Program-made: the position numbers and the translations under genes
Part shown: positions 1 to 64,000 of the stretch, in pieces
Layout: the number at the start of each line of letters is the position of its first letter
Numbering within the stretch: the first letter of the stretch is position 1
Assembly: GCF_024611995.1 (NCBI RefSeq)
Contig: NZ_CP102509.1
Span: 744,001 to 808,000, forward strand
Source of the DNA: Streptomyces sp. NBC_00162
GTDB lineage: Bacteria > Actinomycetota > Actinomycetes > Streptomycetales > Streptomycetaceae
Direction: 5' to 3'
DNA length: 64,000 bases
Notes under the pieces: model-generated
What the model was told of the DNA's origin: nothing
Database searches by the model: none
What the model saw: the letters and a program-made list of their open reading frames with translations, nothing else

Positions 1-102
1 CCGCCCGCCGACGTCGGGGCGGGCTTCGCGCAGGAGGGCGCGCAGGGTGTCGGGGTCCTTGGCAGTGACCCGGACGCGCAGAATCGTGTACTCGTTGGAC
101 AT
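1..102 (-). CDS. Partial hypothetical protein (N-terminus only)
   Basis: Only the first 34 codons are inside the window; the gene runs off the left edge. The start is ATG at 102-100, preceded on the minus strand by GGGAGG about 8 nt upstream, a good ribosome binding site. The visible N-terminus (MSNEYTILRVRVTAKD...) has the alternating pattern of a beta strand followed by a charged helix. I do not recognise the family from so little sequence. It is placed behind an AT-rich dyad at 201-232. Confidence 0.6.
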   Translation of the reverse strand, partial: MSNEYTILRVRVTAKDPDTLRALLREARPDVGGR

Positions 103-200
103 CACAGGGCCTCCCTCGGGCGCCGTTGGGCTCACATCAGGAAGCAGGGCCAGAACCGGCATCAGGGTGTCGGGGCCGGTACCGCCCACGGCGCGCAAGC

Positions 201-232
201 GGACACATATACGAGCACGTATAGATATGTCC
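201..232. promoter_or_regulatory. AT-rich dyad, probable promoter/operator of the left-edge gene
   Basis: The inner arms TATACG and CGTATA are separated by 4 nt, and the outer arms GGACA and TGTCC are also complementary. This is the only AT-rich spot in the 320-bp gap between the left-edge gene and the convergent end of the next operon. It lies about 100 bp upstream of the leftward start, so a regulator binding site or promoter is the natural reading. No regulator gene is visible next to it. Confidence 0.35.
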
Positions 233-423
233 GATGCGTACCTCGTATCCTCAGCGTGCGCTTCCGCCGTAGAACGCGTCAAGGGGCGCCTCGGGCACCC
301 GGCTCAGGAGGCTGGTCGAGGCGTGGACGGACAGGGCCGGGCCTCCTTCCCGCGCTCGTGCGGACCCGACGACGGAAGTCGCCGGGCTGAGCACGGAGAA
401 GGGGCCCGGCCCATGGGGTCGGG

Positions 424-1371
424 TCAGCGCGTGGTGGCAGTTCCCCGGCGGCGCGCGTAAACCACCGCACCGCCGATCGCCGCCACGGCCGCGGTCCCGG
501 TGGCGATCCCGGTGGCGGAGATCGGCTGCCGGGACGCCTCGGCCACCGGTTGCCCGGACGTGGCAGCGACCTGCTCCGACTGGTCCTCCACGAGGCCGCC
601 GTATCCGCCTGCCAGGCCCTTGCGGTCGTATTCCGAGCCGGGCATCTTGTCGCCGTAGCGGGCGGTGACCAGCTTCTGGTACGCGGCAAGGGTCATGCCG
701 TGCTTTCCGCCGAGGCCGGTGGTCGCTTCCTCGTTGAGCGGCTCGACCATGCCTTCGGCGGTGAGCCGGTACCAGGCGTGGATCTGCGGCTCGGTGAAGG
801 TGCGGGCCTGTGGAGTGCCGCGCTCGGCAAAGCCGACCTCGGCGTCCCCGTCCCGGATGCCGGCCAGCTGCCAGCCTTCGGCACCGACGTTCCGCTCGCC
901 GCTTCCCGGCGTAGCGGGGTTCCCCTTGGGCGCGAGCAATACGGCGGCGGGTCTGCCGTCGGACGTGGTCACCCGGGAGGCCAGGTAGGAGAGCCGCAGC
1001 GCGGTCTGCGGGGTTGCCTGGGTCTTGCCGGTCACGAACTCGGGGCTGATCTCGAACATCGGCACCGGGTCCTTGTTGAGATCGAACCCGGGCGGCGCGG
1101 CGACCGCGGCGGGCGCGTTCCCGGGGGTGCCGACGGCGCCGCCGTCTGCGGCGGGGGCAGTGCGGGGCTGTCGGGCCGAGACCAGGAAGCGGGAGACGGT
1201 GTCGCGGAGTTGGTCGCTCCGGAGGGCCTGCTGGGCGGACTGGTAGCCGGCGATGCCGTCGCCCTCCGCGGCCTGTGCGGGAACGATTCCGCACAGGGCG
1301 GCGGCGAGCGCGGCCGTGGCGAGGACGGCGGCCCGCAGTGCAGCGTGCCTGGCCTGTCGCATGGTCTGCAT
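424..1371 (-). CDS. Secreted protein with C-terminal membrane anchor
   Basis: About 315 residues. The ATG at 1371 is chosen because GAGGAG lies about 9 nt upstream; the longer reading overlaps the upstream gene. The N-terminus is a clear Sec signal peptide (basic start, Ala/Leu-rich core, cleavage near AQA-AEG). The C-terminus is a single hydrophobic segment followed by ARRRG, so the protein is probably exported and held at the membrane. The middle is hydrophilic with no motif I recognise. It starts 14 bp after the stop of the cysteine protease gene, so the two are cotranscribed; it could be a partner, propeptide-like inhibitor or surface anchor for that protease (inference). Confidence 0.7.
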   Translation of the reverse strand: MQTMRQARHAALRAAVLATAALAAALCGIVPAQAAEGDGIAGYQSAQQALRSDQLRDTVSRFLVSARQPRTAPAADGGAVGTPGNAPAAVAAPPGFDLNKDPVPMFEISPEFVTGKTQATPQTALRLSYLASRVTTSDGRPAAVLLAPKGNPATPGSGERNVGAEGWQLAGIRDGDAEVGFAERGTPQARTFTEPQIHAWYRLTAEGMVEPLNEEATTGLGGKHGMTLAAYQKLVTARYGDKMPGSEYDRKGLAGGYGGLVEDQSEQVAATSGQPVAEASRQPISATGIATGTAAVAAIGGAVVYARRRGTATTR

Positions 1372-1385
1372 GGTCGGTCTGCTCC

Positions 1386-2249
1386 TCAGCCCTGGATGCC
1401 GATGCGGGAGTGGGTCCACTGGAACGAGTTGTTGTTCGCGTAAGTGGAGTGGTTCCACCATGTGTAGGTCTGGGTGGTCTGCCACGGGTCGCCGACCGCG
1501 ATCATGTTGGTGGCGCTGTCGTAGCCGTAGATGACGTTCATGTGACCGCCGCCGGTGCGCCAGCCGAACCGGACGGCGAACGGCCGGCCCGCGTCGATCT
1601 CGGCGGCGGACTCACCGAACGAGGCGTTGCGGTTCAGGCTGTGGCCGCTGTTCCTCAGTCCCAGCCTGGCCAGGCCATTGGCCATGTCCTCCAGCGTCGC
1701 GGGCTGGTTGTTGCAGTCCACCCACGTTCCCTGGGCCGCGAGTTGGCAGAACTGCTCCTGACTGACGGAGCGGCCCCAGTGTTTGGCTATGGTCACGCCG
1801 GACGCGTCCCAGCACCACTGGGTCCTGACCTGCTTCTGCATGTCGATCCCGAGTGTCTTCGCGGTCGTGGGCGTGGGTTTCGGGTTCGGGGTCGGGGTCG
1901 AACCGCAGACCGGCAGGGGGGTGGTGTTCTCCTTGATGAAGGCGTCGGCGATGTAGTACGAGCCGGTGAAGATCCACCTCGGGTTGTTCTCCACGGTGTC
2001 GCCGGTGGTCCGGCAGGACATCTGGATCTTGGCGCCCACCTTCGAGGACCCCTTCACCTGGGCCGAGAGGGACGGCTTGGCCCGCTGGTTGACGGTCTTG
2101 TAGTTGCCCTGCCCGCCGATGACCGTGCCGCTGACCACATCGGCCTGGGCAAGGGCATTGAAGCCGAACAGCAGGCCGCCGGAGAGTCCGGCGGTGATCG
2201 CGGCTATCAGCGCTTTCTTGCGGCGGGACGCGCGACGTTTGTGCATCAT
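1386..2249 (-). CDS. Secreted papain-like cysteine protease (C70/C39-like)
   Basis: About 287 residues. The signal peptide starts MMHKRRASRRKK with a hydrophobic core ending near ALAQAD. Residues about 35-115 look like an SH3-type wall-binding segment, followed by a Pro/Thr linker. The C-terminal half carries papain-like landmarks: Q-x-x-WCWDAS with the probable nucleophilic Cys, GGHMNVI with the catalytic His, and VGDPW with the probable Asp. This arrangement is typical of the AvrRpt2-like papain-fold family in actinobacteria. AAGGAG lies directly upstream; the second of the two adjacent ATGs (2246) has better spacing. First gene of a two-gene operon with the membrane-anchored protein downstream. 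Confidence 0.8.
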   Translation of the reverse strand: MMHKRRASRRKKALIAAITAGLSGGLLFGFNALAQADVVSGTVIGGQGNYKTVNQRAKPSLSAQVKGSSKVGAKIQMSCRTTGDTVENNPRWIFTGSYYIADAFIKENTTPLPVCGSTPTPNPKPTPTTAKTLGIDMQKQVRTQWCWDASGVTIAKHWGRSVSQEQFCQLAAQGTWVDCNNQPATLEDMANGLARLGLRNSGHSLNRNASFGESAAEIDAGRPFAVRFGWRTGGGHMNVIYGYDSATNMIAVGDPWQTTQTYTWWNHSTYANNNSFQWTHSRIGIQG

Positions 2250-2301
2250 GCTCCTTGATCTGAAAATGCGGAACCGGCTTGCCTGGCCGGCGCTCCAATA
2301 G

Positions 2302-3000
2302 GTGACGAATGGTCAGCTCGCCAGTCCGAGAGCGGCGCTCGAAACGGACGGCCGGCTACTCACCGGAACGGCGGCACAGGCGGGCGACTCGACCACCTGC
2401 AGTCGCGCTCTGCTCACCGCCAGCGACCCAGGGACGGCGCCGCATTGCCGATGCGGCTTCCGCGGCGGGCCGGGCAGACATCAGAGGCGATTGATGGCCG
2501 GCGGCCGGACGACTACAGCCGGGCGACGCCAATTGACCGAGCGTCACATTCGAGCGGATCTGCGGCCCCGCACTGCCGGTGAAGCCGGGATTCAGGCCTT
2601 CCACGAACACGCACGACCGCACCTCTTTCCTTGACTGGATTGGGTGCCGGGAATCCTGCCAGAGAGATCACGGGTTCTGAACGCGGTTGCTCTACGCGCG
2701 AAGATGTCGCGAATTCAATCACCATAAATAGGCGACCTGATTGACCGTCAATTTCGCTACAACTCCGACGAGTTGGCGAACACACAGCCATTGGTCCAGG
2801 CCATTTACTGCCACCCGACGGCGTGGGACTTTACATAAACTTGATGCATCGCCGCTCTTTATTGGACACGCCGTCAAGTAATTAAATCGCCCAGAGTGTA
2901 TGCCGCGTGACTCTCCATCATTTCGCAAAGGAAACCGACCCCAGGTCTTGCGCGCAATGTGCGCATCCCGATCCGCTCCGCCAGCGGCCACCTTGCGCGA
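2302..3000. other. Intergenic region without a convincing gene
   Basis: Open frames here have poor codon bias and no family resemblance. The stretch from about 2690 to 2900 is clearly richer in A/T than its surroundings (for example TAATTAAAT near 2880), which fits promoter DNA for the rightward aldolase operon. Nothing else could be assigned. Confidence 0.4.
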
Positions 3001-3039
3001 TGCGTCCATTGGACGCATCATGTGCGTCCAATGGACGCA
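3001..3039. promoter_or_regulatory. Two tandem 17-bp palindromic operators
   Basis: TGCGTCCATTGGACGCA (3001-3017) and TGCGTCCAATGGACGCA (3023-3039) are each perfect 8-bp inverted repeats around one central base. Each is the reverse complement of the other, and their centres are 22 bp apart, about two helical turns. They end 9 bp before the ribosome binding site of the aldolase gene. A TetR-family gene lies in the same operon, so autoregulation through this pair of sites is the likely arrangement (inference). Confidence 0.75.
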
Positions 3040-3060
3040 CATGATGGCAAGGGGGGCGGC

Positions 3061-3918
3061 GTGGAGGAACTGACGGCCGACGGCGTGGCTGGAGCGGCAC
3101 GGCAGCCGGCCGCTGCGGCAGGCGGCCTGCGCGGCAGCGCCTTCGTCCCGCGCCAGGAGGACCTGGAGCTGTCGCTGCCCCCGGTGTTCGACGACCCCGA
3201 CCAAGAACGGGAACACCGCAAGCAGCGGCTGGCCGGAGCCTGCCGCATCTTCGGCCGGTTCGGATTCTCCGAGGGCGTGGCGGGGCACATCACAGCACGC
3301 GACCCGGAGTACCCGAACATGTTCTGGGTGAATCCGTTCGGCATGTCCTTCCGGCACATCCGGGTCTCCGACCTGATCCTGGTCGACGACGAGGGCCAGG
3401 TGCGCCACGGTCGGCGCCCGGTCAACCGCGCGGGGTTCGTGATCCATTCCGCCATTCACGCGGCCCGTCCCGACGTGGTGGCCGCCGCCCATGCGCACTC
3501 CGTGCACGGCAAGGCATTCTCCAGCCTCGGCCGCCTGCTGGACCCGATCACCCAGGACGCCTGCGCCCTCTTCGAGCAGCACACCGTCCACCGCGACGGC
3601 GCAGGCTCCGTGGTGGTGGAGGAGGAGGCGGGCCGTCAGCTCGCCGCAGGGCTCGGCCCGCACAAGGCCGTCATCCACCAGAACCACGGCATCTTCACGG
3701 TCGGCGAGTCCGTCGACGAGGCGGCCTGGTGGTTCATCTCCATGGAGCGCAGCGCCCAGGCGCAGTTGCTGGCGCAGGCTGCCGGCACTCCCCTGCTGAT
3801 CGATCCCGAGGCCGCCCGGCACACCCGTGACCAGACCGGCTTCCCGCTCGCCGGCTGGTTCTCCTTCCAGCCCCTGTGGGACGAGATCGTCCGTACCGAT
3901 CCCGACCTCTTCGAATAG
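3061..3918 (+). CDS. Class II aldolase/adducin family protein
   Basis: About 285 residues. GTG at 3061 is chosen because AAGGGGGG (3049-3056) precedes it; the longer reading would run through the operators. The fold is that of class II (metal-dependent) aldolases: an N-terminal GFSEGVAGHIT segment, the AHAHSVHGKAFSS metal-ligand stretch with two His, and a later HQNHG supplying a further His. Family members cleave or isomerise sugar phosphates such as fuculose or ribulose phosphate, but many actinobacterial homologues have unknown substrates. It is followed after 9 bp by the TetR gene and then an alpha/beta hydrolase, so the operon may handle a small carbonyl or ester compound under substrate-sensing control (inference). 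Confidence 0.85.
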   Translation: MEELTADGVAGAARQPAAAAGGLRGSAFVPRQEDLELSLPPVFDDPDQEREHRKQRLAGACRIFGRFGFSEGVAGHITARDPEYPNMFWVNPFGMSFRHIRVSDLILVDDEGQVRHGRRPVNRAGFVIHSAIHAARPDVVAAAHAHSVHGKAFSSLGRLLDPITQDACALFEQHTVHRDGAGSVVVEEEAGRQLAAGLGPHKAVIHQNHGIFTVGESVDEAAWWFISMERSAQAQLLAQAAGTPLLIDPEAARHTRDQTGFPLAGWFSFQPLWDEIVRTDPDLFE

Positions 3919-3927
3919 GGCCCCGAC

Positions 3928-4682
3928 ATGCCAACCGCCTCCGACCGCCGCCCGCCCGCAGATCCCGCCCCTGAGCCCGCGGAACCCGGTTCCGCCTCGT
4001 GGTGGCGGGCACGCTACGCCGAGCGCGACCGGCGCCGGCCCCGCACCGGCGGGCTGACCCTCGCCCGGATCACGGCAGGCGCCCTCGAACTGGCCGACCG
4101 GGACGGGCTGGACTTCCTCACGATGCGCAGCCTCGGGGAGCACCTCCAAGTGCGCCACACCTCCCTGTACCGCCATGTGGCGAGCCGGGAGGAGCTCCTG
4201 ATCGAGACCGTGGACCACATGCTGGGCGAGATCCGGCTGCCTTCCCTCGAGGGGGCTGGCGGGCCGGCCTGGAGCAGGGGGCACGGGAGTTCCGCCGGGT
4301 CCTCAGCGCCCACCCGGCGCTCGTGCCGGCCCTGACCAGCGGCCAGTTGCTCGGCCCCAACGCCCTGCGGGCCCGCGAGCACGCCCTCGGGCAGCTCCTC
4401 GCCCAGGGATGGGCCCCGCGCACGGCCGTGCACGTCTACCTCACGGTCACCCACTTCGTGATCGGCTCCGCCGTGCTCGACACCGGCGGGGCGGCCCGGA
4501 CCGGTCCGCAGCGCGCCGCGATGATGGAGCTGTTCTCCGACCTGTCACCCCGGACGCACCCGGTGGTCCGCCGTCACGCCGACCTGCTCAACTCCCCCGA
4601 CGGAGCGGACGAGTTCGCGTTCGGGCTGCGTGTGCTGGTGTCGGGGCTGGGCCACCTGCACACCGAGGAGGCCGGAGGATGA
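3928..4682 (+). pseudogene. TetR/AcrR-family regulator, split by a one-base frameshift
   Basis: The N-terminal half (from ATG 3928) has the TetR helix-turn-helix (ITAGALELADRDGLDFLTMR, then LYRHVASREELL). The C-terminal ligand domain continues in another frame to 4682. The frames join if one G is added to the GGGGG run at 4251-4255, restoring a protein of about 251 residues with a normal TetR layout. Either this is a real one-base deletion or a sequencing undercall in the run; the second half keeps clean codon use, favouring a recent event or an error. Its stop overlaps the next start (ATGA). It probably represses this operon through the palindromes at 3001-3039. Confidence 0.75.
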
Positions 4683-5554
4683 AGAGCAGTCCGGTCCTGC
4701 CGCCGCTGGATCAGTGGACCCGGGGCGGCACCCGCGTCCGGATCGGCGGCCACGCGGTCTTCGTACGCCAGGACGGCCCTGCGGACGGGGCACCCGTGAC
4801 CCTGCTCCACGGCTTTCCCACTTCCTCCCACGACTGGGCGGCGATCGTCCCGTCCCTTGCCGCGGCCGGACTGCGGGTCACCACCCTGGACTTTCTCGGC
4901 TTCGGTGAGAGCGACAAACCGCGCCGGCACACGTATTCCCTCCTCGACCAGGCCACGCTGGTCGAGGAAGTGTGGCGGTGGTGCGGTATCGGACGCACCG
5001 CCCTGGTGGCCCACGACTACGGCGTCAGCGTCGGGCAGGAGCTGCTGGCACGGGATCCGTCACGGGTCACCCGCATGGCCTGGCTCAACGGCGGGCTCTA
5101 CCCCGACCTGCACCGTCCGGTGCCCGCCCAGCGCCTGCTGCACGGGCCGCTCGGCCCGCTGCTCGCGCCCCTGACCACGCGCCGCCGGTTCGGCGCGGCC
5201 CTGCGCGATGTGCTGGGGCGGGAGCTCTGCGACGCGGACGTACGGGAGTTGTGGGCGGCGGCGTCCCGGGCTGGCGGCCACCGGCGCGCGCCGCGGCTGC
5301 TGCGCTACATCGACGAGCGCCGCCGGCATGCCGGGCGGTGGACAGCGGCCCTCGAGGAGTACCCCGGCCCGGTGCTCTTCGTATGGGGGCCGGCCGATCC
5401 CATCAGCGGCGCCCATGTGCTGGCGCGGATCCGCACCAGGATTCCGCGGGCCTCGGTCGTCGAACTCGCCGGACCGCCCGCGGTCGGGCACTATCCGCAG
5501 CTGGAGGATCCACAGGTTGTCGCGAGCACGCTGAAATCCTTCCTGGCGCCCTGA
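4679..5554 (+). CDS. Alpha/beta hydrolase, epoxide hydrolase/dehalogenase-like
   Basis: 291 residues; the ATG overlaps the TetR stop as ATGA and has GGAGG just upstream. The fold is marked by HGFPTSSHDW (oxyanion loop), DFLGFGESDKP, the nucleophile elbow AHDYGVSVG and a late GHYPQLEDP carrying the catalytic His. Asp rather than Ser at the elbow places it with epoxide hydrolases and haloalkane dehalogenases, in which Asp forms a covalent ester with the substrate. GPADPIS probably provides the acidic charge-relay residue. Cytoplasmic, no signal peptide. Last gene of the aldolase-TetR operon. Confidence 0.85.
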   Translation: MKSSPVLPPLDQWTRGGTRVRIGGHAVFVRQDGPADGAPVTLLHGFPTSSHDWAAIVPSLAAAGLRVTTLDFLGFGESDKPRRHTYSLLDQATLVEEVWRWCGIGRTALVAHDYGVSVGQELLARDPSRVTRMAWLNGGLYPDLHRPVPAQRLLHGPLGPLLAPLTTRRRFGAALRDVLGRELCDADVRELWAAASRAGGHRRAPRLLRYIDERRRHAGRWTAALEEYPGPVLFVWGPADPISGAHVLARIRTRIPRASVVELAGPPAVGHYPQLEDPQVVASTLKSFLAP

Positions 5555-5610
5555 GACCCGGCCCTTCGCTGTCGTACTCGGTGCAGCCCAAGCCCTGGTC
5601 ACACGTGCTG

Positions 5611-6255
5611 TCAGGCGACCAGCTCGTAGATGCCCCGCGCTGTCAGCCACAGGCCGACGACCAGGGAGAGCGTGACAATCAGCTGGTTCTGGTGCTGCTC
5701 GAGCCAGGTCCGCAGGGCGTTCAACCTCGCACCTGCGGCCGCCGGCGCCCAGACCGTGTACATCTCCATGACGATGAGGCCGAGCGTGGCCAGCAGGCAG
5801 TAGCCGGTCAGGGCGAGCCAGTCGGTGAGGGAGGAGAGGTCCGCGGCAACCACTGTCGCGGCGCCGGCACCGACCAGCGCCCAAGGCTGCAGCAGCCAGG
5901 CCAGCCCGGCGGCCGTGGCCAGTGAGGCGCCGTCCACCCGGGCCGTCCAGCGCGGCGGACCGTGCGGGCGGGGCGGCCGGCGGTGCCGGAGCAGGCCGTA
6001 CAGCACCAGCCCCAGGCCGATGGCGAGTTTCGCACACGCCGCGGCGGTCGACGGTGCGCTGTGGCGGGCCGGGGGCTCACCACCGGTCAGCAGCACCACA
6101 CACGCGATCACCACAACCAGGTTGGCGAGCCAGGACAACAGGAACGCCAGGGCCTTGCGGACGCCATGCCGCGAGGAAAGCAGCAGGATGAAGGCGCTGT
6201 TGTGCAGAGGCCCCAGGGTGATGGCCGTACCGATGACGACCAGGTCTAGGACCAT
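5611..6255 (-). CDS. GAP (Sap, sulfolipid-1-addressing-like) family membrane protein
   Basis: About 214 residues from ATG 6255; a longer in-frame reading to 6348 adds an uncharacteristic basic N-terminus. Roughly six hydrophobic segments are visible, starting MVLDLVVIGTAITLGPLHN and ending with a segment before TARGIYELVA. The pattern, with small loops after segment 3, fits the GAP/Sap family, best known from mycobacterial proteins needed to place lipids in the envelope. LysE-like transport folds are related. It converges on the hydrolase operon with 56 bp between stops and no strong terminator. Confidence 0.7.
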   Translation of the reverse strand: MVLDLVVIGTAITLGPLHNSAFILLLSSRHGVRKALAFLLSWLANLVVVIACVVLLTGGEPPARHSAPSTAAACAKLAIGLGLVLYGLLRHRRPPRPHGPPRWTARVDGASLATAAGLAWLLQPWALVGAGAATVVAADLSSLTDWLALTGYCLLATLGLIVMEMYTVWAPAAAGARLNALRTWLEQHQNQLIVTLSLVVGLWLTARGIYELVA

Positions 6256-6500
6256 CAGCGCAGTCACTCCCGGAGGCCAGGGTCGTCTGCCGCCTTCGGA
6301 CGGGCGAACCGGTGAACAGGGTCGGGCGGCGCTGTCACGGCGCCGCATCCCCGACTCTGCGGGCGGCTTCCCGACCGGTCAAGCACGCCACGCGCACGCC
6401 CCCGAACGCCGCACGCCGGGTGGCAGGAAGCTCACCGCCCGAGCGGCACCGCGCGCCCGCCGACGAGGGCCACCGCGATATCCGCCAGTGACTGATCTCG

Positions 6501-9335
6501 TCAGGTGAAGGAGACGACGAATGGGCACTCCGGCCCGTGTCGATCTCCCCGGGCCTCGTAGCCCGCGATGTAGGCACCCGCACGGCCGACGTGGATGATG
6601 TTGCCGTCGACGGTGCAGCGATCGCCCGAGCGGAGCAGGGCCCACAGCGGATCGGTGTCCTCGACCGGATAGAGGGACTTGGCACCGGAGTAGGTGATGG
6701 TGACCATGCCATCGTCGTGGTGGACGGCCTCCCCCTCGAACCCGTACATCCGAAGCTCGGAGACGCACAGCAGCGGCTTGGACATGGCCTCCTCGATCGC
6801 CGCAGCATAGAGCGGGAGTTCGGAGCGGATGACCTCGTGGAGGCGGCCGGCGAATTCGATGGTGGCGGGGCACGCATAGGAGCAGGGCATGTACGGGACC
6901 AGGCCGTACAGCGTGTGCCGGAGGTGGGGGTTGCACAGCGGGGACGGCCTGTCCCGGGTGTTGCGCAACGCCGCGTAGTAGGTGTTGTCGTCGTTCCAGT
7001 TGTTGCGCTTCCGGAAGAAGTCCTGGCAGCACGCGGGGTAGCCGAGGGCCTCCCCGAACGTGTCGTGGTCGGCCCGGTGTTTGTCGACGACCCTGCCGTT
7101 GACGATCAGCGGGTACCAGCCGGAGCCGACCACGTGGTCCAGAGCGGCCTGGTCACGGGCGAGGAAGACATGAGCCTCGGCGCCTTTGCGCAGGTCGGGC
7201 ACGAAGGCTGCCCGGGTGGTCGTAAGACGGCCTGGAGGCATCTGGGCAATCTGCGGCGAGAGCCTGTCGAAGCAGGCGTCCACGTGGTGGACGAGGCCGA
7301 GCGTCTCGGTGAGGCCGCGCAGGGCGGGCCAGCCGTCCCGCGGGACCCACAGGTCCATGGCCGGTTTCAGTCCGCTCGCCACGGCGATCAGCGTGGGGAG
7401 TTGGGCGCCACCGCGCGTGGCCTCGGCCAGATCCCAGTAACGGCCGGCCCGCAGCTCGCGTTCGACGGCCTCCGTCGCCGACAGGTTCACCGGTCGTACC
7501 GGGACAGGAGCCGGCTCCATTGCTTCCGGCAGGCGCAGGCCCCAGGCCAGGGCCTCCGGCGTCGTACGCACGTCCTGGTCTACGGAGAGCGGGGACCGCC
7601 GCGCCATGAGGGCTTCGGTGTGCGTGAGGATGTACAGCGCTTCATCACGGCGGCCCAGATGGCGAAGCGCGAAGGCGTAGCACTGCCAGAAGTACGGACT
7701 CCGCGGATCGTGGTTGACGCAGGCCGCGTAGCGCATGCCGGCGGTGCGGTAGTCCTCGGACACGTACGCGAGATGTGCCGCCGCGAGGTCCGGGATCAGG
7801 CCCTCGCCTGGGACGGTGTCCGGCAGCACGCCGGCGGATTCGCCTCCGTGTAGCTGATGCAGGTCGCGCACGGCCTCGAGCAGGGCGTCCGCCGGATACC
7901 AGCGGCGGGTGATCGCCCCCGGCGCCCAGTCCTCCGGGAGACCCAGGGCGCGCAGGGTGGCGTGAGTGAGGGCGTGAGTGAGGGCGTCGTTCCGAGCGGG
8001 CCGTGCCACGGGCGCCGTCGTGGGTGCCGTCGTCACGTCCGGAGCCTGATGCCGATCGTCCCAGCGGGTTCGGTGCACGGTGCGCTCGGCGTCGATGCGA
8101 CGGCGGTCCTCCAGCGGAGGTGGAGGCAGACTCCCGCCGCATGCCTCGATCCGGTCGGTGACCGCGTCGACGAACGCGGCACCCAGAGGCGTCAGTGAGG
8201 CCGCTGCCCGCAGTTCGCCCAGCCCGTCACGGACCTGGCGGACCACCCGGTAGGCCCGGTTCACGACGCTCCGCGGGTCCAGGCCCCCGGCGTCCGGGGT
8301 GTCAAGAACCGCCCGGTAGAAGTCGGCGACGCTCACGAAACTGTAGACGGCGTGCAGCAGTCCGCTCAGTGGCCTGGGGTCCTCTCGCCAAGGCGAGTAG
8401 TAGGCGGCCTCGCCGGTGTCGTCGACGATCAGCGGGTCGAGTGGCAGGACGGCGTTGAGCTTCTGGTGACCGTATTCGTGCACCAGGGCTTCCGCAGTCG
8501 CCATCGGCTCGCCCAGCGCCAGTGCGACCAGACCGGGCGCCTCATGGAAGCTTCCGCTCACGTGCACTCGCGAAGGGTCCGGGGACAGGACCGGGACGAT
8601 GACGCCCAGCCCGCCGGCAATCTCCTCGGCAAGGGGCGCGCATACCGCTCCGACGAGGTCGAGGTGGCTGTTCAGTTCGTGCTGCCAGCGCTGCGCCTGG
8701 CCGGGGTCCAGTTCCGCGTACGTGAATCGGGCCCGTCCGCCGAGCCTCAGGTCCCGGTCGAGCCAGTTGAGCTCCGTGCCGCCGACGAGCCGTGGTACCC
8801 GCAGTTGCCCTCCGCTCCAGGTCAGACGGCCGTCGTCTACGGTCAGGGAGGTACGGGCCCATGGCGCCGCACCCTCCAGGGCCAGGCCGGAGCCCGGCAG
8901 GCTGATCCGTCCTGCGGCGTCCGTACGGACTTCGGCTGTCAGCTGCCCCTTGCCCTGCAGGAGCAGCGCCGAGAGTGCGAAGCGTGCGAACTCCCGTAAA
9001 TGCGGGAGGAGATGCATCTCGGGAAAGCGCTCGGGGGCCCGCCGTCCCACCAGGTTCCAGGCCACGTCCACCCAGAACGCCGCGCTCGGATGGTTGAGCA
9101 CCCTCTTCTGCACGTCGGCCGGAGCGGCGCCGATCGCCTCCAGGCTCGCCGGAAAGCCCGACTCCGCCAGTGTGGCGGGGGTCCTCTCGGCGAGCAGCGC
9201 CGCGAGCCTGCGGATGCCCACCAGGGTGTGGAGGTACCGGGCCGCGAAGACGGCACGCGTGGTCCCCGTCCAGCCATGGGGGGCCGCCAGTGAGGTGATG
9301 GTGGTCCGGTCGAGCCGGGGGATGGTCGCGGTCAT
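6501..9335 (-). CDS. HExxH-type RiPP modification protein with TPR and Cys-rich C-terminal domain
   Basis: 944 residues from ATG 9335, which overlaps the radical SAM stop as ATGA. Residues 1 to about 420 match the HEXXH-motif domain found beside radical SAM peptide maturases: H286-E-Y-G-H290, then AAYYSPWREDPRPLSGLLHA. Recently studied members of this family act as 2-oxoglutarate-dependent peptide beta-hydroxylases rather than proteases. Residues about 500-600 contain TPR-like helices. The C-terminal part, after about residue 730, is a separate domain with GYPACCQDF and several more Cys (CNPHL, MPCSYAC, PECPF), possibly metal-binding. The length is about twice that of a minimal HExxH protein. 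Role (inference): hydroxylation or further tailoring of the peptide at 10512-10751. Confidence 0.8.
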   Translation of the reverse strand: MTATIPRLDRTTITSLAAPHGWTGTTRAVFAARYLHTLVGIRRLAALLAERTPATLAESGFPASLEAIGAAPADVQKRVLNHPSAAFWVDVAWNLVGRRAPERFPEMHLLPHLREFARFALSALLLQGKGQLTAEVRTDAAGRISLPGSGLALEGAAPWARTSLTVDDGRLTWSGGQLRVPRLVGGTELNWLDRDLRLGGRARFTYAELDPGQAQRWQHELNSHLDLVGAVCAPLAEEIAGGLGVIVPVLSPDPSRVHVSGSFHEAPGLVALALGEPMATAEALVHEYGHQKLNAVLPLDPLIVDDTGEAAYYSPWREDPRPLSGLLHAVYSFVSVADFYRAVLDTPDAGGLDPRSVVNRAYRVVRQVRDGLGELRAAASLTPLGAAFVDAVTDRIEACGGSLPPPPLEDRRRIDAERTVHRTRWDDRHQAPDVTTAPTTAPVARPARNDALTHALTHATLRALGLPEDWAPGAITRRWYPADALLEAVRDLHQLHGGESAGVLPDTVPGEGLIPDLAAAHLAYVSEDYRTAGMRYAACVNHDPRSPYFWQCYAFALRHLGRRDEALYILTHTEALMARRSPLSVDQDVRTTPEALAWGLRLPEAMEPAPVPVRPVNLSATEAVERELRAGRYWDLAEATRGGAQLPTLIAVASGLKPAMDLWVPRDGWPALRGLTETLGLVHHVDACFDRLSPQIAQMPPGRLTTTRAAFVPDLRKGAEAHVFLARDQAALDHVVGSGWYPLIVNGRVVDKHRADHDTFGEALGYPACCQDFFRKRNNWNDDNTYYAALRNTRDRPSPLCNPHLRHTLYGLVPYMPCSYACPATIEFAGRLHEVIRSELPLYAAAIEEAMSKPLLCVSELRMYGFEGEAVHHDDGMVTITYSGAKSLYPVEDTDPLWALLRSGDRCTVDGNIIHVGRAGAYIAGYEARGDRHGPECPFVVSFT

Positions 9336-10519
9336 CCTGCTTTCCCCTCTTCGCGTTCGACGCGTCTGGGCAGGCTTCGCAGGTCCCTTCGGGCCGTGTC
9401 TGTGATCACACGGATGAGTTTCTTCAGATCGGCACAGTAGACGGACTCGTTCCGGAATCCGTTCGCCCGGGAGTACCTGTGCGGGAAGTATCCACCCCCG
9501 CATATGCGGACCAGTTCACATTCCTGGCAGGTCGCCCCCAGGGTCCGCCACTTGTCCTGACGCGCGTGCACCAACGGCGACTTCAGCGCGGCGTCGAAAC
9601 TGTCGTCGAAGATGTTCAGACCCAGCTCACAGGCCCCCGGGTAGGTGACCTTCAGGGTGTCCACCGCCTGTATCTCCCCGTTGGTCTCGACCACGGTGAA
9701 GTCGACGGGCTGCAGCCCCCACTCCTCGGAACTGTTCGCGGCCCCCAGGTAGAGGGCGATGACGTCACGGAACCGCCTGATCCTGACGGGCTGAGGGCGT
9801 TCCCGGTACCACATGTCGAAAATGCCGAGCAGCCAGTCCGCGTACGGGGTGGTGTCGAGCCGCTCCTTTCCCGGAGGGCGCAGGTCGTGATGGCCCAGCG
9901 GCAGGAGGAAATCGATGGACGGCGGATCGAAGGAGCGGAAATAGGAGTACGTCTCGACCGGGTCCGACTCGAGGTCGATCACGGCGAGAATCCCACCCCA
10001 CAGCCCGCGGGCCCGAGGACTGCTCAGCAGCTCGATCGAACGCTCCACCTGCGCGAAGGACGACCTGCCCGCGTGGTCCAGACGGTGGCGGTCGTTGACC
10101 CCGCGCGGCCCGTCCATGCTCAGTCCGAAGGAGACGTCCCACTCCCGGCAGAAGTCCAGGACCTCCTCGGTGTAGGCGGTGCCGTTGGTCTGTCCGTTCC
10201 AGCGGATCCTGACGTCCGGTGCCGCATGCGTCACCGCTTCGCAGAGCGCACGCAGGTAGTCCACCCCGAGCAGCAACGGCTCACCCCCGTGGAGGGTCAG
10301 CTCCACCTCATGCAGGCCGTGTTCACACGCGTGCTCGTTGATCCGGCGACCGAGCTGGGCTGCGGTATCCATCGACATTCGCGTCGGCTGCGACCGCCAC
10401 GACTGATCGGCGTGCCGATAGACGTAGCAGTAGTCGCAGTCGAGGTTGCAGCGGGAAGCGACCTTGCAGATAAAGGATCTGAACGGCTTGGTCCCGGATT
10501 CCAGGACCGCGTCAGACAC
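9332..10519 (-). CDS. Radical SAM/SPASM peptide maturase (FxsB-like cyclophane synthase candidate)
   Basis: 395 residues. The GTG start at 10519 overlaps the end of the precursor gene by 8 bp, giving tight translational coupling. Residues C24-x3-C28-x2-C31 (CNLDCDYC) bind the radical SAM cluster. HGGEPLL is the usual SAM-binding loop. The C-terminal SPASM segment has CQECELVRICGGGYF and a later VYCADLK for auxiliary iron-sulfur clusters. The overall pattern fits the family of actinobacterial maturases that crosslink an aromatic residue to the residue two positions on, as FxsB does for Phe-x-Ser. The precursor's triplets suit this exactly. I do not see a second radical SAM gene as in the His-Xaa-Ser systems. 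Confidence 0.85.
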   Translation of the reverse strand: MSDAVLESGTKPFRSFICKVASRCNLDCDYCYVYRHADQSWRSQPTRMSMDTAAQLGRRINEHACEHGLHEVELTLHGGEPLLLGVDYLRALCEAVTHAAPDVRIRWNGQTNGTAYTEEVLDFCREWDVSFGLSMDGPRGVNDRHRLDHAGRSSFAQVERSIELLSSPRARGLWGGILAVIDLESDPVETYSYFRSFDPPSIDFLLPLGHHDLRPPGKERLDTTPYADWLLGIFDMWYRERPQPVRIRRFRDVIALYLGAANSSEEWGLQPVDFTVVETNGEIQAVDTLKVTYPGACELGLNIFDDSFDAALKSPLVHARQDKWRTLGATCQECELVRICGGGYFPHRYSRANGFRNESVYCADLKKLIRVITDTARRDLRSLPRRVEREEGKAG

Positions 10520-10751
10520 GACCGGACCACGTGCTGGAACTGTGTGAGCTGAAGGAACTGAAGGAGCTGTGACTGCTGTGGTGGCTGTACTCCGGCCCTA
10601 ACTCGGGGTCGCGGGTGCCACTGAACATCTCGTCCAGGATCTGGCCGAGTACCGTGCCGTCGAGCGCATCGATCGACATGAGATCGAGGTCCGGCAGTTC
10701 GAGTTCGATGCCGTCCCTTTCCGCATCTGCAAGATCGGACTTTTTGAGCAT
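10512..10751 (-). CDS. RiPP precursor with repeated (His/Phe)-Ser-Ser core
   Basis: 79 residues from ATG 10751, which has GGAGG with a 6-nt spacer. An upstream in-frame GTG at 10817 with AAGGAG could add 22 residues. Residues 1-50 form an acidic leader (ELELPDLDLMSIDALDG). The core has Y55-S-H57, then five triplets at 58-72 (HSS, HSS, FSS, FSS, HSS), then S-T-W75-S-G-R-V79. Each triplet offers an aromatic residue with Ser two positions later, the target geometry of three-residue cyclophane enzymes. It is missed by size-limited gene callers. The maturase starts inside its last codons. Confidence 0.8.
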   Translation of the reverse strand: MLKKSDLADAERDGIELELPDLDLMSIDALDGTVLGQILDEMFSGTRDPELGPEYSHHSSHSSFSSFSSHSSSTWSGRV

Positions 10752-10769
10752 CAATGGCCTCCAGCCGCT

Positions 10770-10893
10770 CATTCCGGTACTTGCCGCCTCGACCACGATC
10801 CCCTTCCGCCCATACACCGTCAACTCCTTCTAGAAAAAATCCAGAACCGATGTTCTACGCTGTCCGTGACGAGGAGTGAGCGGACCAGCCGCC
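10770..10893. promoter_or_regulatory. Shared divergent promoter region of the RiPP operon and TetR (copy 1 of a duplicated segment)
   Basis: The gap contains the near-dyad TTCTAGA-N5-TCCAGAA at about 10828-10846, a plausible TetR operator. The segment from about 10770 to 10893 is repeated, clearly related though diverged, at 27490-27606. The copies share CCGTCAACTC(C/T)TTCTAGAAAA, GCTGTCCG(T/C)GACG and, on the minus strand, GGATCGTGGT(C/T)GAGGCGG, which encodes IVVEA in an upstream reading frame in both. Confidence 0.65.
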
Positions 10894-10916
10894 ATGAGAC
10901 CGAGGACCCCTGCACG

Positions 10917-11510
10917 ATGAGCCCAAAACAACAACGCGGCGAAGCCACGGTCGAACAAGTGATGGATGCAGCGCTCAGCATCTACGCCTCGTCGGGCGAA
11001 GCCGGCCTCACCCTCGGCGCCATCACCAAGGCCAGCGGGGTCAGCTCCGGAAGCATCTACCACCACTTCGGCAGTCTCGACGGGGTGCTCTCCGCGCTCG
11101 CACTTCGCGCGCTGGGTCAGCTCCTGAGCGCGCTGGGAACGGCACTGACCCAGGCGACCCACGCCCGCTCCGGCATCCAGGCCGTTGTCCTGGCGTACCT
11201 GGATTTCGTGCAGACCCATCCGGAAGAGGCCAGCCTCTTGCACTCCGTCGCCGCAGATCGCGAAGGCATGGCGCGCGCCGGACAGATCCGTGACTCCCAG
11301 GAGGCCCGGCTGGCACCGATCGCCCTCTGGATCCACGCGCACCAGGAATCCGGCGAACTCGTGAAGCTCTCCGCCCCCATGATCGAGTCCCTTGTCCTGG
11401 GCCCGGTCGTCGCCGTCGTCCGCCGCTGGCTCACCGTAGGCGACATCGATATGGAGGAAGCCGCCCGCGCACTGCCTGACCACATCTGGCGCTCAGTCAG
11501 TCACACCTAG
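10917..11510 (+). CDS. TetR/AcrR-family regulator of the RiPP locus
   Basis: About 197 residues from ATG 10917 (MSPKQQRGEATVEQV). The N-terminal helix-turn-helix is standard: ITKASGVSSGSIYHHFGSLDGVL. The C-terminal helical ligand domain follows without motifs that identify a ligand. It is divergent from the precursor-maturase-HExxH operon, with the start regions sharing a dyad at about 10828-10846, so it probably controls both itself and the peptide operon. The stop is followed by about 310 bp without a convincing gene before the insertion element. Confidence 0.85.
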   Translation: MSPKQQRGEATVEQVMDAALSIYASSGEAGLTLGAITKASGVSSGSIYHHFGSLDGVLSALALRALGQLLSALGTALTQATHARSGIQAVVLAYLDFVQTHPEEASLLHSVAADREGMARAGQIRDSQEARLAPIALWIHAHQESGELVKLSAPMIESLVLGPVVAVVRRWLTVGDIDMEEAARALPDHIWRSVSHT

Positions 11511-11818
11511 CCTTGATCAACCGAGCGAACGCCGACTGCGGGAAGTCGGCGTCGGGTCCCACGTCGCGGGGAGATGTCCGGGCTGGGTCGTGCCGGGCCG
11601 TCGAGGGCGACGAGGGCTGAGACCTGGTGGGGAAGGATGCGGGCACCGAGCACGGCCGCGGCCAGGGCCGTCAGGGCGATCGAGGCGATGAGCCGTACCC
11701 GGTCAGGATCCAGTCCTGCGTGAAATCGTCTCTTTCGGATCGTCCGACCGAGGTATAGACGCAGCTGGGAGCGCACAGTTCATCCCGTGGCGCGCACGGC
11801 TCGGTCAGTTCTAAGACG

Positions 11819-12667
11819 TCATCTCATTTGGTGGATTGGGTAGGCTGTCGGTCGTGGCGGGGATTGTTGAGCGGCTGGTGCCGGATGAGTTGTGGGTGTT
11901 GTTCCAGCGGGTGGTTCCGGAAGCGCCGTCGCGGCCGCAGGGCGGTGGTCGGCGGCGGCATGGTGACCGCGAAGTGCTCGCCGCGATCGTGTTCGTGGCC
12001 ACGTCGGGCTGCACGTGGCAGCAGTTGCCGACCGCGTCATTCGGGCCGTCCGGGGCGACAGCCCACCGGCGCTTCTCCGAGTGGAGCAAGGCCCGTGTGT
12101 GGGCCAAGCTTCACCGTCTGGTCCTCGATGAACTCGGCGCTCGCGGCGAGCTGGACTGGTCGCGCTGTGCGATCGACTCGGTGAACATGCGGGCCTTGAA
12201 AAGGGGGACCTGACGGGTCCGAATCCTGTCGACAGGGGCAAGTTCGGGTCGAAGATCCACTTGATCACCGAGCGGACCGGTCTGCCCCTGTCCGTCGGAA
12301 TCTCGGGAGCGAACCTGCATGACAGCCAGGCCCTCGAGCCCCTCGTCCGCGGCATACCGCCCATCCGCTCACGCCGCGGACGCCGACGGCGCAAGCCCGG
12401 AAAGCTCCACGCCGACAAAGGCTACGACTACGCCCACTTGCGGAAATGGTTACGCCAGCGAGGCATCAAGCACCGCATAGCCCGCCGTGGCATCGAGTCC
12501 TCGCAGCGCCTGGGCCGCCACCGCTGGACCATCGAACGCACCATGGCCTGGCTCGCCGGCTGCCGCCGCCTCCACCGCCGCTACGAACGCAAAGCCGAAC
12601 ACTTCCTCGCGTTCACCAGCATCGCCTGCACCCTCATCTGCTACCGCAGACTCTCCAAATGAGATGA
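11819..12667 (+). mobile_element. IS5-family (IS427-group-like) insertion sequence
   Basis: Bounded by 13-bp perfect inverted repeats: TCATCTCATTTGG at 11819-11831 and its complement at 12655-12667. CTAA occurs just outside both ends, at about 11811 and 12672, compatible with the short target duplications of this group. The body encodes one DDE transposase spread over two frames. The right end lies against the 5' end of a SUKH gene and supplies an extra in-frame ATG (12664), so the insertion may have replaced that gene's promoter or first codons. Confidence 0.85.
11836..12662 (+). CDS. IS5-family transposase in two overlapping frames
   Basis: Frame one runs to the stop at 12211-12213 and covers the N-terminal part (SGCTWQQLP, then DWSRCAIDSVNMRA with the first catalytic Asp). 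Frame two continues with DLTGPNPVDRGKFGSKIH and carries ADKGYD with the second Asp and RWTIERTMAW with the catalytic Glu. The two join by a -1 shift at the GGGGG run 12203-12207. Such shifts are programmed in many IS427-group elements, but one missing G would give the same appearance. The joined protein is about 275 residues, normal for the group, so the element may be active. Confidence 0.8.
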
Positions 12668-12684
12668 TCTCTAATCTCGACACC

Positions 12685-13275
12685 ATGCACCGTCAGCCCA
12701 TATCCCCGCCGTTGACCGAGGTAGAGCTGGTCATGGCCGAGCACGAGCTCGGTGTGTCCTTCCCGGCCGCGTACCGCGCGTATCTCAAAGAGACGAAGCC
12801 CGCCAAGCCGGTGTTCCGGCCCCGTCGAAAAGAGTGGGGCTGGGATTGGGGCGCGGACCGTCAGACCCTGGCAGAGCTGCTGCCCCTGCCCTTTCCACAC
12901 CCCGACTCATTCGTGAACGCGAACGCCGAACTGGACGCACGCGAACCCCGCCTGGAGGACTTCACCAACGGGCAGGCCCACGCAGTTGCCTGGCAGGCCT
13001 GGGACGGGGAATGCGAGGTCTTCGAAGACCAGAAGACCGCCGGAGCCGTGATCCTGCAGGACCACGGCTGCGGCTTCTACACGCTGCTGGCGGTCACCGG
13101 TCCACTGGCCGGCACGGTGTGGTGGGATGGTCGCGCCACCTGTGACCTGATCATCCCGCTGTCCCTCGATCACATGGGCAGCGCCCGCCCGGTCACGTTC
13201 AGCGAGTGGCTTCGCCACGATTCCTGGGACTTGCTGCCGCCGGGCTGGGGTAGGTCCCCTCGCTCCACCTCATAG
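12685..13275 (+). CDS. SMI1/KNR4 (SUKH) family protein, possible toxin immunity protein
   Basis: About 196 residues from ATG 12685; an alternative ATG at 12664 lies within the IS terminus. The N-terminus (LTEVELVMAEHELGVSFPAAYRAYL) is the SUKH signature region, followed by a W-rich middle (EWGWDWGAD) and later acidic and aromatic positions. SUKH proteins commonly neutralise nuclease or deaminase toxins of contact-dependent systems. No toxin gene is visible on either side. The IS element directly upstream may have cut off its partner or promoter. Confidence 0.75.
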   Translation: MHRQPISPPLTEVELVMAEHELGVSFPAAYRAYLKETKPAKPVFRPRRKEWGWDWGADRQTLAELLPLPFPHPDSFVNANAELDAREPRLEDFTNGQAHAVAWQAWDGECEVFEDQKTAGAVILQDHGCGFYTLLAVTGPLAGTVWWDGRATCDLIIPLSLDHMGSARPVTFSEWLRHDSWDLLPPGWGRSPRSTS

Positions 13276-13515
13276 GCCGATTTTTGGGATCACCTAGCTG
13301 ACCAGATCATGACGGCGGCGAGGTGGAGCCGTGGGATCGAAGGTCGGCGAGAGCCGACCTTCGCGGGCGCGAGCCGAGCCTTGGAGTATGCCCGGGCCTG
13401 ATGGCCCTGTTGACAAGACAAGGCTGGCTCGCGCTCGGCAGTGTGGGCATGAAGCGTGCAGAACCCGGTGCCGTGTTGTCGGCATGGCCATGGAAACGGT
13501 CGTACGCCCGGGAGC

Positions 13516-13620
13516 AAGGCTGATGCCCATGTCTGGCGCGAGTCGGACCTGCCGGCCGCGGCGGCCGGGACGGCGGCGATCGCGGACGGCGCCTACATCG
13601 GCACCGGGCTCCCTCCAAGG
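13516..13620 (+). pseudogene. Transposase remnant (IS5-like DDE segment)
   Basis: One frame reads ADAHVWRESDLPAAAAGT followed by AIADGAYIGTGL, the stretch around the second catalytic Asp in IS5-family transposases. Flanking sequence in this frame does not continue the domain. The surrounding 13290-13640 is noncoding in character, with short scraps on both strands, so this is a decayed element. Confidence 0.5.
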
Positions 13621-13641
13621 CCGTCGGCCACTTCTCCAGCC

Positions 13642-14052
13642 TCAAGGGGAGTTGGTCGGCGGCCCATCAGAGCGAAGCGCGGTCCGCAACTCATCGGGTG
13701 TTGCAGGCCCTGGGTCACGCACAGGCTGACCGATGTCGGATGACCAGTTGGGACGGAAGCGTTCGACGAGGGCCGTGAAGTCATTCCGCAGGTACCGAGA
13801 ATCGGACGGCATCAGCCGGATCTGTTGGCGGCTGTCAGCCCACCAGATCTCGAAATCGGCAACCGTGCCTTCCGCCGGCCAGTCCTCACTCTCGTCCGGC
13901 AGCCACAGGGCGTCGACGAAGCCTCCGACGCTCAGGCCGATGTCCACGAAGATCCCAATCGCACCGGGCCGGGGAACCTGCGCCACAGTGCCCTCGAAGA
14001 CCTGGCCAAAGCGCAGGCCCCTCCGAATCCGAGCCCACTCGGCATCTGTCAC
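13642..14052 (-). CDS. S1-like RNA-binding domain protein
   Basis: About 136 residues from GTG 14052 (VTDAEWARIRRGLRFGQ). An upstream start to 14133 is open but has a poor N-terminus. The central part reads GQVFEGTVAQVPRPGAIGIF then VDIGLSVGGFVDALWL, a typical S1/OB-fold strand order, followed by GTVADFEIWW and RQQIRLMPSD. Small stand-alone S1-like proteins of this type are common in Streptomyces near SUKH and other immunity genes; a role in immunity or RNA binding is not established. It converges on the transposase remnant. Confidence 0.65.
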   Translation of the reverse strand: MTDAEWARIRRGLRFGQVFEGTVAQVPRPGAIGIFVDIGLSVGGFVDALWLPDESEDWPAEGTVADFEIWWADSRQQIRLMPSDSRYLRNDFTALVERFRPNWSSDIGQPVRDPGPATPDELRTALRSDGPPTNSP

Positions 14053-14172
14053 CACGAACGAATGATCGCACTTTCGTCCGGATCGTGAACAGCTGGCGCT
14101 CAAGGTGGACTGCACGCAGCGTCCCGTCACCATACCGATCGACCTGTCCGCCTCGGCGACACGGCTCTGCCG

Positions 14173-14394
14173 TTACTTCTCGGGTTCTGGCACACCTTCC
14201 GTGAGCGATCTCGCTGCCTCTTCGACAGCAGGATGTGCACACCACGTGAGCTGTGCGGATTGGATGTCACGGGAAGCCGGTGGAGCCTCAGCCGAGATCT
14301 TTTTCAGCATCGGGATGCTCCTGGTGAAAGGTGCTGGCCATGCCGCAAATGCGTCCAGCACGTGCAGCACGTCCTTTTCGTCCACAGGCAGCAA
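14173..14394 (-). CDS. Small hypothetical protein, possibly a 3' remnant
   Basis: The frame encodes 73 residues (DEKDVLHVLDAFAAWPAPFT, then SIPMLKKISAEAPPASRD), with amino-acid composition like a real helical protein. The start at TTG 14394 has no clear ribosome binding site, and the sense looks continuous upstream, so the 5' part may be missing or in another frame. I do not recognise it. Confidence 0.35.
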   Translation of the reverse strand: MLPVDEKDVLHVLDAFAAWPAPFTRSIPMLKKISAEAPPASRDIQSAQLTWCAHPAVEEAARSLTEGVPEPEK

Positions 14395-14598
14395 GGTCGA
14401 GCACGAGCACTCGGGGGCCCTTCCACGATGCGCTTCCTGTGAAAGCGCAGGGCGCCCGCGAGTTGGCGGGATGGTCAGCCCATTGGGGCCAACTACCGGA
14501 TGATCACAGGAGGTTCACAGGTCTACCACGGTGATTGTGGTTCACTACCGGGGCGCGACAGGACATAAACGATCTGTCAACTGGAAGGCATAGAACCG

Positions 14599-15726
14599 GT
14601 GCATATACGACGCACCTGCAAAGCTGCCACCGCCTTACTGTTCGCGGTGGCGCTGATACCTGCCACCCTCACGACCGCCTCGGCGTCCGAGGCACCCACG
14701 CCCGCCGTGCCGGGCGTGACGTTCGGCAAGCAGACCACCGATCCGCAGAAGGTCCGGGACTTCTGGACCCCCGAGAGAATCGCCCGCGCGCTGGCGAACG
14801 AGAAGACGGACCAGGCCGGCATCGCCCGCGACGCCGCAGTCGCCAAGGCAGCGGGCGAGGCGCCCGAGGACGCGGCAAGGAGCACCGCCCCGCGACTGAC
14901 GGCCGAGGCTCCGCAGATCCTCCCCGCGAAGAAGGCGAGCGTGTCGACGATGGGGGCGGCGGCCGACGTCCCCGAGATGCCCGTCGCACAGAAGGTTCCG
15001 TTCCCGCAGAACGCGCCCGCCACCGTCGTCGGCAAGATCGTGTTCATCGACGACGCGGGCAAGGAACACGGTTGCAGCGGCGCCTCGATCGCGGCTGACG
15101 GCAACAACACCGTCTGGACAGCGGGTCATTGCGTGCACCCGGGCGACGGACGCGGGTCCGATGGCTTCTACGACCTGGTGCTCTTCATTCCGGGCTACAA
15201 GGAAAGCCTTGACACCCCTGGTGACTACGATGCGCCGTGGGGCGAGTGGGTCGCCCAGTCGTTCGTGGCCCCGCAGGCGTGGACCCGCGACAAGGACTAC
15301 GACGAGGGCGACTTGGCCGCCTTCACCGTCAAGGCCCCGACCGGCTACACGAACCTCAGCGACACCGTGGGCGCGCTCGGCTACAAGTTCGGGTACGGCT
15401 CCGACTGGTCGGACATCATCGACTCCGGGTTCCCGGGCGAGGGCTACAACCGCACCGACATGGACGGCTACACGCAGTTCTACTGCACCGGCGACGTCGT
15501 GGACGCGGTGGACTGGTACCCGTGGGACAACCGGCTCGAGATGAACTGCGACATGGGAGCGGGCGCGAGCGGCGGACCCATGGCCACCACCGAGGGGCAG
15601 ATCGTCGGAGCGAACTCCCACGTGGACACCGACGATCAGGATCAGCGGATCAACGATCACCTGTACTCGTCCAACCACGGCGACCAGGCCGTAGCGGTGA
15701 TCAACGCGATCAACGACGCGAACTGA
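14599..15726 (+). CDS. Secreted trypsin/V8-like serine protease
   Basis: 375 residues from GTG 14599, with GGAAGG upstream. The signal peptide ends near ASASEA. An Ala/Glu-rich propeptide-like stretch of about 110 residues precedes the protease domain. The triad is visible: TAGHCV (His), GDLAAF (Asp) and GAGASGGPM (Ser). CSGASI before the His and YCTGD before the Ser are typical of glutamyl endopeptidase-like (S1B) enzymes. Extracellular, probably autocatalytically matured. It is monocistronic and ends at a strong bidirectional hairpin. Confidence 0.88.
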   Translation: MHIRRTCKAATALLFAVALIPATLTTASASEAPTPAVPGVTFGKQTTDPQKVRDFWTPERIARALANEKTDQAGIARDAAVAKAAGEAPEDAARSTAPRLTAEAPQILPAKKASVSTMGAAADVPEMPVAQKVPFPQNAPATVVGKIVFIDDAGKEHGCSGASIAADGNNTVWTAGHCVHPGDGRGSDGFYDLVLFIPGYKESLDTPGDYDAPWGEWVAQSFVAPQAWTRDKDYDEGDLAAFTVKAPTGYTNLSDTVGALGYKFGYGSDWSDIIDSGFPGEGYNRTDMDGYTQFYCTGDVVDAVDWYPWDNRLEMNCDMGAGASGGPMATTEGQIVGANSHVDTDDQDQRINDHLYSSNHGDQAVAVINAINDAN

Positions 15727-15743
15727 TCCACCCGGCGCACAGC

Positions 15744-15770
15744 GGGCCCCGGCCCACCAGGCCGGGGCCC
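15744..15770. terminator. Bidirectional terminator hairpin
   Basis: Perfect 11-bp stem GGGCCCCGGCC / GGCCGGGGCCC with a 5-nt loop, between the convergent stops of the serine protease and the small membrane protein. Confidence 0.85.
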
Positions 15771-15774
15771 GTAC

Positions 15775-16104
15775 CTACCCGTCCACGCGGCGGCCCATGT
15801 CCGGGTCGATGTCCTCGGCAGTCGGAGCGTTGAGTATCCGCTGGTGCAGGTAGCGGCCCCGGATCTCATCCGTGGTCAGCACTTCCCACCCGTCCGGCAG
15901 CTCCTTGCCCGCATGCTCGAGCTCGGCCGTCCACGCCTTGACGAGTCCAGCCCGAGTCTCCGGTACCTTCGACTCCGCCGGCTGCGGCATGCCGACCGTC
16001 ACCGGAGGCAACTCGTCCTCCTGAACAGCCGCCACCGCGAACCCCAGCGCGCCGCCCGCCACGAACGTCGCCGCGGCTATGGCCCACACCTGCCTGCGTG
16101 TCAT
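15775..16104 (-). CDS. Small membrane-anchored hypothetical protein
   Basis: 109 residues from ATG 16104, with GAGGGGAGC upstream. MTRRQVWAIAAATFVAGGAL is an N-terminal membrane segment without a clear cleavage site. The rest is hydrophilic (PPVTVGMPQPAESKVPETRA, then a helix ending in MGRRVDG) and probably lies outside the membrane. I do not recognise the family. Confidence 0.65.
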   Translation of the reverse strand: MTRRQVWAIAAATFVAGGALGFAVAAVQEDELPPVTVGMPQPAESKVPETRAGLVKAWTAELEHAGKELPDGWEVLTTDEIRGRYLHQRILNAPTAEDIDPDMGRRVDG

Positions 16105-16363
16105 CTTGCTCCCCTCGCGATGCGCACCCACCTGTACCGTGCCACAGCCGGGCGAGGAGGGCGACAACCGGGGATCGACCGGCTCACCCCCAACGGCACC
16201 ATCTTCGAGACCGGCACGGACTCCTACCGCCTCGGCCGGCACCGGGGCCCGAGCCGATCAGACCGCAGTGGGCACGCCCGTCTGCGTCCAGACCTGGCGT
16301 GACCTCGTCGAAGCCACTGCGGCAGCCGTCACGCTCTGGCTCCGAACATGAGCGACGGGCAAG

Positions 16364-16777
16364 CTAGTCGGCGACGACCCCCGTGTTTTGGCAGGCGGTC
16401 AACAACCAGCGGCCGTCGGCTTGCTTCGAGATCACGTACAGCGGGGCTCCCTCGCTCTCCTCGCCCGGAGCCAGGTAACGCTGACGGACCTTGACTGCCG
16501 CGACGTCGGGGCGGATGAAGAGCACGTGGATCACCTCGTAGGTGACCTTGCCGTCCCAGGTCGCCGCGCGGAGGACTTTGCGGGTGAACTCCGAGATCGC
16601 GTCGAGGCCGATGAGGACCTTGCCGTGGGCCGTCGTCCAGATCGCGTCCGGGTGGAACAGGCCGAGGAACTCCTCGGGGTCCTTGTTCTGCTGGGAGCGC
16701 TCGACGGTGGCGACGAGCCGGCTGATCGCTTCGATATCTGCCGCGTGCGATGTGGATTCCGTGGTCATGCGGATCAT
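16364..16777 (-). CDS. SgcJ/EcaC-like SnoaL-fold protein
   Basis: 137 residues from ATG 16777 (GAGG 7 nt upstream). The layout is that of the NTF2/SnoaL-like SgcJ/EcaC family: an N-terminal helix (IEAISRLVATVERSQQNKD), FLGLFHPDAIWTTAHGK, then beta strands KVTYEVIHVLFIRPDVAAVK and WLLTACQNT. The family was first seen in antibiotic clusters but is widespread; most members are uncharacterised cone-shaped alpha+beta barrels. No biosynthetic partner lies next to it. Confidence 0.8.
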   Translation of the reverse strand: MIRMTTESTSHAADIEAISRLVATVERSQQNKDPEEFLGLFHPDAIWTTAHGKVLIGLDAISEFTRKVLRAATWDGKVTYEVIHVLFIRPDVAAVKVRQRYLAPGEESEGAPLYVISKQADGRWLLTACQNTGVVAD

Positions 16778-16879
16778 CGTCACACCTCAAGCGAGATTGA
16801 GGTCAAGCGTGTGATCACATGGCGATGTGAGATCCCTTCTTCCACCGGGCCGGGCACGGTGACGCCCGGGCGGTCGTGC

Positions 16880-17060
16880 ACCACCTGACTGTCGACGCAC
16901 GGGTCAAAGACCCGGCTCTGCACATCGGCGGGTACGCCGGGGCCGGTACCACGGAACTCGACTCGGTCGTAGTCGCGCACGACCGTCATGTCCGGGACGA
17001 TCTTCGCTGCGAGCAGCAAACCCGAAGGGGACCGCGCCGGGCAGGTTGGTGACCTGCGGG
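16880..17060 (-). pseudogene. Histidine-kinase ATPase domain remnant
   Basis: Minus-strand reading gives DMTVVRDYDR joined directly to VEFRGTGPGVP and ADVQSRVFDPCV. The last two resemble the G1/F-box region of GHKL ATPases (normally DxGPGVPADVQSRVFDPFF), and DYDR resembles the segment that normally lies some 60 residues earlier. The part between has been lost and the catalytic D is replaced by T, so this is a deleted relic. The region up to 17374 holds nothing else I can assign. Confidence 0.45.
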
Positions 17061-17374
17061 GTGTCGGACGCGGCGCCGAAGGGCGTAACGGCGAAAACGT
17101 CGAGGTTACGGTGCCGTCCGCGCAGAGAAGTGCCGACGGGCCGCCTGAAACCAGCCGTCTGCCGAGTCCTGTGAATAGGCTCTTGTCGCCACCAAGGTGA
17201 CCGGAGCCGAGTACGCGAGTGTCCGCCAGTGGGCCGCGGAACCCAGAGCACCACCTTGGTTCCGCGTGGTGGTGCATCCCGGCGCCATATCACCCGGTGG
17301 AGACGCGCGTGCATGCTCCCCCGCACTCGTGGGATGTCCCCCACCGTGGACGTCCAGGCGATCTGCGAGTGACG

Positions 17375-17899
17375 TCAGAATGCCTTCAGGTAGACGCGTA
17401 CACGGCCGTCGCCGGTGTCTTGGATGAAGATGGTGATGGACTGGACGGTGGACCTGCGCTCGTCCTTGATGCAGGGCGGGCACACCGAAGCGGTTCGGAC
17501 CTTCTGCTCGGTTTCCGGCTCCGGCAGCCCGAGGTGGGACCACGGGGTAATGGTTGTGTACGCCTTGGGGTCGCGCGGGGTGTTGGCCCGCAGGGCTTCC
17601 TGCGGGCGCAGGTCGGCGATGAACGTCTCGGCCTCGGCTGCCGATGCCGTGAAGGAAATCAGGTAGATGGTGTCCTGGAAGCCGCGTTGCACAGCGCCTT
17701 TGACCTCGGTGGCGCCGGTCGGTGTCTGGACGCGCATGAACCCGGCGGCCTCGGGAGCACCTTGGCCCTCGACCCAGACGGGTCCCCCGGTGCGGGCCTT
17801 CGGTGTGCCATCGTCGCTACAGGCGGTGGCCGACAGGGCCAGCAGAATCGTCACCGCCACAGAGGTGATGCGGTTGAAGAGGGACCTCGTAGCCTTCAC
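17375..17899 (-). CDS. Lipoprotein
   Basis: 174 residues. The N-terminus MKATRSLFNRITSVAVTILL ends in the lipobox LSATAC, so the mature protein is acylated at Cys and anchored outside the membrane. The mature part has no motif I recognise; two Cys near the C-terminus (VCPPCIKD) may form a disulfide or bind metal. The ATG overlaps the stop of the ESX-like gene (ATGA), making it the last gene of a three-gene operon. Confidence 0.8.
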   Translation of the reverse strand: MKATRSLFNRITSVAVTILLALSATACSDDGTPKARTGGPVWVEGQGAPEAAGFMRVQTPTGATEVKGAVQRGFQDTIYLISFTASAAEAETFIADLRPQEALRANTPRDPKAYTTITPWSHLGLPEPETEQKVRTASVCPPCIKDERRSTVQSITIFIQDTGDGRVRVYLKAF

Positions 17900-19326
17900 C
17901 GGTTTTCCTCCTCACCCCGGGAGGGGTCCTTGCGGGTGCCGTCGCGGCCGGGATCCCCGGCAGGCACCACCGGTGCGTCGGCGCCTCCCAGGTCGTGCTG
18001 TTTGGCCGAACTACTGCCCTGCATATCGAATTCCTGCGCCAGACCGACGGTGTGCAGGCGGGCCATGTCCGTGTCCCTGACGGTGAACGGCCCGATGGGG
18101 GTCTCCTTGCCGGCATCCCAGTTGTAGCGGTCCCACACATTGACCTGGTAATCCATGGTGATCTTCGGCTGGCCGTCCGCATCGGGCACGACCGAGACGT
18201 TCCCTGAGACATTGCGCATGTGGGAGCCGACTCCGAGGTACCAGTTGCGGTCCTCGAAGGTGCCGCCGACCGCCGTCGTCTCCACAGGGATCGATACCGG
18301 CGCGCCGCCTGACTTCTCGAACGCGTCCAGTGCCTCCTGCTTCCACTGCTCCTGGTGGTTGGAGATGTCCGAGACGATCGACGCCCGGAAACTGCCGTCG
18401 TCGCTCATGGCCCGGTCGATATCGAGCCGCAGCGTCGTACCCGTACCGCCCAGATAGTGCGCGAGATTACGTGAGGCCTCGGTGTTCCCGATGAAATCCC
18501 CGCCGGCCAGCATGGCCTCGCCCTGCGCGAGCAGGTAGGAGTCGTGCGCGGTGGGCTCCTCGGTCCCGAACCCGCCCGCGCCAGGGTCAGCCTGGCGCCA
18601 CTGGTAGGCAGGGTCGAGAATCCCGGCCTTCTTGAGTGCGTCGCCCTGCTCCTCCACCAGTATGCCGCGCGTCACCGCATCCAGGCTGCGCCACCAATCC
18701 GCGACCTTCGCACGGTCCTTGGGCATACTCTCGGCCTTGGCCGCGGCTGCCAGGGACGGGTAGGGGCGGCTGCCGTTGAACCCGCCGAAGGTGCCATCGT
18801 TGAAATTGGTGCCGGTGACGGCGTCGACGAGCGCGAGCTTCACCCCGTGGTCGGCCTCCTCGAAGGCGTCCACGGCCTGCTGAATCCGGCGGGTCCAGGA
18901 GCGTTCCACCTCGGCCAGATCGGGATCGTGCCGGGCGGCTTTCGCAGTGGCGGCGTCGACCTTGGAGAAGTCAAACGAGGCGTTCCCGCCTTCGCTGACC
19001 TTCATCCCGGCGGCCACCGCCTCGTCCACGGCGGCCTTGACCTTGCCGCGGAGCTCGGTGAAGAGCGTCTCCGCGTCACGGAGCAGGGCAGCAACCGCCC
19101 GCGCCTGGATCTGCGCGTTGCTGTATTCGTTGCGAGTGACGGCGAAGCGGGGAGCGGCGACCTGCTGGGCCTGGCCCAGCCATACACCGCTGGTCGTGGT
19201 GGACGGCACCTTCTTCTCGTACGTCGTCCTGAGAGACTCGAACTTCCCTGCCATGGCATCCCAGGCCGTCGCGGCCGTGCCCAGGGTGGTGAAGTCGGTA
19301 GTCATGACTTCGGGGTAATTCAGCAT
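17896..19326 (-). CDS. ESX-type (WXG100-like) helical protein, possible T7SS substrate
   Basis: 476 residues. The first 110 residues form amphipathic helices with AWDAMAGKFESL and VWLGQAQQVAAPRF, the helix-WxG-like turn-helix plan of ESX substrates. The rest is mainly helical (TRRIQQAVDAFEEADHGVK) and ends in a beta-rich domain with WYLGVGSHMRN and YQVNVWDRYNWD. No signal peptide, as expected for T7SS export. No EccC or other T7SS machinery is nearby. Its start overlaps the stop of the upstream membrane gene, and its end overlaps the lipoprotein start. Confidence 0.65.
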   Translation of the reverse strand: MLNYPEVMTTDFTTLGTAATAWDAMAGKFESLRTTYEKKVPSTTTSGVWLGQAQQVAAPRFAVTRNEYSNAQIQARAVAALLRDAETLFTELRGKVKAAVDEAVAAGMKVSEGGNASFDFSKVDAATAKAARHDPDLAEVERSWTRRIQQAVDAFEEADHGVKLALVDAVTGTNFNDGTFGGFNGSRPYPSLAAAAKAESMPKDRAKVADWWRSLDAVTRGILVEEQGDALKKAGILDPAYQWRQADPGAGGFGTEEPTAHDSYLLAQGEAMLAGGDFIGNTEASRNLAHYLGGTGTTLRLDIDRAMSDDGSFRASIVSDISNHQEQWKQEALDAFEKSGGAPVSIPVETTAVGGTFEDRNWYLGVGSHMRNVSGNVSVVPDADGQPKITMDYQVNVWDRYNWDAGKETPIGPFTVRDTDMARLHTVGLAQEFDMQGSSSAKQHDLGGADAPVVPAGDPGRDGTRKDPSRGEEENR

Positions 19327-20078
19327 CAGCTTCGCCCCTGCCCGCCCAGAAGCTGCTGGTATCCGTCCCTGACGGCCAGATCCTGCCGCTGGAAGAGGAG
19401 GCCGGAACCGCTCAGTGCATTGGCCTCACCGGTAAGCCGCCCCAAGAGCAGCTTGACCTGACCCGACCAGGTCTCGTCGACCGTTTTCAGGGCGGCGGCC
19501 GTGCTCCTACCCCCGGCTTCCCACCGGCCGCCACGGACGAGGTCCTCGACGACACGGCGGACCTGGACGGCGGTGACCTCGGCGACATCGCCCTCGGGGC
19601 CGAGGCGGACCGCCTCCAGCAGCTGGCGCCAGGAGGCCAGGCCACCGCCCACGTACTGCCCGATCCGCAGGAAGACGGGCTTCCACAGGGCCATCAAAAG
19701 GGCAGCGCCCGTCCCTACGACCAGCGGGACGACGGAGGCGCCGATGACGCCCCCGACCGTGATCGGGTGCTCTGCGCCGCCGTCGACGACGACCAGCGAG
19801 GCACCGGCCAGCGTGGCGACCGCAAGAACGATCAGATTGACCACGGCCGCGCCGACCGCGCCGGTGACCAGCACCATCCACCAGCCGAGGCCGGAACGGC
19901 GGACCGAGGGCACGGCGGACACGGCGGGTACAGCGGGGCCGGAGTTTGCCGGCCCTCCCGGCCCTGCGAGGTCAGAACACAAAGAACAGCTTGGAACCTG
20001 TCCGCCGAACAGGAACAACCCCAGGGGCTGCTGGCCCGATCGCGTGAACCCGGGACCCGCCTCCCGTCGGGATCCCAC
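19326..20078 (-). CDS. Membrane protein: DUF6069-like segments joined to a WXG100-like helical domain
   Basis: Up to 250 residues; the start is uncertain (GTG 20078 is the longest, and a start near 19900 would suit the first membrane segment). Two hydrophobic segments (WWMVLVTGAVGAAVVNL and IGASVVPLVVGTGAALLMAL) resemble the first half of the four-helix DUF6069 family. The last 100 residues are instead soluble helices (TAAALKTVDETWSGQVKLLL) like a small ESX protein. Either a natural two-helix anchor or a fusion after deletion. Its stop overlaps the next start, so it leads the ESX-like operon. Confidence 0.55.
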   Translation of the reverse strand: MGSRREAGPGFTRSGQQPLGLFLFGGQVPSCSLCSDLAGPGGPANSGPAVPAVSAVPSVRRSGLGWWMVLVTGAVGAAVVNLIVLAVATLAGASLVVVDGGAEHPITVGGVIGASVVPLVVGTGAALLMALWKPVFLRIGQYVGGGLASWRQLLEAVRLGPEGDVAEVTAVQVRRVVEDLVRGGRWEAGGRSTAAALKTVDETWSGQVKLLLGRLTGEANALSGSGLLFQRQDLAVRDGYQQLLGGQGRS

Positions 20079-20143
20079 GGTGAAAAGTACGTTGGACGCG
20101 AACCTGCTCCGGCCGGACCGGGCGATCCCAGAGGAGAGCGAGC

Positions 20144-21643
20144 ATGGCGACCGACGCGAACCAGCCGACCGTCCCGCAGGTGACCATGACGCTCTCTGCG
20201 ATCGCGGCGACCGCCGCCACCCCGCGCCCCTCGGGCGAGACCCTCGCGGAACAGAGCGCCCGGATCATCCTCGGCATCAACCAGCAACTGGCCGACACCT
20301 CGCTCGCGACCCAGGGCACCTGGGTCCTCTCCTGGCTCGGGGTGAGTCCGGGCAACGCCAACATGGCTTACCTCGCCAGGAACACCGACAGTTCCAACTC
20401 GTTCGCCGTGGTGATCCGCGGCACCGTCGGCAGTGTGACCGATCTGCTGGAGGACCTCGACGTCGGCACGGTAGTCCCGTTCAACCTCGTCGGGATGCCG
20501 TCCTCGGTCTCGGTCTCCAAGGGAGCGATGAAGGCGTTCACCCAGGTCGTCACCATGAGCACGGCGGGTGTCACGCTGGCGCAGGCGCTCAACACAGCCC
20601 TGAGCCAGGCAGAGCCGAACCCGACGGTCTACGTGACCGGCCACAGCCTGGGCGGCTGCATCGCGACCATGGTCGCCCCTTACCTCCAGACACTCACCTG
20701 GCCCAAGGGGAAGCCGAACTTCGAGCTGCACACCTTCGCTGCCCCCACCGCCGGTGGAGCAAACTTCGCCGCCTACGTCGACTCCCTGGACTGGCAGGCG
20801 AACGAGCGCCACTTCAACATCAACGACATGGTGCCGCAGGCCTGGAACAACCTCGAGGTGACCAAGCAGTGGTACCTCACACCGGGCCCGGCAGCGGACG
20901 ACGACGTCAAAGCAGTCATCTCGGCGCTCGTCGCCCTCCCCGGTCCCAACGTCTACGTCCAGCCGGGCAAGGACGACCCGCTGAACGACAGCTACGACCC
21001 CGTCGACCCGAACCTGGTGAAGGCGTCGCTCCAGGACTTCATGGGCCAGGTGGCCTTCCAGCACGCCAACTCCACCTATCTGGGCCTCCTCGGCGCGCCT
21101 GACGTGCAGTCAGGTCCGGTGGTGACCGTCGTGACTCCCGTCGGCACGGCCGGAGCCCCTGTCGAGATCGTCGGCAGCGGGTTCGGCGAGGGTGTCATGG
21201 TCGATTTCGGCACGGTGCCGATCTCCAAGGAGTACGTCCTCCGCGACGACGTGATCGTCGTCTGGGCACCCGAGGGCGTCGGCGTGGTCGACATCCGGGC
21301 CACCAACAATCTGGGCACCTCCCCGGCCGTCCCGCGCGGCCAGTTCTCCTACGGCGGCCCCGCCGCCGTGGTGGCCACTGGCATCAGCCCGGACACGGGC
21401 CGGGCCGGCGACCAAGTCCAGATCAACGGCGTCAACTTCGCCTCGGACTGCCAGGTCTACTTCGGCGACAACCTCGCCGAGCTCGTCGACTACGCCCCTG
21501 AGCAGCTGCTCGTCAATGCACCCAAGCCAACCATCGGCGTCGGCAAGTCCGCGACCGTCAACGTCACCGTCCTCTCGAACGGCTACTCGTCCCCCGCGAC
21601 CCCGGCGGACGAGTTCACCTACCTGGAGTGGCACCGGCCCTGA
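20144..21643 (+). CDS. Class 3 lipase with two IPT/TIG domains
   Basis: 499 residues from ATG 20144, preceded by GAGAGCGAGC. Residues about 1-320 are an alpha/beta-hydrolase lipase domain of class 3 type: VVIRGTVGS near the oxyanion hole, the nucleophile elbow TGHSLGGC with the catalytic Ser, and FAAPTAGG. Two immunoglobulin-like TIG domains follow (VVTVVTPVGTAGAPVEIVGS and VVATGISPDTGRAGDQVQIN). There is no signal peptide, so export would need another route, or the protein is intracellular. It is divergent from the ESX-like operon with only about 65 bp between. Confidence 0.8.
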   Translation: MATDANQPTVPQVTMTLSAIAATAATPRPSGETLAEQSARIILGINQQLADTSLATQGTWVLSWLGVSPGNANMAYLARNTDSSNSFAVVIRGTVGSVTDLLEDLDVGTVVPFNLVGMPSSVSVSKGAMKAFTQVVTMSTAGVTLAQALNTALSQAEPNPTVYVTGHSLGGCIATMVAPYLQTLTWPKGKPNFELHTFAAPTAGGANFAAYVDSLDWQANERHFNINDMVPQAWNNLEVTKQWYLTPGPAADDDVKAVISALVALPGPNVYVQPGKDDPLNDSYDPVDPNLVKASLQDFMGQVAFQHANSTYLGLLGAPDVQSGPVVTVVTPVGTAGAPVEIVGSGFGEGVMVDFGTVPISKEYVLRDDVIVVWAPEGVGVVDIRATNNLGTSPAVPRGQFSYGGPAAVVATGISPDTGRAGDQVQINGVNFASDCQVYFGDNLAELVDYAPEQLLVNAPKPTIGVGKSATVNVTVLSNGYSSPATPADEFTYLEWHRP

Positions 21644-21649
21644 TCCGGT

Positions 21650-22330
21650 TCCTGACCCCTAAGGCGATATCCGTGGGAGAACCTCACGGCCGGCCGACAG
21701 CAGCTGCCTGCGGATTGACCGAAAACACCGCCTCCACGTGAAGCTGCGGTGGAAGTGGCCGCCGGCGAACCAGTGGAAGGCAATCTCCGCACGGGTGTCA
21801 CTCCGCCAGGTGGCCGCCTCCTGAAGTGACGCCTTCGAGCCGGCCTGCCCTACATGGTTGCGTACGGCAAGGGCACGGTGGCTGAGATGCAGCGGGCCAC
21901 GGGCATCGGCTGGACAGACGTCCATGAGACGCGTGCTTCTCCCCTGGTCTCGCATGTGGTCGACAGCGACATCGCGACAGTTCAGGCAGCGAGTCCCGAT
22001 GGCCTGTCATCGCCATGTGCTTTGTCGCCGGATATGGCGCTGGGCCGAGGAACGGGGCCTGGCGCGCGTTGCGCTTCCCGCGGTTGCGGGGCAGTAATGC
22101 CGCAGCGGTCCCGCGCCTGAAGCCTGAGGGACTCCGGACCGAACCTGCGTTGCTGGGGCGCGGCCAAGCAACCACTCCCTGGCTCGGAGTGGGCCACCCA
22201 CCTGGCGCAGCTGTCACGCATGAACGGTCGGGCCAGCCGCGGCGCCAGGAGGACACCGGACCGTTGTGACTCGCGGCAGCCGGCCATTCTGGCGAGCTGC
22301 CGCGCACAGTCACGGGTAGCGGCTCGGGTG
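21650..22330. other. Intergenic region without a convincing gene
   Basis: Several short frames are open on both strands, but none has consistent codon bias, a ribosome binding site or family resemblance. It may be decayed sequence; nothing specific is assigned. Confidence 0.4.
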
Positions 22331-22335
22331 GAGGG

Positions 22336-22545
22336 TCAGATGACCTCGACTTCCTCTGCCTGCATGCCCTTCTGCCCCCGGGTGGCGATGAACGAGACCG
22401 CCTGCCCCTCCTTGAGGGACTTGAACCCGTCCGCCTTGATGGCCTTGAAATGCACGAAGAGATCGTCGCCGGACTGCGGCGTGATGAAGCCGAAGCCCTT
22501 CTCGTCGTTGAACCACTTCACTGTTCCGGTCTGCCGATTGCTCAT
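22336..22545 (-). CDS. CspA-family cold-shock protein
   Basis: 69 residues from ATG 22545. The cold-shock domain is complete: [20 protein letters not shown] with RNP1 (KGFGFI) and DDLFVHF (RNP2). It binds single-stranded nucleic acid and acts as an RNA chaperone. Standard length for the family, monocistronic, with a GGGGTGG purine stretch upstream. The final EVEVI is usual for actinobacterial members. Confidence 0.95.
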
Positions 22546-22682
22546 GTCCACCCCAAGGGAGTCGTGGCGGCCTCGTGCCACCGATCCGATCTTGGCCCGT
22601 CGTGACCGGATCCACACAGGATGCCGCTTGGAGCGAACACCGCACATCCGTGGCAAGCCGCTTTCGGAGTGAGCGAAGCCGT

Positions 22683-22715
22683 GCGGGCCGCCACCCGGTG
22701 TGGGTGGCGGCCCGC
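22683..22715. terminator. Strong hairpin without an obvious gene to terminate
   Basis: 14-bp perfect stem GCGGGCCGCCACCC / GGGTGGCGGCCCGC with a 5-nt loop. It lies upstream of the leftward cold-shock gene and upstream of the rightward cyclodipeptide synthase gene, so neither gene ends here. It may be left from a deleted gene or may shield the synthase promoter. Confidence 0.6.
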
Positions 22716-22881
22716 CCCTCAGCGGGGTGACGGCACTCAGCCCTGCTGCGGTATGGGGTGTCGCATCGGGTCACCAGGCTCTTCGTACGTGATCTGGAGG
22801 GTGAAGGAACGTTTCTGCGCCAGATGTCATCAAACAGAGCAACTTCCCCTACCAGACAACTACTTCAGACGAAAGGCTCCG

Positions 22882-23633
22882 GTGGACAACCAAACTGTTC
22901 CCTCTGCCCCTACCCCCTCCTCCACGCACCCGGAGGGGAGACGCCGAACTCGCTACAGGACCGCGATCCACTCGGTCTCTCCCGCAGCCAACCGGAACAC
23001 TTTCGAAGACCACGAGGCGTGCTTCCTCGGCGTCAGCCTGGACAACAGCAGCTTCACCCCGGCCAAGTTCGACAGCATGCTCAAGTGGGTCTCCCGCCAC
23101 TTCAGCCGCTGCACCGTGCTGATCGGCGACAGCATCCACCGGCTCACCTTGGCCTCGACCCGCGGCATGAACCCCGACCAGGCTCTTGAGCACGCACTCG
23201 ATCTGGGCCGGCAGTTCATCCACGCCCAACAACCGGTCCTGGATTCCTACCGTGCGGTGACCGACTTCACCGTCGTCAGGTGCAGCCAGGTCCAGGAGAC
23301 CGAGGAGTACGCGGAGTTCCACTACGAACTGCGCACACTGTTCGCCAAAGACGATGCCTTCCGCGCTTCGGTGGAAGCCTTCGGGCGCGCCTACCATGCC
23401 AAACACTCCCCACGGTCAGTGCCGCGGAACGCCACCAGCGCATCGATACGTCCAGCGCCTACTTCCTCGAAGAGTTCGCCGTCTTCTGCTACCTCACACG
23501 CCGCGACCTGCCCGTCATGGTCTACCCCGGACAGTTCGTCACCCTCGCCGAAATCGCCGCCGGCCTCCACCCCCAAGCACCGGACGAACTCCGCGATCTG
23601 ACCCTCGTCTCCCTACGCGTCCAAGGCCGATAG
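22882..23633 (+). pseudogene. Cyclodipeptide synthase (CDPS), split by a one-base frameshift
   Basis: GTG 22882 follows GAAAGG. The first frame gives FLGVSLDNSSFTPAKF with the covalent-intermediate Ser, WVSRHFSRCTVLIGDSIHR and a helical stretch to YHAKHSP. The second frame continues TVSAAERHQRID, SSAYFLEEFAVF (the Y-x3-E pair that positions the aminoacyl group) and MVYPGQF (the Tyr-Pro pair). Adding one C to CCCC at 23408-23411 joins them into about 250 residues, the normal CDPS length. CDPSs make cyclodipeptides from two aminoacyl-tRNAs. No cyclodipeptide oxidase, methyltransferase or P450 is adjacent. Real lesion or sequencing undercall is open. Confidence 0.8.
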
Positions 23634-23639
23634 CGTCCC

Positions 23640-24045
23640 CTCCCTCACCCCTGGCGAGCCTGGCAAAGCGCTGCGAATCCCGGCCCAGCGGAATGCGGTG
23701 GTGAGCGTGACGGTCGTGGGCATCCCCACGGGAACGGCGGCCTCGGTGACCGTGGCCGTCGTCCCCACGGCCGGCCCACCGGATAACCGTCGAGGCGCAG
23801 TTCGGCTACCGTCCCGACAGCGCACGCAACATCCTGGGGTGCCGGGAACGGTGTCACCGGGCGCAAACGGCATCCCCAGAAGGCGAAACGCCGCAAGCAG
23901 CGTCGTCCCAACCCGGTGGAACGCTGCAGGTGACGGCCCTGAAAACGTCCCACTGTCCCGGATCCGGCGCTGGTCCTTGCCCGCTGCCCTCGGCCGATGG
24001 GACGTTCACCCCGACCCACTCGAAGTTCTGTGCCAGGGAGGCCGA
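23640..24045. other. Intergenic region without a convincing gene
   Basis: Open frames on both strands lack ribosome binding sites and family resemblance. The stretch may carry the promoter of the small secreted protein that starts at 24048. Confidence 0.35.
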
Positions 24046-24047
24046 AA

Positions 24048-24512
24048 ATGAATCTGACCCGTGTCCGCCGCCGGATCGTCAATACGGTGGCGGCTTCCGC
24101 ACTCGCCGCCGGAGCACTGCTCGGTGCGGCACCCACCGCGAGCGCCGGCGAGGCGTGCGACGGCGGCTGCTCCCAGACCTACAACGACACGGGGCTCAGC
24201 ATGCTGGTCGCCCGCAACTGGTGCTGGGGGTACTGGGACGGGTGGCAGCGCTCGGGGGACGATGCGGTCCGCCAGTGCAACAGCGACGACAAGTACTCCT
24301 TGCTGTCCCCCTGGACGCGCACGCCCGGCACCGTGGACTGGGACACGTTCCGGGTCGACGGGGGCTGGTGCTACCGGATGTACTTCTACAACGACTGGAC
24401 CGGGCGGAAGTCCTACTACACGCTCGACAGGACCGGAACAAACGGTCTCTGGGTCAAGGTGGCGAACAACGAGTCCGCGCACATCTATTCCCAAACATAC
24501 GGCCACTGCTGA
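24048..24512 (+). CDS. Small secreted Cys-rich protein
   Basis: 154 residues from ATG 24048, with GGGAGG upstream. The signal peptide ends near TASAGEA. The mature domain of about 120 residues has several Cys (ACDGGCSQ, NWCWGYW, RQCN, WCYRMYF, terminal GHC), which suggests disulfides, and many aromatic residues, as in small extracellular binding domains. I do not recognise the family. Monocistronic. Confidence 0.75.
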   Translation: MNLTRVRRRIVNTVAASALAAGALLGAAPTASAGEACDGGCSQTYNDTGLSMLVARNWCWGYWDGWQRSGDDAVRQCNSDDKYSLLSPWTRTPGTVDWDTFRVDGGWCYRMYFYNDWTGRKSYYTLDRTGTNGLWVKVANNESAHIYSQTYGHC

Positions 24513-24611
24513 ACGACCCCGCACCCAGGGCCGGCAACTCATCGGCCACCCTGCGCGGTTGACCGTTGCAGCCCTCTCCTCGCGCCGTTCCTCGATGCAA
24601 TCATTGCGGGT

Positions 24612-25147
24612 GTGAGCTCCCCCGACGCGACACCCAACGCTGGCCTGGTGCATGACCGTTGGCGTGCCCGGGAGGCGCCCCACGGAGACTTCATCATGTT
24701 CTCCGACGGATCCCTGTCGGTGATGAGACTCGAGCGGCTCTCCCCGCAGGCCAGCGCCATGAGACGCGGGCCGAGAACTGGCAGTGGTGGGAGGTCCTAC
24801 GGGCCACCGAGTGGACCCCCAGCGACTGGATGAACGTCGATACGATGTTTGCCTCATGCACTTACGCCGGAAGCCGTGCCCTGGCAGGTGAATCATCGGA
24901 TCACGGCGGTATCGGCTGGGTCGCCCTGACTCGGGACGATGACCACAACACCTTGGAATGGATCGCAGTCTCCTGCTCGTCCAATCCGTTCACCGAAGTC
25001 ACCTTGGACGCAACCACGGTGACCGCCACCAGCACCCTGGGCCGCATCTGGGCCTTCCCCAGAAACACCCCCCAGCAGGTGGAGATCACCGAGGACCCGG
25101 CCCATCCCTGGCCCTTGCCATCTCAGACAGGCGGTCCCGCCGGCTAA
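24612..25147 (+). pseudogene. Hypothetical protein, split by a one-base frameshift
   Basis: Frame one (GTG 24612) reads APHGDFIMFSDGSLSVMRLE; frame two continues RAENWQWWEVLRATEWTPSD and runs to 25147. One extra C in CCCC at 24742-24745 would join them as ERLSPAGQ... into about 178 residues. Composition (many W, D and E) recalls small immunity-type proteins, but I do not recognise a family. Confidence 0.5.
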
Positions 25148-25152
25148 CCGGG

Positions 25153-25338
25153 GTGCGGTTCGCGGCGGGTGAGAAGACCGTGGTGAGCGCGAAGGACTTG
25201 TGGATGAGCCTGAGGTCGGTGGAACGCCGGCGCCGGGCCTGGCGCGAGGGAAGCATGGAGGGCCTGCACACGGTCGGACCGGCCAACGCACCGACCGTCG
25301 CCGATGCCCGGTGCGACCTGCTCGACCTGCTCGACCCT
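25153..25338 (+). pseudogene. Transposase N-terminal remnant (IS630-like helix-turn-helix)
   Basis: One frame reads SLRSVERRRRAWREGSMEGL followed by HTVGPANAPTVADARCDLL. This resembles the RRWRRAFREGGxEAL(R)SKGP stretch of IS630-type transposases or their winged helix-turn-helix regulators. The DDE domain is absent, so it is a fragment. Confidence 0.4.
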
Positions 25339-25375
25339 ATGTATAGGCCCGGCAGGCTGGCTTGCTCATGGGCGG

Positions 25376-25762
25376 TTACCCGCGGGGATCTGAGAACATC
25401 CGGACTAGGTACTGGGCGAATTCCTTCATGCCAACTGTGGCGCGACGGACCTCGGATTCCACGAACTCCTCCGCATCGGCATAGGCTTCGTCCCTCGTCG
25501 GCAGATACGCCATGCCGAAGTAGTGGACCATAGCCTGCTGTTCATCCTCGGCGAGCGTCCCCCACTCGCCGCGGGCACCGCCACACGCCGTGGAAACCGC
25601 GGCCAGGCATGCGACAAAGGAGCGCATCTCACTCCCGTTCCACTCCTCCCTCATCCACCGGTCGAAGTTCTTGTCGAAACGAGCGCGTTCCCGCCGCGTC
25701 ACCGTACGCCTCACCATTTTTGCCACGATGGCGAGCTGCTCGTCCGCGTACCTGTTGGTCAT
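25376..25762 (-). CDS. Hypothetical protein, third gene of the caspase operon
   Basis: 128 residues from ATG 25762, with AAGGGA upstream, starting 12 bp after the caspase gene. Nearly all helical, charged (MVRRTVTRRERARFDKNFDR) with a Cys/Gly-rich middle (VACLAAVSTACGGARGEW). No signal peptide or membrane segment. I do not recognise it. Its position after the effector protease suggests an accessory, substrate or immunity function (inference). Confidence 0.7.
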   Translation of the reverse strand: MTNRYADEQLAIVAKMVRRTVTRRERARFDKNFDRWMREEWNGSEMRSFVACLAAVSTACGGARGEWGTLAEDEQQAMVHYFGMAYLPTRDEAYADAEEFVESEVRRATVGMKEFAQYLVRMFSDPRG

Positions 25763-25773
25763 GCCGATCCCTT

Positions 25774-27126
25774 CTACCGCCTGTTTCCGGTCGGGTGGTT
25801 TGAACGTGGGGCCCCCTTGAAGCCGGCCGAGCGGGTCAGCGGGCCGAGCCCGCGTGACAGCCTGTCCCGCAGACCGTCCAGCGCCGTCCTCGCGCCTTGG
25901 TGTCCGCCGCGGGCGGCCGTCTCGTACCACTTCATCGCCTCGGAGGTGTCCCCCAGCCGGTCCTCGTACAGGAGACCGAGCCAAAACGCTCCGAACACGC
26001 TGCCGTGGTCGGCGGCTTTCCTGTACCAGTACATTGCCGCTTCGATGTCCCCGTCGGAGTTCTCGCCGAAGAGTTCTCCTTGGAGCCTTGCCCGTGTTCT
26101 TCCTTCAACAACGAGGCCGAGGCGGGCCATCGCATCGGGCTGTCCCAGATCGGCGGCCGTACGGTACAGCGACTCGATTTCTGCGAGTCTCTTCGCACCG
26201 CCCGAACCTTCTTCCAGGGCAAGGGCGGCGACGTACATTTCGTCGGCGTCCGGGCGGAGTGCGGAACTGTCAGCCGGTGCACCGGTGGGCGCGGGGAGTT
26301 CAACCGTCGGCCCGGATGGTGTCCGTCGGGACGGTCCGGGCAGGCTGGACCGCTGTGAGGATTCGAATTGCGGGTGGGCGCGGTTCCGGGCGAAGACGAA
26401 TTCGGCTGCGTGGTCGCTGAAGCGGCTTCTGGGCGGGGGTTTGCCGTCGCGGACCAGCGCGTGGGCGGCATCCTGGAAGATCGGGCCGAGGGCGAGGCCG
26501 GCCGGTCCGCCCGGGACGCCGTGTTCTATGAGGTCGGCCAGGTACTTGGTGAAGTAGGTCTGGGGCTGTGGGCTCTCCGTCGTGTTCTCGAACCAAGCGG
26601 TGCTGAACTCGCCGCTGGCCATCAGGAGGCAGAATCCCGGGGAGCGGGGCATGTCGTCCGCTCCGGCGAGCCTGCCGTCCTGACTGGCGGCCAGGCCGGC
26701 GAAGCAGCAGTCCAGTATCGCGATCTTCGTGGCCGCTTTGCTGGCGCGGAAGGCCTGGCGCACGGCGTCGAAGGTCAGGCTGGTGGTTGTCCGTAAGACC
26801 GCATCCGGGCTGGAGTCGCCCAACGCGAGGCAGAGCCTGTCGTCATTGTCGTACTGGCCGTGGCCGACGTAGTAGAACAAGGCGACGTCCACTGCGTCGC
26901 GCAATCCCAGCACGAGCTCGTGTGGCAGTTCACCGAGCCTGGCCCGGTTCCCGACGAAGGACACCCGCTCCTCGGGCCAGGTGCCGCACAGCGGCCCGGT
27001 CAGCAAGGCCCGCATCCGCTGGAGGCTGTGCTCCGCTGCGGGTACTGGTCGCAGGTGGCGGTAGTCCCAAGTGCCCATCAGGACAGCCCGTGACCGCGAG
27101 AAGTCACGGTCCAAGGCGTCAGGCAT
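25774..27126 (-). CDS. Caspase-family (C14) protease with C-terminal Sel1-like repeats
   Basis: 450 residues. Residues 1 to about 240 are a caspase-fold domain: YYVGHGQY with the catalytic His89 and ILDCCFAG with the nucleophile at C141. A Pro/Ser linker (about 255-290) follows. Then come Sel1/TPR-like repeats: DAMARLGLVVEG, EAAMYWYRKAADHGSVFGAF and EAMKWYETAARGGHQGA. Caspase domains with repeat tails are effectors in NTP-dependent and EACC-type conflict systems. Its start overlaps the EACC1 gene by 8 bp. Likely role (inference): a protease released on sensing of invasion, with the repeats as sensor or adaptor. Confidence 0.85.
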   Translation of the reverse strand: MPDALDRDFSRSRAVLMGTWDYRHLRPVPAAEHSLQRMRALLTGPLCGTWPEERVSFVGNRARLGELPHELVLGLRDAVDVALFYYVGHGQYDNDDRLCLALGDSSPDAVLRTTTSLTFDAVRQAFRASKAATKIAILDCCFAGLAASQDGRLAGADDMPRSPGFCLLMASGEFSTAWFENTTESPQPQTYFTKYLADLIEHGVPGGPAGLALGPIFQDAAHALVRDGKPPPRSRFSDHAAEFVFARNRAHPQFESSQRSSLPGPSRRTPSGPTVELPAPTGAPADSSALRPDADEMYVAALALEEGSGGAKRLAEIESLYRTAADLGQPDAMARLGLVVEGRTRARLQGELFGENSDGDIEAAMYWYRKAADHGSVFGAFWLGLLYEDRLGDTSEAMKWYETAARGGHQGARTALDGLRDRLSRGLGPLTRSAGFKGAPRSNHPTGNRR

Positions 27127-27451
27127 CCAGCGCCTTCTCCACGATGGGCATCGCCTCGTCGATGTTCTGGGCGGTGACGGTCACCGTCTTCCCGGCCGTC
27201 TTCACCGTGACCGTGACGCTGGAACGGCGTGAGCGGATGAACTCCGGGAGGGTTCTGACGGCCACAGCGAGCGCCCCGCTGCCGACGGCCGTCACCTGCA
27301 GGACGTCCCAGACACCCAGTTCCCCCTCCCCGGGGACGCCTGGAGCCTGGTCGACGTCCACGCCGGGGATCAGCCGCAGATGTTCGCGCAGCGAACGCAG
27401 CTCGCCCGGGTCCGACACGGACACCTCGGCAAGAAGTGAAACTTCCCCCAC
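27119..27451 (-). CDS. EACC1 (effector-associated constant component 1) protein
   Basis: 110 residues. The N-terminal beta-alpha unit (VSLLAEVSVSDPGELRSLRE), a Gly-rich middle with LGVWDVLQVTAVGSGALA, and a basic strand region (RSRRSSVTVTVKTAGKTVTV) match the constant component found upstream of many effector proteases in multicellular bacteria. It probably acts as a signal or adaptor that activates the following effector; the mechanism is not established. The start is GTG 27451. First gene of the three-gene operon, directly behind the duplicated promoter segment at 27490-27606. Confidence 0.8.
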   Translation of the reverse strand: MGEVSLLAEVSVSDPGELRSLREHLRLIPGVDVDQAPGVPGEGELGVWDVLQVTAVGSGALAVAVRTLPEFIRSRRSSVTVTVKTAGKTVTVTAQNIDEAMPIVEKALDA

Positions 27452-27489
27452 CAGCCTGCCCCCTCACTTCTTCACCAGATGACGTACCG

Positions 27490-27606
27490 GACGGGACCGT
27501 TACCGCCTCAACCACGATCCGGGCCAGCTGGCATACCGTCAACTCTTTCTAGAAAAGAATCTAGAAACAGCGTCCTGCGCTGTCCGCGACGCAGAGCAAC
27601 AGGATC
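27490..27606. promoter_or_regulatory. Duplicated promoter/leader segment upstream of the EACC1-caspase operon (copy 2)
   Basis: Related across about 110 bp to the RiPP/TetR intergenic region (10770-10893). It contains a perfect dyad, TTCTAGA-AAAGAA-TCTAGAA, at 27547-27566. On the minus strand the copied part reads through a short frame starting TTG ACG GTA, whose product begins MTV and contains IVVEA, as in copy 1. No TetR gene remains on its right side. Confidence 0.65.
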
Positions 27607-27876
27607 AGCCGCGGGCTGCCGTTCCCCGTTTGCCGCCCTCGCCCCGGTTGTCCCGGGCCAGGACACGGTCCTGCTGGCGGGGGCGAGGCGGATCGCAGGA
27701 GTGGGGCGGGCTGCGGTGGTGACTGAGGTTTTCGGGTTGTCGTCGGATGGCGAGCCCGCGAGCTGGCCAACCTTGTCGCCGGGCTCTCGGCCAGGGCCCG
27801 GGAAACGATCCCGGCCACCGAGCGGTTCACCCGCCCCGAGCTCGCCCCCGCAAGCGGGGAGGCGCCCCCTAAGCCC

Positions 27877-27906
27877 GCAGTCCCGGACCAATTGGTCCGG
27901 GACTGC
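27877..27906. repeat. Perfect 30-bp palindrome
   Basis: GCAGTCCCGGACCAA is followed immediately by TTGGTCCGGGACTGC: a 15-bp inverted repeat with no loop. It lies in a region of decayed sequence (27610-28270), in which I see no gene. The lack of a loop argues against a terminator and for a protein-binding or recombination site. Confidence 0.8.
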
Positions 27907-28269
27907 CCGCCCCCTGCGCTTGCGCCATCTACTGTGGGCCGCCCTCGGCGTTGCCACCCCGACGGTGCCTGCCGTAACCAGCCTCGTCCGGGTGGCTGGC
28001 CAGCCGGACAGCTTCCCAGGCTGCGTCTGCGCCCAGGCCCGGCCCGGACTCCGCCATGAGGCGTCTGGCCCGCCAGGCCGTACGCGGAGTGAGAACCCAC
28101 CGGGCAAAGGACAACCCGAGGCCGACCGTGGTGCGATCAGCCGGCCGCTTCGCATGCCGGCCGCGGGTATTCGGGGCGCGCTCATCCGGAGGTGGTGATG
28201 TCTCTGCCACGTCGCGAGTGTCACGCAAGAGCCTTCCGGAGTCGGCCGAAGCACGGGAAGACCACCGGA

Positions 28270-28370
28270 TTGAGTGAGCGCACCGCGGAGCTCCCTGCCG
28301 ATCGGCAGATGCGGAGCGACGTACCGCCATTCCTCGTCCGTCAACTGCACGCGCGTCCTGTGGCAGTTCG
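28270..28370 (-). pseudogene. Transposase N-terminal remnant
   Basis: The minus strand reads RVQLTDEEWRYVAPHLPIG, the typical first residues of IS5/IS1182-type transposases, and then loses the pattern. It lies between the SSI gene and the palindrome. Confidence 0.55.
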
Positions 28371-28410
28371 CGCGTCCGCCCCCGCCCGGGGAGGAGCGGG
28401 GGCGGACGCG
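28371..28410 (-). terminator. Terminator of the SSI gene
   Basis: 15-bp perfect stem CGCGTCCGCCCCCGC / GCGGGGGCGGACGCG with a 10-nt loop, 27 bp after the stop of the protease inhibitor gene. Confidence 0.85.
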
Positions 28411-28436
28411 CAGGGCGGACGACCCAGGAGGAGCGG

Positions 28437-28856
28437 TCAGAATGCGAAGACGGTGTTTCCGTTGAAGGTCGCGGACATGGTGCACGCGTTGGAGAAGGTG
28501 TGCTTCCAGGAGATGCGGCTGCCCTGCCAGACGCCGTCTGCGGTGACGGTGACGGGGGCGTAGTGCATCGGGCAGGCGCGGTTCGAGTCCGGGGCGGCCA
28601 GGAGCTCGTCGAGGGTGCCGGCGGTGGCGGCGAGGGCCGCACAGGCGGCCTTGGGGTCGGGATGCGTTCCCTGGGCGGTCGGCGCGCAGCTGAGGGTCGA
28701 CGCCCGCACGACGGTGTCCGCATACTCGCCCTGGGCGACGGTCAGGACCACGGCGGAGGGGGCGTACAGGCTGGCGGGCTGTGCCTCCGCGAGGCCGGTG
28801 GCGCCGGCCAGGGTCAGGAGGGTGGCAGTGGAGACAGCAGCGATGCGGTGACGCAC
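28437..28856 (-). CDS. Subtilisin inhibitor (SSI) family protease inhibitor
   Basis: 139 residues from GTG 28856. The signal peptide ends near AEAQPA. The mature part follows SSI closely: LTVAQGEYADTVVRASTLSC, DPKAACAAL, the reactive loop ACPMHYAPVTVTADG (P1 Met, with His after it where SSI has Val or Tyr), GVWQGSRISWKHTFSNAC and the terminal VFAF. Two disulfides are expected from the four Cys. SSIs are secreted dimeric inhibitors of subtilisin- and trypsin-like proteases and help time extracellular proteolysis during development. Ends at a strong hairpin. Confidence 0.92.
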   Translation of the reverse strand: MRHRIAAVSTATLLTLAGATGLAEAQPASLYAPSAVVLTVAQGEYADTVVRASTLSCAPTAQGTHPDPKAACAALAATAGTLDELLAAPDSNRACPMHYAPVTVTADGVWQGSRISWKHTFSNACTMSATFNGNTVFAF

Positions 28857-28869
28857 GACGGAACTCACT

Positions 28870-29455
28870 TTCAATTCGAAGGGAAGAAGCAGCAGTTGGC
28901 TGCGATATGCCGACTGGACACCGCTGAGTCTGTCGGGTGTGAAGGGTGCATGCACATCGAACGCCGATTTACAGACATCTCGTTCGATTATCGGCGACCG
29001 AACGGTCGTTCAGGCAGCTCGGACCGGGTGCGTGCCCTTCGTGATCACGCACAAACGGACGGTGACAGCCGGCGGGACAGCCGTACGTGGGGCGTTGACC
29101 TGCTGTTGGCTGCGCGCGGTTCATCGAACGTCTATCCAGGCTGACCGGATAGTGCCGGTGCCTCCCGGTGCCTCCCGGGGGACGCGGGTGGTCAAGGGTG
29201 GCCTTCGTGGTGTGGCATTGGAAGGCCGAGAAGCAGGATGCGTCGCCGCCGCTGCCGCACGCTCGCGGGCGGCGCCGGTACCGATCTGCCGCTGCTGTGC
29301 TGGGGCTTCAGGTACGGCATGGCCGGTGCGGGGAGGGCGAAGGCGTGAGCGACGACCGGCAGCACCGGGGACTGCTCGATCGTCCGCCCGTGCTTCAGGG
29401 CGCCAATGACCCTTCGCCTTCCCTGCCAAGTCCAGCCTGTTGATCCGACGTTGGA
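28870..29455. other. Intergenic region without a convincing gene
   Basis: Holds the SSI promoter side and an AT-containing spot near 28985 (GATTATCGGCGACCGAACGG). Open frames here show no protein-like pattern. Nothing further is assigned. Confidence 0.35.
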
Positions 29456-29461
29456 GTCAGG

Positions 29462-31081
29462 TCAGGGCTTGTGGATCTGCTGGACTTGGTAGTACTTGGC
29501 GGTGCACGGCGCGACCCAGTCTTTTCCTTCCTGACGGGAGAAGTAGGGCTCGGCGAGGGATCCGATGGGCATCGCCCCGTAGGTCACGCTGCCGGCTCCT
29601 TCGGTGACCTCGTCGCGGATACGGGCGTCTTGGGCGTCCCAGCGCAGTGCCCGGGTGACTGTCTGAGAGGTGAGTTGCTGGGCGGCGGGGATCAGGGCGG
29701 CCAGGGCAGCGAGAGTGAAGGTGCCCGCCAGGAGGGCCGCTGCCCGAGGGAGACGTGGCTTGTCGGGCGTGTGTGCGCGTTGTCCGACCCAGTGGCCGAG
29801 GAGTGCCCCGTACAGGGTGAGGGTGGCCAGGTACGGGATGAGGAAACTGGTCCAGGTGCGGGCGTAGGTCCAGCCGTTGCCGCCGTATCCCAGACGCAGG
29901 CCGTGAGCGACTGCGAGGGACGACAGGATGAGGACGGGGATCGGGAGGATCAGCAGGAGCCGTGCCGCCGGCTGCGGGAGACCACGCCGGCGGGTGACGG
30001 GTGGCTGCGGTTGACTGGAGGTGAGGGTGAGCGCGAGGCCGAGGAGTACGCCCGCGGCAGCGGCGCCGAGGTAGGCCCACTGGCTGAGGATGGTGTCCCA
30101 GATGTGGACCCAGTCGCGTGCCAGGCGCCGTGCGCTGAATTCTCGTGGTGGGCGCTGTGCGCGGCGCCACGCGGCGCCGGGCGAGGTGTAGAGCACGGCC
30201 AGGCCGGCGGTCAGGCCCGCGCAGTACAGGGTGGACCAGGTGAACGGGTACCAGGTTCGCGCGAGCCGTAGGGCCAATGGCAGCCGGGGCAGGGTCAGGA
30301 GCGCGGCGGTGGCTGCGGTCACGCCACTGACGGCGAGGAACGGCTCGCTCAGTGTGCCGATCGCGAAGCCTGTCACCAGGGCGCCGACGAGCGCCGCCTG
30401 TCGTGGCCGTCGCCTCGGGCTCCGGGCCGCGCGGATGGCGGCGAGCAGGGCCCAGATGCCCAGGACGCTGGGCAGGATGTGCGAGATGGCGGCCGGGGCC
30501 CACAGCATCTGGTAAGTGCGGGTACCGCCGAGGAACAGCAGCGCCTCCACCACCAGCACCGCGGGCGCCAGGACTGCCAGAGGTGCCCGCACGTCCAGCG
30601 CGCCGAGCATTTCACGGGCCAGCAGGTACAGGCCGAGCCCGAGGGCGATGATCAGAACCGTGGAGAGCACCTGCGGGCCGAGCATGCCGTGGGAGTAGAC
30701 GACCCCGCTGAGGAAGGCGTTGGTGATCCGCCCGTTCTGTGTCAGGTAGAAGTCGGACGTCACACCCAGGACGCCCATGTCCCGGGTCTTCCACGCCATG
30801 CACCAGTCATCGGAGGTGGGCCGCAGGAAGGTCCCCAGGAAGCCGGCGATGCCCAGAAGCGCGCCGGCCGCTGCCGTCAGAACCCCACCGGTTCCGCGCA
30901 ACAGCCCGGCGCCGGCGCTCTTGCCCGGCGGCCCGGCAGGGCCGGGTCCGGTGCCGGCGGCGCTGGTTTGGCCGGCCGGCCGCGCGATCGGCTTCCTTGC
31001 CTGCACGGGTAGTACCGCCCGGTCAGGCAGGTCCCGTGTCGGGCTCCGTTCGGCACGGTCCTGCGCGTCAGAGGTTGTCAC
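29462..31081 (-). CDS. Polytopic membrane protein, DUF6056/GT-C-like
   Basis: About 539 residues from GTG 31081, with no clear ribosome binding site. A hydrophilic N-terminus of about 60 residues is followed by about 11 membrane segments. An early loop reads PTSDDWCMAWKTRDMG and FYLTQNGRITNAFL, with paired Asp, as in the first extracellular loop of GT-C glycosyltransferase-like proteins and the DUF6056 family. The C-terminal tail carries SRQEGKDWVAPCTAKYYQV. It may transfer a sugar from a lipid carrier outside the membrane; substrate unknown. Monocistronic. Confidence 0.65.
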   Translation of the reverse strand: MTTSDAQDRAERSPTRDLPDRAVLPVQARKPIARPAGQTSAAGTGPGPAGPPGKSAGAGLLRGTGGVLTAAAGALLGIAGFLGTFLRPTSDDWCMAWKTRDMGVLGVTSDFYLTQNGRITNAFLSGVVYSHGMLGPQVLSTVLIIALGLGLYLLAREMLGALDVRAPLAVLAPAVLVVEALLFLGGTRTYQMLWAPAAISHILPSVLGIWALLAAIRAARSPRRRPRQAALVGALVTGFAIGTLSEPFLAVSGVTAATAALLTLPRLPLALRLARTWYPFTWSTLYCAGLTAGLAVLYTSPGAAWRRAQRPPREFSARRLARDWVHIWDTILSQWAYLGAAAAGVLLGLALTLTSSQPQPPVTRRRGLPQPAARLLLILPIPVLILSSLAVAHGLRLGYGGNGWTYARTWTSFLIPYLATLTLYGALLGHWVGQRAHTPDKPRLPRAAALLAGTFTLAALAALIPAAQQLTSQTVTRALRWDAQDARIRDEVTEGAGSVTYGAMPIGSLAEPYFSRQEGKDWVAPCTAKYYQVQQIHKP

Positions 31082-31095
31082 GGGTTGTGAACGAG

Positions 31096-31660
31096 TTACG
31101 GCCGACCAGGGGAACGGTCCGGTGATGTGCCGTGGTCGTTCGCATGACTTTCGCTCGATCCGTTTCCACACACCGTACGGCTCACGCGCGCCGCAGGGCG
31201 GCGACGAGGGCCCGCAAGCGGGACCAGGCCCAGGTGGTAGAGGTGTGCCTCGCCGAGCCCCGCGGGCAGGGTCTCGGGACGGAAGTAGCCGCCGACGGCG
31301 GTGGCGGGTGGCGCAAGATCGCGGAGGGCGGCAACCGGACCTCCGCCGGACGCGGGCCCGGGCTCGGGCCTGGACCCGGACCCGGAACCTGAGTCGGCCG
31401 CCCAGCAGTTGGCGACCACCGCGTCGATGCCCTCGGCGACCCTCGGCCCCAGGGGCGCGAAGGCCCCGGTGGCCCAGGGGGACGCGGAGCCGTGCACGGT
31501 GATGCGGATGCCGGGCGCGGCGGTACGCGCGGCGGCGATCAGGCGCGCGTGCAGAGCGGATGCGGACGCGTCGGCACACTCGCGCAGCACGGCGGCCGTC
31601 TGTGCCCCGACGGCGTCCTCGGGGCTCTTCGGCGGCTGCGCCGGCCCGAGGGCCGTACGG
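31096..31660 (-). pseudogene. 3' fragment of a hydrolase-like gene
   Basis: The minus frame reads TAAVLRECADASASALHARL, PGIRITVHGSASPWATGAF, VDAVVANCW and VGGYFRPETLPAGLGEAHLY, clear protein sequence with proper codon bias. It resembles the C-terminal part of a barrel-type glycoside-hydrolase-like protein (low certainty). Upstream of about 31650 the frame becomes the antisense of the pectate lyase fragment, so the 5' part is missing. Confidence 0.5.
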
Positions 31661-32103
31661 ACTTGAGCCGCGACCGCGGCAAGCTGCGCGTCACCCTCCA
31701 CCACAATCTCTTCGAGAACGTCGTCGAGAGGGCGCCACGGGTCCGCTTCGGCAAGGTCGACGCGTACAACAATCACTTCGTGGTGCCCGGTTCGGCACAC
31801 TCCTACAGCTTGAGCATCGGAATCGAGTCCCAGCTCGTCGCGGAGAAGAACGCCTTCACGCTCGCCGATGGCGTCCAGGCCGGAGAGATCCTCAAGAAGT
31901 GGAAGGACGCCCCGGTCACCACTGCGGGCAACTTCGTCAACGGCAGGCAGGTCGACCTCCTCGCGGCCCACAACGCCCAGTTCCCCGGCGAGATCCTGCG
32001 CGCCGACGCGGGGTGGACGCCGACGCTGCGCACGCGGGTCGACGTGCCGCAGGCCGTGCCCGCCCTCGTCGACCACCGCGCGGGCGCGGGCCGACTGCAC
32101 TGA
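31660..32103 (+). pseudogene. Pectate lyase, 3' fragment
   Basis: The frame begins abruptly at about DRGKLRVTLHHNLFENVVER, then APRVRFGKVDAYNNHFVV and GIESQLVAEKNAFTLADG. These are the catalytic-core and C-terminal features of PL1 family pectate lyases (RAPRVRFG with the conserved Arg). The signal peptide and the first half of the parallel beta-helix are absent. It stands back to back with the fragment at 31096-31660, so one deletion removed the 5' ends of two divergent genes. Confidence 0.7.
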
Positions 32104-32294
32104 CCTTCCGCCCGCCGCTCTCGCCCACTTCCGCAGCGAAGACGCTCCCCCTGCCCTCGCACCACCCACGAGCCTCAGCAGTGCAGAAAGAAGCATTCCG
32201 CTGCACACGCCTATCGCGAGGGCGTCGATGACTGCTAGAAGAGTGACGCTTCGACAACTCCTGATCCCCACAAAGCCGCAAGGAGTTCTTTGTC

Positions 32295-33098
32295 ATGCAC
32301 ATGTACAAATTGAGATGGGTCGTGCCCTCGTTACTGACCCTGGTCGCCGCGACCCTCGGGCTCACCCACCCCGCCTCCGCCGCCACGGCAGCAGGGGAGC
32401 GCTACGTCGCTCTCGGTGACTCCTACTCCTCAGGGGTGGGCGCCGGAAGCTACCTGTCCGACAGCGGCAGCTGCCAGCGCAGCAGCAAGGCCTACCCGTC
32501 CCTGTGGGCAGCAGCCAACGCCCCGGCCTCCTTCTCCTTCACCGCCTGCTCGGGAGCGACGACCAGCACCGTCAAGAGCAGCCAGCTGACGCCGCTCAAC
32601 AGCTCCACCACGCTCGTCAGCGTCACCGCCGGCGGCAACGACGTCGGATTCGCGAACGTCATGCAGACCTGCGTCCTGCAGAGCGAGTCGACCTGCGTCA
32701 ACGCGGTGAACAACGCCATCGCACAGGTCAACAACACCCTCCCCGGCAGCCTTTCGTCCCTCTACGGCACCATCCGCAGCAAGGCGCCGCAGGCTCATGT
32801 CGTCGTGCTCGGCTATCCGCGCTTCTACCAGCTGAACGGCAGTTGCATCGCCGGCCTGAGCGAAACCGAGCGGGCTGCGATCAACCGGGGCAGCGACGCC
32901 CTCAACGGCATGCTCGCGAAGCAGGCCGCCAACGCGGGATTCTCCTACTCCAGCGTCGTGGACGAGTTCACCGGCCACGAGATCTGCTCGGGCGACGCCT
33001 GGCTGCACAGCGTCTCGGTGCCCGTCTCCAACAGCTACCACCCCACGGCCACGGGCCACGCCAGCGGATACCTGCCGGCCTTCCGCTCCGCCGTCTGA
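32295..33098 (+). CDS. Secreted SGNH/GDSL hydrolase (lipase/esterase)
   Basis: 267 residues from ATG 32295, with AAGGAG upstream. The signal peptide ends near ASAATAA. The four SGNH blocks are visible: GDSYSSG (Ser), a block II Gly in ACSGATTS, TAGGNDVGF (Asn) and YHPTATGH (His). Six Cys form probable disulfides, as in the well-studied extracellular Streptomyces lipases and phospholipases A1 of this family. Exported and monocistronic. Confidence 0.9.
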   Translation: MHMYKLRWVVPSLLTLVAATLGLTHPASAATAAGERYVALGDSYSSGVGAGSYLSDSGSCQRSSKAYPSLWAAANAPASFSFTACSGATTSTVKSSQLTPLNSSTTLVSVTAGGNDVGFANVMQTCVLQSESTCVNAVNNAIAQVNNTLPGSLSSLYGTIRSKAPQAHVVVLGYPRFYQLNGSCIAGLSETERAAINRGSDALNGMLAKQAANAGFSYSSVVDEFTGHEICSGDAWLHSVSVPVSNSYHPTATGHASGYLPAFRSAV

Positions 33099-33235
33099 TC
33101 CCCCCAGGCTCCCCAGACTGCATCCCCGGGGTCTTCCGCGCCCGAGGGTCGACGCGGGTAGACCCAGCGGCTCTCCGCTCAGTGCCTCCGCACCCATCCG
33201 CCGAATCCGCCGAATCCGCACCAGGAGGAAAGCTC

Positions 33236-33793
33236 ATGACGTCATCCCAGGCCGGCGACACGGCCACAAGCAGCACACGACGAAACAGACTCCGCTCCGT
33301 CCTCACCGCCCTCGTCCTCGTCCTCGGCGCGCTCTTCGCCCCCGGCGTCGGCGTCCTCGGCGGCGCCGGTGAGGCCCACGCGGCCACCAAGATCAGCCAC
33401 GCCACCGCGACCTCGATGTTCCGCAACTCCGCCATCACCTGGTCCTCGTCCGGCGGCTGCTCGGACCGCAACAACCCGACCTGCACGTCCTTCGAGCAGC
33501 TCAACCTCGCCACCGCGCAAGGCGCCCAGACCCTCAAGAGCGCCAGCGGCTGCGCCCTGAACATCACCGGCGGCACCGAGACCGGCCACGCCGGCGGCAC
33601 CTACTCGCACTGGAACGGCTACAAGCTCGACTTCAGCAAGTACACCTGTCTCGGGAACTACATCAAGAACACGTTCAGCTACATCGGCTTGCGCGGCGAC
33701 GGCGCCCCGCAATGGAAGTCCGGGGCCGGCAACGTCTACGCCGACGAGGGCAACCACTGGGACGTGACCTTCTACAACTGCGGCGGCTGCTGA
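33236..33793 (+). CDS. Secreted M15-like (D-Ala-D-Ala carboxypeptidase fold) protein
   Basis: 185 residues from ATG 33236, with AGGAGGAAAGC upstream. The signal peptide ends near AHAATK. The zinc-peptidase pattern SHxxGxKxD (SHWNGYKLD) and a later EGNHWDVTF give the expected His-Asp-His ligands. The first His is preceded by ETGHAGG. Four Cys lie in CSDRNNPTC and the terminal CGGC. Family members trim peptidoglycan stem peptides; some Streptomyces forms are extracellular and act on other cells. A strong terminator follows. Confidence 0.75.
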   Translation: MTSSQAGDTATSSTRRNRLRSVLTALVLVLGALFAPGVGVLGGAGEAHAATKISHATATSMFRNSAITWSSSGGCSDRNNPTCTSFEQLNLATAQGAQTLKSASGCALNITGGTETGHAGGTYSHWNGYKLDFSKYTCLGNYIKNTFSYIGLRGDGAPQWKSGAGNVYADEGNHWDVTFYNCGGC

Positions 33794-33816
33794 GCCGGAG
33801 CCGGCTGCATAGAGGG

Positions 33817-33857
33817 TGTGTGCTCTGCCCGGACCTCCGGTTCGGGCAGAGCACACA
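33817..33857. terminator. Terminator hairpin
   Basis: 15-bp stem TGTGTGCTCTGCCCG / CGGGCAGAGCACACA with an 11-nt loop, 24 bp after the stop of the M15-like gene. Confidence 0.85.
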
Positions 33858-33938
33858 GAGCAGCAAGGACCCTTCACGCGGCGGCAATCACCGGCTTCGG
33901 TGGTGCGCAGTTATTGACCGAACGTTCTAGATACCTCT

Positions 33939-34535
33939 ATGATCTTCAACGTGGCCAGGACCAAGGAATTCGATCCGGATGCCGCGCTGCAGTCAGCCCT
34001 CGAGCTGTTCTGGCGGCGCGGCTACGAGGCGACGTCGCTCACGGATCTCGTCGAGCACCTGGGCATCGGCCGCGCCAGTATCTACGCGACCTTCGGCAGC
34101 AAGCACGAGTTGTACCTGAAGGCCTTGGACCGGTACGCCGAGACGCACAATCCGCCGCTCCTCTCGGAGCTGTCCCAGCCGGGACCCGCACTGCCCGCGG
34201 TACGGGCGATGGTGCGGCGCTTCGCCGCGGAGGCCGCTTCCCCTGGGACCCGACTGAGCGGCTGCTTCGTCACCAACACGGCGGCCGAGTTGGCCCCGCA
34301 CGACGATGCGGCGGCTCGCCGGGTCGAGACCAGCTGGGAGCACGTCGAAACCCTGCTGCACTCTGCGCTCACACGGGCCCGGGCCCAGGGCGAGCTGCCC
34401 GAGCACCGCGATCCACGCGCGCTGGCCCGCATGTTGCTGGTCCTGCTACAGGGCGTACGGATCGTCGGCAAGGCGTCGACCGATCCCGCCCGGGTGCGGG
34501 ACGCAGCCGAGCAGGCGCTGACCCTGCTGGACTGA
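33939..34535 (+). CDS. TetR/AcrR-family regulator
   Basis: 198 residues from ATG 33939, or 194 from GTG 33951 (VARTKEFDPD). The helix-turn-helix is clear: LTDLVEHLGIGRASIYATFGSKHELYLKAL. The C-terminal domain has SGCFVTNTAAEL, typical of the TetR subgroup that controls MFS exporters and reductases of electrophiles. The dyad GAACGTTC (33920-33927) lies just before its start, and a related dyad (TTGGACCGATCAGTCAA, 34587-34603) precedes the downstream MFS gene, so it probably represses itself and the MFS-SDR pair. Confidence 0.85.
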   Translation: MIFNVARTKEFDPDAALQSALELFWRRGYEATSLTDLVEHLGIGRASIYATFGSKHELYLKALDRYAETHNPPLLSELSQPGPALPAVRAMVRRFAAEAASPGTRLSGCFVTNTAAELAPHDDAAARRVETSWEHVETLLHSALTRARAQGELPEHRDPRALARMLLVLLQGVRIVGKASTDPARVRDAAEQALTLLD

Positions 34536-34615
34536 CCGAATCGCACACATGGGAGCCGCCCGGGCTCCCTTCTTCATGCCCAAATATTGGACCGATCAGT
34601 CAAGAATAGAGGGAA

Positions 34616-35977
34616 ATGAAATCGGGGGAAAAGACCGCCACAGACGCCGCCCCGGCCGCCACCACCCGGCACCGGTACGCCTTCGCCTTGCTCGGCGGCG
34701 TCCAGACCGTGCTGATCTTCACGCTCGCCGCGATTAACGTGCCGCTGCCACGCATCGGGCGTGAATTCGACCTGCCACGCGCCGACTTGATCCTGCTCAG
34801 CGCCGCCTACGGACTGACCTTCGCCGGGCTGCTGCTCTTCGGTGGACGCCTCGCCGACCGCTACGGTGGGCGGCGCGCCCTCACTGCAGGCCTCGCCCTC
34901 TTCGCCGGCGCCTCGGCCGCTGCCCCGCTCGCCCCCGGTATCGGGGCGCTGCTCGCGGCGCGCTTCGCACAGGGTGCGGGAGCGGCTCTGGTCGCACCGG
35001 CCGCCATGGCGGTACTGCGCGCCGCCTTACCCTCTTCAGCTGCGTACGGCAGGGCGATGGCCACCTGGGGCGGGCTGTCAGTGCTCGGCGCGACTGCGGG
35101 CAATCTCCTGTCCGGCGTCATCTCGTCGCTGCTGTCCTGGCGTTGGACCTTCGCCGTACCACTCGCGGTGGCCCTCGTGGCCCTCGCCCTCACGCCCCGG
35201 CTGCTGCCGGACACCGCCCCAAACCGGGGCAGAACCCTCGACCTGCCGGGTGCTCTGCTCGCCACCGCCGGGATCACCCTCGCCAGTTACGGGCTCGTCG
35301 TCACCGACGCCCAACCCTGGTCCTCGGCCGGCGTGGTCGTGCCGCTGGTCGGCGGAACCGCGCTGCTGGCCGCGTTCTGGTACGCCGAGCGCCGGGCCCG
35401 CGACCCGCTGCTGCCACCCGGCTTCCTGCTCGACCGCCGGCGGGCCCTCGCTCTCACTGCCATCGCGATGAGCGCCTGCGGAACCGCTATGACCTTCGTG
35501 GTTCTCTCGCTCCACCTCCAGCAGGCGCGCGACTGGTCACAGTTGCAGACTTCGGCCGCCTTCGTGCCGTTCGCCGTCACGCTGATCGCCTCGGGCCGCG
35601 CGGCAGGTGCGCTCATCGGCCGGTACGGTGCCCGAGCCGTCACGGCCGCCGGGCTCGCCACGGGCGCGGCCGGGCTCGCCGTCCTCGCGTTCACCGGGCT
35701 TGATGCGCACACCGGGTACGCGTATGGACTGCTGCCGGGCCTCGTGCTGCTGCCGGCCGGCACCGCGGCCTCCTTCGCGGGAGCCGCCGTGCTCGCCACC
35801 GAAGGTGTACCGCAACAGCAGACCGGGCTCGCGGGTGGCGTGCTGAACACCGCGATGGAGTTCGGCCCGACCGTCCTCTTCGCCGTCCTGCTCACGCTCG
35901 GCAGCGACGCCTTGTCCCTGGCCGCGACCGGGGCCGCCCTCGCCGTCGTCGCCCTCCTGAACCACCGCACCAAGTAA
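34616..35977 (+). CDS. MFS transporter, DHA2-type drug exporter
   Basis: 453 residues from ATG 34616, with GAGGGAA upstream. About 12-14 membrane segments are visible. The MFS motif A region is GGRLADRYGGRRAL, and the motif C-like stretch VLGATAGNLLSGVI marks an antiporter. Likely exports a small toxic compound with proton exchange. It stands 80 bp after the TetR gene and 25 bp before a short-chain dehydrogenase, a common detoxification trio. Confidence 0.85.
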   Translation: MKSGEKTATDAAPAATTRHRYAFALLGGVQTVLIFTLAAINVPLPRIGREFDLPRADLILLSAAYGLTFAGLLLFGGRLADRYGGRRALTAGLALFAGASAAAPLAPGIGALLAARFAQGAGAALVAPAAMAVLRAALPSSAAYGRAMATWGGLSVLGATAGNLLSGVISSLLSWRWTFAVPLAVALVALALTPRLLPDTAPNRGRTLDLPGALLATAGITLASYGLVVTDAQPWSSAGVVVPLVGGTALLAAFWYAERRARDPLLPPGFLLDRRRALALTAIAMSACGTAMTFVVLSLHLQQARDWSQLQTSAAFVPFAVTLIASGRAAGALIGRYGARAVTAAGLATGAAGLAVLAFTGLDAHTGYAYGLLPGLVLLPAGTAASFAGAAVLATEGVPQQQTGLAGGVLNTAMEFGPTVLFAVLLTLGSDALSLAATGAALAVVALLNHRTK

Positions 35978-36002
35978 TCCATCACTCAAGGGAGTCACCG
36001 AA

Positions 36003-36761
36003 ATGAACCGCTTCACCGGCAAGACCGTCCTCGTCACCGGCGCGGGCTCCGGCCTCGGCCGCGCGATCGCGCTCGCCTTCGCAGCCGAAGGAGCATCCGT
36101 GGTCGCCGCGGGACGCACCGCGGCCACCCTGGACGAGACGGCCGGCCTCATCGAGGCCGCCGGCGGCACGGCCGCCGCCGTCACAGCCGATGTCACCGAC
36201 TCCGGCCAGCTCCAGAACCTCGTACGCGAGAGCGTCACCCGCTTCGGCTCACTCGACATCGCGGTCAACAACGCCGGGATACTCCGCGGCACCGTACCCG
36301 TCGGCGAGGTGAGCGAGGAGGACTGGGACGCGGTACTGCGGACCAATGTCACCGGCGTCTGGCTGGCGATGAAGCACGAGATCGCCCACATGAAGGCGAA
36401 CGGCGGCGGCACCATCGTCAACATCTCCTCCAACCTGGGCGCACACATGCGGATCCCGAACGCCGCCGCATACATCACCTCAAAGGCAGCGGTCTCCGCC
36501 CTGACCCGCGCCGCCGCTCTCGACCACATCCACCAGGGCATCCGCATCAACGCGGTCAGCCCTGGCGCCTCCGCCGCTCCCATGTCGCTGCGGGCCGGCG
36601 AGACCGAGGCCGACCGTGCCGAGCGCGTGAAGACGGAGAACCCGCTCGGCCGGGTAGCGGAGGCCGGGGAAGTGGCGGCCGCAGTGCTGTACCTCGCCTC
36701 GCCCGAAGCCGGCGCAGTGGTCGGCACCGACCTGGTGGTCGACAGCGGGTCATCGGCCTGA
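36003..36761 (+). CDS. Short-chain dehydrogenase/reductase
   Basis: 252 residues from ATG 36003, with AAGGGAG upstream. Classical SDR: nucleotide-binding TGAGSGLG near residue 12, NNAG, catalytic Ser in VNISSNLG and the YxxxK pair (AAYITSKAAV). The C-terminal TDLVVDSGSS is the usual end. NAD(P)-dependent alcohol/ketone oxidoreductase of unknown substrate. Third gene of the TetR-MFS-SDR group. Confidence 0.88.
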   Translation: MNRFTGKTVLVTGAGSGLGRAIALAFAAEGASVVAAGRTAATLDETAGLIEAAGGTAAAVTADVTDSGQLQNLVRESVTRFGSLDIAVNNAGILRGTVPVGEVSEEDWDAVLRTNVTGVWLAMKHEIAHMKANGGGTIVNISSNLGAHMRIPNAAAYITSKAAVSALTRAAALDHIHQGIRINAVSPGASAAPMSLRAGETEADRAERVKTENPLGRVAEAGEVAAAVLYLASPEAGAVVGTDLVVDSGSSA

Positions 36762-36847
36762 CGGTTCTCAGGCGGGGCCACGTACGCGCTCATCAGCCAC
36801 CCGACGGACGCACGCTCTCGGCGTCCCGAGGTCTCCATCCCGGCGAG

Positions 36848-37581
36848 TCAAGCGCCGCGGTCGGCGGCCATGGTCGGGAGCGGCCACCAACTGGCGGGGA
36901 CGTTGCGCATGACCAGGGCGCAGTCCAGGGTTGCGCTCCCTGGCGGGAACCGGTCCAGGTCGTCGAAGAAGGACGACGCGGCGGAGCGAACCCGGCCGGC
37001 TTCCACGTGCCAGGCGTCGGTGTGCAGTTCCATGCCGTCCAGGTGGCGGCCGGACCTGGTGGCCGAGTACCCCTTCGCCCCGCCTTGAAAAAGCGGGAAG
37101 CCTCGGCGAGATCGGCGAAGAGCTCGCTGCCCCGCAGCTCGTCGGACGGCTCGACGGTGACGTCCACCCGGGTGTCGCCGTCCCGCGTCGCGAAGGCGAC
37201 ACGCACCTGGTCGGGTGTCTCGTGCACCTCGAAATCGGCGCGGCCGTGTTCGCCGGGGAAGACGCGGCCTCCGGCCCAGACGTTGAGCCGCGAGGCGGTA
37301 TCGCGACGCGGGATGTAGACGCCGGTCTCGACGCCGTCCGGTCCGTCCCATTCGACGGCGATCCGATGCGCCGCGTTCTCGCTCCGCAGCCCGAACGCCC
37401 TGGGGGCCCCGACCGGCCGGACACTTCCCAGCCGCAGCAGGCAGATGCCCGCAACTGCATGGCCGTGCACCAGTTGCGGGCGCAGCGGCTCGGGAAGCAG
37501 GCGTACTGCGGCGTCCGGGGCGACCCGGTAGTTCACCAGCAACCGTCGTTCAACGACGCTGGACAGGCGCGGTTGCCTCAT
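36848..37581 (-). pseudogene. DUF2071 family protein, split by a one-base frameshift
   Basis: The N-terminal frame (ATG 37581) reads RRLLVNYRVAPDAAVRLLP and continues to ASRFFKAG; the C-terminal frame continues AKGYSATRSGRHLDGMELHT and DCALVMRNVPASWWPLP to 36848. Adding one base to the CCCC run at 37078-37081 (GGGG on the coding strand) joins them into about 244 residues, a usual DUF2071 length. Its ATG overlaps the ArsR stop. Function of DUF2071 is unknown; pairing with ArsR regulators is common. Confidence 0.75.
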
Positions 37582-37910
37582 GATCCCTCACTCTGCGCCC
37601 CGGGGCGCCATTTGGTGTGGCGCAGGACGATCTGCTCGGGGCAGACGGCGCTGAGAAACCGACCGATGCAGGTCGCGAGGCGATCCTCGGCCAGTGTGTA
37701 GAGGATCCGGTTGCCGTCCCGGCGCTCGGTGACCAGTCCCGCTCCCTTGAGCACGCCGAGATGCCGTGAAATGGACGGCGCGCTGATCGCGAACCTGCTC
37801 GCGATCTCGCCTGCCGCCAGCTCCACACCTCTGAGGTCCTCAAGGATCTGGCGCCTCGTCGGATCAGCGAGCGCACGAAAGGCCCCTGCCTCGTCCTGGG
37901 TTTCTGTCAT
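37578..37910 (-). CDS. ArsR-family regulator
   Basis: 110 residues from ATG 37910. The winged helix-turn-helix is complete: FRALADPTRRQILEDLRG, then FAISAPSISRHLGVLKGAGL and ERRDGNRILYTL. There is no classic ELCVCD metal motif, so it may not sense metal. A long operator overlaps its start codon. Cotranscribed with DUF2071 by ATGA overlap. Confidence 0.88.
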   Translation of the reverse strand: MTETQDEAGAFRALADPTRRQILEDLRGVELAAGEIASRFAISAPSISRHLGVLKGAGLVTERRDGNRILYTLAEDRLATCIGRFLSAVCPEQIVLRHTKWRPGAQSEGS

Positions 37911-37947
37911 GTTAGATATTTAGCACATTAGCTAAACATCTAACATG
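37908..37947. promoter_or_regulatory. Long inverted-repeat operator of the ArsR gene
   Basis: CATGTTAGATATTTAGC (37908-37924), a 6-nt spacer, then GCTAAACATCTAACATG (37931-37947): 16 of 17 positions pair. The left arm includes the ArsR start codon. AT-rich in a GC-rich region, so it doubles as promoter; binding would block the gene's own transcription. Confidence 0.85.
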
Positions 37948-37952
37948 GGTTC

Positions 37953-37980
37953 GGGGTCGTCACCGGTCGGTGACGACCCC
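37953..37980. terminator. Terminator of the antiporter gene
   Basis: GGGGTCGTCACCG and CGGTGACGACCCC pair around a minimal loop. It lies 30 bp after the stop of the antiporter gene and directly beyond the ArsR operator. Confidence 0.75.
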
Positions 37981-38009
37981 GCTCCGGGCGCTCCTGAGCC
38001 AGCCGACGT

Positions 38010-39299
38010 CTAGACGCTCGTGCGTACCGCTTCTGCCGTGCGATCGGACGCCTCGGGTGCCGCGGATGCCGCGGATGCCTTGGGCAGGTCGTCGGCCGTC
38101 GGCCGGCCGAGGAGCCAGCTCAGCAGCGGGCCCGCCATCGCGGTCGTGACCACGGCCATGACGACCATGAGCGAGTAGAGGCTCTGGTCGAGGAAGCCCA
38201 GTTGCAGACCCACGTTGAGGACGATGAGCTCGGTCAGGCCGCGGGTGTTCATCAGCGCGGCGAGCGCAGCCGACTGCCGCACCGGCATCCGGTTCAGCCG
38301 GGCGGCGGCGAACGCGCCCGTGAACTTGCCGCCGACGGCCACCAGGAGGATCAGCGCCAGGACGCCCAGCCCGCCCATGTCCAGACCCGAGAGGTCGACC
38401 TTGAGGCCGGCGACGAGGAAGAACACCGGGAGCAGCAGCGTGCCGTTCATCTCCCCGAGGCGGTCGTGCACCTCGGAGCGGAGCCGCTCGGTACCGGTGC
38501 GCGGGAGGACCACGCCGAAGAGGAACGCGCCGAAGATGTAGTGCAGACCCACCCACTCGGTGACGGCAGCGGACAGCAGCAGCCCCGCGACGACGCACGC
38601 GAACACGGTCGGGGTGAGCCGGAGTGCGGGCCGGCGGGCCGCGTAGCGCTTCAGCAGGGGCCGCAGGACGAAGAGCATGCCCAGCAGGTACGGGATGGCG
38701 AGCAGGATGCGCCACTGGTCCGAGCCGGCCGAGCCGGTCATGGCGACGACGCCGGCGAGCACCGTCCACGCGAGCACGTCGTCGATGGAGGCGCAGGCCA
38801 GAGCCACCACGCCCAGCGGGGTACGCGTCATCTTCCGGTCGGTGAGGATGCGGGCCAGCACCGGGAACGCCGTGATCGACATGGCGATGCCCATGAACAG
38901 CATGAACGCTGTCTGGTCGCCGGTGCCGTACTCGTCCATCAGATAGAGCGCCAGGACCATGCCGAGGCCGAAGGGCACCAGGATGGAGCTGAACGAGACG
39001 GTGGCGGCAAGGCTGCCGCTGCCGCGTATCAGCTTGGCGTCCCATTCCAGGCCGATGATGAACATGAAGACCGCGACGCCGACCGCGGCCAGAGCGCCCA
39101 GCAGGGGCCGGATGGATACGGGGAAGAGGGCGTCGGAGATCGCCCCGTGAAACAGGGTCGGTCCCAGAGCGATGCCGGCAAGGACCTCACCGATTACCGC
39201 CGGCTGGCCGAGTCGCCGGGCCAGCGCGCCGAGTACGCGTGCCAGGATCACGATGGCGGCGAGGCCGAGGAGGAGTGACGTGGTCTGATGCGTGGTCAT
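38010..39299 (-). CDS. CPA2-family cation/proton antiporter
   Basis: 429 residues from ATG 39299. About 12-13 membrane segments. The family marker loops are visible: GQPAVIGEVLAGIALGPTL near the N-terminus, the conserved ACASIDDVLAW with paired Asp in the ion-binding helix, and MNTRGLTELIVLN near the C-terminal core. No cytoplasmic TrkA-N domain, so it is the short form found with stress genes and antibiotic clusters. Probably exchanges Na+ or K+ for protons. Confidence 0.88.
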   Translation of the reverse strand: MTTHQTTSLLLGLAAIVILARVLGALARRLGQPAVIGEVLAGIALGPTLFHGAISDALFPVSIRPLLGALAAVGVAVFMFIIGLEWDAKLIRGSGSLAATVSFSSILVPFGLGMVLALYLMDEYGTGDQTAFMLFMGIAMSITAFPVLARILTDRKMTRTPLGVVALACASIDDVLAWTVLAGVVAMTGSAGSDQWRILLAIPYLLGMLFVLRPLLKRYAARRPALRLTPTVFACVVAGLLLSAAVTEWVGLHYIFGAFLFGVVLPRTGTERLRSEVHDRLGEMNGTLLLPVFFLVAGLKVDLSGLDMGGLGVLALILLVAVGGKFTGAFAAARLNRMPVRQSAALAALMNTRGLTELIVLNVGLQLGFLDQSLYSLMVVMAVVTTAMAGPLLSWLLGRPTADDLPKASAASAAPEASDRTAEAVRTSV

Positions 39300-39570
39300 A
39301 TGGTCCGTTTCCGTAAGTCCGGGTCTGTCCTGTGACCCCGTGTGGGCAGCGCGGGCGGGTGGTCAGGTGCCCGGTGACCGCGTCGGGCGATCATCGGGTT
39401 CCGGTCGAGGTACCTGAAGGGGGCAGCAGTTTCACGGGGCTGCGCGACGACTGTGCCCCCTCACGAAAGAGTCGTGGTGCAGTACCGCCGGAGGTTCGGG
39501 CAGGACGGCAGCGTCGACTGCTACGGCAGGTGAGCCGGCTTTCAGGATGTCGTGCTCGGGATGGGTGGTG

Positions 39571-42500
39571 TCATGCGGCGGGGCAGGGTGGGTTGAAGTC
39601 GACCGCCGTGAAGTGCAGTGCCCATTGGGCTCTGGTGATCCGGGGGTACGCGCTGTCGCAGATGCGGGCGGCGACCCTGTCCAGGCCGGTGTCCCACAGC
39701 CGGATCGTGAAGTCGTTGCCTCCGGTGGCCAGGGTGTTGCCGTCCGGGCTGAATGCCACGGCCGGTACAGGGTTCGAGTGGCCGGTGAGGACAGCGGGAG
39801 TGGCCGCACCGCTCACGTCCCACAGCAGGGCCTTGCTGTCCCCGGCGCCGGCCGCCAGCCGGCGGCCGTCCGCGTCGAAGATCAGCGTGTAGAGCCAGGA
39901 GCCGGACGCCGGTAGGTGCGTCACCTTCCCTCGCCGGCCGATGTCGTTGACGTCAATCAGCCAGACCGTCTTGTCCGTTCGGTGGAAGGCGGCCAGTCTC
40001 CGGTTGTCGGGGCTGAACACGCCGCCGGTCAGAGGGTCGGACCGGAACGGGGACGGCAGTTCCCGGGGGCTGCGCGGATCGCTGATGTCCCAGAACCGCA
40101 GCGAACCGGACTCGCCTGTGCTCGTCACCAGCGTGCGGCCGTCCGGCCGGAACGAGGCCATCGTGACGTGCGGCCCGTCCTCGGCGATCCGGCTCAGTGG
40201 CCGGGGATGGCCGGGATCGGTCAGGTCCCACAGCCCGGCCGTACCTTGTGCCCAGACGGCCAGTAGGTGGCCGCCCGGGCCGAAACCGGCGCCGCCGACT
40301 TCGCCGGCATCGGGGGTGAAGACCGATGCCAGCCGCGGCCTGCGTGGATCGGTCACGTCCCAGACGCGGACGGTGGCATCCTCGCTCGCGGTGACGAGGG
40401 TGCGTCCGTCCGGACTGAACGCCACGGACCGGACGAACTTGGTGTGCCCGTGCAGGACCGACAGCGGCCACAGGGCCCGGCCGCCGGTGACCTGCCACAG
40501 CCGTGCGGTGCCGTCCCAGCTGGCGCTGGCGAGCAGGTGGCCGCCGGGGCCGAACGCCAGGGACGTGACCACGTCGTCGTGGGTCGCGAGCGACAGATCC
40601 CGCAGGTCCAGGAGCCGGTCGGAGTTGGCGAGCATGCGGCCGTCCGGGCTGAACGCGGCTTGGTAGAACCCGCCCTGAACCATGCTGATCCGCTTCGGCT
40701 TTGCCGGGGCGGCGACATCCCAGAACAGGGTGGACCCGCCCACCGAGACGAGCGTGCTGCCGTCCGGACTGAATGCCACCGACCAGACGATCGCGGGATG
40801 CCCCAGCAGGACAGCAGGTGGCTGCGTTCGCGGGCTGCTGGAGATGTCCCAGACCCGTGCGGTGCGGTCCCAGCTCCCGGTCGCCACGGTCCGGCCGTCA
40901 GGGCTGAAGGCGGCTGAGGTAACCGTGTCCGTGTGTCCGCGCAGAACCTCGAGGAGGAGCGGATTCGCGGGGTCGACGACATCCCACAGTCTGGCGGTGG
41001 TGTCGCCGGTCGTCGCCAGCGTGCGGCCGTCCGGGCTGAACGTCACCGAGGTGACCGTGCCGGTGTGGCCCGGCAAGCTGGCCAGCAGCCGCGGGTGGCG
41101 GGGATCGTTCACGTTCCACAGCCGCGCCGCGCCGTCGGTGTGGCCTGTGGCCATGACGCCGCCGGGCTGGTACGCCACCCACGTCGGCGCGGACCGCTGA
41201 TCGGGCAGCGTGCTCAGCTCGGCGGGCGCACGCCGGTTCGCCACGTCCCACAGCCGCACCGATCGTTCGCTCGCCGTGGCCAGGACACGGCCGCCCTCCC
41301 CGAACGCCACCGACATCAGCCGCTCCGGCTGATTCAAGACGGCCAGCTGTACAGGGTGGTGGGCGTCCCCGATGTCCCACAGCCGGACTGTGCGGTCCCA
41401 ACTCGCGGTGGCCAGGACCGTGCCCTTCGGGTCGAAGGAGATCGAGACCACGTCGGAGGTGTGGCCGGTGAGCCGGCTCGAGTACGGCGTCGCGAACGCG
41501 CTCATGAGCTGGTCGCGGACGTCGCCGGTGGCTGCCAGACGGTACGCGGCCAGGTTCAGCTGCGCGGAGAGCGCGGGGTCTTGCTGCCGCACCTCGGCCG
41601 CGTCCGCGGCGGCCTTCCGCGCAATGGCCACGTTGCGCTGCTGAATGGCCGAGTCGCGCGAGTCGACGGCCAGCCCGCCGGCGGTCGCCGCGATGACCAC
41701 CAGCACGGTGAGCAGCGTGACCAGCTGCCGCAGGCGGACCGTCCGGCGCCTGACCGCCGCCATCTCGCCGGCCTGCGCTTCCTGGCTCGCTCCGAGGAAG
41801 CGCCGTTCCTTGGAGGTCAGCCGGCTGCCGTCCGCGGCGGCCAGGTCCAGCGCCGCGGCCAGGCGGGCACCCCGGTACAAGGCGTGCGGGTCGCGGTCCT
41901 GCACCTCCCAGTCGGCGGTCGCTTCCGTGAGCTGCCGGTGCAAGAGCAGCCGGTCCCGGTCCTCGGTCAGCCAGCCGCGCAGCCTCGGCCAGCACCGGAT
42001 GATCGCCTCGTGGGTGATCTCGACGCACCCCTCGTCCAGCGTCACCAGCCGTTGCCGGGCAAGGGATTCGAGTACGTGGGTGGTGTCGGGGTTCGGGTCC
42101 AGCTCGTTCCTGGTGATCCGGCGCCTGGTGTCCTCGGTACCGTCGCCCAGCGCGGTCAGCCGTAGGAACAGCGATCTGGCGAGGTCTTGCTGCACCGGCG
42201 ACAGCGCCCGGTAGGCGGCCTCAGCGGTGTGTGCGAGCGCGTGCTGGATGCCGCCGGCCGCCAGATACCCGTCCAGTGTCAGGCGGCTGCCGCTGCGGCG
42301 GCGCCAGGTCTCGGCCATCGCGTGCGAGACCAGTGGCAACGCACCTGGCTGCCCGGTCGCGTCCGCGACCACGGCCGCCAGCAACGGGCCGGTCACCGTG
42401 CAGTCGGCGAGCACGGCCGGCCGGGTGATGGCCTCGCGCAGCTCCTGGCTGCTCATCGGACCTACCGCGATCTGCGCTTCGCGCATCGCCTCGACCAGCC

Positions 42501-43347
42501 GGGGGTCCTGGACGCAGTGGCCGTAGAAATCGGCGCGCACGCCGAGTACCACCCGGGTCCGGCTGGTCGTCGCCGTGGTGGCGGCGATCAGCATGGTGAT
42601 GAACGCGTCTCGTTCGTCTCGGTCCCTGCAGAGGGTGAAGACCTCCTCGAACTGGTCGGCCACGATCAGCGCGTCAACGTCCGGTGAGCGGTCGATCACG
42701 GCTTGCCGGATCCGCAGGTGCAGCGCCACCGGATCGTCCCGCAGCTCGGTCATCAGCGCGCCGGGAGTCTCTCCCGTCACCGCGGCCAGGCGGATCGCGC
42801 ACTCCTCCACAGGATGCGGGCCCGGCGTGAACAGCATCACCGGCCACCCCGTTGCCCGCGCGCGGGCAACGAGCCCCGCCCGCAGCAACGAGGATTTCCC
42901 TGATCCGGACGGCCCGAAGACCGCCAGGAACCGGCGGTCACGCACCTTCGCGAGCACCTCGCCGGTCAGCCGCTCGCGCCCGAAGAAGCGGTCGGCGTCT
43001 TCCGGTTGGAACGCCGACAGCCCCGCGTACGGTGTGCTCTGCCGGCTGGTTTCCCCGGGCTCATCGCCTTGTGCGCTCGCGGCGATCTCGGCGGCGACCG
43101 CATGCCATCGGGCTTCCCATTCGCGGCGGTCACCCTGGCACGCCTCGACATACGCGAGCGTGACACCAAGGCTCGGAAACCTGTGCCCGCCCGCGGCGTC
43201 CGACAGTGTCGTGGACGAATAGTGGGCCCTTTTGGCCAGTGCCCGATAAGCCGGCCGTCCCGCCGCCTCGCGGAGTTTACGAAGGTCGGCCGCGAACCGG
43301 GTCAGTGGACCGGTGTCCAGGTCGAGCGGGCGTTCGGGGCGTGGCAT
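39571..43347 (-). CDS. HTH-nSTAND1 NTPase with 14 WD40 repeats
   Basis: 1258 residues from ATG 43347 (GGAAGG upstream). Residues about 10-80 form a helix-turn-helix-like domain (YRALAKRAHYSSTTLSDAAG). The nSTAND1 NTPase follows: FFGRERL, the P-loop GPSGSGKSSLL near residue 150, and DALIVADQFEEVF (Walker B). A helical region with THEAIIRCWPRLR and one membrane-like segment (LVTLLTVLVVIAATAGGL) come next. The C-terminal half has 14 WD40 repeats (for example SVAFSPDGRTLVTASEDATV), enough for two seven-bladed propellers. STAND proteins oligomerise on ligand sensing; no effector domain is fused, so the HTH or a partner must carry the output. Confidence 0.88.
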   Translation of the reverse strand: MPRPERPLDLDTGPLTRFAADLRKLREAAGRPAYRALAKRAHYSSTTLSDAAGGHRFPSLGVTLAYVEACQGDRREWEARWHAVAAEIAASAQGDEPGETSRQSTPYAGLSAFQPEDADRFFGRERLTGEVLAKVRDRRFLAVFGPSGSGKSSLLRAGLVARARATGWPVMLFTPGPHPVEECAIRLAAVTGETPGALMTELRDDPVALHLRIRQAVIDRSPDVDALIVADQFEEVFTLCRDRDERDAFITMLIAATTATTSRTRVVLGVRADFYGHCVQDPRLVEAMREAQIAVGPMSSQELREAITRPAVLADCTVTGPLLAAVVADATGQPGALPLVSHAMAETWRRRSGSRLTLDGYLAAGGIQHALAHTAEAAYRALSPVQQDLARSLFLRLTALGDGTEDTRRRITRNELDPNPDTTHVLESLARQRLVTLDEGCVEITHEAIIRCWPRLRGWLTEDRDRLLLHRQLTEATADWEVQDRDPHALYRGARLAAALDLAAADGSRLTSKERRFLGASQEAQAGEMAAVRRRTVRLRQLVTLLTVLVVIAATAGGLAVDSRDSAIQQRNVAIARKAAADAAEVRQQDPALSAQLNLAAYRLAATGDVRDQLMSAFATPYSSRLTGHTSDVVSISFDPKGTVLATASWDRTVRLWDIGDAHHPVQLAVLNQPERLMSVAFGEGGRVLATASERSVRLWDVANRRAPAELSTLPDQRSAPTWVAYQPGGVMATGHTDGAARLWNVNDPRHPRLLASLPGHTGTVTSVTFSPDGRTLATTGDTTARLWDVVDPANPLLLEVLRGHTDTVTSAAFSPDGRTVATGSWDRTARVWDISSSPRTQPPAVLLGHPAIVWSVAFSPDGSTLVSVGGSTLFWDVAAPAKPKRISMVQGGFYQAAFSPDGRMLANSDRLLDLRDLSLATHDDVVTSLAFGPGGHLLASASWDGTARLWQVTGGRALWPLSVLHGHTKFVRSVAFSPDGRTLVTASEDATVRVWDVTDPRRPRLASVFTPDAGEVGGAGFGPGGHLLAVWAQGTAGLWDLTDPGHPRPLSRIAEDGPHVTMASFRPDGRTLVTSTGESGSLRFWDISDPRSPRELPSPFRSDPLTGGVFSPDNRRLAAFHRTDKTVWLIDVNDIGRRGKVTHLPASGSWLYTLIFDADGRRLAAGAGDSKALLWDVSGAATPAVLTGHSNPVPAVAFSPDGNTLATGGNDFTIRLWDTGLDRVAARICDSAYPRITRAQWALHFTAVDFNPPCPAA

Positions 43348-43494
43348 GGCCTTCCTTTCTGCGCCGTTCCGCAGCCGTGATGGGTGGTGGATGTCCAGCT
43401 GTTGATGTCCGGAATCCACGTTCCGGCGCCGGACATCAACCGGCGGCTAGACATGGGCCAGCGCAACCGCGCAACGGCGATACGAAGGAGAGTC

Positions 43495-43962
43495 ATGAGG
43501 TCTGTGCGACGACTGATGCTGCTGGCGGCGGTCACGGGACTGCTGGCAGGCGGTACCTTGACGGGCGCGCCCGCGTTCGCCGCGGCACCGCTGCTCAAGT
43601 CCAACCTGAACGGAAGGTGCGCCGACATCTTCATGTTCCATCAGGAGAACGGCGCCTCCACCGTGACGTGGGACTGCCACGGCGGCACCAACCAGCAGTG
43701 GTACTGGGACGGTGAGCAGATCCGCTCGAGCATGAACGGAAAGTGTCTGGAGATCTACGGCCCCCATCTGGGTGACCAGGGCTCGGTGAGCATGTGGGAC
43801 TGCAACGGCGGTCTCCACCAGAAGTGGTACCGGAACGGCAACGAGATCCGTAACCGGGTCAACGGAAAGTGCCTCGACATCCTGGCCGGCCGGCCTGACA
43901 TCGGCCAGCTCCTGGTGAGCTGGAGCTGCAACGGCGCGCAGAGCCAGAGCTGGAACTTCTGA
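43495..43962 (+). CDS. Secreted ricin-type beta-trefoil lectin
   Basis: 155 residues from ATG 43495, with GAAGGAG upstream. The signal peptide ends near AFAAAP. The mature part is one ricin B-type trefoil of three units: NGRCADIF...NQQWYW, NGKCLEIY...HQKWYR and NGKCLDIL...SQSWNF, each with the QxW-type end. Binds carbohydrate, probably galactose or xylan, extracellularly. No catalytic domain is attached. Divergent from the STAND gene. Confidence 0.9.
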   Translation: MRSVRRLMLLAAVTGLLAGGTLTGAPAFAAAPLLKSNLNGRCADIFMFHQENGASTVTWDCHGGTNQQWYWDGEQIRSSMNGKCLEIYGPHLGDQGSVSMWDCNGGLHQKWYRNGNEIRNRVNGKCLDILAGRPDIGQLLVSWSCNGAQSQSWNF

Positions 43963-43969
43963 ACGCCGC

Positions 43970-44000
43970 CCCGGCCCGGCACACCGCGTGCCGGGCCGGG
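43970..44000. terminator. Terminator of the lectin gene
   Basis: 13-bp perfect stem CCCGGCCCGGCAC / GTGCCGGGCCGGG with a 5-nt loop, 7 bp after the lectin stop. The remaining gap to 44298 holds nothing I can assign. Confidence 0.85.
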
Positions 44001-44298
44001 TCTCATTCCCGCTCACAGCGAGGCTGCTGAGGATGTCGGCTCGCTCCATGCGAGGAAGGTAGCGGTGGGCGCGAGGACAGAAATCCGGGTCAGGGGCGCA
44101 GTGTCATCCCAACAGGACAAGCCGCGATCATGTTCAGCAGGGTGGACAGCACCGTAGGTTGACCCGTTGTTCGATGTCCGGGCGATCTTCGTGGATCAGC
44201 CCGTCTTGTGCGGTGCTTCGCAAGGCGGGGAAAGACCGCGTGCTCGGTCTGCACACTGCGCTCCGGCGATGAGAGGGATGCAGAAGGCGGGACCGGAT

Positions 44299-44913
44299 TC
44301 AGCCTGCCCGGCATACCGAAGGCAGGGCCCTCAGCAACCCGGTCTCGTGCAGGGGGCTCAATCGAAGCCGCCCGGCCACCCTCCGTTCGACCGAGACGAG
44401 CCGGACCACGCAGCGGGCTCCGTCGCGCACCGGGTCGGTCGCGGACAGCTCCGCGAGGAGCCGGTGGTTGACACTGTCGATCAGCGGCCGGGTCTCGGCG
44501 AGCGTCGGTCGGTGCTCGGGCGGCCGCGCGGTGCCACGGTCCCAGGCCCGGAAGAGCTCCCGCTGGACCAGCTTGCTCGCCTCGATCTGGTCCTTGAAGA
44601 CCGCCGTCGCCTCCGCCGGATCCAGGCCCAGGCCGCGCGCCTCCTCGGCCATGGCGTCCAGAACCTGCTTTTCCCGGGAGGGCTCGTCGATCGGCGATTC
44701 GGTCCCGTACTTGGCCGCGGCAACCTGGTCCGCGAGCAGCACGCGCTCGGCGGCCAGCCCGACCAGCGGCGCCAGCACCGGCCCAGCCGGCGCCACCAAC
44801 GCGTCGCGCGGCTGGGCCTGCGCCGGGCCGTCACCGGCGCCGAAGACGGCGGCGACGGTGACGGCGGTGACGGCGGTGACGGGACACACGGCGATACGGA
44901 TGTGACGGGTCAT
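44299..44913 (-). CDS. Secreted chorismate mutase (AroQ-gamma type)
   Basis: 204 residues from ATG 44913. The signal peptide contains a tandem VTAVTAVTV and ends near AQAQPR. The mature all-helical domain matches the exported AroQ-gamma class known from Mycobacterium tuberculosis: RVLLADQVAAAKYGTESPID, DEPSREKQVLD, FFKDQIEASK-like (VFKDQIEASKLVQRELFRAW). Conserved Arg, Lys and Glu for chorismate are present in these stretches. It converts chorismate to prephenate outside the cytoplasm; the purpose there is unknown. Just upstream lies one copy of a 31-bp direct repeat. Confidence 0.85.
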   Translation of the reverse strand: MTRHIRIAVCPVTAVTAVTVAAVFGAGDGPAQAQPRDALVAPAGPVLAPLVGLAAERVLLADQVAAAKYGTESPIDEPSREKQVLDAMAEEARGLGLDPAEATAVFKDQIEASKLVQRELFRAWDRGTARPPEHRPTLAETRPLIDSVNHRLLAELSATDPVRDGARCVVRLVSVERRVAGRLRLSPLHETGLLRALPSVCRAG

Positions 44914-44921
44914 CCGCTCAA

Positions 44922-44952
44922 CCTAGTGCTGCGCCGCAGAAGTTCGTGGAGG
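44922..44952 (+). repeat. 31-bp direct repeat, copy A
   Basis: CCTAGTGCTGCGCC followed by GCAGAAGTTCGTGGAGG; 28 of 31 positions are identical to copy B at 46228-46258, in the same orientation. It lies 9 bp upstream of the chorismate mutase start. Possibly the end of an insertion element or a recombination junction. Confidence 0.6.
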
Positions 44953-45101
44953 TCAGCTGGCCCCTTTGAGCAGGCGGCGCAGCCGCAGCGTCATGCAATG
45001 GCCCGCCTCGCCGTCAGGGGGGACATTACGGGCGAACCGCCGATCGGGTCGGCAGCCGAACCTGCTGAAGAATCGAGGTCAACAACTCACCCACGGATCC
45101 G

Positions 45102-45794
45102 TCAGGCTTGCACAGTCACACGCGGCGAGGCGGGAGACTCTGGCTGGGAACGGATTCCCGCGCCCCCGCGTGGGGTTCCATGGGCAGCGAAGAATTCCTC
45201 GGCCGTGAGGCCGAAAATGAGGTTGTCGTGGTAGCGGCCGCCGAAGTAATCGTGTCGCCGCAGACGGCCCTCCAGGGTCGCTCCGAAGGCGAGCATGCCT
45301 GCTTGTGAGACCTTGTTGAAGTCGTGCACGTAGGCTTGGGCCTTCTGGTAGCGGCGCTCACCGAACATGTAGCCGAGTACCAGAAGTCCGGCCTCCCAGG
45401 CGTACCCCTTGCGCTGGTGTTCCGGGGCGACCGCCATCCCCAGATAGAAGCGGCCTGCCACGGGGTCAGCTTGAGTCGTATTGACGCAGCCCACCATGCC
45501 CCTGTGCTGCCGATCGGTGATCGCGAGGAAGAAGTTGTCGTCCAGGGGGCCCTTCGCTGCTTCCTGCTTCAGCCATTCCCGGCAGTTGTCAGGCGAGCGC
45601 GGTGCGGTGACTCGCTCCCAGGCGCGCTGGTAGGACGATGAGGACTCAAGCGCAAGGACGACTTCCCAGTCGCTTGGCTCCACGCGACGCAGAACGGTGT
45701 TCTCTGCCGCCCAGACAGGACGGGACAGGTCCATAGGCCCTGTGCCGTCCACATGTTCCAGTGCTGCCTGACCTGTTCGTACTTGGTCGGTCAC
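45102..45794 (-). CDS. GNAT-family N-acetyltransferase (RimJ/RimL-like)
   Basis: 230 residues from GTG 45794. GNAT pattern: VLRRVEPSDWEVVLALESS at the start, GMVGCVN, the acetyl-CoA loop YLGMAVAPEHQRKGYAWEAG, and KVSQAGMLAFGATLEGRLRR near the end, typical of RimJ/RimL-type protein or small-molecule acetyltransferases. Lies between the two copies of a 31-bp repeat, with DUF397 upstream. Confidence 0.85.
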   Translation of the reverse strand: MTDQVRTGQAALEHVDGTGPMDLSRPVWAAENTVLRRVEPSDWEVVLALESSSSYQRAWERVTAPRSPDNCREWLKQEAAKGPLDDNFFLAITDRQHRGMVGCVNTTQADPVAGRFYLGMAVAPEHQRKGYAWEAGLLVLGYMFGERRYQKAQAYVHDFNKVSQAGMLAFGATLEGRLRRHDYFGGRYHDNLIFGLTAEEFFAAHGTPRGGAGIRSQPESPASPRVTVQA

Positions 45795-45920
45795 GCGTCC
45801 ATCCGTGTATCTGTGTGGTGGAAGTGGAAATTGAGCGCCGAGAGGAGATCGGCGAATCGATCAAGACCAGTGGGGCCCTGGCCATGCTGGCAGAGCCCCA
45901 CACGTCGCGAACGTCGTGAA

Positions 45921-46133
45921 TCAGCCGAACTCGCCCGCCCGCACCCCCTCGCGGAAGGCAGCCCACTCCTCGGGGGTGAACCGCAGGTCACCAAGACCGG
46001 GATTCTTCGAGTCCCGCAGCGCCACAGCGCCGCCGCCGATCTCAGCGACCTCGACGCAGATTTGTAGGCTGTAGCTGCTCTTGCCCCACTGCGCTCCGCT
46101 GATGTCTCGTGCGTAGAGTTCGTTCTTCTCCAT
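45921..46133 (-). CDS. DUF397 domain protein
   Basis: 70 residues from ATG 46133, with AGGAGCTGAGT upstream. The DUF397 signature is complete: AQWGKSSYS, CVEVAEIGGGAVALRDSKNP and FTPEEWAAFREGV. These small proteins normally follow a Scr1/WhiJ-type helix-turn-helix gene and act with it in developmental or antitoxin-like regulation. Here no such gene precedes it: the upstream DNA runs into copy B of the 31-bp repeat, so the partner was probably lost. Confidence 0.9.
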   Translation of the reverse strand: MEKNELYARDISGAQWGKSSYSLQICVEVAEIGGGAVALRDSKNPGLGDLRFTPEEWAAFREGVRAGEFG

Positions 46134-46227
46134 ACTCAGCTCCTTCGGTGTGCCTCCGCAGTGAGCTTCCCTGCCCGTGGCCACAAAACCCCCCATATCG
46201 CCCGCATGGAGTAAGAATTAAGCGTCC

Positions 46228-46258
46228 TACTGCTGTGCCCCAGAAGTTCGTGGAGGGA
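46228..46258 (+). repeat. 31-bp direct repeat, copy B
   Basis: CCTACTGCTGTGCC followed by CCAGAAGTTCGTGGAGG; pairs with copy A at 44922-44952 in direct orientation, 1.3 kb apart. The 250 bp beyond it up to the ABC permease stop shows no gene. Confidence 0.6.
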
Positions 46259-46386
46259 CGTCAGGTCGCAGAGCTGTCGGGGTAAAGACTGCAGGCGCAG
46301 TGCAGTATTCCTTGAGGCTGCTGGAGGGAAGCCCACCGGGCAGCACGTCGTCCTCGCACACCCCCATCCTGTCGCCCGGTCGGCGG

Positions 46387-46419
46387 CCCTTGGCCATGAT
46401 CACTGTTCATGACCAAGGG
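46387..46419 (-). terminator. Probable terminator of the ABC exporter operon
   Basis: CCCTTGG-C-CATGA and TCATG-A-CCAAGGG form a 12-bp stem with one mismatch and a 7-nt loop, about 100 bp after the permease stop. Confidence 0.5.
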
Positions 46420-46514
46420 GGCGGGGCGGAGCACAGCAGTGGCGGTGAGGCTGAACGAAGCGACCGGGGCAGTGCTGCAACAGCTCGCCTCGTCGGCGAA
46501 GGCGCGATCGGTCG

Positions 46515-47291
46515 TCAGGCGTCGTTGCGCTTGAGCGCGAAGTAGCCGCCCGCCAGGGAGGCCGCGGCCCACAGCGCCATGATGCCGAGCCCTGCCCACG
46601 GGCCGTACGGCGGCCCGTCCGCCTGCTGCACCACCTGCATGACGCTCGTGCCCGCCTGGTCGGGAAAGAAGAAGCCGACCTTCCTGGTCGCGGGCACGAA
46701 GTTGAAGATCGGCGCGATCATGAAGAAGTAGGCCATCAGGACGCTGAGGGAGAGCACCGCCTTGCGCAGCATCGTGGCGACGCCGACCGCGAACAGCAGC
46801 ATGAGCGTCAGGTACACCCCGGCGCCGGTGACCGCCCGCAGCACACCGGGGTCGCCGAGGGAGGCACCGTGGTCACCGAGGAGCGCCTGGCCGACAAAGA
46901 ACGTCGCGACGCTGGTGGCCATGCCCACGGCCAGGCCCGGTACGGCGGCGGCCGCGGCCTTGGCGCAGTACAGCAGGCCGCGCTGTGGCACGGCGGCGAG
47001 CGTGGTGCGGATCATCCCCGTGCCGTACTCGCTGCTGACCACCAGGACGCCGAAGGTGATCATCGCGAGCTGACCGAGGCCCATGCCGATGAAGCTGGTC
47101 ATCACCGGGTCGAAGGCGGCCTGCTCCGCGGCGCCGAGGGTGTCGAACTCGCCGCCCAGGATGACGCTCAGGAGCGCACCGAGGCCGATGGTCGAGAAGA
47201 ACGCGGCCGTCAGCGTCCACATCGATGAGCTGATGGTCCGGATCTTCGTCCACTCCGCCCAGAGGACGGCCGTGGTTGCGGCCATGGTCAT
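46515..47291 (-). CDS. ABC-2 type transporter permease
   Basis: 258 residues from ATG 47291, whose start overlaps the ATPase stop by 4 bp. Six membrane segments in the ABC-2 order. The first follows ELWTKIRT-like sequence (WAEWTKIRTISSSMWTL), a usual mark of actinobacterial exporters, and SSEYGTGMIRTTLAAVP is the conserved first loop. Forms the membrane part of the exporter with the ATPase encoded just upstream; substrate unknown, possibly a peptide or lipid. Confidence 0.85.
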   Translation of the reverse strand: MTMAATTAVLWAEWTKIRTISSSMWTLTAAFFSTIGLGALLSVILGGEFDTLGAAEQAAFDPVMTSFIGMGLGQLAMITFGVLVVSSEYGTGMIRTTLAAVPQRGLLYCAKAAAAAVPGLAVGMATSVATFFVGQALLGDHGASLGDPGVLRAVTGAGVYLTLMLLFAVGVATMLRKAVLSLSVLMAYFFMIAPIFNFVPATRKVGFFFPDQAGTSVMQVVQQADGPPYGPWAGLGIMALWAAASLAGGYFALKRNDA

Positions 47292-48280
47292 GACTCCTTT
47301 CCGGTGCGGGAGCGGATCAGGGCCGGCGCCCGTTCCGGGGACGAGGTCCCGGAGGGGGCAGGGCCGGCGTCCACGGCGCCGCCGGCCTGGTACTCGAGCG
47401 AACCCGCGGTGAGCCGCATGAACGCCTCCTCCAGCGAGGCACGCTGCGAGCCGATCTCGAGCAGCGCGATCCGGTGGGCGGCGGCGAGTTCGCCGAGCGT
47501 CTCGGCGTCGCCGTCATGGATCTCGAAGGCCCCGTCCCCGGTGAGGACCGGCGCGATCCCCTCGCCGGCGAGGACGTCGAGCAGCCGCTCCGGCTGGGTG
47601 GTGCGCAGCCGTACGACGGAACGGGAGTTGTTCTCGATGAAGTCCGCCGTGGACGTGTCGGCCAGCAGCCGACCGCGACCGATGACGATCAGATGGTCGG
47701 CCGTCAACGCCATCTCGCTCATGAGGTGGCTGGAGACGAAGACCGTACGGCCCTGGGCCGCCAGTTGCTTCATCAGATTGCGGATCCAGAGAATGCCCTC
47801 GGGGTCGAGTCCGTTGACGGGCTCGTCGAGCACGAGCGTCTCGGGGTCACCGAGAAGCGCGGCGGCGATACCGAGCCGCTGACCCATACCGAGCGAGAAG
47901 GCACCCGCGCGCTGGTGCGCCACGGCGGCGAGGCCGACTGCCTCCAGGATCTCTCCGACCCTGCGGTCCGGGATCCTGTTGGACCGCGCCAGCCACAGCA
48001 GGTGGTGGTAGGCGGTGCGGGCGGGGTGCAGGGCCTTCGCGTCCAGCAGCGCGCCGACCTGCTTCATCGGCTCGCGCAAATCGCTGTAGCGCTTCCCGCC
48101 GATGGTGACGCTGCCACCGGTCGGCCGGTCCAGGTCCAGCATCATGCGCATGGTCGTCGTCTTGCCCGCACCGTTCGGGCCCAGGAAGCCGGTCACCGTG
48201 CCGGGGCGCACGGTGAACGTCAGGTGGTCGACTGCGGTTTTGTCCCCGTACCGCTTGGTAAGCCCACGTAACTGGATCAC
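47288..48280 (-). CDS. ABC transporter ATP-binding protein
   Basis: 330 residues from GTG 48280 (VIQLRGLTKRYG). All ABC motifs are present: Walker A GPNGAGKTTT, Q-loop region VGALLDAKALH, signature FSLGMGQRLG, Walker B LVLDEPVNGLDPEG and the SSHLMSEM H-loop. The C-terminal 100 residues follow the DrrA-like pattern, with AFMRLTAGS. The gene may be leaderless: TATATT ends about 9 nt before the GTG and no ribosome binding site is seen. Operon with the permease. Confidence 0.9.
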   Translation of the reverse strand: MIQLRGLTKRYGDKTAVDHLTFTVRPGTVTGFLGPNGAGKTTTMRMMLDLDRPTGGSVTIGGKRYSDLREPMKQVGALLDAKALHPARTAYHHLLWLARSNRIPDRRVGEILEAVGLAAVAHQRAGAFSLGMGQRLGIAAALLGDPETLVLDEPVNGLDPEGILWIRNLMKQLAAQGRTVFVSSHLMSEMALTADHLIVIGRGRLLADTSTADFIENNSRSVVRLRTTQPERLLDVLAGEGIAPVLTGDGAFEIHDGDAETLGELAAAHRIALLEIGSQRASLEEAFMRLTAGSLEYQAGGAVDAGPAPSGTSSPERAPALIRSRTGKES

Positions 48281-48477
48281 ACGACGCAATATAGGTCGCA
48301 CGCATGCCGTGAATGCTCTGTAAATACTGGTTTGTCCAGTGATGCTTGCCGGATGACAGGAGCAGGATGAGGGGGTTCCCTCACGGGCCTTTTCCTCAGT
48401 AGGGGGCCCACAAGGGTTTGTGACGGCACGTGTCCCGTTTCCTCCTTCGACAACGACGGCATCCAGGTATTCGCCGG

Positions 48478-49332
48478 TCAGATGTGAAGGTGCAGGAAGA
48501 CCAGGAGAGCGTCGTCCGGCACACCGTCCAGATAGCGCTGTACGTCTTGCTGTGATCCGGATGCGATCTCCGGTGCGTGCGGGCACACGGCACGGCCGCC
48601 GCAGGCCCTGTGGATCCCGTCGTCGCCGTCCCCGTACCACCAGCCTTCCAGGGTGAGCACATTGGGGAAGTTCACGCCGTCGTACCGCGAGTGGCCGCGG
48701 GTGAAGTCCTCGCGGGAGAGACCACCGACGCTCATGAGGGGATCCCAGATGCCCAGGAAACCGGGGTCATAACGGTGGGTGCGGGCTGCGCTCTTGAGCT
48801 CGTCCAGCGCTGACAGGTAGGCACCGACGAGGGGTTGTGCCTGGTAGCGCTCGCAAGCCGGGGTCCAGGGATCCGGCTTCCCCTCCACGTAGAACTGGGC
48901 GAAGGGCGGTACTCCCATCTCCGCCTTGCTGCGTTCCAGGAACAGCTCGTACGGCTGGGGAGCGGGATGGCGGCCGGACAGGTCCGCCCACAGGTCCCAA
49001 GCTCGGCCGGCCAGGGCGACGGACTCGGCGTAGCTCGCACTGAGGTCGAGCAGACCGCGGGGGCCGCCCGCGCACATGCCGGGCAAACTGGGCTCGCTCG
49101 TGCCGTCGTACCGCGGCCGGTCGTGCAGAAGGCGTGGATCCGACTCGAAGCCGGCCTGGACAGCGAAGCCGGCACCGGACGCTCCGCCGCAGATCCGGTA
49201 GTAGTCCCAGATGTCGAACTCCGCGCCGAGTCCCTTCTCCCGTTCGAACGGGCCCATCGCCTCCGCGACCGCCTCGTCCACCCGTCCCGCTGCCGAACCC
49301 GGCAGGCACACCACTATCCTCATTCCGGCCAT
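48478..49332 (-). CDS. Hypothetical protein
   Basis: About 284 residues from ATG 49332 (or ATG 49323). The N-terminus MRIVVCLPGSAAGRVDEAVA is a cytoplasmic beta-alpha start, and the rest is rich in W, Y, D and G (DIWDYYRICGGASG, NVLTLEGWWYGDGDDGIHRA). Streptomyces genomes carry many such ~300-residue proteins that calculate or bind unknown small ligands; I do not recognise a fold. It ends near a promoter-like gap before the ABC operon. Confidence 0.7.
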   Translation of the reverse strand: MAGMRIVVCLPGSAAGRVDEAVAEAMGPFEREKGLGAEFDIWDYYRICGGASGAGFAVQAGFESDPRLLHDRPRYDGTSEPSLPGMCAGGPRGLLDLSASYAESVALAGRAWDLWADLSGRHPAPQPYELFLERSKAEMGVPPFAQFYVEGKPDPWTPACERYQAQPLVGAYLSALDELKSAARTHRYDPGFLGIWDPLMSVGGLSREDFTRGHSRYDGVNFPNVLTLEGWWYGDGDDGIHRACGGRAVCPHAPEIASGSQQDVQRYLDGVPDDALLVFLHLHI

Positions 49333-49427
49333 GACCTGATCATGCCCAAGAGGCGCCAAACGCTCCATCCGGTATTCCCGCACGCCCGAGATCGTTCACC
49401 CGCGTCAGTCCGCGTGCACCCGGTTGG

Positions 49428-49547
49428 GTGTCCGGCCTCCAAGCGGGCATCCCCACCACCTCGTGGAACCTCGCCGGCACCACCACCTTCAGCGCCGGCG
49501 CCGTGGTCCTCGACCTCCGTCCCGCCGGGCCGGGGGCTCACGAGTAG
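49428..49547 (+). pseudogene. 3' fragment of an unidentified gene
   Basis: The frame reads LQAGIPTTSWNLAGTTTFSA then GAVVLDLRPAGPGAHE and stop, with excellent codon bias, but opens with no start context and overlaps noise upstream. It looks like the C-terminal end of a beta-rich protein whose remainder was lost. Confidence 0.35.
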
Positions 49548-49601
49548 CGGAACCGACAGAAATGGCGGCCCTGCGGCGTGAGAAGCCGTGTGGCGTGTCG
49601 T

Positions 49602-50321
49602 TCACGTCAAGACGACGCATCCCTGTCGCTCCAGCTCGGTCAGTAGCGGCAGGGAGGGGTCGATCTCGTTCCATCGCAGATCCAGCTTCTCCAGTGATGG
49701 CATCAGGGCGAGCCAGTCCGGCAGCCGGCTGAGGCGGTTGCTCCGCAGGTCGATCTGGCGTAGTCGCGGGAGGCCGGCCAGCGACTGCGGCAGCTCGGCC
49801 ACGGAGTTCTCGCGCAGGTCCAGGTGTCGCAGTTCGTGCAGTGCGGCGGTCGACGGCGGCAGGTGCTCGATCGCATTCCCCCGGAGCCAGAGCTCACGCA
49901 GGTTGCGGAGTTGGCCGATGGAGTCCGGCAGCGTGGTGAGGCGGTTGTGCTGTGCCCTGAACTCGATGAGGCCGGCCATCCTGCCGATGGCCTCCGGCAG
50001 GGAGGTGAGGGAGTTCTCACCGATGTTGAGGTAGCGCAGCCGCGTCAGGTTCCCCAGAGAATCCGGAAGCCGTGACAGCTGGTTGTCGTGCAAGTAGAGG
50101 CAGTCCCTGAGCCCGGTCAGCTCGCCCAGCTCGTCGGGCACCGAGGTGAGCGCGTTGTGGCCAAGGTCCAGGGTGTTCAGCAGGTGCAGCTTCCCGATCC
50201 CCGGTGGGAGGGCCGTGAGTCCGTTGTCCGCGAGGATCAGCACGCGGAGCTCGGTCTGCTGCCAGACCGACTCGGGCACCTCACCGAGCTCTTGACGCCA
50301 CAGGTTCAGTGCGTGCTTCAC
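49602..50321 (-). CDS. Leucine-rich repeat protein
   Basis: 239 residues, start at 50321. About eight 23-residue LRR units of the plant-like LPxxIGxLxxLxxLxLxxNxL type (for example LPDSIGQLRNLRELWLRGNA and LPQSLAGLPRLRQIDLRSNR). No signal peptide and no fused enzyme, so it is an intracellular scaffold or interaction protein. Repeat scaffolds of this kind are scattered among Streptomyces conflict and regulatory genes. Confidence 0.88.
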   Translation of the reverse strand: MKHALNLWRQELGEVPESVWQQTELRVLILADNGLTALPPGIGKLHLLNTLDLGHNALTSVPDELGELTGLRDCLYLHDNQLSRLPDSLGNLTRLRYLNIGENSLTSLPEAIGRMAGLIEFRAQHNRLTTLPDSIGQLRNLRELWLRGNAIEHLPPSTAALHELRHLDLRENSVAELPQSLAGLPRLRQIDLRSNRLSRLPDWLALMPSLEKLDLRWNEIDPSLPLLTELERQGCVVLT

Positions 50322-50570
50322 GGGCTTCTCCCCTCGTCAGCGGTTTGGTCCCAGATTCTCATCCGGGACTTCGCGGCAGGCAGAAAGCTGATGGAGCAGC
50401 CGTCAGGAGCGCGGCGCGGCGGGTGCCAACCTGTCCGAACGCACCGACTGTCGTGACCGCGTCGTATGTGACTGAGCTCCAGTTGGCACCGCTCGCCAGA
50501 TGTGGCGCTCAGTTCGGCGGGTGCCACGAACATGGGCCACGTGCCCATCGCTGCTGACGGATGCTGACGG

Positions 50571-51190
50571 CTAGGGCAGGCCCACCAGCCCCCAACCGCG
50601 GCTCGCAGCCGCCGTGGTCACCTCGCCCCATTCACGCAAAAGCGTCGTGAAGGCCTCGAAGGTGTCCGGGCGGCCTGCCCAGCCCTCGCACTCGGCGGCG
50701 AACGGTTCGCGCAGCTCCTCGAGTCGGGACTCCACCCGCGCCCAGGCGCGGGCCTTGCCGGGTACTGCCTCCGGCGGGCACACGAGAAGGACACCCGGGC
50801 GCCAGCGGTCGGTGGCCGGCGGGAAGAACCCTACGCCGCCAGTCAGCGCAGGATCGTCGGCCGGATCCGCATCCCAGATCAGACCGACAAGAAAAGTGTC
50901 CATCGCCTGGCGCACGAAAGCATCGACGAGGAGCCGTACGTCGGCCCATGCCTCCCCCGCGCGGGCGTGCGGGCTATAGGCGCCGGTGGTGGTGAAGAAG
51001 CTGTACTCGGCGCACCATGCAGACCCACGATCCGGGGGCCACAGCCAGCCGTCGCCCCGCCCACCCCCTGGTACTCGTCCTCCAGCTCCGGCAACCAGGC
51101 TGCGTCGTCCAGTGCTCGGACCCGGTTCTCGACGGGGACGGCACTCAAATACTTCCAGTCCGCCATGAACAGCGTGAGACCCAGACCCAT
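50571..51190 (-). pseudogene. Hypothetical protein, split by a one-base frameshift
   Basis: Frame one (ATG 51190) reads MGLGLTLFMADWKYLSAVPV and ELEDEYQGVGG; frame two continues GDGWLWPPDRGSAWCAEYSF and runs through WADVRLLVDAFVRQAMDTFL to 50571. One more base in CCCC at 51055-51058 joins them into about 206 residues. Soluble, W-rich. Recognisable as a Streptomyces hypothetical family without known function. Divergent from the gene at 51325. Confidence 0.65.
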
Positions 51191-51324
51191 GGCGGCAGCA
51201 TAGGCAGGCCCCGCGCAACAAGCCCACACAGACCGCCCCTGCGGGGTCGGGCGTCTGACAAATAATCGTCCAGCCTACGGACGCGCCGCCGCTATCCTCC
51301 CGGACGTGATCGACAGAGAGAACG

Positions 51325-52232
51325 GTGAGGATGACCGAGGACGTTCCGACAACAGCCCGAGTGCAGGACGTACTGAACCGAGCCACGCGCGTGGTGATCG
51401 TCGAGGCATCGCCCGACAAGGTCGACTCCACCGACCTGACGCGGCTCGTGGTGACCGGTGACGACATCGCCGACCTGGCCCGGCACTTGGCCATCGTGGA
51501 CGGTGGGACCGGTGATCGCTGCCGGTGCAACGGCTGGCCGACAATCATGGTTCACGGACCGGACGGTGAACTGACGGCCTGTTGGACGCTGCACCACCAG
51601 ACCGGGCTGCGAGGGATCGGTAACTGTGACGCCGACTTGCGCGATGGCCCGGCCCTTACCGAATGGCTGGCACAGCGAGGCCTGACCCGATCGCAAGATG
51701 TCCAGGAGATGCTGGCCGAGGAAGAGGCCGAGGCCGAGCAGCGTCGGATGCGCTGGATCCAGGCCGCACCGGCCGGGCTGGCCGACGTAGCCGCGGATGT
51801 GTCCCAGCCACCGGGCCGTGACTACGAAGCCTGGTCACGGCAGCTGGACGACGCCCGGGACCGGCTCGCCGCTCGCATCCGGCAGCACTACCCCGATGCG
51901 ATCGAGCGGATCCGCGCTCTGCTGGCATGGGCGGGAATCTGCTCCAGGGAGTCCACCGGTGGCTGGAAGTGGTACGACATGGCCGTAATGCGCCAACTCC
52001 ACGATGAATCTCCCGACCTCGTCCTCGCCGCGCTCGCTGCTCACCCCCGAGCCCGGCCCAACTCGACGGGGCGTCCGAACTGTTCTGCACTGTCGAATGG
52101 ACCAAGGCACACGACCGGCATCTGCCCGAGCCGCAGAGGTCGATGCTGATCGGACATATCCAGGCAGACGGCACCGACACCATGCGACGCCGGCTGAGTT
52201 GGGGCTACTACGGCGCGGAGCGAACTGCCTGA
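51325..52232 (+). pseudogene. Hypothetical protein, split by a one-base frameshift
   Basis: GTG 51325 (or ATG 51331). Frame one encodes VVIVEASPDKVDSTDLTRLV, GELTACWTLHHQTGLR and WAGICSRESTGGWKWYDMAV, then derails at about 52044-52059. A second frame continues QLDGASELFCTVEWTKAHDR and SWGYYGAERTA to the stop at 52230-52232. Adding one C in the run at 52044-52048 or 52057-52059 gives about 302 residues. Unknown function. Confidence 0.65.
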
Positions 52233-52378
52233 CAGCACCGGCATGCCTCTGTAGGGACAGGGCGATTGATCATGTGACTGGCAGGAGCGACGGGTGGATG
52301 TCGTGCTGCGATGCGCAGGGCCCGATCTGACAGAACCTCGTCATTGCGGACATGGAAGCGCAGCGAAAGGATGAGGGC

Positions 52379-53356
52379 ATGCTTCCACCGCACAGAGTCG
52401 TCATCACGGCCTTCCCCGGCGTCGAGCTGCTGGACGTCACGGGGCCTGCCGAGGTCTTCTCGGTCGCCACGCGCGTCGGAGGCAGTAGCCGTCCCGGTTA
52501 CACGGTCCGGATCGCGACGGCCGACGGCGGGCCGGTGACCACCTCCAGTGGTCTCCGGCTGATCGCCGACCTCACACTGGACGAGGCCCTCGACCAGATG
52601 GACACCCTCCTCGTTTCGGGTGCCGTCGCAGTCAGGGACGACGGTGTGGAGCCGATACTCGACGACGAGCTGACCACCTGGCTGCGTGACGCCGGGCCCC
52701 AGACCACACGGGTCGGCTCGATCTGTGCGGGCGCTCACCTGCTGGCCGCCGCGGGTCTGTTGGACGGGCTGACCGCCACGACCCACTGGCTCACGGCCCC
52801 GCAACTGGCCGCAGCCCACCCGCGCGTCACTGTCGACCCGGACCCGATCTTCATCCGCGCCGGCCGCGTGTGGACCTGCGCCGGCATCACCGCGGGGATG
52901 GACATGGCACTCGCGATGGTCACCGAGGACCACGGCCCCGATCTCGCCCTGGCCACGGCCCGGATGATGGTCATGTACGTCAAACGCCCCGGCGGCCAGA
53001 GCCAGTTCAGCGTCCCGCTCGCAGCACCCGCCGCGGCCGGTGACCGCATCGACGACCTGCGCCTGTGGATCGGCGAGCACCTGGCGGGCGACCTCTCCGC
53101 GGAAGCCCTCGCCGCACGCCTCCACTTGAGCGTGCGGCACTTCAACCGGCTGTTCCGCCGACGTACGCAGACCACCCCGGCCGCATACGTCGAGGCCGCC
53201 CGGCTCGAGGCCGCTCGCCGACTGCTCCAGGAGAGCGACCGCCCTCTGACGGAGGTCGCCGCGGCCAGCGGCCTCGGCTCGGTGGAAAGCCTGCACCGCT
53301 CCTTCCGCCGTCGCCTGGGGACCACCCCCGCCGAATACCGCCGCCGCTTCCGCTGA
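52379..53356 (+). CDS. GlxA-family regulator (DJ-1/PfpI plus AraC helix-turn-helix)
   Basis: About 325 residues from ATG 52379 (GAGGGC before it; 52352 is an alternative). The N-terminal DJ-1/PfpI-like domain has PGVELLDVTGPAEVFSVAT and VGSICAGAHLLAAAGLLDG with the elbow Cys. The C-terminal AraC domain has LAARLHLSVRHFNRLFRRRT and TEVAAASGLGSVESLHRSFR. Such regulators sense nitrogen compounds or aldehydes. It is 110 bp upstream of a metallo-hydrolase gene on the same strand, the likely target. Confidence 0.88.
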   Translation: MLPPHRVVITAFPGVELLDVTGPAEVFSVATRVGGSSRPGYTVRIATADGGPVTTSSGLRLIADLTLDEALDQMDTLLVSGAVAVRDDGVEPILDDELTTWLRDAGPQTTRVGSICAGAHLLAAAGLLDGLTATTHWLTAPQLAAAHPRVTVDPDPIFIRAGRVWTCAGITAGMDMALAMVTEDHGPDLALATARMMVMYVKRPGGQSQFSVPLAAPAAAGDRIDDLRLWIGEHLAGDLSAEALAARLHLSVRHFNRLFRRRTQTTPAAYVEAARLEAARRLLQESDRPLTEVAAASGLGSVESLHRSFRRRLGTTPAEYRRRFR

Positions 53357-53466
53357 CCCCCTGCCGATCCCGGCCTTCCACCGCACCGGCGCAGCGCCGC
53401 CGGGGCGGAGCATCGGCGTGCCCGTACGACGGGCATGCCGCGACCACGAACCGCGAGGAGAACACC

Positions 53467-54225
53467 GTGTCCCAAACCAAGGTCATCCCCATCCCGGTGA
53501 TGGGCCGCCACAGCATCAACGCCTACCTCCTGCTGGGCCGGCGTCCCGTCATCGTCGACGCGGGAACACCCGGCAGCGGGAGGAAGATCTACGAACAGGT
53601 CGCCGCGCACGGTGTGGACCCCACCGACATCTCGCTGATCGTCATCACCCACGGCCACATCGACCACTTCGGCTCCGCCGCCGAACTGCACCGCCTGACC
53701 GGGGCACCGGTGGCCGGCCACATAGCGGACCTCGGCCCGTTCCGTACCGGCCGGGTCCGCGAACCGTACCTGCCCACCGGCCCCATGGGCCGCCTCATGG
53801 CCAGGAACAAGAACCTCCACGTCCAGGCCGAACCGCTGGAACCCGACGTACTCGTACGAGGTGAGACACACCTGAAGGACTTCGGGATCGCGGCGCGCAT
53901 CATGCCCACCCCCGGACACACGGCAGGATCCATTTCCGTCCTCACCGACCAGGGAGATCTCGTCGCAGGCGATCTGGTGGCCAACTCCTTCATGGGCCTC
54001 ATCCCTGGCAGGCCGGCCAACCCTCCGTTCCACGACGACCCCCTGGCCAACCTCGCCAGCCTGCACAAGATGCTCGCCCTCAACCCCACCCGGCTCCACG
54101 TCGGTCACGGCTCGCCGCTGGAACCCGACCGGGTCCGCAGCTGGGCCGCCCGGGAGCGCCGCCGACTGTCCCGCCGCGAAGCGGCCGGACGCCTCGCCGT
54201 CCGCACCGATGGCGTCGGAGCCTGA
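53467..54225 (+). CDS. Metallo-beta-lactamase-fold hydrolase
   Basis: 252 residues from GTG 53467, with GAGGAG upstream. The HxHxDH motif is THGHIDHFG; further ligands are in PTPGHTAGS, VAGDLV and HVGHG. The two-metal site is therefore complete. Related to glyoxalase II-like and lactonase-like enzymes. The substrate is unknown; the GlxA-type regulator upstream suggests regulated removal of a metabolite. Confidence 0.88.
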   Translation: MSQTKVIPIPVMGRHSINAYLLLGRRPVIVDAGTPGSGRKIYEQVAAHGVDPTDISLIVITHGHIDHFGSAAELHRLTGAPVAGHIADLGPFRTGRVREPYLPTGPMGRLMARNKNLHVQAEPLEPDVLVRGETHLKDFGIAARIMPTPGHTAGSISVLTDQGDLVAGDLVANSFMGLIPGRPANPPFHDDPLANLASLHKMLALNPTRLHVGHGSPLEPDRVRSWAARERRRLSRREAAGRLAVRTDGVGA

Positions 54226-54294
54226 CCCCGACTCACGGCTGCGACGGCGCAACTTAAATGGAGCCGGGGCCGCCAGGCTCGGATTGAGGGTGTG

Positions 54295-55251
54295 TCAGGA
54301 GGCGTCGAGCCACGGGCGGCGGCCCGGGCCCGTCGGGTGGGTGCCCGTGACCGCCATGACCACCGAGTAGAGGCTGGTCTCGGCGGTGATGAAGAGGCGG
54401 TTGCGCTTGGCCCCGCCCCAGGAGATGTTGGACACCGTCTCCGGGACGTTCAGCCGGCCGATCAGGGTGCCGTCGGGGTCGTAGCAGTGCACACCGTCGG
54501 CCATCGCCGCGACCCACAGCCGGCCGCCGTCGTCGAAGCGCAGGTTGTCGAACCGGGCTACGCCCTCCGCATCGGCCTTGGCGAAGACCTCGCCGTCAGA
54601 GAGGCTGTCGCCGTCGGGGTGGACGTCGAAGACGCGGATGGCGCCGCCCCGGGTATCGGAGACGAACAACTGCCTCTCGTCGGGGGAGAAGACGAGCCCG
54701 TTGGGGGCGGCGAAGCAGTCGGCGACCAGGCGGACCTCGCCCGTGTCCGGGTCGATCCGGTAGACGTTGTTGGAGCCGATCTCGCTCTCCGCGCGGTAGC
54801 CCTCGTAGTCGCTGGTGATGCCGAAGTCCGGGTCGGAGAACCAGATCGAGCCGTCCGACTTCACGGTCGCGTCGTTGGGGCTGTTGAGCCGCTTGCCCTG
54901 CCAGCGGTCGGCGAGCACGGTGAGGGTGCCGTCGTGCTCGGTGCGGGTCACCCGGCGGTTGCCCTGCTCGCAGGTGATCAACCGGCCCTGGCGGTCCAGG
55001 GTGTTGCCGTTGGTGTGCCCGGCGGGCGAGCGGAAGACACTCACGGTTTCGGTGGTCTCGTCCCACCGCAGCATGCGGTCGTTGGGGATGTCGCTCCAGA
55101 TGAGCTGGCGCCAGGCCGGGAGGTAGATGGGGCCCTCGGCCCAGCGGCAGCCGGTGTACAGGACCTCCAGCGCGTCGTCGCCGTTCATGCACCGGCCGGT
55201 ACGGAAGCGGTCGTCGAGGCAGGTGTACAGCTCGGGGCGCTCGGTGGCCAT
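54295..55251 (-). CDS. SMP-30/gluconolactonase-type protein
   Basis: 318 residues from ATG 55251, with AAGGA upstream. Six-bladed propeller of the SMP-30 family: CRWAEGPIYLPAWRQLIWSD with the metal-binding Glu, NSPNDATVKSDGSIWFSDP with Asn/Asp, and NLRFDDGGRLWVAAMADGVH. Divalent-metal lactonase, probably acting on a sugar lactone. Converges on the MBL-fold gene with 69 bp between stops; each may act on related lactone substrates (inference). Confidence 0.88.
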   Translation of the reverse strand: MATERPELYTCLDDRFRTGRCMNGDDALEVLYTGCRWAEGPIYLPAWRQLIWSDIPNDRMLRWDETTETVSVFRSPAGHTNGNTLDRQGRLITCEQGNRRVTRTEHDGTLTVLADRWQGKRLNSPNDATVKSDGSIWFSDPDFGITSDYEGYRAESEIGSNNVYRIDPDTGEVRLVADCFAAPNGLVFSPDERQLFVSDTRGGAIRVFDVHPDGDSLSDGEVFAKADAEGVARFDNLRFDDGGRLWVAAMADGVHCYDPDGTLIGRLNVPETVSNISWGGAKRNRLFITAETSLYSVVMAVTGTHPTGPGRRPWLDAS

Positions 55252-55465
55252 GTGCGTGGTCCTTCCTTGGAGGGGAGCCGAAGTTTGTTCGGCATGAAGT
55301 GATTATCTCAGTACGGGATATGGCTCTCTCAAGAGTTTACCGAATTGAGTGCCGTAGATCACGAAGGATGGACGGTGGGCCGAACGGCCCGCCTCCAGGA
55401 GCCGCCGCCGAAGACGGTGTCGAGGATGCCGGGGTGAGGCAATGCGATCGTCCGGGGCCGGCGGA

Positions 55466-55873
55466 TCACGGGCCTGTCGCCGGATGTGATGGTCGTACGC
55501 GAGGCATTGCCGTTGATCGACGCCGAGGCGGGTGGTGACGGTGCCGCCGCACGCGCTCCAGCCGTTCCTGATTGCGCGGGGCAGCATTGATGCCGAGTTC
55601 GGCCCGCCGCTCCAGCCGGTACGCGACCACCTCACCGAGAGGGGTGTCCGCAGACTTCCGCCACCGACCAGTCCCCCGGCGGGCGAACCGCACCTCCGAG
55701 TCGTCCACCGACCCGCCGAACGCCCTGAGCCGCTCCAACGCCAGCTGTTCGGCTGGTGGCGAGGGCTCCGGCGCCGCCAGGCGGCGGGGTCGCGCCGCAG
55801 CGACGTACACCTGTTGCCGGATTCGCGTGCCCTGGGTTGCGACCACCCGGGATTGGCGGGGTTCAGCCGGCAA
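55466..55873 (-). CDS. Possible hypothetical protein, doubtful
   Basis: The best frame between 55303 and 55860 reads LALERLRAFGGSVDDSEVRF and TPLGEVVAYRLERRAELG, which is protein-like, but the ends are low-complexity (RRHRHHPPRRR) and the start has no ribosome binding site. It may be a decayed gene. Kept only as a record of this gap. Confidence 0.25.
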   Translation of the reverse strand: MPAEPRQSRVVATQGTRIRQQVYVAAARPRRLAAPEPSPPAEQLALERLRAFGGSVDDSEVRFARRGTGRWRKSADTPLGEVVAYRLERRAELGINAAPRNQERLERVRRHRHHPPRRRSTAMPRVRPSHPATGP

Positions 55874-56423
55874 GGCGTTCCACCAGCAGGAAGCCGCCGA
55901 TGACGATCATCATGGCACCGGAAGCCCGGGTGACCGTCCGGGCCGCCGAGGGCCGGGTCTTCAGCACGGTGCGGGCCAGGACGCCGGCGGCGAGGTAGAC
56001 CAGGGCACAGGCCGCCATGTGGAGCGTGCCGAGCAGCCCGGTCTGGGCCGCGACAGGCCAGCCGTCGGCCGTGTCGATGAACTGGGGGAACAGGGAGAAG
56101 TGCAGGAGGAGTGCCTTGGGGTTCAGGCCGCTGATCCCGGCGCCCTTGAGCATGATCTGCCCGCGCGAGGACGCCATGGGTTCGGTGGACGCGCCCAGCG
56201 CCGCGGGCCGTCGCAGGACTCCCCAGCCCAGCCACATCAGGTATCCGGCCCCGGCGACGGTCAGCACGGCCGGCGAGCCGGCCACGATCACCACCAGGCC
56301 CGCGACGGCGAGCAGCGTGTATCCCGCGTACCCGGCTATCAGCCGGGCGACCGCGAGGACGACCGACCGGTCCCGCAGGCCCGCCGAGATCGCGTAGGCC
56401 CAGTCGGCTCCCGGGGTGAACAC
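55863..56423 (-). CDS. LysE-family exporter, lacking its first helix
   Basis: 186 residues from GTG 56423. The LysE pattern FTPGADWAYAISAGLRDRSV is present, followed by four to five membrane segments and ISGLNPKALLLHFSLFPQF, the family's conserved loop. Full-length members begin with a membrane helix directly before FTPGADW. Here only DLLLV precedes, and the DNA upstream (ARRWRAG) is not hydrophobic, so the first helix has been cut off or replaced. Probably nonfunctional, or starting at an unusual upstream site. Confidence 0.7.
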   Translation of the reverse strand: MFTPGADWAYAISAGLRDRSVVLAVARLIAGYAGYTLLAVAGLVVIVAGSPAVLTVAGAGYLMWLGWGVLRRPAALGASTEPMASSRGQIMLKGAGISGLNPKALLLHFSLFPQFIDTADGWPVAAQTGLLGTLHMAACALVYLAAGVLARTVLKTRPSAARTVTRASGAMMIVIGGFLLVERLAG

Positions 56424-56514
56424 CAGCAGAAGATCACCCGCTCTCCACCTACGGGCTCGCCCGGGCGGGAGCGGGATCGTCCCTCCGAGGCCGGTCTCAG
56501 AGGGACGTAGGCCC

Positions 56515-57120
56515 TCAGACCCCGGCCGTGCAAAACACGCAGGCCTCCCAGAACGGCAGCGCGTCCAGCACCCGGTGACGTACGCACGAGGCCATCGCGG
56601 CCTCCCGCGGCCCGGGCAGGACGCCCGAGCCGGCCCTCGCGGTCGCAGCCTCGAACTCCTCCACCATCGCCCGGTACGTGCGCAGGTACCCCTCGGCCCG
56701 GGGCGCCTCGTACGTCAGTTCCTCCCACCGGTGGCGGGACAACGCCAGATCGAGGACGCGCAGCAGGAAGCCCTTGGCCGCGGCCCGCTCTTGCGGGGTG
56801 TCCCCCCAGTCGAGCTCCGCCAGGCCGAAGCCGACCACCCCACGCCCCATCACATTCTGGTCCTGGAGCGTCAGCAGGGCGGCGAAGCGGAAGTCCCACG
56901 GCTCGCGGGCCAGCGTGGACACGGCGAGCATCAGCACGTCCACGAACACCGCCGTGCCGCCGTTGGTCATCTCCAGGTACCGGCCGTCACCGCCGTCAAA
57001 CACGTTCATGTCTCGAGAGTCAGGTACGTCCTGGGCCGTGACAAGGACCTCGGTCACAGCGGCTCTGTCGACGACTTCCGAGAACGTCTGTTGCTCAGCG
57101 GTGGGATCGCCTGGTTCCAC
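56515..57120 (-). CDS. Hypothetical protein
   Basis: 201 residues from GTG 57120. Soluble, alpha/beta with FDGGDGRYLEMTNGGTAVFV, EPWDFRFAALLTLQDQNVMG and RWEELTYEAPRAEGYLRTYR. Two late Cys (WEACVFCTAGV) end the protein. The pattern recalls small immunity-type proteins, but I cannot assign a family. It is next to the tRNA-like element. Confidence 0.6.
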   Translation of the reverse strand: MEPGDPTAEQQTFSEVVDRAAVTEVLVTAQDVPDSRDMNVFDGGDGRYLEMTNGGTAVFVDVLMLAVSTLAREPWDFRFAALLTLQDQNVMGRGVVGFGLAELDWGDTPQERAAAKGFLLRVLDLALSRHRWEELTYEAPRAEGYLRTYRAMVEEFEAATARAGSGVLPGPREAAMASCVRHRVLDALPFWEACVFCTAGV

Positions 57121-57212
57121 GTGAGAGTCATGGCGCTGAGTATTGGCTCTGGCCCAACTTCTGCGGCCCTGGCCCGACGTGGCAATTCAGTGCGCTGCAC
57201 CAAGTCCAGGTC

Positions 57213-57342
57213 GGTTGCGGTGCCGGCGGGATTCGAACCCGCGGACAGATGGGGGCAGGCCCGCCCCGTCTCCGTCAGTCGACGTGAGAGGGACCTCGCC
57301 CACGTCGATCGCAATGGACCGCTCTGCCACGGCACCGCAACC
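57213..57342 (-). tRNA. tRNA-like element with extended acceptor stem and no canonical anticodon loop
   Basis: Read on the minus strand: GGTGCCG (57336-57330) pairs with CGGCACC as a 7-bp acceptor stem, a short D-arm-like segment follows (GCAGAGCGGTCCATTGC), and a perfect T arm GCGGG-TTCGAAT-CCCGC precedes the 3' acceptor strand. A long variable-arm-like helix is also present, as in tRNA-Ser. In place of the anticodon arm is an 8-bp rod TCGACGTG / CACGTCGA with a 14-nt loop lacking a standard anticodon. The acceptor stem continues outward as GGTTGC / GCAACC, making 13 bp in all, and no CCA is encoded. Automated tools may call it a tRNA-Ser or undetermined tRNA; I regard it as tRNA-like. Confidence 0.5.
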
Positions 57343-57445
57343 TGCGGGAATGCGCGCAGTCCCACTTCGACTCAGGGTAGAGACATCCTTCTCTGCGGAC
57401 GAGTCCTTATAGCTGGCACTGCATGTCCGAGTAAGGTCGACACAC

Positions 57446-57850
57446 ATGACAGCAGAGTCACCGGCGCACACTGTGCAACGCTTGTTCCCGCTGCTCGCCG
57501 AAGGGAAGAGCGCGGAGGCGGCGGCCCTGTTCGCCGAATCGGTGTCGTTCTCGATCCCGCACCCGCCGGGCATTCCGTGGGTACCGGAGGTCGACTCGGC
57601 GGAGGGCATGCGGACGTTCTTTGAACTGCTGCAGACCCATGTGCAAGCCAAGGAGTTCGACCTTCGCCAGGTCATCGCCGAGGGCGACGATGTGGTGCTC
57701 ATCGGGCGCATGATCTCCGGGGTCAAGAAGACGGGCCGGGACATCGACACCGCGTTCGCCCTGCACACCACGGTCCGGGACGGGCGGATCACCCGCTACC
57801 ACCTCTACGAGGACACCTACGCCGTTGCCGAGGCATACTTCGGCGACTGA
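57446..57850 (+). CDS. SnoaL-like (NTF2-fold) protein
   Basis: 134 residues from ATG 57446. Short NTF2-like fold: QRLFPLLAEGKSAEAAALFA, VSFSIPHPPGIPWVPEVD, then strands EFDLRQVIAEGDDVVLIGRM and RITRYHLYEDTYAVAEAYFG. Such proteins are small isomerase or polyketide cyclase-like enzymes or unknown. Immediately convergent with a flavin monooxygenase gene. Confidence 0.85.
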   Translation: MTAESPAHTVQRLFPLLAEGKSAEAAALFAESVSFSIPHPPGIPWVPEVDSAEGMRTFFELLQTHVQAKEFDLRQVIAEGDDVVLIGRMISGVKKTGRDIDTAFALHTTVRDGRITRYHLYEDTYAVAEAYFGD

Positions 57851-57895
57851 TCGTCAGCCGCCCCCAGTGGCACCCGTACCCGACCGGTCAGCGGC

Positions 57896-59050
57896 TCATG
57901 GGGTCTGCCTGTCTTTGGTGGACGCGGCGGCCAGGCCGTGCGCTGTGTTGTCGTCGGAGTCGATCCCGTGGACCTCGGCACCTTCAAAAGTGGCGGCTTC
58001 GGCGCTGCGGGGGAACATGGCCTGCTCGTACTCGGTGAGCGCGGCCTCCATGTCGTCGGGGTGGGCGGCGAGGGCCTGGGCGAGTTCGGCGCCGTCGAGC
58101 ATGGCGAGGTTGGCGCCTTCGCCGTTCGGGGGCGTGAGGTGGGCGGCGTCGCCGAGCAGGGTCACCCCCGGCACCCGGTCCCAGCGGTGCCCGGTCGGCA
58201 GAGCGTATTGGGGGCGCAGGACCGGCGCGGTGTCGCCATCGGTGATCAGGGCGGTGAGTTCCGGTGCCCAGCCGTCGAATTCCAGTGCGATCCGCGCGGT
58301 GGCCGCGGCGGCATCGGTGAAGTCTATGGCGGCGAACCAGTCCTGCGGCCTGGCCAGCGCCACGTAGGTGTGCAGGGTGTCGCCGCTCTCCCGGTGAGCG
58401 AAGATCTCCCTGCCCGGCGCGGGCGCGATCAGCATCCCGCCGCCGACCGCTTTCGCGGCGGCCGGGTGCCGGGTGTCGGCGTCGAACAGGTAGGTCTCGA
58501 CGAACGACGTGCCGGTGTACTCGGGTGTGGCGGTGGAGAGCAGCGGCCGGACCCGTGACCACGCGCCGTCCGCGCCGACCAGCAGGTTGGTGACGACGGT
58601 GCCGCCGTCGTCGAACGTCACCTCGTGGCGGCCCCCGCCGAGGGCGCGGGTGCTGCTGACCTTGTGCCCCCACCGGACGGTGCCCGCCGGGAGTGAGTCG
58701 AGGAGGATCTGGCGCAGCTCGCCCCGCTGTACTTCGGGGCGTCCGCCCGTACCGTCGTCGGCTTTGTCGAGCAGGACGGTCCCGTCCCGGTCGAGGACCC
58801 GCATCGCCTGGCGGCCCTCCAGGACGATGGCGTGGAACTCGTCCATCAGGCCGGCCGCCTTGAGGGCGAGCTGCCCGTTGTAGTCGTGGATGTCGAGCAT
58901 CCCGCCCTGCGTGCGCGCCGCCGGGGAGGACTCCGCCTCGTAGACCGTGACCGGGATTGCGTGGACGTGCAGGACGCGGGCCAGCGTGAGTCCGCCGAGT
59001 CCTGCGCCGATGATCGTGACGGGGGTGACGGGAGTGACGGGGGTGTGCAT
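57896..59050 (-). CDS. FAD-dependent monooxygenase (TetX/PHBH-like)
   Basis: 384 residues from ATG 59050, with AAGGAGCCACC upstream. N-terminal FAD-binding VTIIGAGLGGLTLARVLH, the middle DG motif (VGADGAWSRVRPLL) and the late GDAAHLTPPNGEGANLAMLD are the three markers of class A flavin monooxygenases. QGGMLDIHDYNG is typical of TetX-like members, some of which inactivate tetracyclines or anthraquinones. The N-terminus carries a (TPV) tandem repeat. Substrate unknown. Confidence 0.88.
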   Translation of the reverse strand: MHTPVTPVTPVTIIGAGLGGLTLARVLHVHAIPVTVYEAESSPAARTQGGMLDIHDYNGQLALKAAGLMDEFHAIVLEGRQAMRVLDRDGTVLLDKADDGTGGRPEVQRGELRQILLDSLPAGTVRWGHKVSSTRALGGGRHEVTFDDGGTVVTNLLVGADGAWSRVRPLLSTATPEYTGTSFVETYLFDADTRHPAAAKAVGGGMLIAPAPGREIFAHRESGDTLHTYVALARPQDWFAAIDFTDAAAATARIALEFDGWAPELTALITDGDTAPVLRPQYALPTGHRWDRVPGVTLLGDAAHLTPPNGEGANLAMLDGAELAQALAAHPDDMEAALTEYEQAMFPRSAEAATFEGAEVHGIDSDDNTAHGLAAASTKDRQTP

Positions 59051-59270
59051 GGTGGCTCCTTCGGGATCGGGGCCGCCCGGTGAGCTCCGGCCGGCCGTCC
59101 CTGGAAAGGTGCCAAACCCCGCCGATGAACCGCCGACATCGGACCAACAGCCCCGACAGACGACCGACACCGCAGCTCCGCCGCCCAATCCTCAGTCAGA
59201 AGGAGCGTCAGCGCACGATCTGACGCGGAGCCCAGACGTCCACGGACCTCCACCTTTTCGCGAACGCATC

Positions 59271-59294
59271 AGTCGCAGTCGCAGTCGCAGTCGC
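59271..59294. repeat. Hexanucleotide tandem repeat
   Basis: Four perfect copies of AGTCGC in a gap between the flavin monooxygenase promoter side and the GPP34 gene end. A short slippage-prone repeat without coding sense. Confidence 0.6.
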
Positions 59295-59320
59295 TGACGG
59301 AATGTGCGCCAGACCCGTCG

Positions 59321-59932
59321 TCATCCGGCGCCGCCTCGCCAAATGTTGTCGAAGGCCGCGTCCTCGATGGATCGGCGTTGCCGTACGGCCGCCAGTTCCA
59401 CCAATGTGTCGTTGACGGCGGCCAGCACTGTCGCGACGGTGTCGTCGGCCACGTCCGGGGAGTCTCCGGTCCGCTTGCCGCGGACCCCTACGGCCTCCGC
59501 AAGGGTGACGAGGACGGGTTCATCCGATGCCCAGCGGTCCGCAGCCTGGCGGCGGGCGGGCGAATCGACCAGCACCAGCTGACCGGACCGGAAGGAGATC
59601 CCGCGGCGAGGTTGCCGGATGAGCTGCCCTTCCGCCTCAAGCGCGGCCTGGTAGGCCGCGGAGAGGCCGCGGCCTCTGCGCCACAGCCAGTCAGCGACCG
59701 ACTCGTAGGGCGCCTCTCGAACGAGCGACGCGGCTGCTTCATCCAACAGGTGATCAGCCAGTGCCGGCTGATCACCTGGCACGATGTGATCCCCGTCCAG
59801 CCTGATGACCTGGGCGCCAAGGAGGTCGATCACTTCGGCCCCGGCGAGCGCAAGCGACAGGTCGCCCTGTTCGACGGGGTGACTGGACTCCATGTCCATG
59901 GCGACGATCAACAAGTCCCGCGGTGTGGTCAT
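59321..59932 (-). CDS. GOLPH3/VPS74 (GPP34) family protein
   Basis: 203 residues from ATG 59932, with GAGGAG upstream. The GPP34 pattern is visible: DLLIVAMDMESSHPVEQGDL, LALAGAEVIDLLGAQVIRL, an arginine-rich RRGRGLSAAYQAALEAEGQL and late DDTVATVLAAVNDTLVELAA. Eukaryotic relatives bind phosphatidylinositol-4-phosphate and membrane enzymes; the many actinobacterial copies have unknown function. Monocistronic. Confidence 0.85.
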   Translation of the reverse strand: MTTPRDLLIVAMDMESSHPVEQGDLSLALAGAEVIDLLGAQVIRLDGDHIVPGDQPALADHLLDEAAASLVREAPYESVADWLWRRGRGLSAAYQAALEAEGQLIRQPRRGISFRSGQLVLVDSPARRQAADRWASDEPVLVTLAEAVGVRGKRTGDSPDVADDTVATVLAAVNDTLVELAAVRQRRSIEDAAFDNIWRGGAG

Positions 59933-60142
59933 CAAGGGCTCCTCTGAATCGTGCAGGAAGATCGCTGGCCAATCATCCATCGACTTGGCCAACTATCTCC
60001 TGTGCCACCGAAGGTTGAGCGCGTGCCAACGAATCCCGGGCGGTTTACGGAGGCTCCCGGACAGCACCCCGGCGGAGTTCGGCCGTTTCCTGCAGCTGCC
60101 GCACCAGGGAGCGTCGCCGCGATCACTCTTGAGAACGCGAGA

Positions 60143-60754
60143 TCACTTTGATGGCACAGCCTGAGTGGTGTCCGCACGGAGGAACGGACGGAGGGCACCG
60201 AGAAGGGCGCCGACACAGGTGTCGCGCAGCTCCGTCCGCGTACATGTCTCCACGGTGAGCCAGTCCAGGCAGAGCACCCTGACGAACACCAGCCAGCTCC
60301 TCAGGACCGCTGCCACGGCTGCCCGGACGGACTCGTCCGCGAGCGGGAGGACCTCGAGGAGCCGGGCCCGCAGGACGTCCAGCTCGCCGTCGATGATCGT
60401 CTGGACCACTGGGTCGCCCGCGAGCACACGGTTCGCCGCGAGGACGGTGTTGCGGTGGGCGATGAAGTAGTCGAGGTGCACGTCGAGTCCGTCGGCGAGC
60501 TGGCCGAGCAGGTCACCGGGCCGGTCGAGAGGGACCTGTTCGAGCAGCCGGTCGGATGCCTGGCTGTAGACGGCCGCGAAGAGCTCCTGCTTGCCGGCGA
60601 AGTGGCGGTACAGCAGGGCGCGGGAAACTCCGGCCTGCTCGGCGACGTCCTCCATGAGCACCTCGTCGTAGGGGTACCGGGCGAAGAGCCGCGCGCCGAC
60701 GGCGAGTAGCTGGGCTCGGCGTTCGTCGGGGCTGAGTCGTCGGCGAGGAGGCAC
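60143..60754 (-). CDS. TetR/AcrR-family regulator
   Basis: 203 residues from GTG 60754 (AGGATC upstream; 60775 is an alternative). The helix-turn-helix is normal: DVAEQAGVSRALLYRHFAGKQELF. The ligand domain ends in CVGALLGALRPFLRA. Divergent from the DUF4345 gene, with operators between them at 60778-60813. Confidence 0.85.
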   Translation of the reverse strand: MPPRRRLSPDERRAQLLAVGARLFARYPYDEVLMEDVAEQAGVSRALLYRHFAGKQELFAAVYSQASDRLLEQVPLDRPGDLLGQLADGLDVHLDYFIAHRNTVLAANRVLAGDPVVQTIIDGELDVLRARLLEVLPLADESVRAAVAAVLRSWLVFVRVLCLDWLTVETCTRTELRDTCVGALLGALRPFLRADTTQAVPSK

Positions 60755-60777
60755 GCGCCCGATCCTACTTGACACAC

Positions 60778-60813
60778 GTCTACTAGTGGGCGCTACTAGT
60801 AGACATACGTCTA
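60778..60813. promoter_or_regulatory. TetR operator with 10-bp inverted repeats
   Basis: GTCTACTAGT (60778-60787), a 7-nt spacer, then ACTAGTAGAC (60795-60804), perfectly complementary. A second, shorter dyad TAGAC-ATAC-GTCTA follows at 60800-60813 and reuses the right arm. AT-rich and centred between the divergent TetR and DUF4345 starts. Confidence 0.8.
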
Positions 60814-60838
60814 CTTACCAGGGGTGGGAGGTCGGAAC

Positions 60839-61246
60839 ATGGCCAGGACTCTCAAGTGGCTCGTACTGGCGATGGGCGCCGCATGTGTGGCGATCGGGCT
60901 CGCACACGTGGCGCTCGGAAACGCGGCGATACCGGGAGCGGGCTCGGCCGGCGCCACGGTCGACAGCCTCGGCCGGTTCCTGGGCGCGACGTTCGCGGGC
61001 TACGGACTCGCCTGGATCTGGGCGGCCCGCCAGTCTCCGATTCCGGCGAGCGCTGTCCGGTGGCTGGCCGCAGTGTTCCTGCTCGGCGCGGCCGGGCGGC
61101 TGCTCTCGCTCGCAGTGCACGGGTGGCCCAACGGCTTCCAGGTGGCGCTGACTCTTGTCGAACTGGTCATGCCGCCGTTGTACTTCTGGCTCGCGGACGC
61201 CGACGAGAAGGCGCACCGGGCGGCCCGGACCCCGGTCCCGGCCTAA
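60839..61246 (+). CDS. DUF4345 membrane protein
   Basis: 135 residues from ATG 60839, with GGGAGG upstream. Four membrane segments, starting MARTLKWLVLAMGAACVAIG and with FLGATFAGYGLAWIWAARQ typical of DUF4345. Divergent from a TetR gene with operators between, a common regulator/membrane-protein pair in actinobacteria; probably an envelope or efflux-related role. Confidence 0.85.
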   Translation: MARTLKWLVLAMGAACVAIGLAHVALGNAAIPGAGSAGATVDSLGRFLGATFAGYGLAWIWAARQSPIPASAVRWLAAVFLLGAAGRLLSLAVHGWPNGFQVALTLVELVMPPLYFWLADADEKAHRAARTPVPA

Positions 61247-61367
61247 GGGGATAACGGCTCGTGGGCGACATCAGCCCTTTTGTTCTGGCTTCACGCGGTA
61301 CGGCCTCCGCATGATGGGGCGGGTCCGGGTTCCTCCGGCCTCGCCCCCTCCACTGGAAGGCAGCGCC

Positions 61368-61811
61368 TTGAGACGTACCCATCGCCGCGCCGGGATCCTG
61401 CTCGCCGCGCTGTCGCTGTGCACCCTGCCGCTGGTCCACTCCGCCTCGCGCGCCGAGGCGGCCGGGCCCCCGCGCTGCTCTCCCGGCGCGCTCCCCGTCC
61501 ACCCGGGCCGACCGGGCGAGGACCCACAGGGGCAACTCGTCGCGCTCCGGCCGGACGCCGGCCCCAGGAGCGGCGGCATCCAGGTCACCCTGAACGGCAG
61601 CGGCCTGACCCCCTACACCCGGGTGCTCTTCGGCTCCCTGGGACCCGACGGCTGCTTCACGGGAGGGGAGGCCGCCGACGTGGCGGTCCTCAGCGACACC
61701 GCCCTGATCGCCATCACCCCCCAGTGGCCCGCGGCCGAGACCGTCTCGGTGTTCGCGGCGACACCCTGCGGGCAGCTCACGAACCCACTTACCTTCACCT
61801 ACTTGGACTGA
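61368..61811 (+). CDS. Secreted IPT/TIG domain protein
   Basis: 147 residues from TTG 61368, with GGAAGG upstream. The signal peptide ends near SRAEAAG. The mature domain is one TIG unit: SGGIQVTLNGSGLTPYTRVL, then LIAITPQWPAAETVSVFA and TNPLTFTYLD. Two Cys (PRCSPG and CFTGG) may form a disulfide. Small extracellular binding module without an enzyme attached. Confidence 0.8.
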   Translation: MRRTHRRAGILLAALSLCTLPLVHSASRAEAAGPPRCSPGALPVHPGRPGEDPQGQLVALRPDAGPRSGGIQVTLNGSGLTPYTRVLFGSLGPDGCFTGGEAADVAVLSDTALIAITPQWPAAETVSVFAATPCGQLTNPLTFTYLD

Positions 61812-61962
61812 GCCCCGAGGGCCCGGGCGCCCACGGCAGCGGATCGCCGGCCTGCGCAAGCGGCGGACGGCAGGCTTACGGGTGGGGATCTTCAGCAAGC
61901 GCCGTGGGATCGGCGTAGGCCGGGGCCGCCGGCCGTCGGTGGCGACCCCGCCTTCTGGTCGG

Positions 61963-62559
61963 CTATCGGACCAGCGTGAAGGTGCCGGCAGCGATGGCCC
62001 CGCCGACAGCAGCGCCCGCAAGAACCTGGGCAAGGCTGTGGTCCTTCAGCTCGACCCGGGACCAGCCGACGACGGCGACCAGGGGGTAGGCGAGCAGCAG
62101 CCAAGGCCCATGGGTCACCGCGAGCATGGCGACGCTTCCGGACGATACGGCTGCGTGCACGCTGATTTTCCAGGCAGGGGTCACCGCGAGGAGGGCCGCC
62201 AGGGTGACCAGCATGGCGGTGATCAGCGCAATCATCGTCCGAGGGGCGCCGAGGGCCCACAGCAGAAGGATGCCGGTGGCGACCGAGACGACGATGAAGC
62301 TCATCACGGTGATGCGCTGCTGCCTGTGGCCGACGTGCCGGTCAGCCCAGCGACCGCGGCGGATGCCGTACTTGATGAAGGCCAGGGGAATGACCGCAGC
62401 GAACAGACAGCCGAGGAGGCCCCATCCGACCCCCGCGAGGCGGGCGGTGTGCCAGCCGATGAGGATCGTGTCGGCGATGATCCAGGTCTTGGGATCGAGC
62501 CCATCGGTGATCAGTCGCGCGACCCGGGACTGGGTGGGCTGGGTGATCGTGGTCGTCAC
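61963..62559 (-). CDS. PAP2-family phosphatase
   Basis: 198 residues from ATG 62559. Six membrane segments. The phosphatase motifs are present in degenerate form: RQQRITVMS, ISVHAAVSSG (normally PSGH) and SRVELKDHSLAQVLAG (normally SRxxxxxHxxxD). Type 2 lipid phosphatases remove phosphate from undecaprenyl or diacylglycerol pyrophosphate at the membrane face. The altered second motif leaves activity uncertain. Confidence 0.75.
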   Translation of the reverse strand: MTTTITQPTQSRVARLITDGLDPKTWIIADTILIGWHTARLAGVGWGLLGCLFAAVIPLAFIKYGIRRGRWADRHVGHRQQRITVMSFIVVSVATGILLLWALGAPRTMIALITAMLVTLAALLAVTPAWKISVHAAVSSGSVAMLAVTHGPWLLLAYPLVAVVGWSRVELKDHSLAQVLAGAAVGGAIAAGTFTLVR

Positions 62560-62792
62560 GCCGTGGCCTCCTGGCTGGTCGCGGTGAGGATATTTTCAGC
62601 CGCGGCAGCGTGGTGGATCCCGGCGAACTGGATGAGCTCAGGCCTCGGTGGTGAAGTCGAGGTCGTCGATTCCGACGGTACCCGGCTCCTGTGTGCTTCC
62701 GACCGGCAGGGCACCGCGGGCCGCAGGCGACATCCGATTCCGGATCGGCTCCCGCCTCGCCGGACCACCGCCCCAGCCCGCCCGCGTGAGGT

Positions 62793-63320
62793 TCAGCCGT
62801 TCTCCTGGCTGGTGTCCGCCGTGGTCCGTGCCCGCCTGGTGACTACGGCTCCTGCCGCGACGGCGCTGGTGGCGAAGGCGAGCGCGAGCATCCATCGCTG
62901 ATCGAAGGTGTGGCCGGTGGCGTGGTCGAGGGAGTAGCGGCCCGCGCCGGCGAGGCCGATGGCGGCTGCGGTGAACCCGAGGAAGGCCGGGTACTCGTAC
63001 CCGCCGCCTTGAGCGAAGAACCCGGCCGGGGCGTGGACCGCCACGGCGCCCGCCATGGCCCCCGCGGCTGCGGCACCGGCGGCCGGGGTGGCCAGGCCCA
63101 GCACGAGCAGTGCCCCTCCCCCGGTCTCCCCGAGTCCCGCGGCCAGGGCGCTGTGCCGGCCGGGCGTGAAGCCCATGTGCTCCATGGCAGCCGCGGTCTT
63201 GTCGAGCCCGGCCCCACCGAACCACCCGAACAGCTTCTGCGTGCCGTGCGCCATGAGCACCGCTCCGGTTCCGGCTCGCAGCGCGAGCAGAGCAAGGTCA
63301 CGTCGGTTGATGCAGCTCAT
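62793..63320 (-). CDS. DoxX-family membrane protein
   Basis: 175 residues from ATG 63320, with GGGGAG upstream. Four membrane segments with the family marks LLALRAGTGAVLMAHGTQKL, FGWFGGAGLDKTAAAMEHMG and AAGLGETGGGALLVLGLATP. DoxX proteins belong to a membrane redox group that supports thiol or sulfur stress in actinobacteria. Just downstream, 62638-62790 carries only a short leftover frame. Confidence 0.88.
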   Translation of the reverse strand: MSCINRRDLALLALRAGTGAVLMAHGTQKLFGWFGGAGLDKTAAAMEHMGFTPGRHSALAAGLGETGGGALLVLGLATPAAGAAAAGAMAGAVAVHAPAGFFAQGGGYEYPAFLGFTAAAIGLAGAGRYSLDHATGHTFDQRWMLALAFATSAVAAGAVVTRRARTTADTSQENG

Positions 63321-63517
63321 CGAAGTCTCCCCGGAGGCGGCCTGGTCATGGTGCGGCGACAACATTCGTATCGCGTCAGGGCGACGGCGACCCGGCGCCC
63401 GGCCGCAAGTCCGCCGAACGAGCGTCCGTCCGGCGGCGCAGCAGCTGGGGAGCATCAGACGGTCTCCAGGTCGGGCTGCCGCCACACCGTGGCGGCTCGC
63501 GCTGCCTTCGGGTCCTC

Positions 63518-63560
63518 GCAAGGGTGCCCCCGGAGTCGCACGCGCCGGGGGCACCCTTGC
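63518..63560 (-). terminator. Terminator of the right-edge gene
   Basis: 16-bp perfect stem GCAAGGGTGCCCCCGG / CCGGGGGCACCCTTGC with an 11-nt loop, 9 bp after the stop of the leftward gene at the right edge. Confidence 0.9.
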
Positions 63561-63568
63561 CTTCGCCG

Positions 63569-64000
63569 CTACGGCGCGGTCACTGGCATGGCGTAGCCGA
63601 GCAGGCCCTCCCTCGTGTACGGCCCCTCGCAGTCGGCTCGGGTGGAGACGAAGTGGTCGAATACGGATGGTATGTAGCACCGGTAGAGGGGCACCGAGCC
63701 CGGCACCGCCTTGGTGTACACGTATCCGACCGCGCCGAGGGGTTGTTGACCCTCGCACCCCGGGTCGGGGGTGAGCAGCGAGTGGTCGGCCACCTTGCAC
63801 TCGTAGAGCCGGACCGTGCCGGGCGCGGGGTCCCGCAGCACCTTCCAGACCCCCTCGTGGGTGAACCCGGCGGGCAGGGGGCGTGAGGAGGCCAGGTGCC
63901 CGGCGTGGGGGCGGTAGCCACGGACCAGGGGTGTGTAGGGGGTGGTGTGGCCGCGGGTGCGTTCCCAGGTGCGCAGGTAGCCGTCGGCGCCCTGCATGAG
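63569..64000 (-). CDS. Partial protein with DUF5648-like repeats (C-terminal part)
   Basis: The last 142 residues of a gene entering from the right edge. The repeated pattern [20 protein letters not shown] then GAVGYVYTK, and [20 protein letters not shown] then EGLLGYAM, matches DUF5648-type beta-propeller-like repeats common in secreted actinobacterial proteins. An internal ATG at 63997 is probably not the start. Confidence 0.7.

Follow-up and report, generated by a model that had tools for sequence, protein, structure and literature searches.

The described RiPP systems that come closest to the locus analysed here are the FxsA/FxsB (FxSxx-COOH) triceptides, of which MscB is an example (its InterPro family we take to be the FxsB family), the YhhB triceptides, the Chl and Sji systems, represented by ChlB, ChlH and SjiH, and the His-Xaa-Ser sets (HxsA/HxsB/HxsC). 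The crosslinks reported for such enzymes, according to the accessible part of the source, run from Phe to Ser for MscB, from Tyr to Arg and from His to Arg for YhhB, and from His to Ala for HaaB (PMC11002830). Here we compare these systems with a minus-strand locus in a stretch of 64,000 nucleotides from Streptomyces sp. NBC_00162 (the window; bases 744001-808000 of contig 1 in a genome of 9.02 Mb in two contigs). We read this locus, with a probability of roughly 0.6, as a self-contained three-gene cassette of triceptide type that would give rise to a poly-cyclophane, beta-hydroxylated peptide and that contains an unrecognised third module.

The trio consists of a small Ser/His/Phe gene, the gene of an FxsB-type radical SAM/SPASM maturase and the gene of a 944-residue HExxH protein. 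The first two genes overlap by 8 bp (10512-10519) and the last two by the 4 bp ATGA (9332-9335), the open reading frames lying exactly where a preliminary description of this DNA had placed three coupled leftward genes. On the other side of the precursor a TetR_N protein is encoded divergently (10866-11510), and about 1 kb past the precursor the ORFs at 11836-12662 resemble, by eye, a split transposase. At the opposite end, 152 bp downstream of the third gene and on the cassette strand, lies the gene of an SfLAP (PF11139) membrane protein (window 5611-6348).

The 944-residue protein (6501..9335, minus strand) is a fusion of an N-terminal aKG-HExxH domain, a TPR-like linker and a C-terminal DUF483-like domain; the preliminary description had recognised the first of these but had missed the C-terminal third. 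This third (residues 640-944, the start being approximate; 6504..7418, minus strand), which is backed by the alignment and by a predicted model with a pLDDT of 89.3, shows the highest conservation within the protein (66.8% versus 58.9% for residues 1-420). The cysteines of its CC...CxxxC pattern (C769, C770, C818 and C822) are invariant in 26 of 26 aligned proteins, and the same holds for His, Lys, Asp, Arg and Glu positions. The domain matches DUF483 (PF04467) weakly over the GYPxCC region but is much longer than the 122-position model, and its score of 15.4 bits (19.5 in a genome-wide search) stays below the cut-off of 25. For three proteins (P0025, P0026 and P0089) a PF04467 assignment is precomputed, and the model finds matches in M. 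jannaschii and S. acidocaldarius, above the cut-off in one of the two. A PG1857-like fold (2guk) is a tentative candidate for the opening 140 residues of the domain.

In two clusters with FxsB and HExxH genes, G495 and G841, the DUF483-like domain is encoded by a gene of its own. The G495 row is made up of a precursor that matches the FxSxx-COOH model TIGR04268 (43.1 bits, cut-off 28), an FxsB protein (429 bits), an aKG-HExxH protein of 676 aa and a DUF483-like protein of 335 aa. Behind the last of these (L042 5762-9636) follow genes for a B12-type-methyltransferase-like radical SAM protein and a carbamoyltransferase, hinting at a product that may be methylated and carbamoylated; the carbamoyltransferase would make sense if a newly made hydroxyl group were decorated. 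The G841 cluster is longer, with an FxsB protein (506 bits), an aKG-HExxH protein (181 bits), more radical SAM proteins and a 2OG-Fe(II) oxygenase; here the DUF483-like gene is overlapped by that of a motif-less HExxH-like TPR protein (L043 8698-10332), while an intact HExxH gene lies elsewhere in the cluster. Among the best 7988 candidates scored, 5 of 25 separate DUF483-like proteins come from metagenome contigs equal in size to contigs with HExxH proteins of 571-646 aa, which suggests that these five share contigs with HExxH proteins. In the neighbourhoods seen, the domain accompanies FxsB and HExxH, fused or not.

That the DUF483-like domain is an enzyme has, in our estimate, about even odds. 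The alternative, in which it acts non-enzymatically, as a partner or scaffold offering the peptide to hydroxylase or maturase, falls a little short of that: it agrees with the fusion to the hydroxylase and with G841, where the neighbouring HExxH-like TPR protein lacks its motif, as if the pair worked without that catalysis, but residues invariant in all 26 proteins and a conservation above that of the hydroxylase domain resemble an active or metal site.

The N-terminal domain (about residues 1-420; 8076..9335, minus strand) scores 130.2 bits with the aKG-HExxH model TIGR04267 (cut-off 40), carries HEYGH at residues 286-290 and has the fold of SjiH and ChlH, its nearest solved structures. Match and fold together support the earlier placement of the protein in the family of 2-oxoglutarate peptide hydroxylases and lead us to reject a plain zinc-protease reading of the HExxH motif. 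The closest named relative of the full 944-residue protein, among the best 7988 candidates scored, belongs to Streptomyces sp. ISL-44 and is 97% identical. The domain might instead mainly cleave, removing the conserved tail behind the triplet array by 2-oxoglutarate-driven backbone oxidation or by hydrolysis, as PflC/PosC do at the ARMD motif. PflC and PosC belong to the same enzyme family and cleave the backbone oxidatively, and PflC can also hydrolyse without a leader (accessible part of PMC12636437); moreover, the C-terminus of many precursors is a short tail with a W, and the compared loci have no separate protease gene in common. Against this, PflC and PosC also hydroxylate and other members of the family only hydroxylate, as far as the accessible accounts go, and the window tail is without the ARMD motif, and we consider a mainly cleaving domain unlikely.

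The maturase (9332..10519, minus strand; 395 aa from a GTG start, CxxxCxxC at residues 24-31) reaches 427 bits with the FxsB model TIGR04269 (cut-off 370), a profile check that upholds its earlier description as FxsB-type, and the solved structure closest to it is that of the ChlB radical SAM domain (9gm3, E 1.4e-79). YhhB (NF041707) is the second-best family, and assignment to it is rejected at 382.8 bits versus a cut-off of 445. The His-Xaa-Ser assignment is rejected as well, with scores far below the cut-offs both for the maturase (HxsB, 61 bits, cut-off 370) and for the precursor (HxsA2, 19.7 of 48 bits; HxsA, 15.9 of 121.65 bits). As expected of a triceptide locus, a precursor with aromatic-x-x motifs adjoins a cyclophane-type radical SAM enzyme. 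The preliminary description had also seen novelty in a single radical SAM enzyme that works on both His and Phe sites, which was an overstatement, as YhhB is reported to act on Tyr and His (accessible part of PMC11002830). With that novelty weakened, the stronger news is the invariant four-Cys domain fused to the hydroxylase together with long, variable arrays, a combination not found in the literature searched, which takes in a minority of subscription papers. Two further FxsB genes above the cut-off are present in the same genome, at C1:6548540-6549619 (590.7 bits) and C1:3313947-3315032 (426.6 bits).

The small gene and its stop at 10512 had been called correctly; its start is ambiguous, a GTG at 10817 (preceded by AAGGAG, giving 101 residues) and an ATG at 10751 (preceded by GGAGG, giving 79 residues) each having a ribosome-binding site. 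GTxLG, a motif of the leader, is placed at residue 26-36 in 19 of the 23 homologues from the database and at residue 32 in the ATG form; we therefore favour ATG 10751 and hence a predicted precursor of 79 residues (10512..10751, minus strand), with the leader and array of its homologues. The core (10533..10592, minus strand, bounds approximate) reads YSH HSS HSS FSS FSS HSS in phase and is followed by the tail STWSGRV. These six in-phase aromatic or His triplets exceed chance: when the final 32 residues were shuffled 20,000 times, 7 of the shuffles reached six. Arrays of differing length recur in the homologues.

A precursor profile search found 23 proteins among the best 7985 candidates scored, which with the window and four loci make a set of 28, or 27 without P0099, a duplicate of the window's own precursor. 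All 28 carry at the C-terminus an uninterrupted in-phase series of triplets that each begin with Phe, His, Tyr or Trp; it is 4 to 20 units long when length is taken as the longest run, so that end units may be over-counted and YSH or WTW may be unmodified. P0110, P0111 and P0113 appear truncated or shifted, and the L009 and L044 precursors were taken one residue late in these analyses, which leaves their arrays unaffected. The genes with 19 (Streptomyces ipomoeae) and 20 units (G888) both use mixed Ser codons, so the array seems to be maintained at the protein level; cores longer than that of the window also occur in precursors of Sphaerisporangium rufum and Nonomuraea typhae. In the 27 sequences, position 3 is Ser in 113 of 122 Phe units versus 63 of 89 His units (Fisher p 5e-5, not corrected for ancestry), a looser third position from which it follows that His sites may be handled differently; no such difference is seen at position 2 (Ser in 103/122 versus 75/89, p = 1). 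Among His units the most frequent are HSS (51), HSR (11), HHS (8), HSQ (6) and HSA (4). FSS, HSR and HSA units agree with the sites at which MscB, YhhB and HaaB are reported to form crosslinks, and HSQ and HHS have no counterpart among the crosslinks reported in the accessible part of PMC11002830.

Established precursor models capture little of this family: none of nine array-type precursors scanned against NCBIfam reaches any cut-off, the window precursor gives no match to the FxSxx-COOH model TIGR04268 up to E 0.1, and the array precursor P0107 has a weak leader match to it (E 0.045, 14 of 28 bits). Metagenome precursors P0117-P0119, with a similar leader, triplets of both Tyr and His, and the ending SMGPI(G/R), form a possible sister branch. 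His opens 89 of 236 triplets (27 sequences), as it might in a His/Ser-rich metal binder whose histidines are the main feature and which carries few or no crosslinks; since Phe predominates in the long arrays and a cyclophane-type maturase is encoded by the overlapping gene, we hold this to be very improbable. That the small, repetitive ORF with its ambiguous start is not a translated precursor at all is hardly credible, given that homologues keep the leader and the in-phase array, with mixed synonymous codons, and that the ORF takes the same place in 5/5 complete loci.

Related loci retain the trio. A single scan of genome contigs yielded four loci, L011 lying at a contig end, and the same three genes are found in all four related loci with complete flanks (L009, L010, L012 and L044). 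The preliminary description had named homologues without the small gene, or without a conserved core, as evidence against its reading; with the small gene and the logic of its core present in 4/4 loci, this objection does not apply. The divergent TetR gene is indeed encoded where expected but is not conserved: tblastn (E 1e-4) gave no match for TetR or SfLAP in L009-L012 or L042-L045, the four complete loci included, and we reject the former as a cassette member and the latter as a conserved exporter. As none of four window neighbours (these two and two more) has a tblastn match in the other loci, the conserved unit is the three genes; together with a scan of ten flanking proteins, the same searches revealed no protease, exporter, transporter or immunity gene common to the compared loci.

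The fusion protein is sparsely distributed. At E 1e-20, 18 of 297 genomes of the family match, 17 of them partially, leaving the window's own protein as the sole full-length match. At E 1e-40 it is the sole match among 150 relatives, and hits occur in 2 of 394 genomes of the class, namely the window's and that of the split G495. Among 298 genomes from the Nonomuraea family 4 have hits, three with fused genes and one, G841, with split genes. A profile of the domain picks out one genome among 396 of the phylum, again the window's, and one among 35 from G495's own family, namely G495. This patchy occurrence, along with the changing neighbours, suggests that the cassette has spread by horizontal transfer. 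In Streptomyces ipomoeae (L010 4000-12173) it stands between an HTH_22 regulator and a row of OHCU decarboxylase, uricase and amidohydrolase genes, as if inserted into a urate-degradation region. A plasmid of Streptomyces sp. NBC_01431 (L045 7767-8207) carries, next to an ISAs1 transposase gene, a remnant of fusion residues 562-708 (80% identity) that is apparently a decayed copy of the fusion gene.

We propose the following pathway for the three-gene cassette. The FxsB-family enzyme would read the conserved leader of the precursor and join the Phe or His side chain that opens each triplet to the beta-carbon two residues on (mostly Ser), so that three-residue cyclophanes would follow one another along the core; next, with Fe(II), 2-oxoglutarate and O2, the N-terminal part of the fusion would introduce beta-hydroxyl groups into the crosslinked core. 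Both steps draw on families with tested members, and by analogy with these relatives the precursor is very probably crosslinked and the peptide probably hydroxylated. The fused four-Cys domain may perform or enable a further step on the same peptide, as its conservation and the company it keeps lead us to infer. Bolder is the idea that the DUF483-like proteins are a new class of peptide-modifying metalloenzyme with a CC...CxxxC site, a recurrent fused or separate partner of FxsB and aKG-HExxH that adds an undescribed third modification, and that arrays of up to 20 triplets become contiguous cyclophane rods of gene-set length; we advance it tentatively, as possible though on balance doubtful. 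If the proposed pathway is true, a single short cassette specifies a crosslinked repeat peptide that differs in length from species to species, and brings to light a conserved family of proteins travelling with two well-studied classes of RiPP enzyme. Since the domain is fused to a hydroxylase of a known assay kind, its chemistry is directly testable with one precursor and two proteins.

Placed beside the known systems, the locus shares features with each and coincides with none. With the FxsA/FxsB triceptides it has in common a maturase of the FxsB model, but its precursor is a triplet array, whereas the FxSxx-COOH type has one C-terminal FxS site. The Arg partner of the Tyr and His sites of YhhB (accessible part of PMC11002830) recalls the HSR units seen here; however, the window maturase is below the YhhB cut-off and the core consists of Phe/His-Ser repeats. 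The His-Xaa-Ser sets are evoked by the His-Ser triplets of the core and the weak HxsA2 match, yet the window has a single radical SAM gene and Phe units. Finally, the maturase is related to ChlB and the hydroxylase domain has the ChlH/SjiH fold, but in Chl, as far as it is described in the accessible account, radical SAM and HExxH domains form one protein, whereas in the window the HExxH domain is separate from the radical SAM enzyme and fused to the DUF483-like domain.
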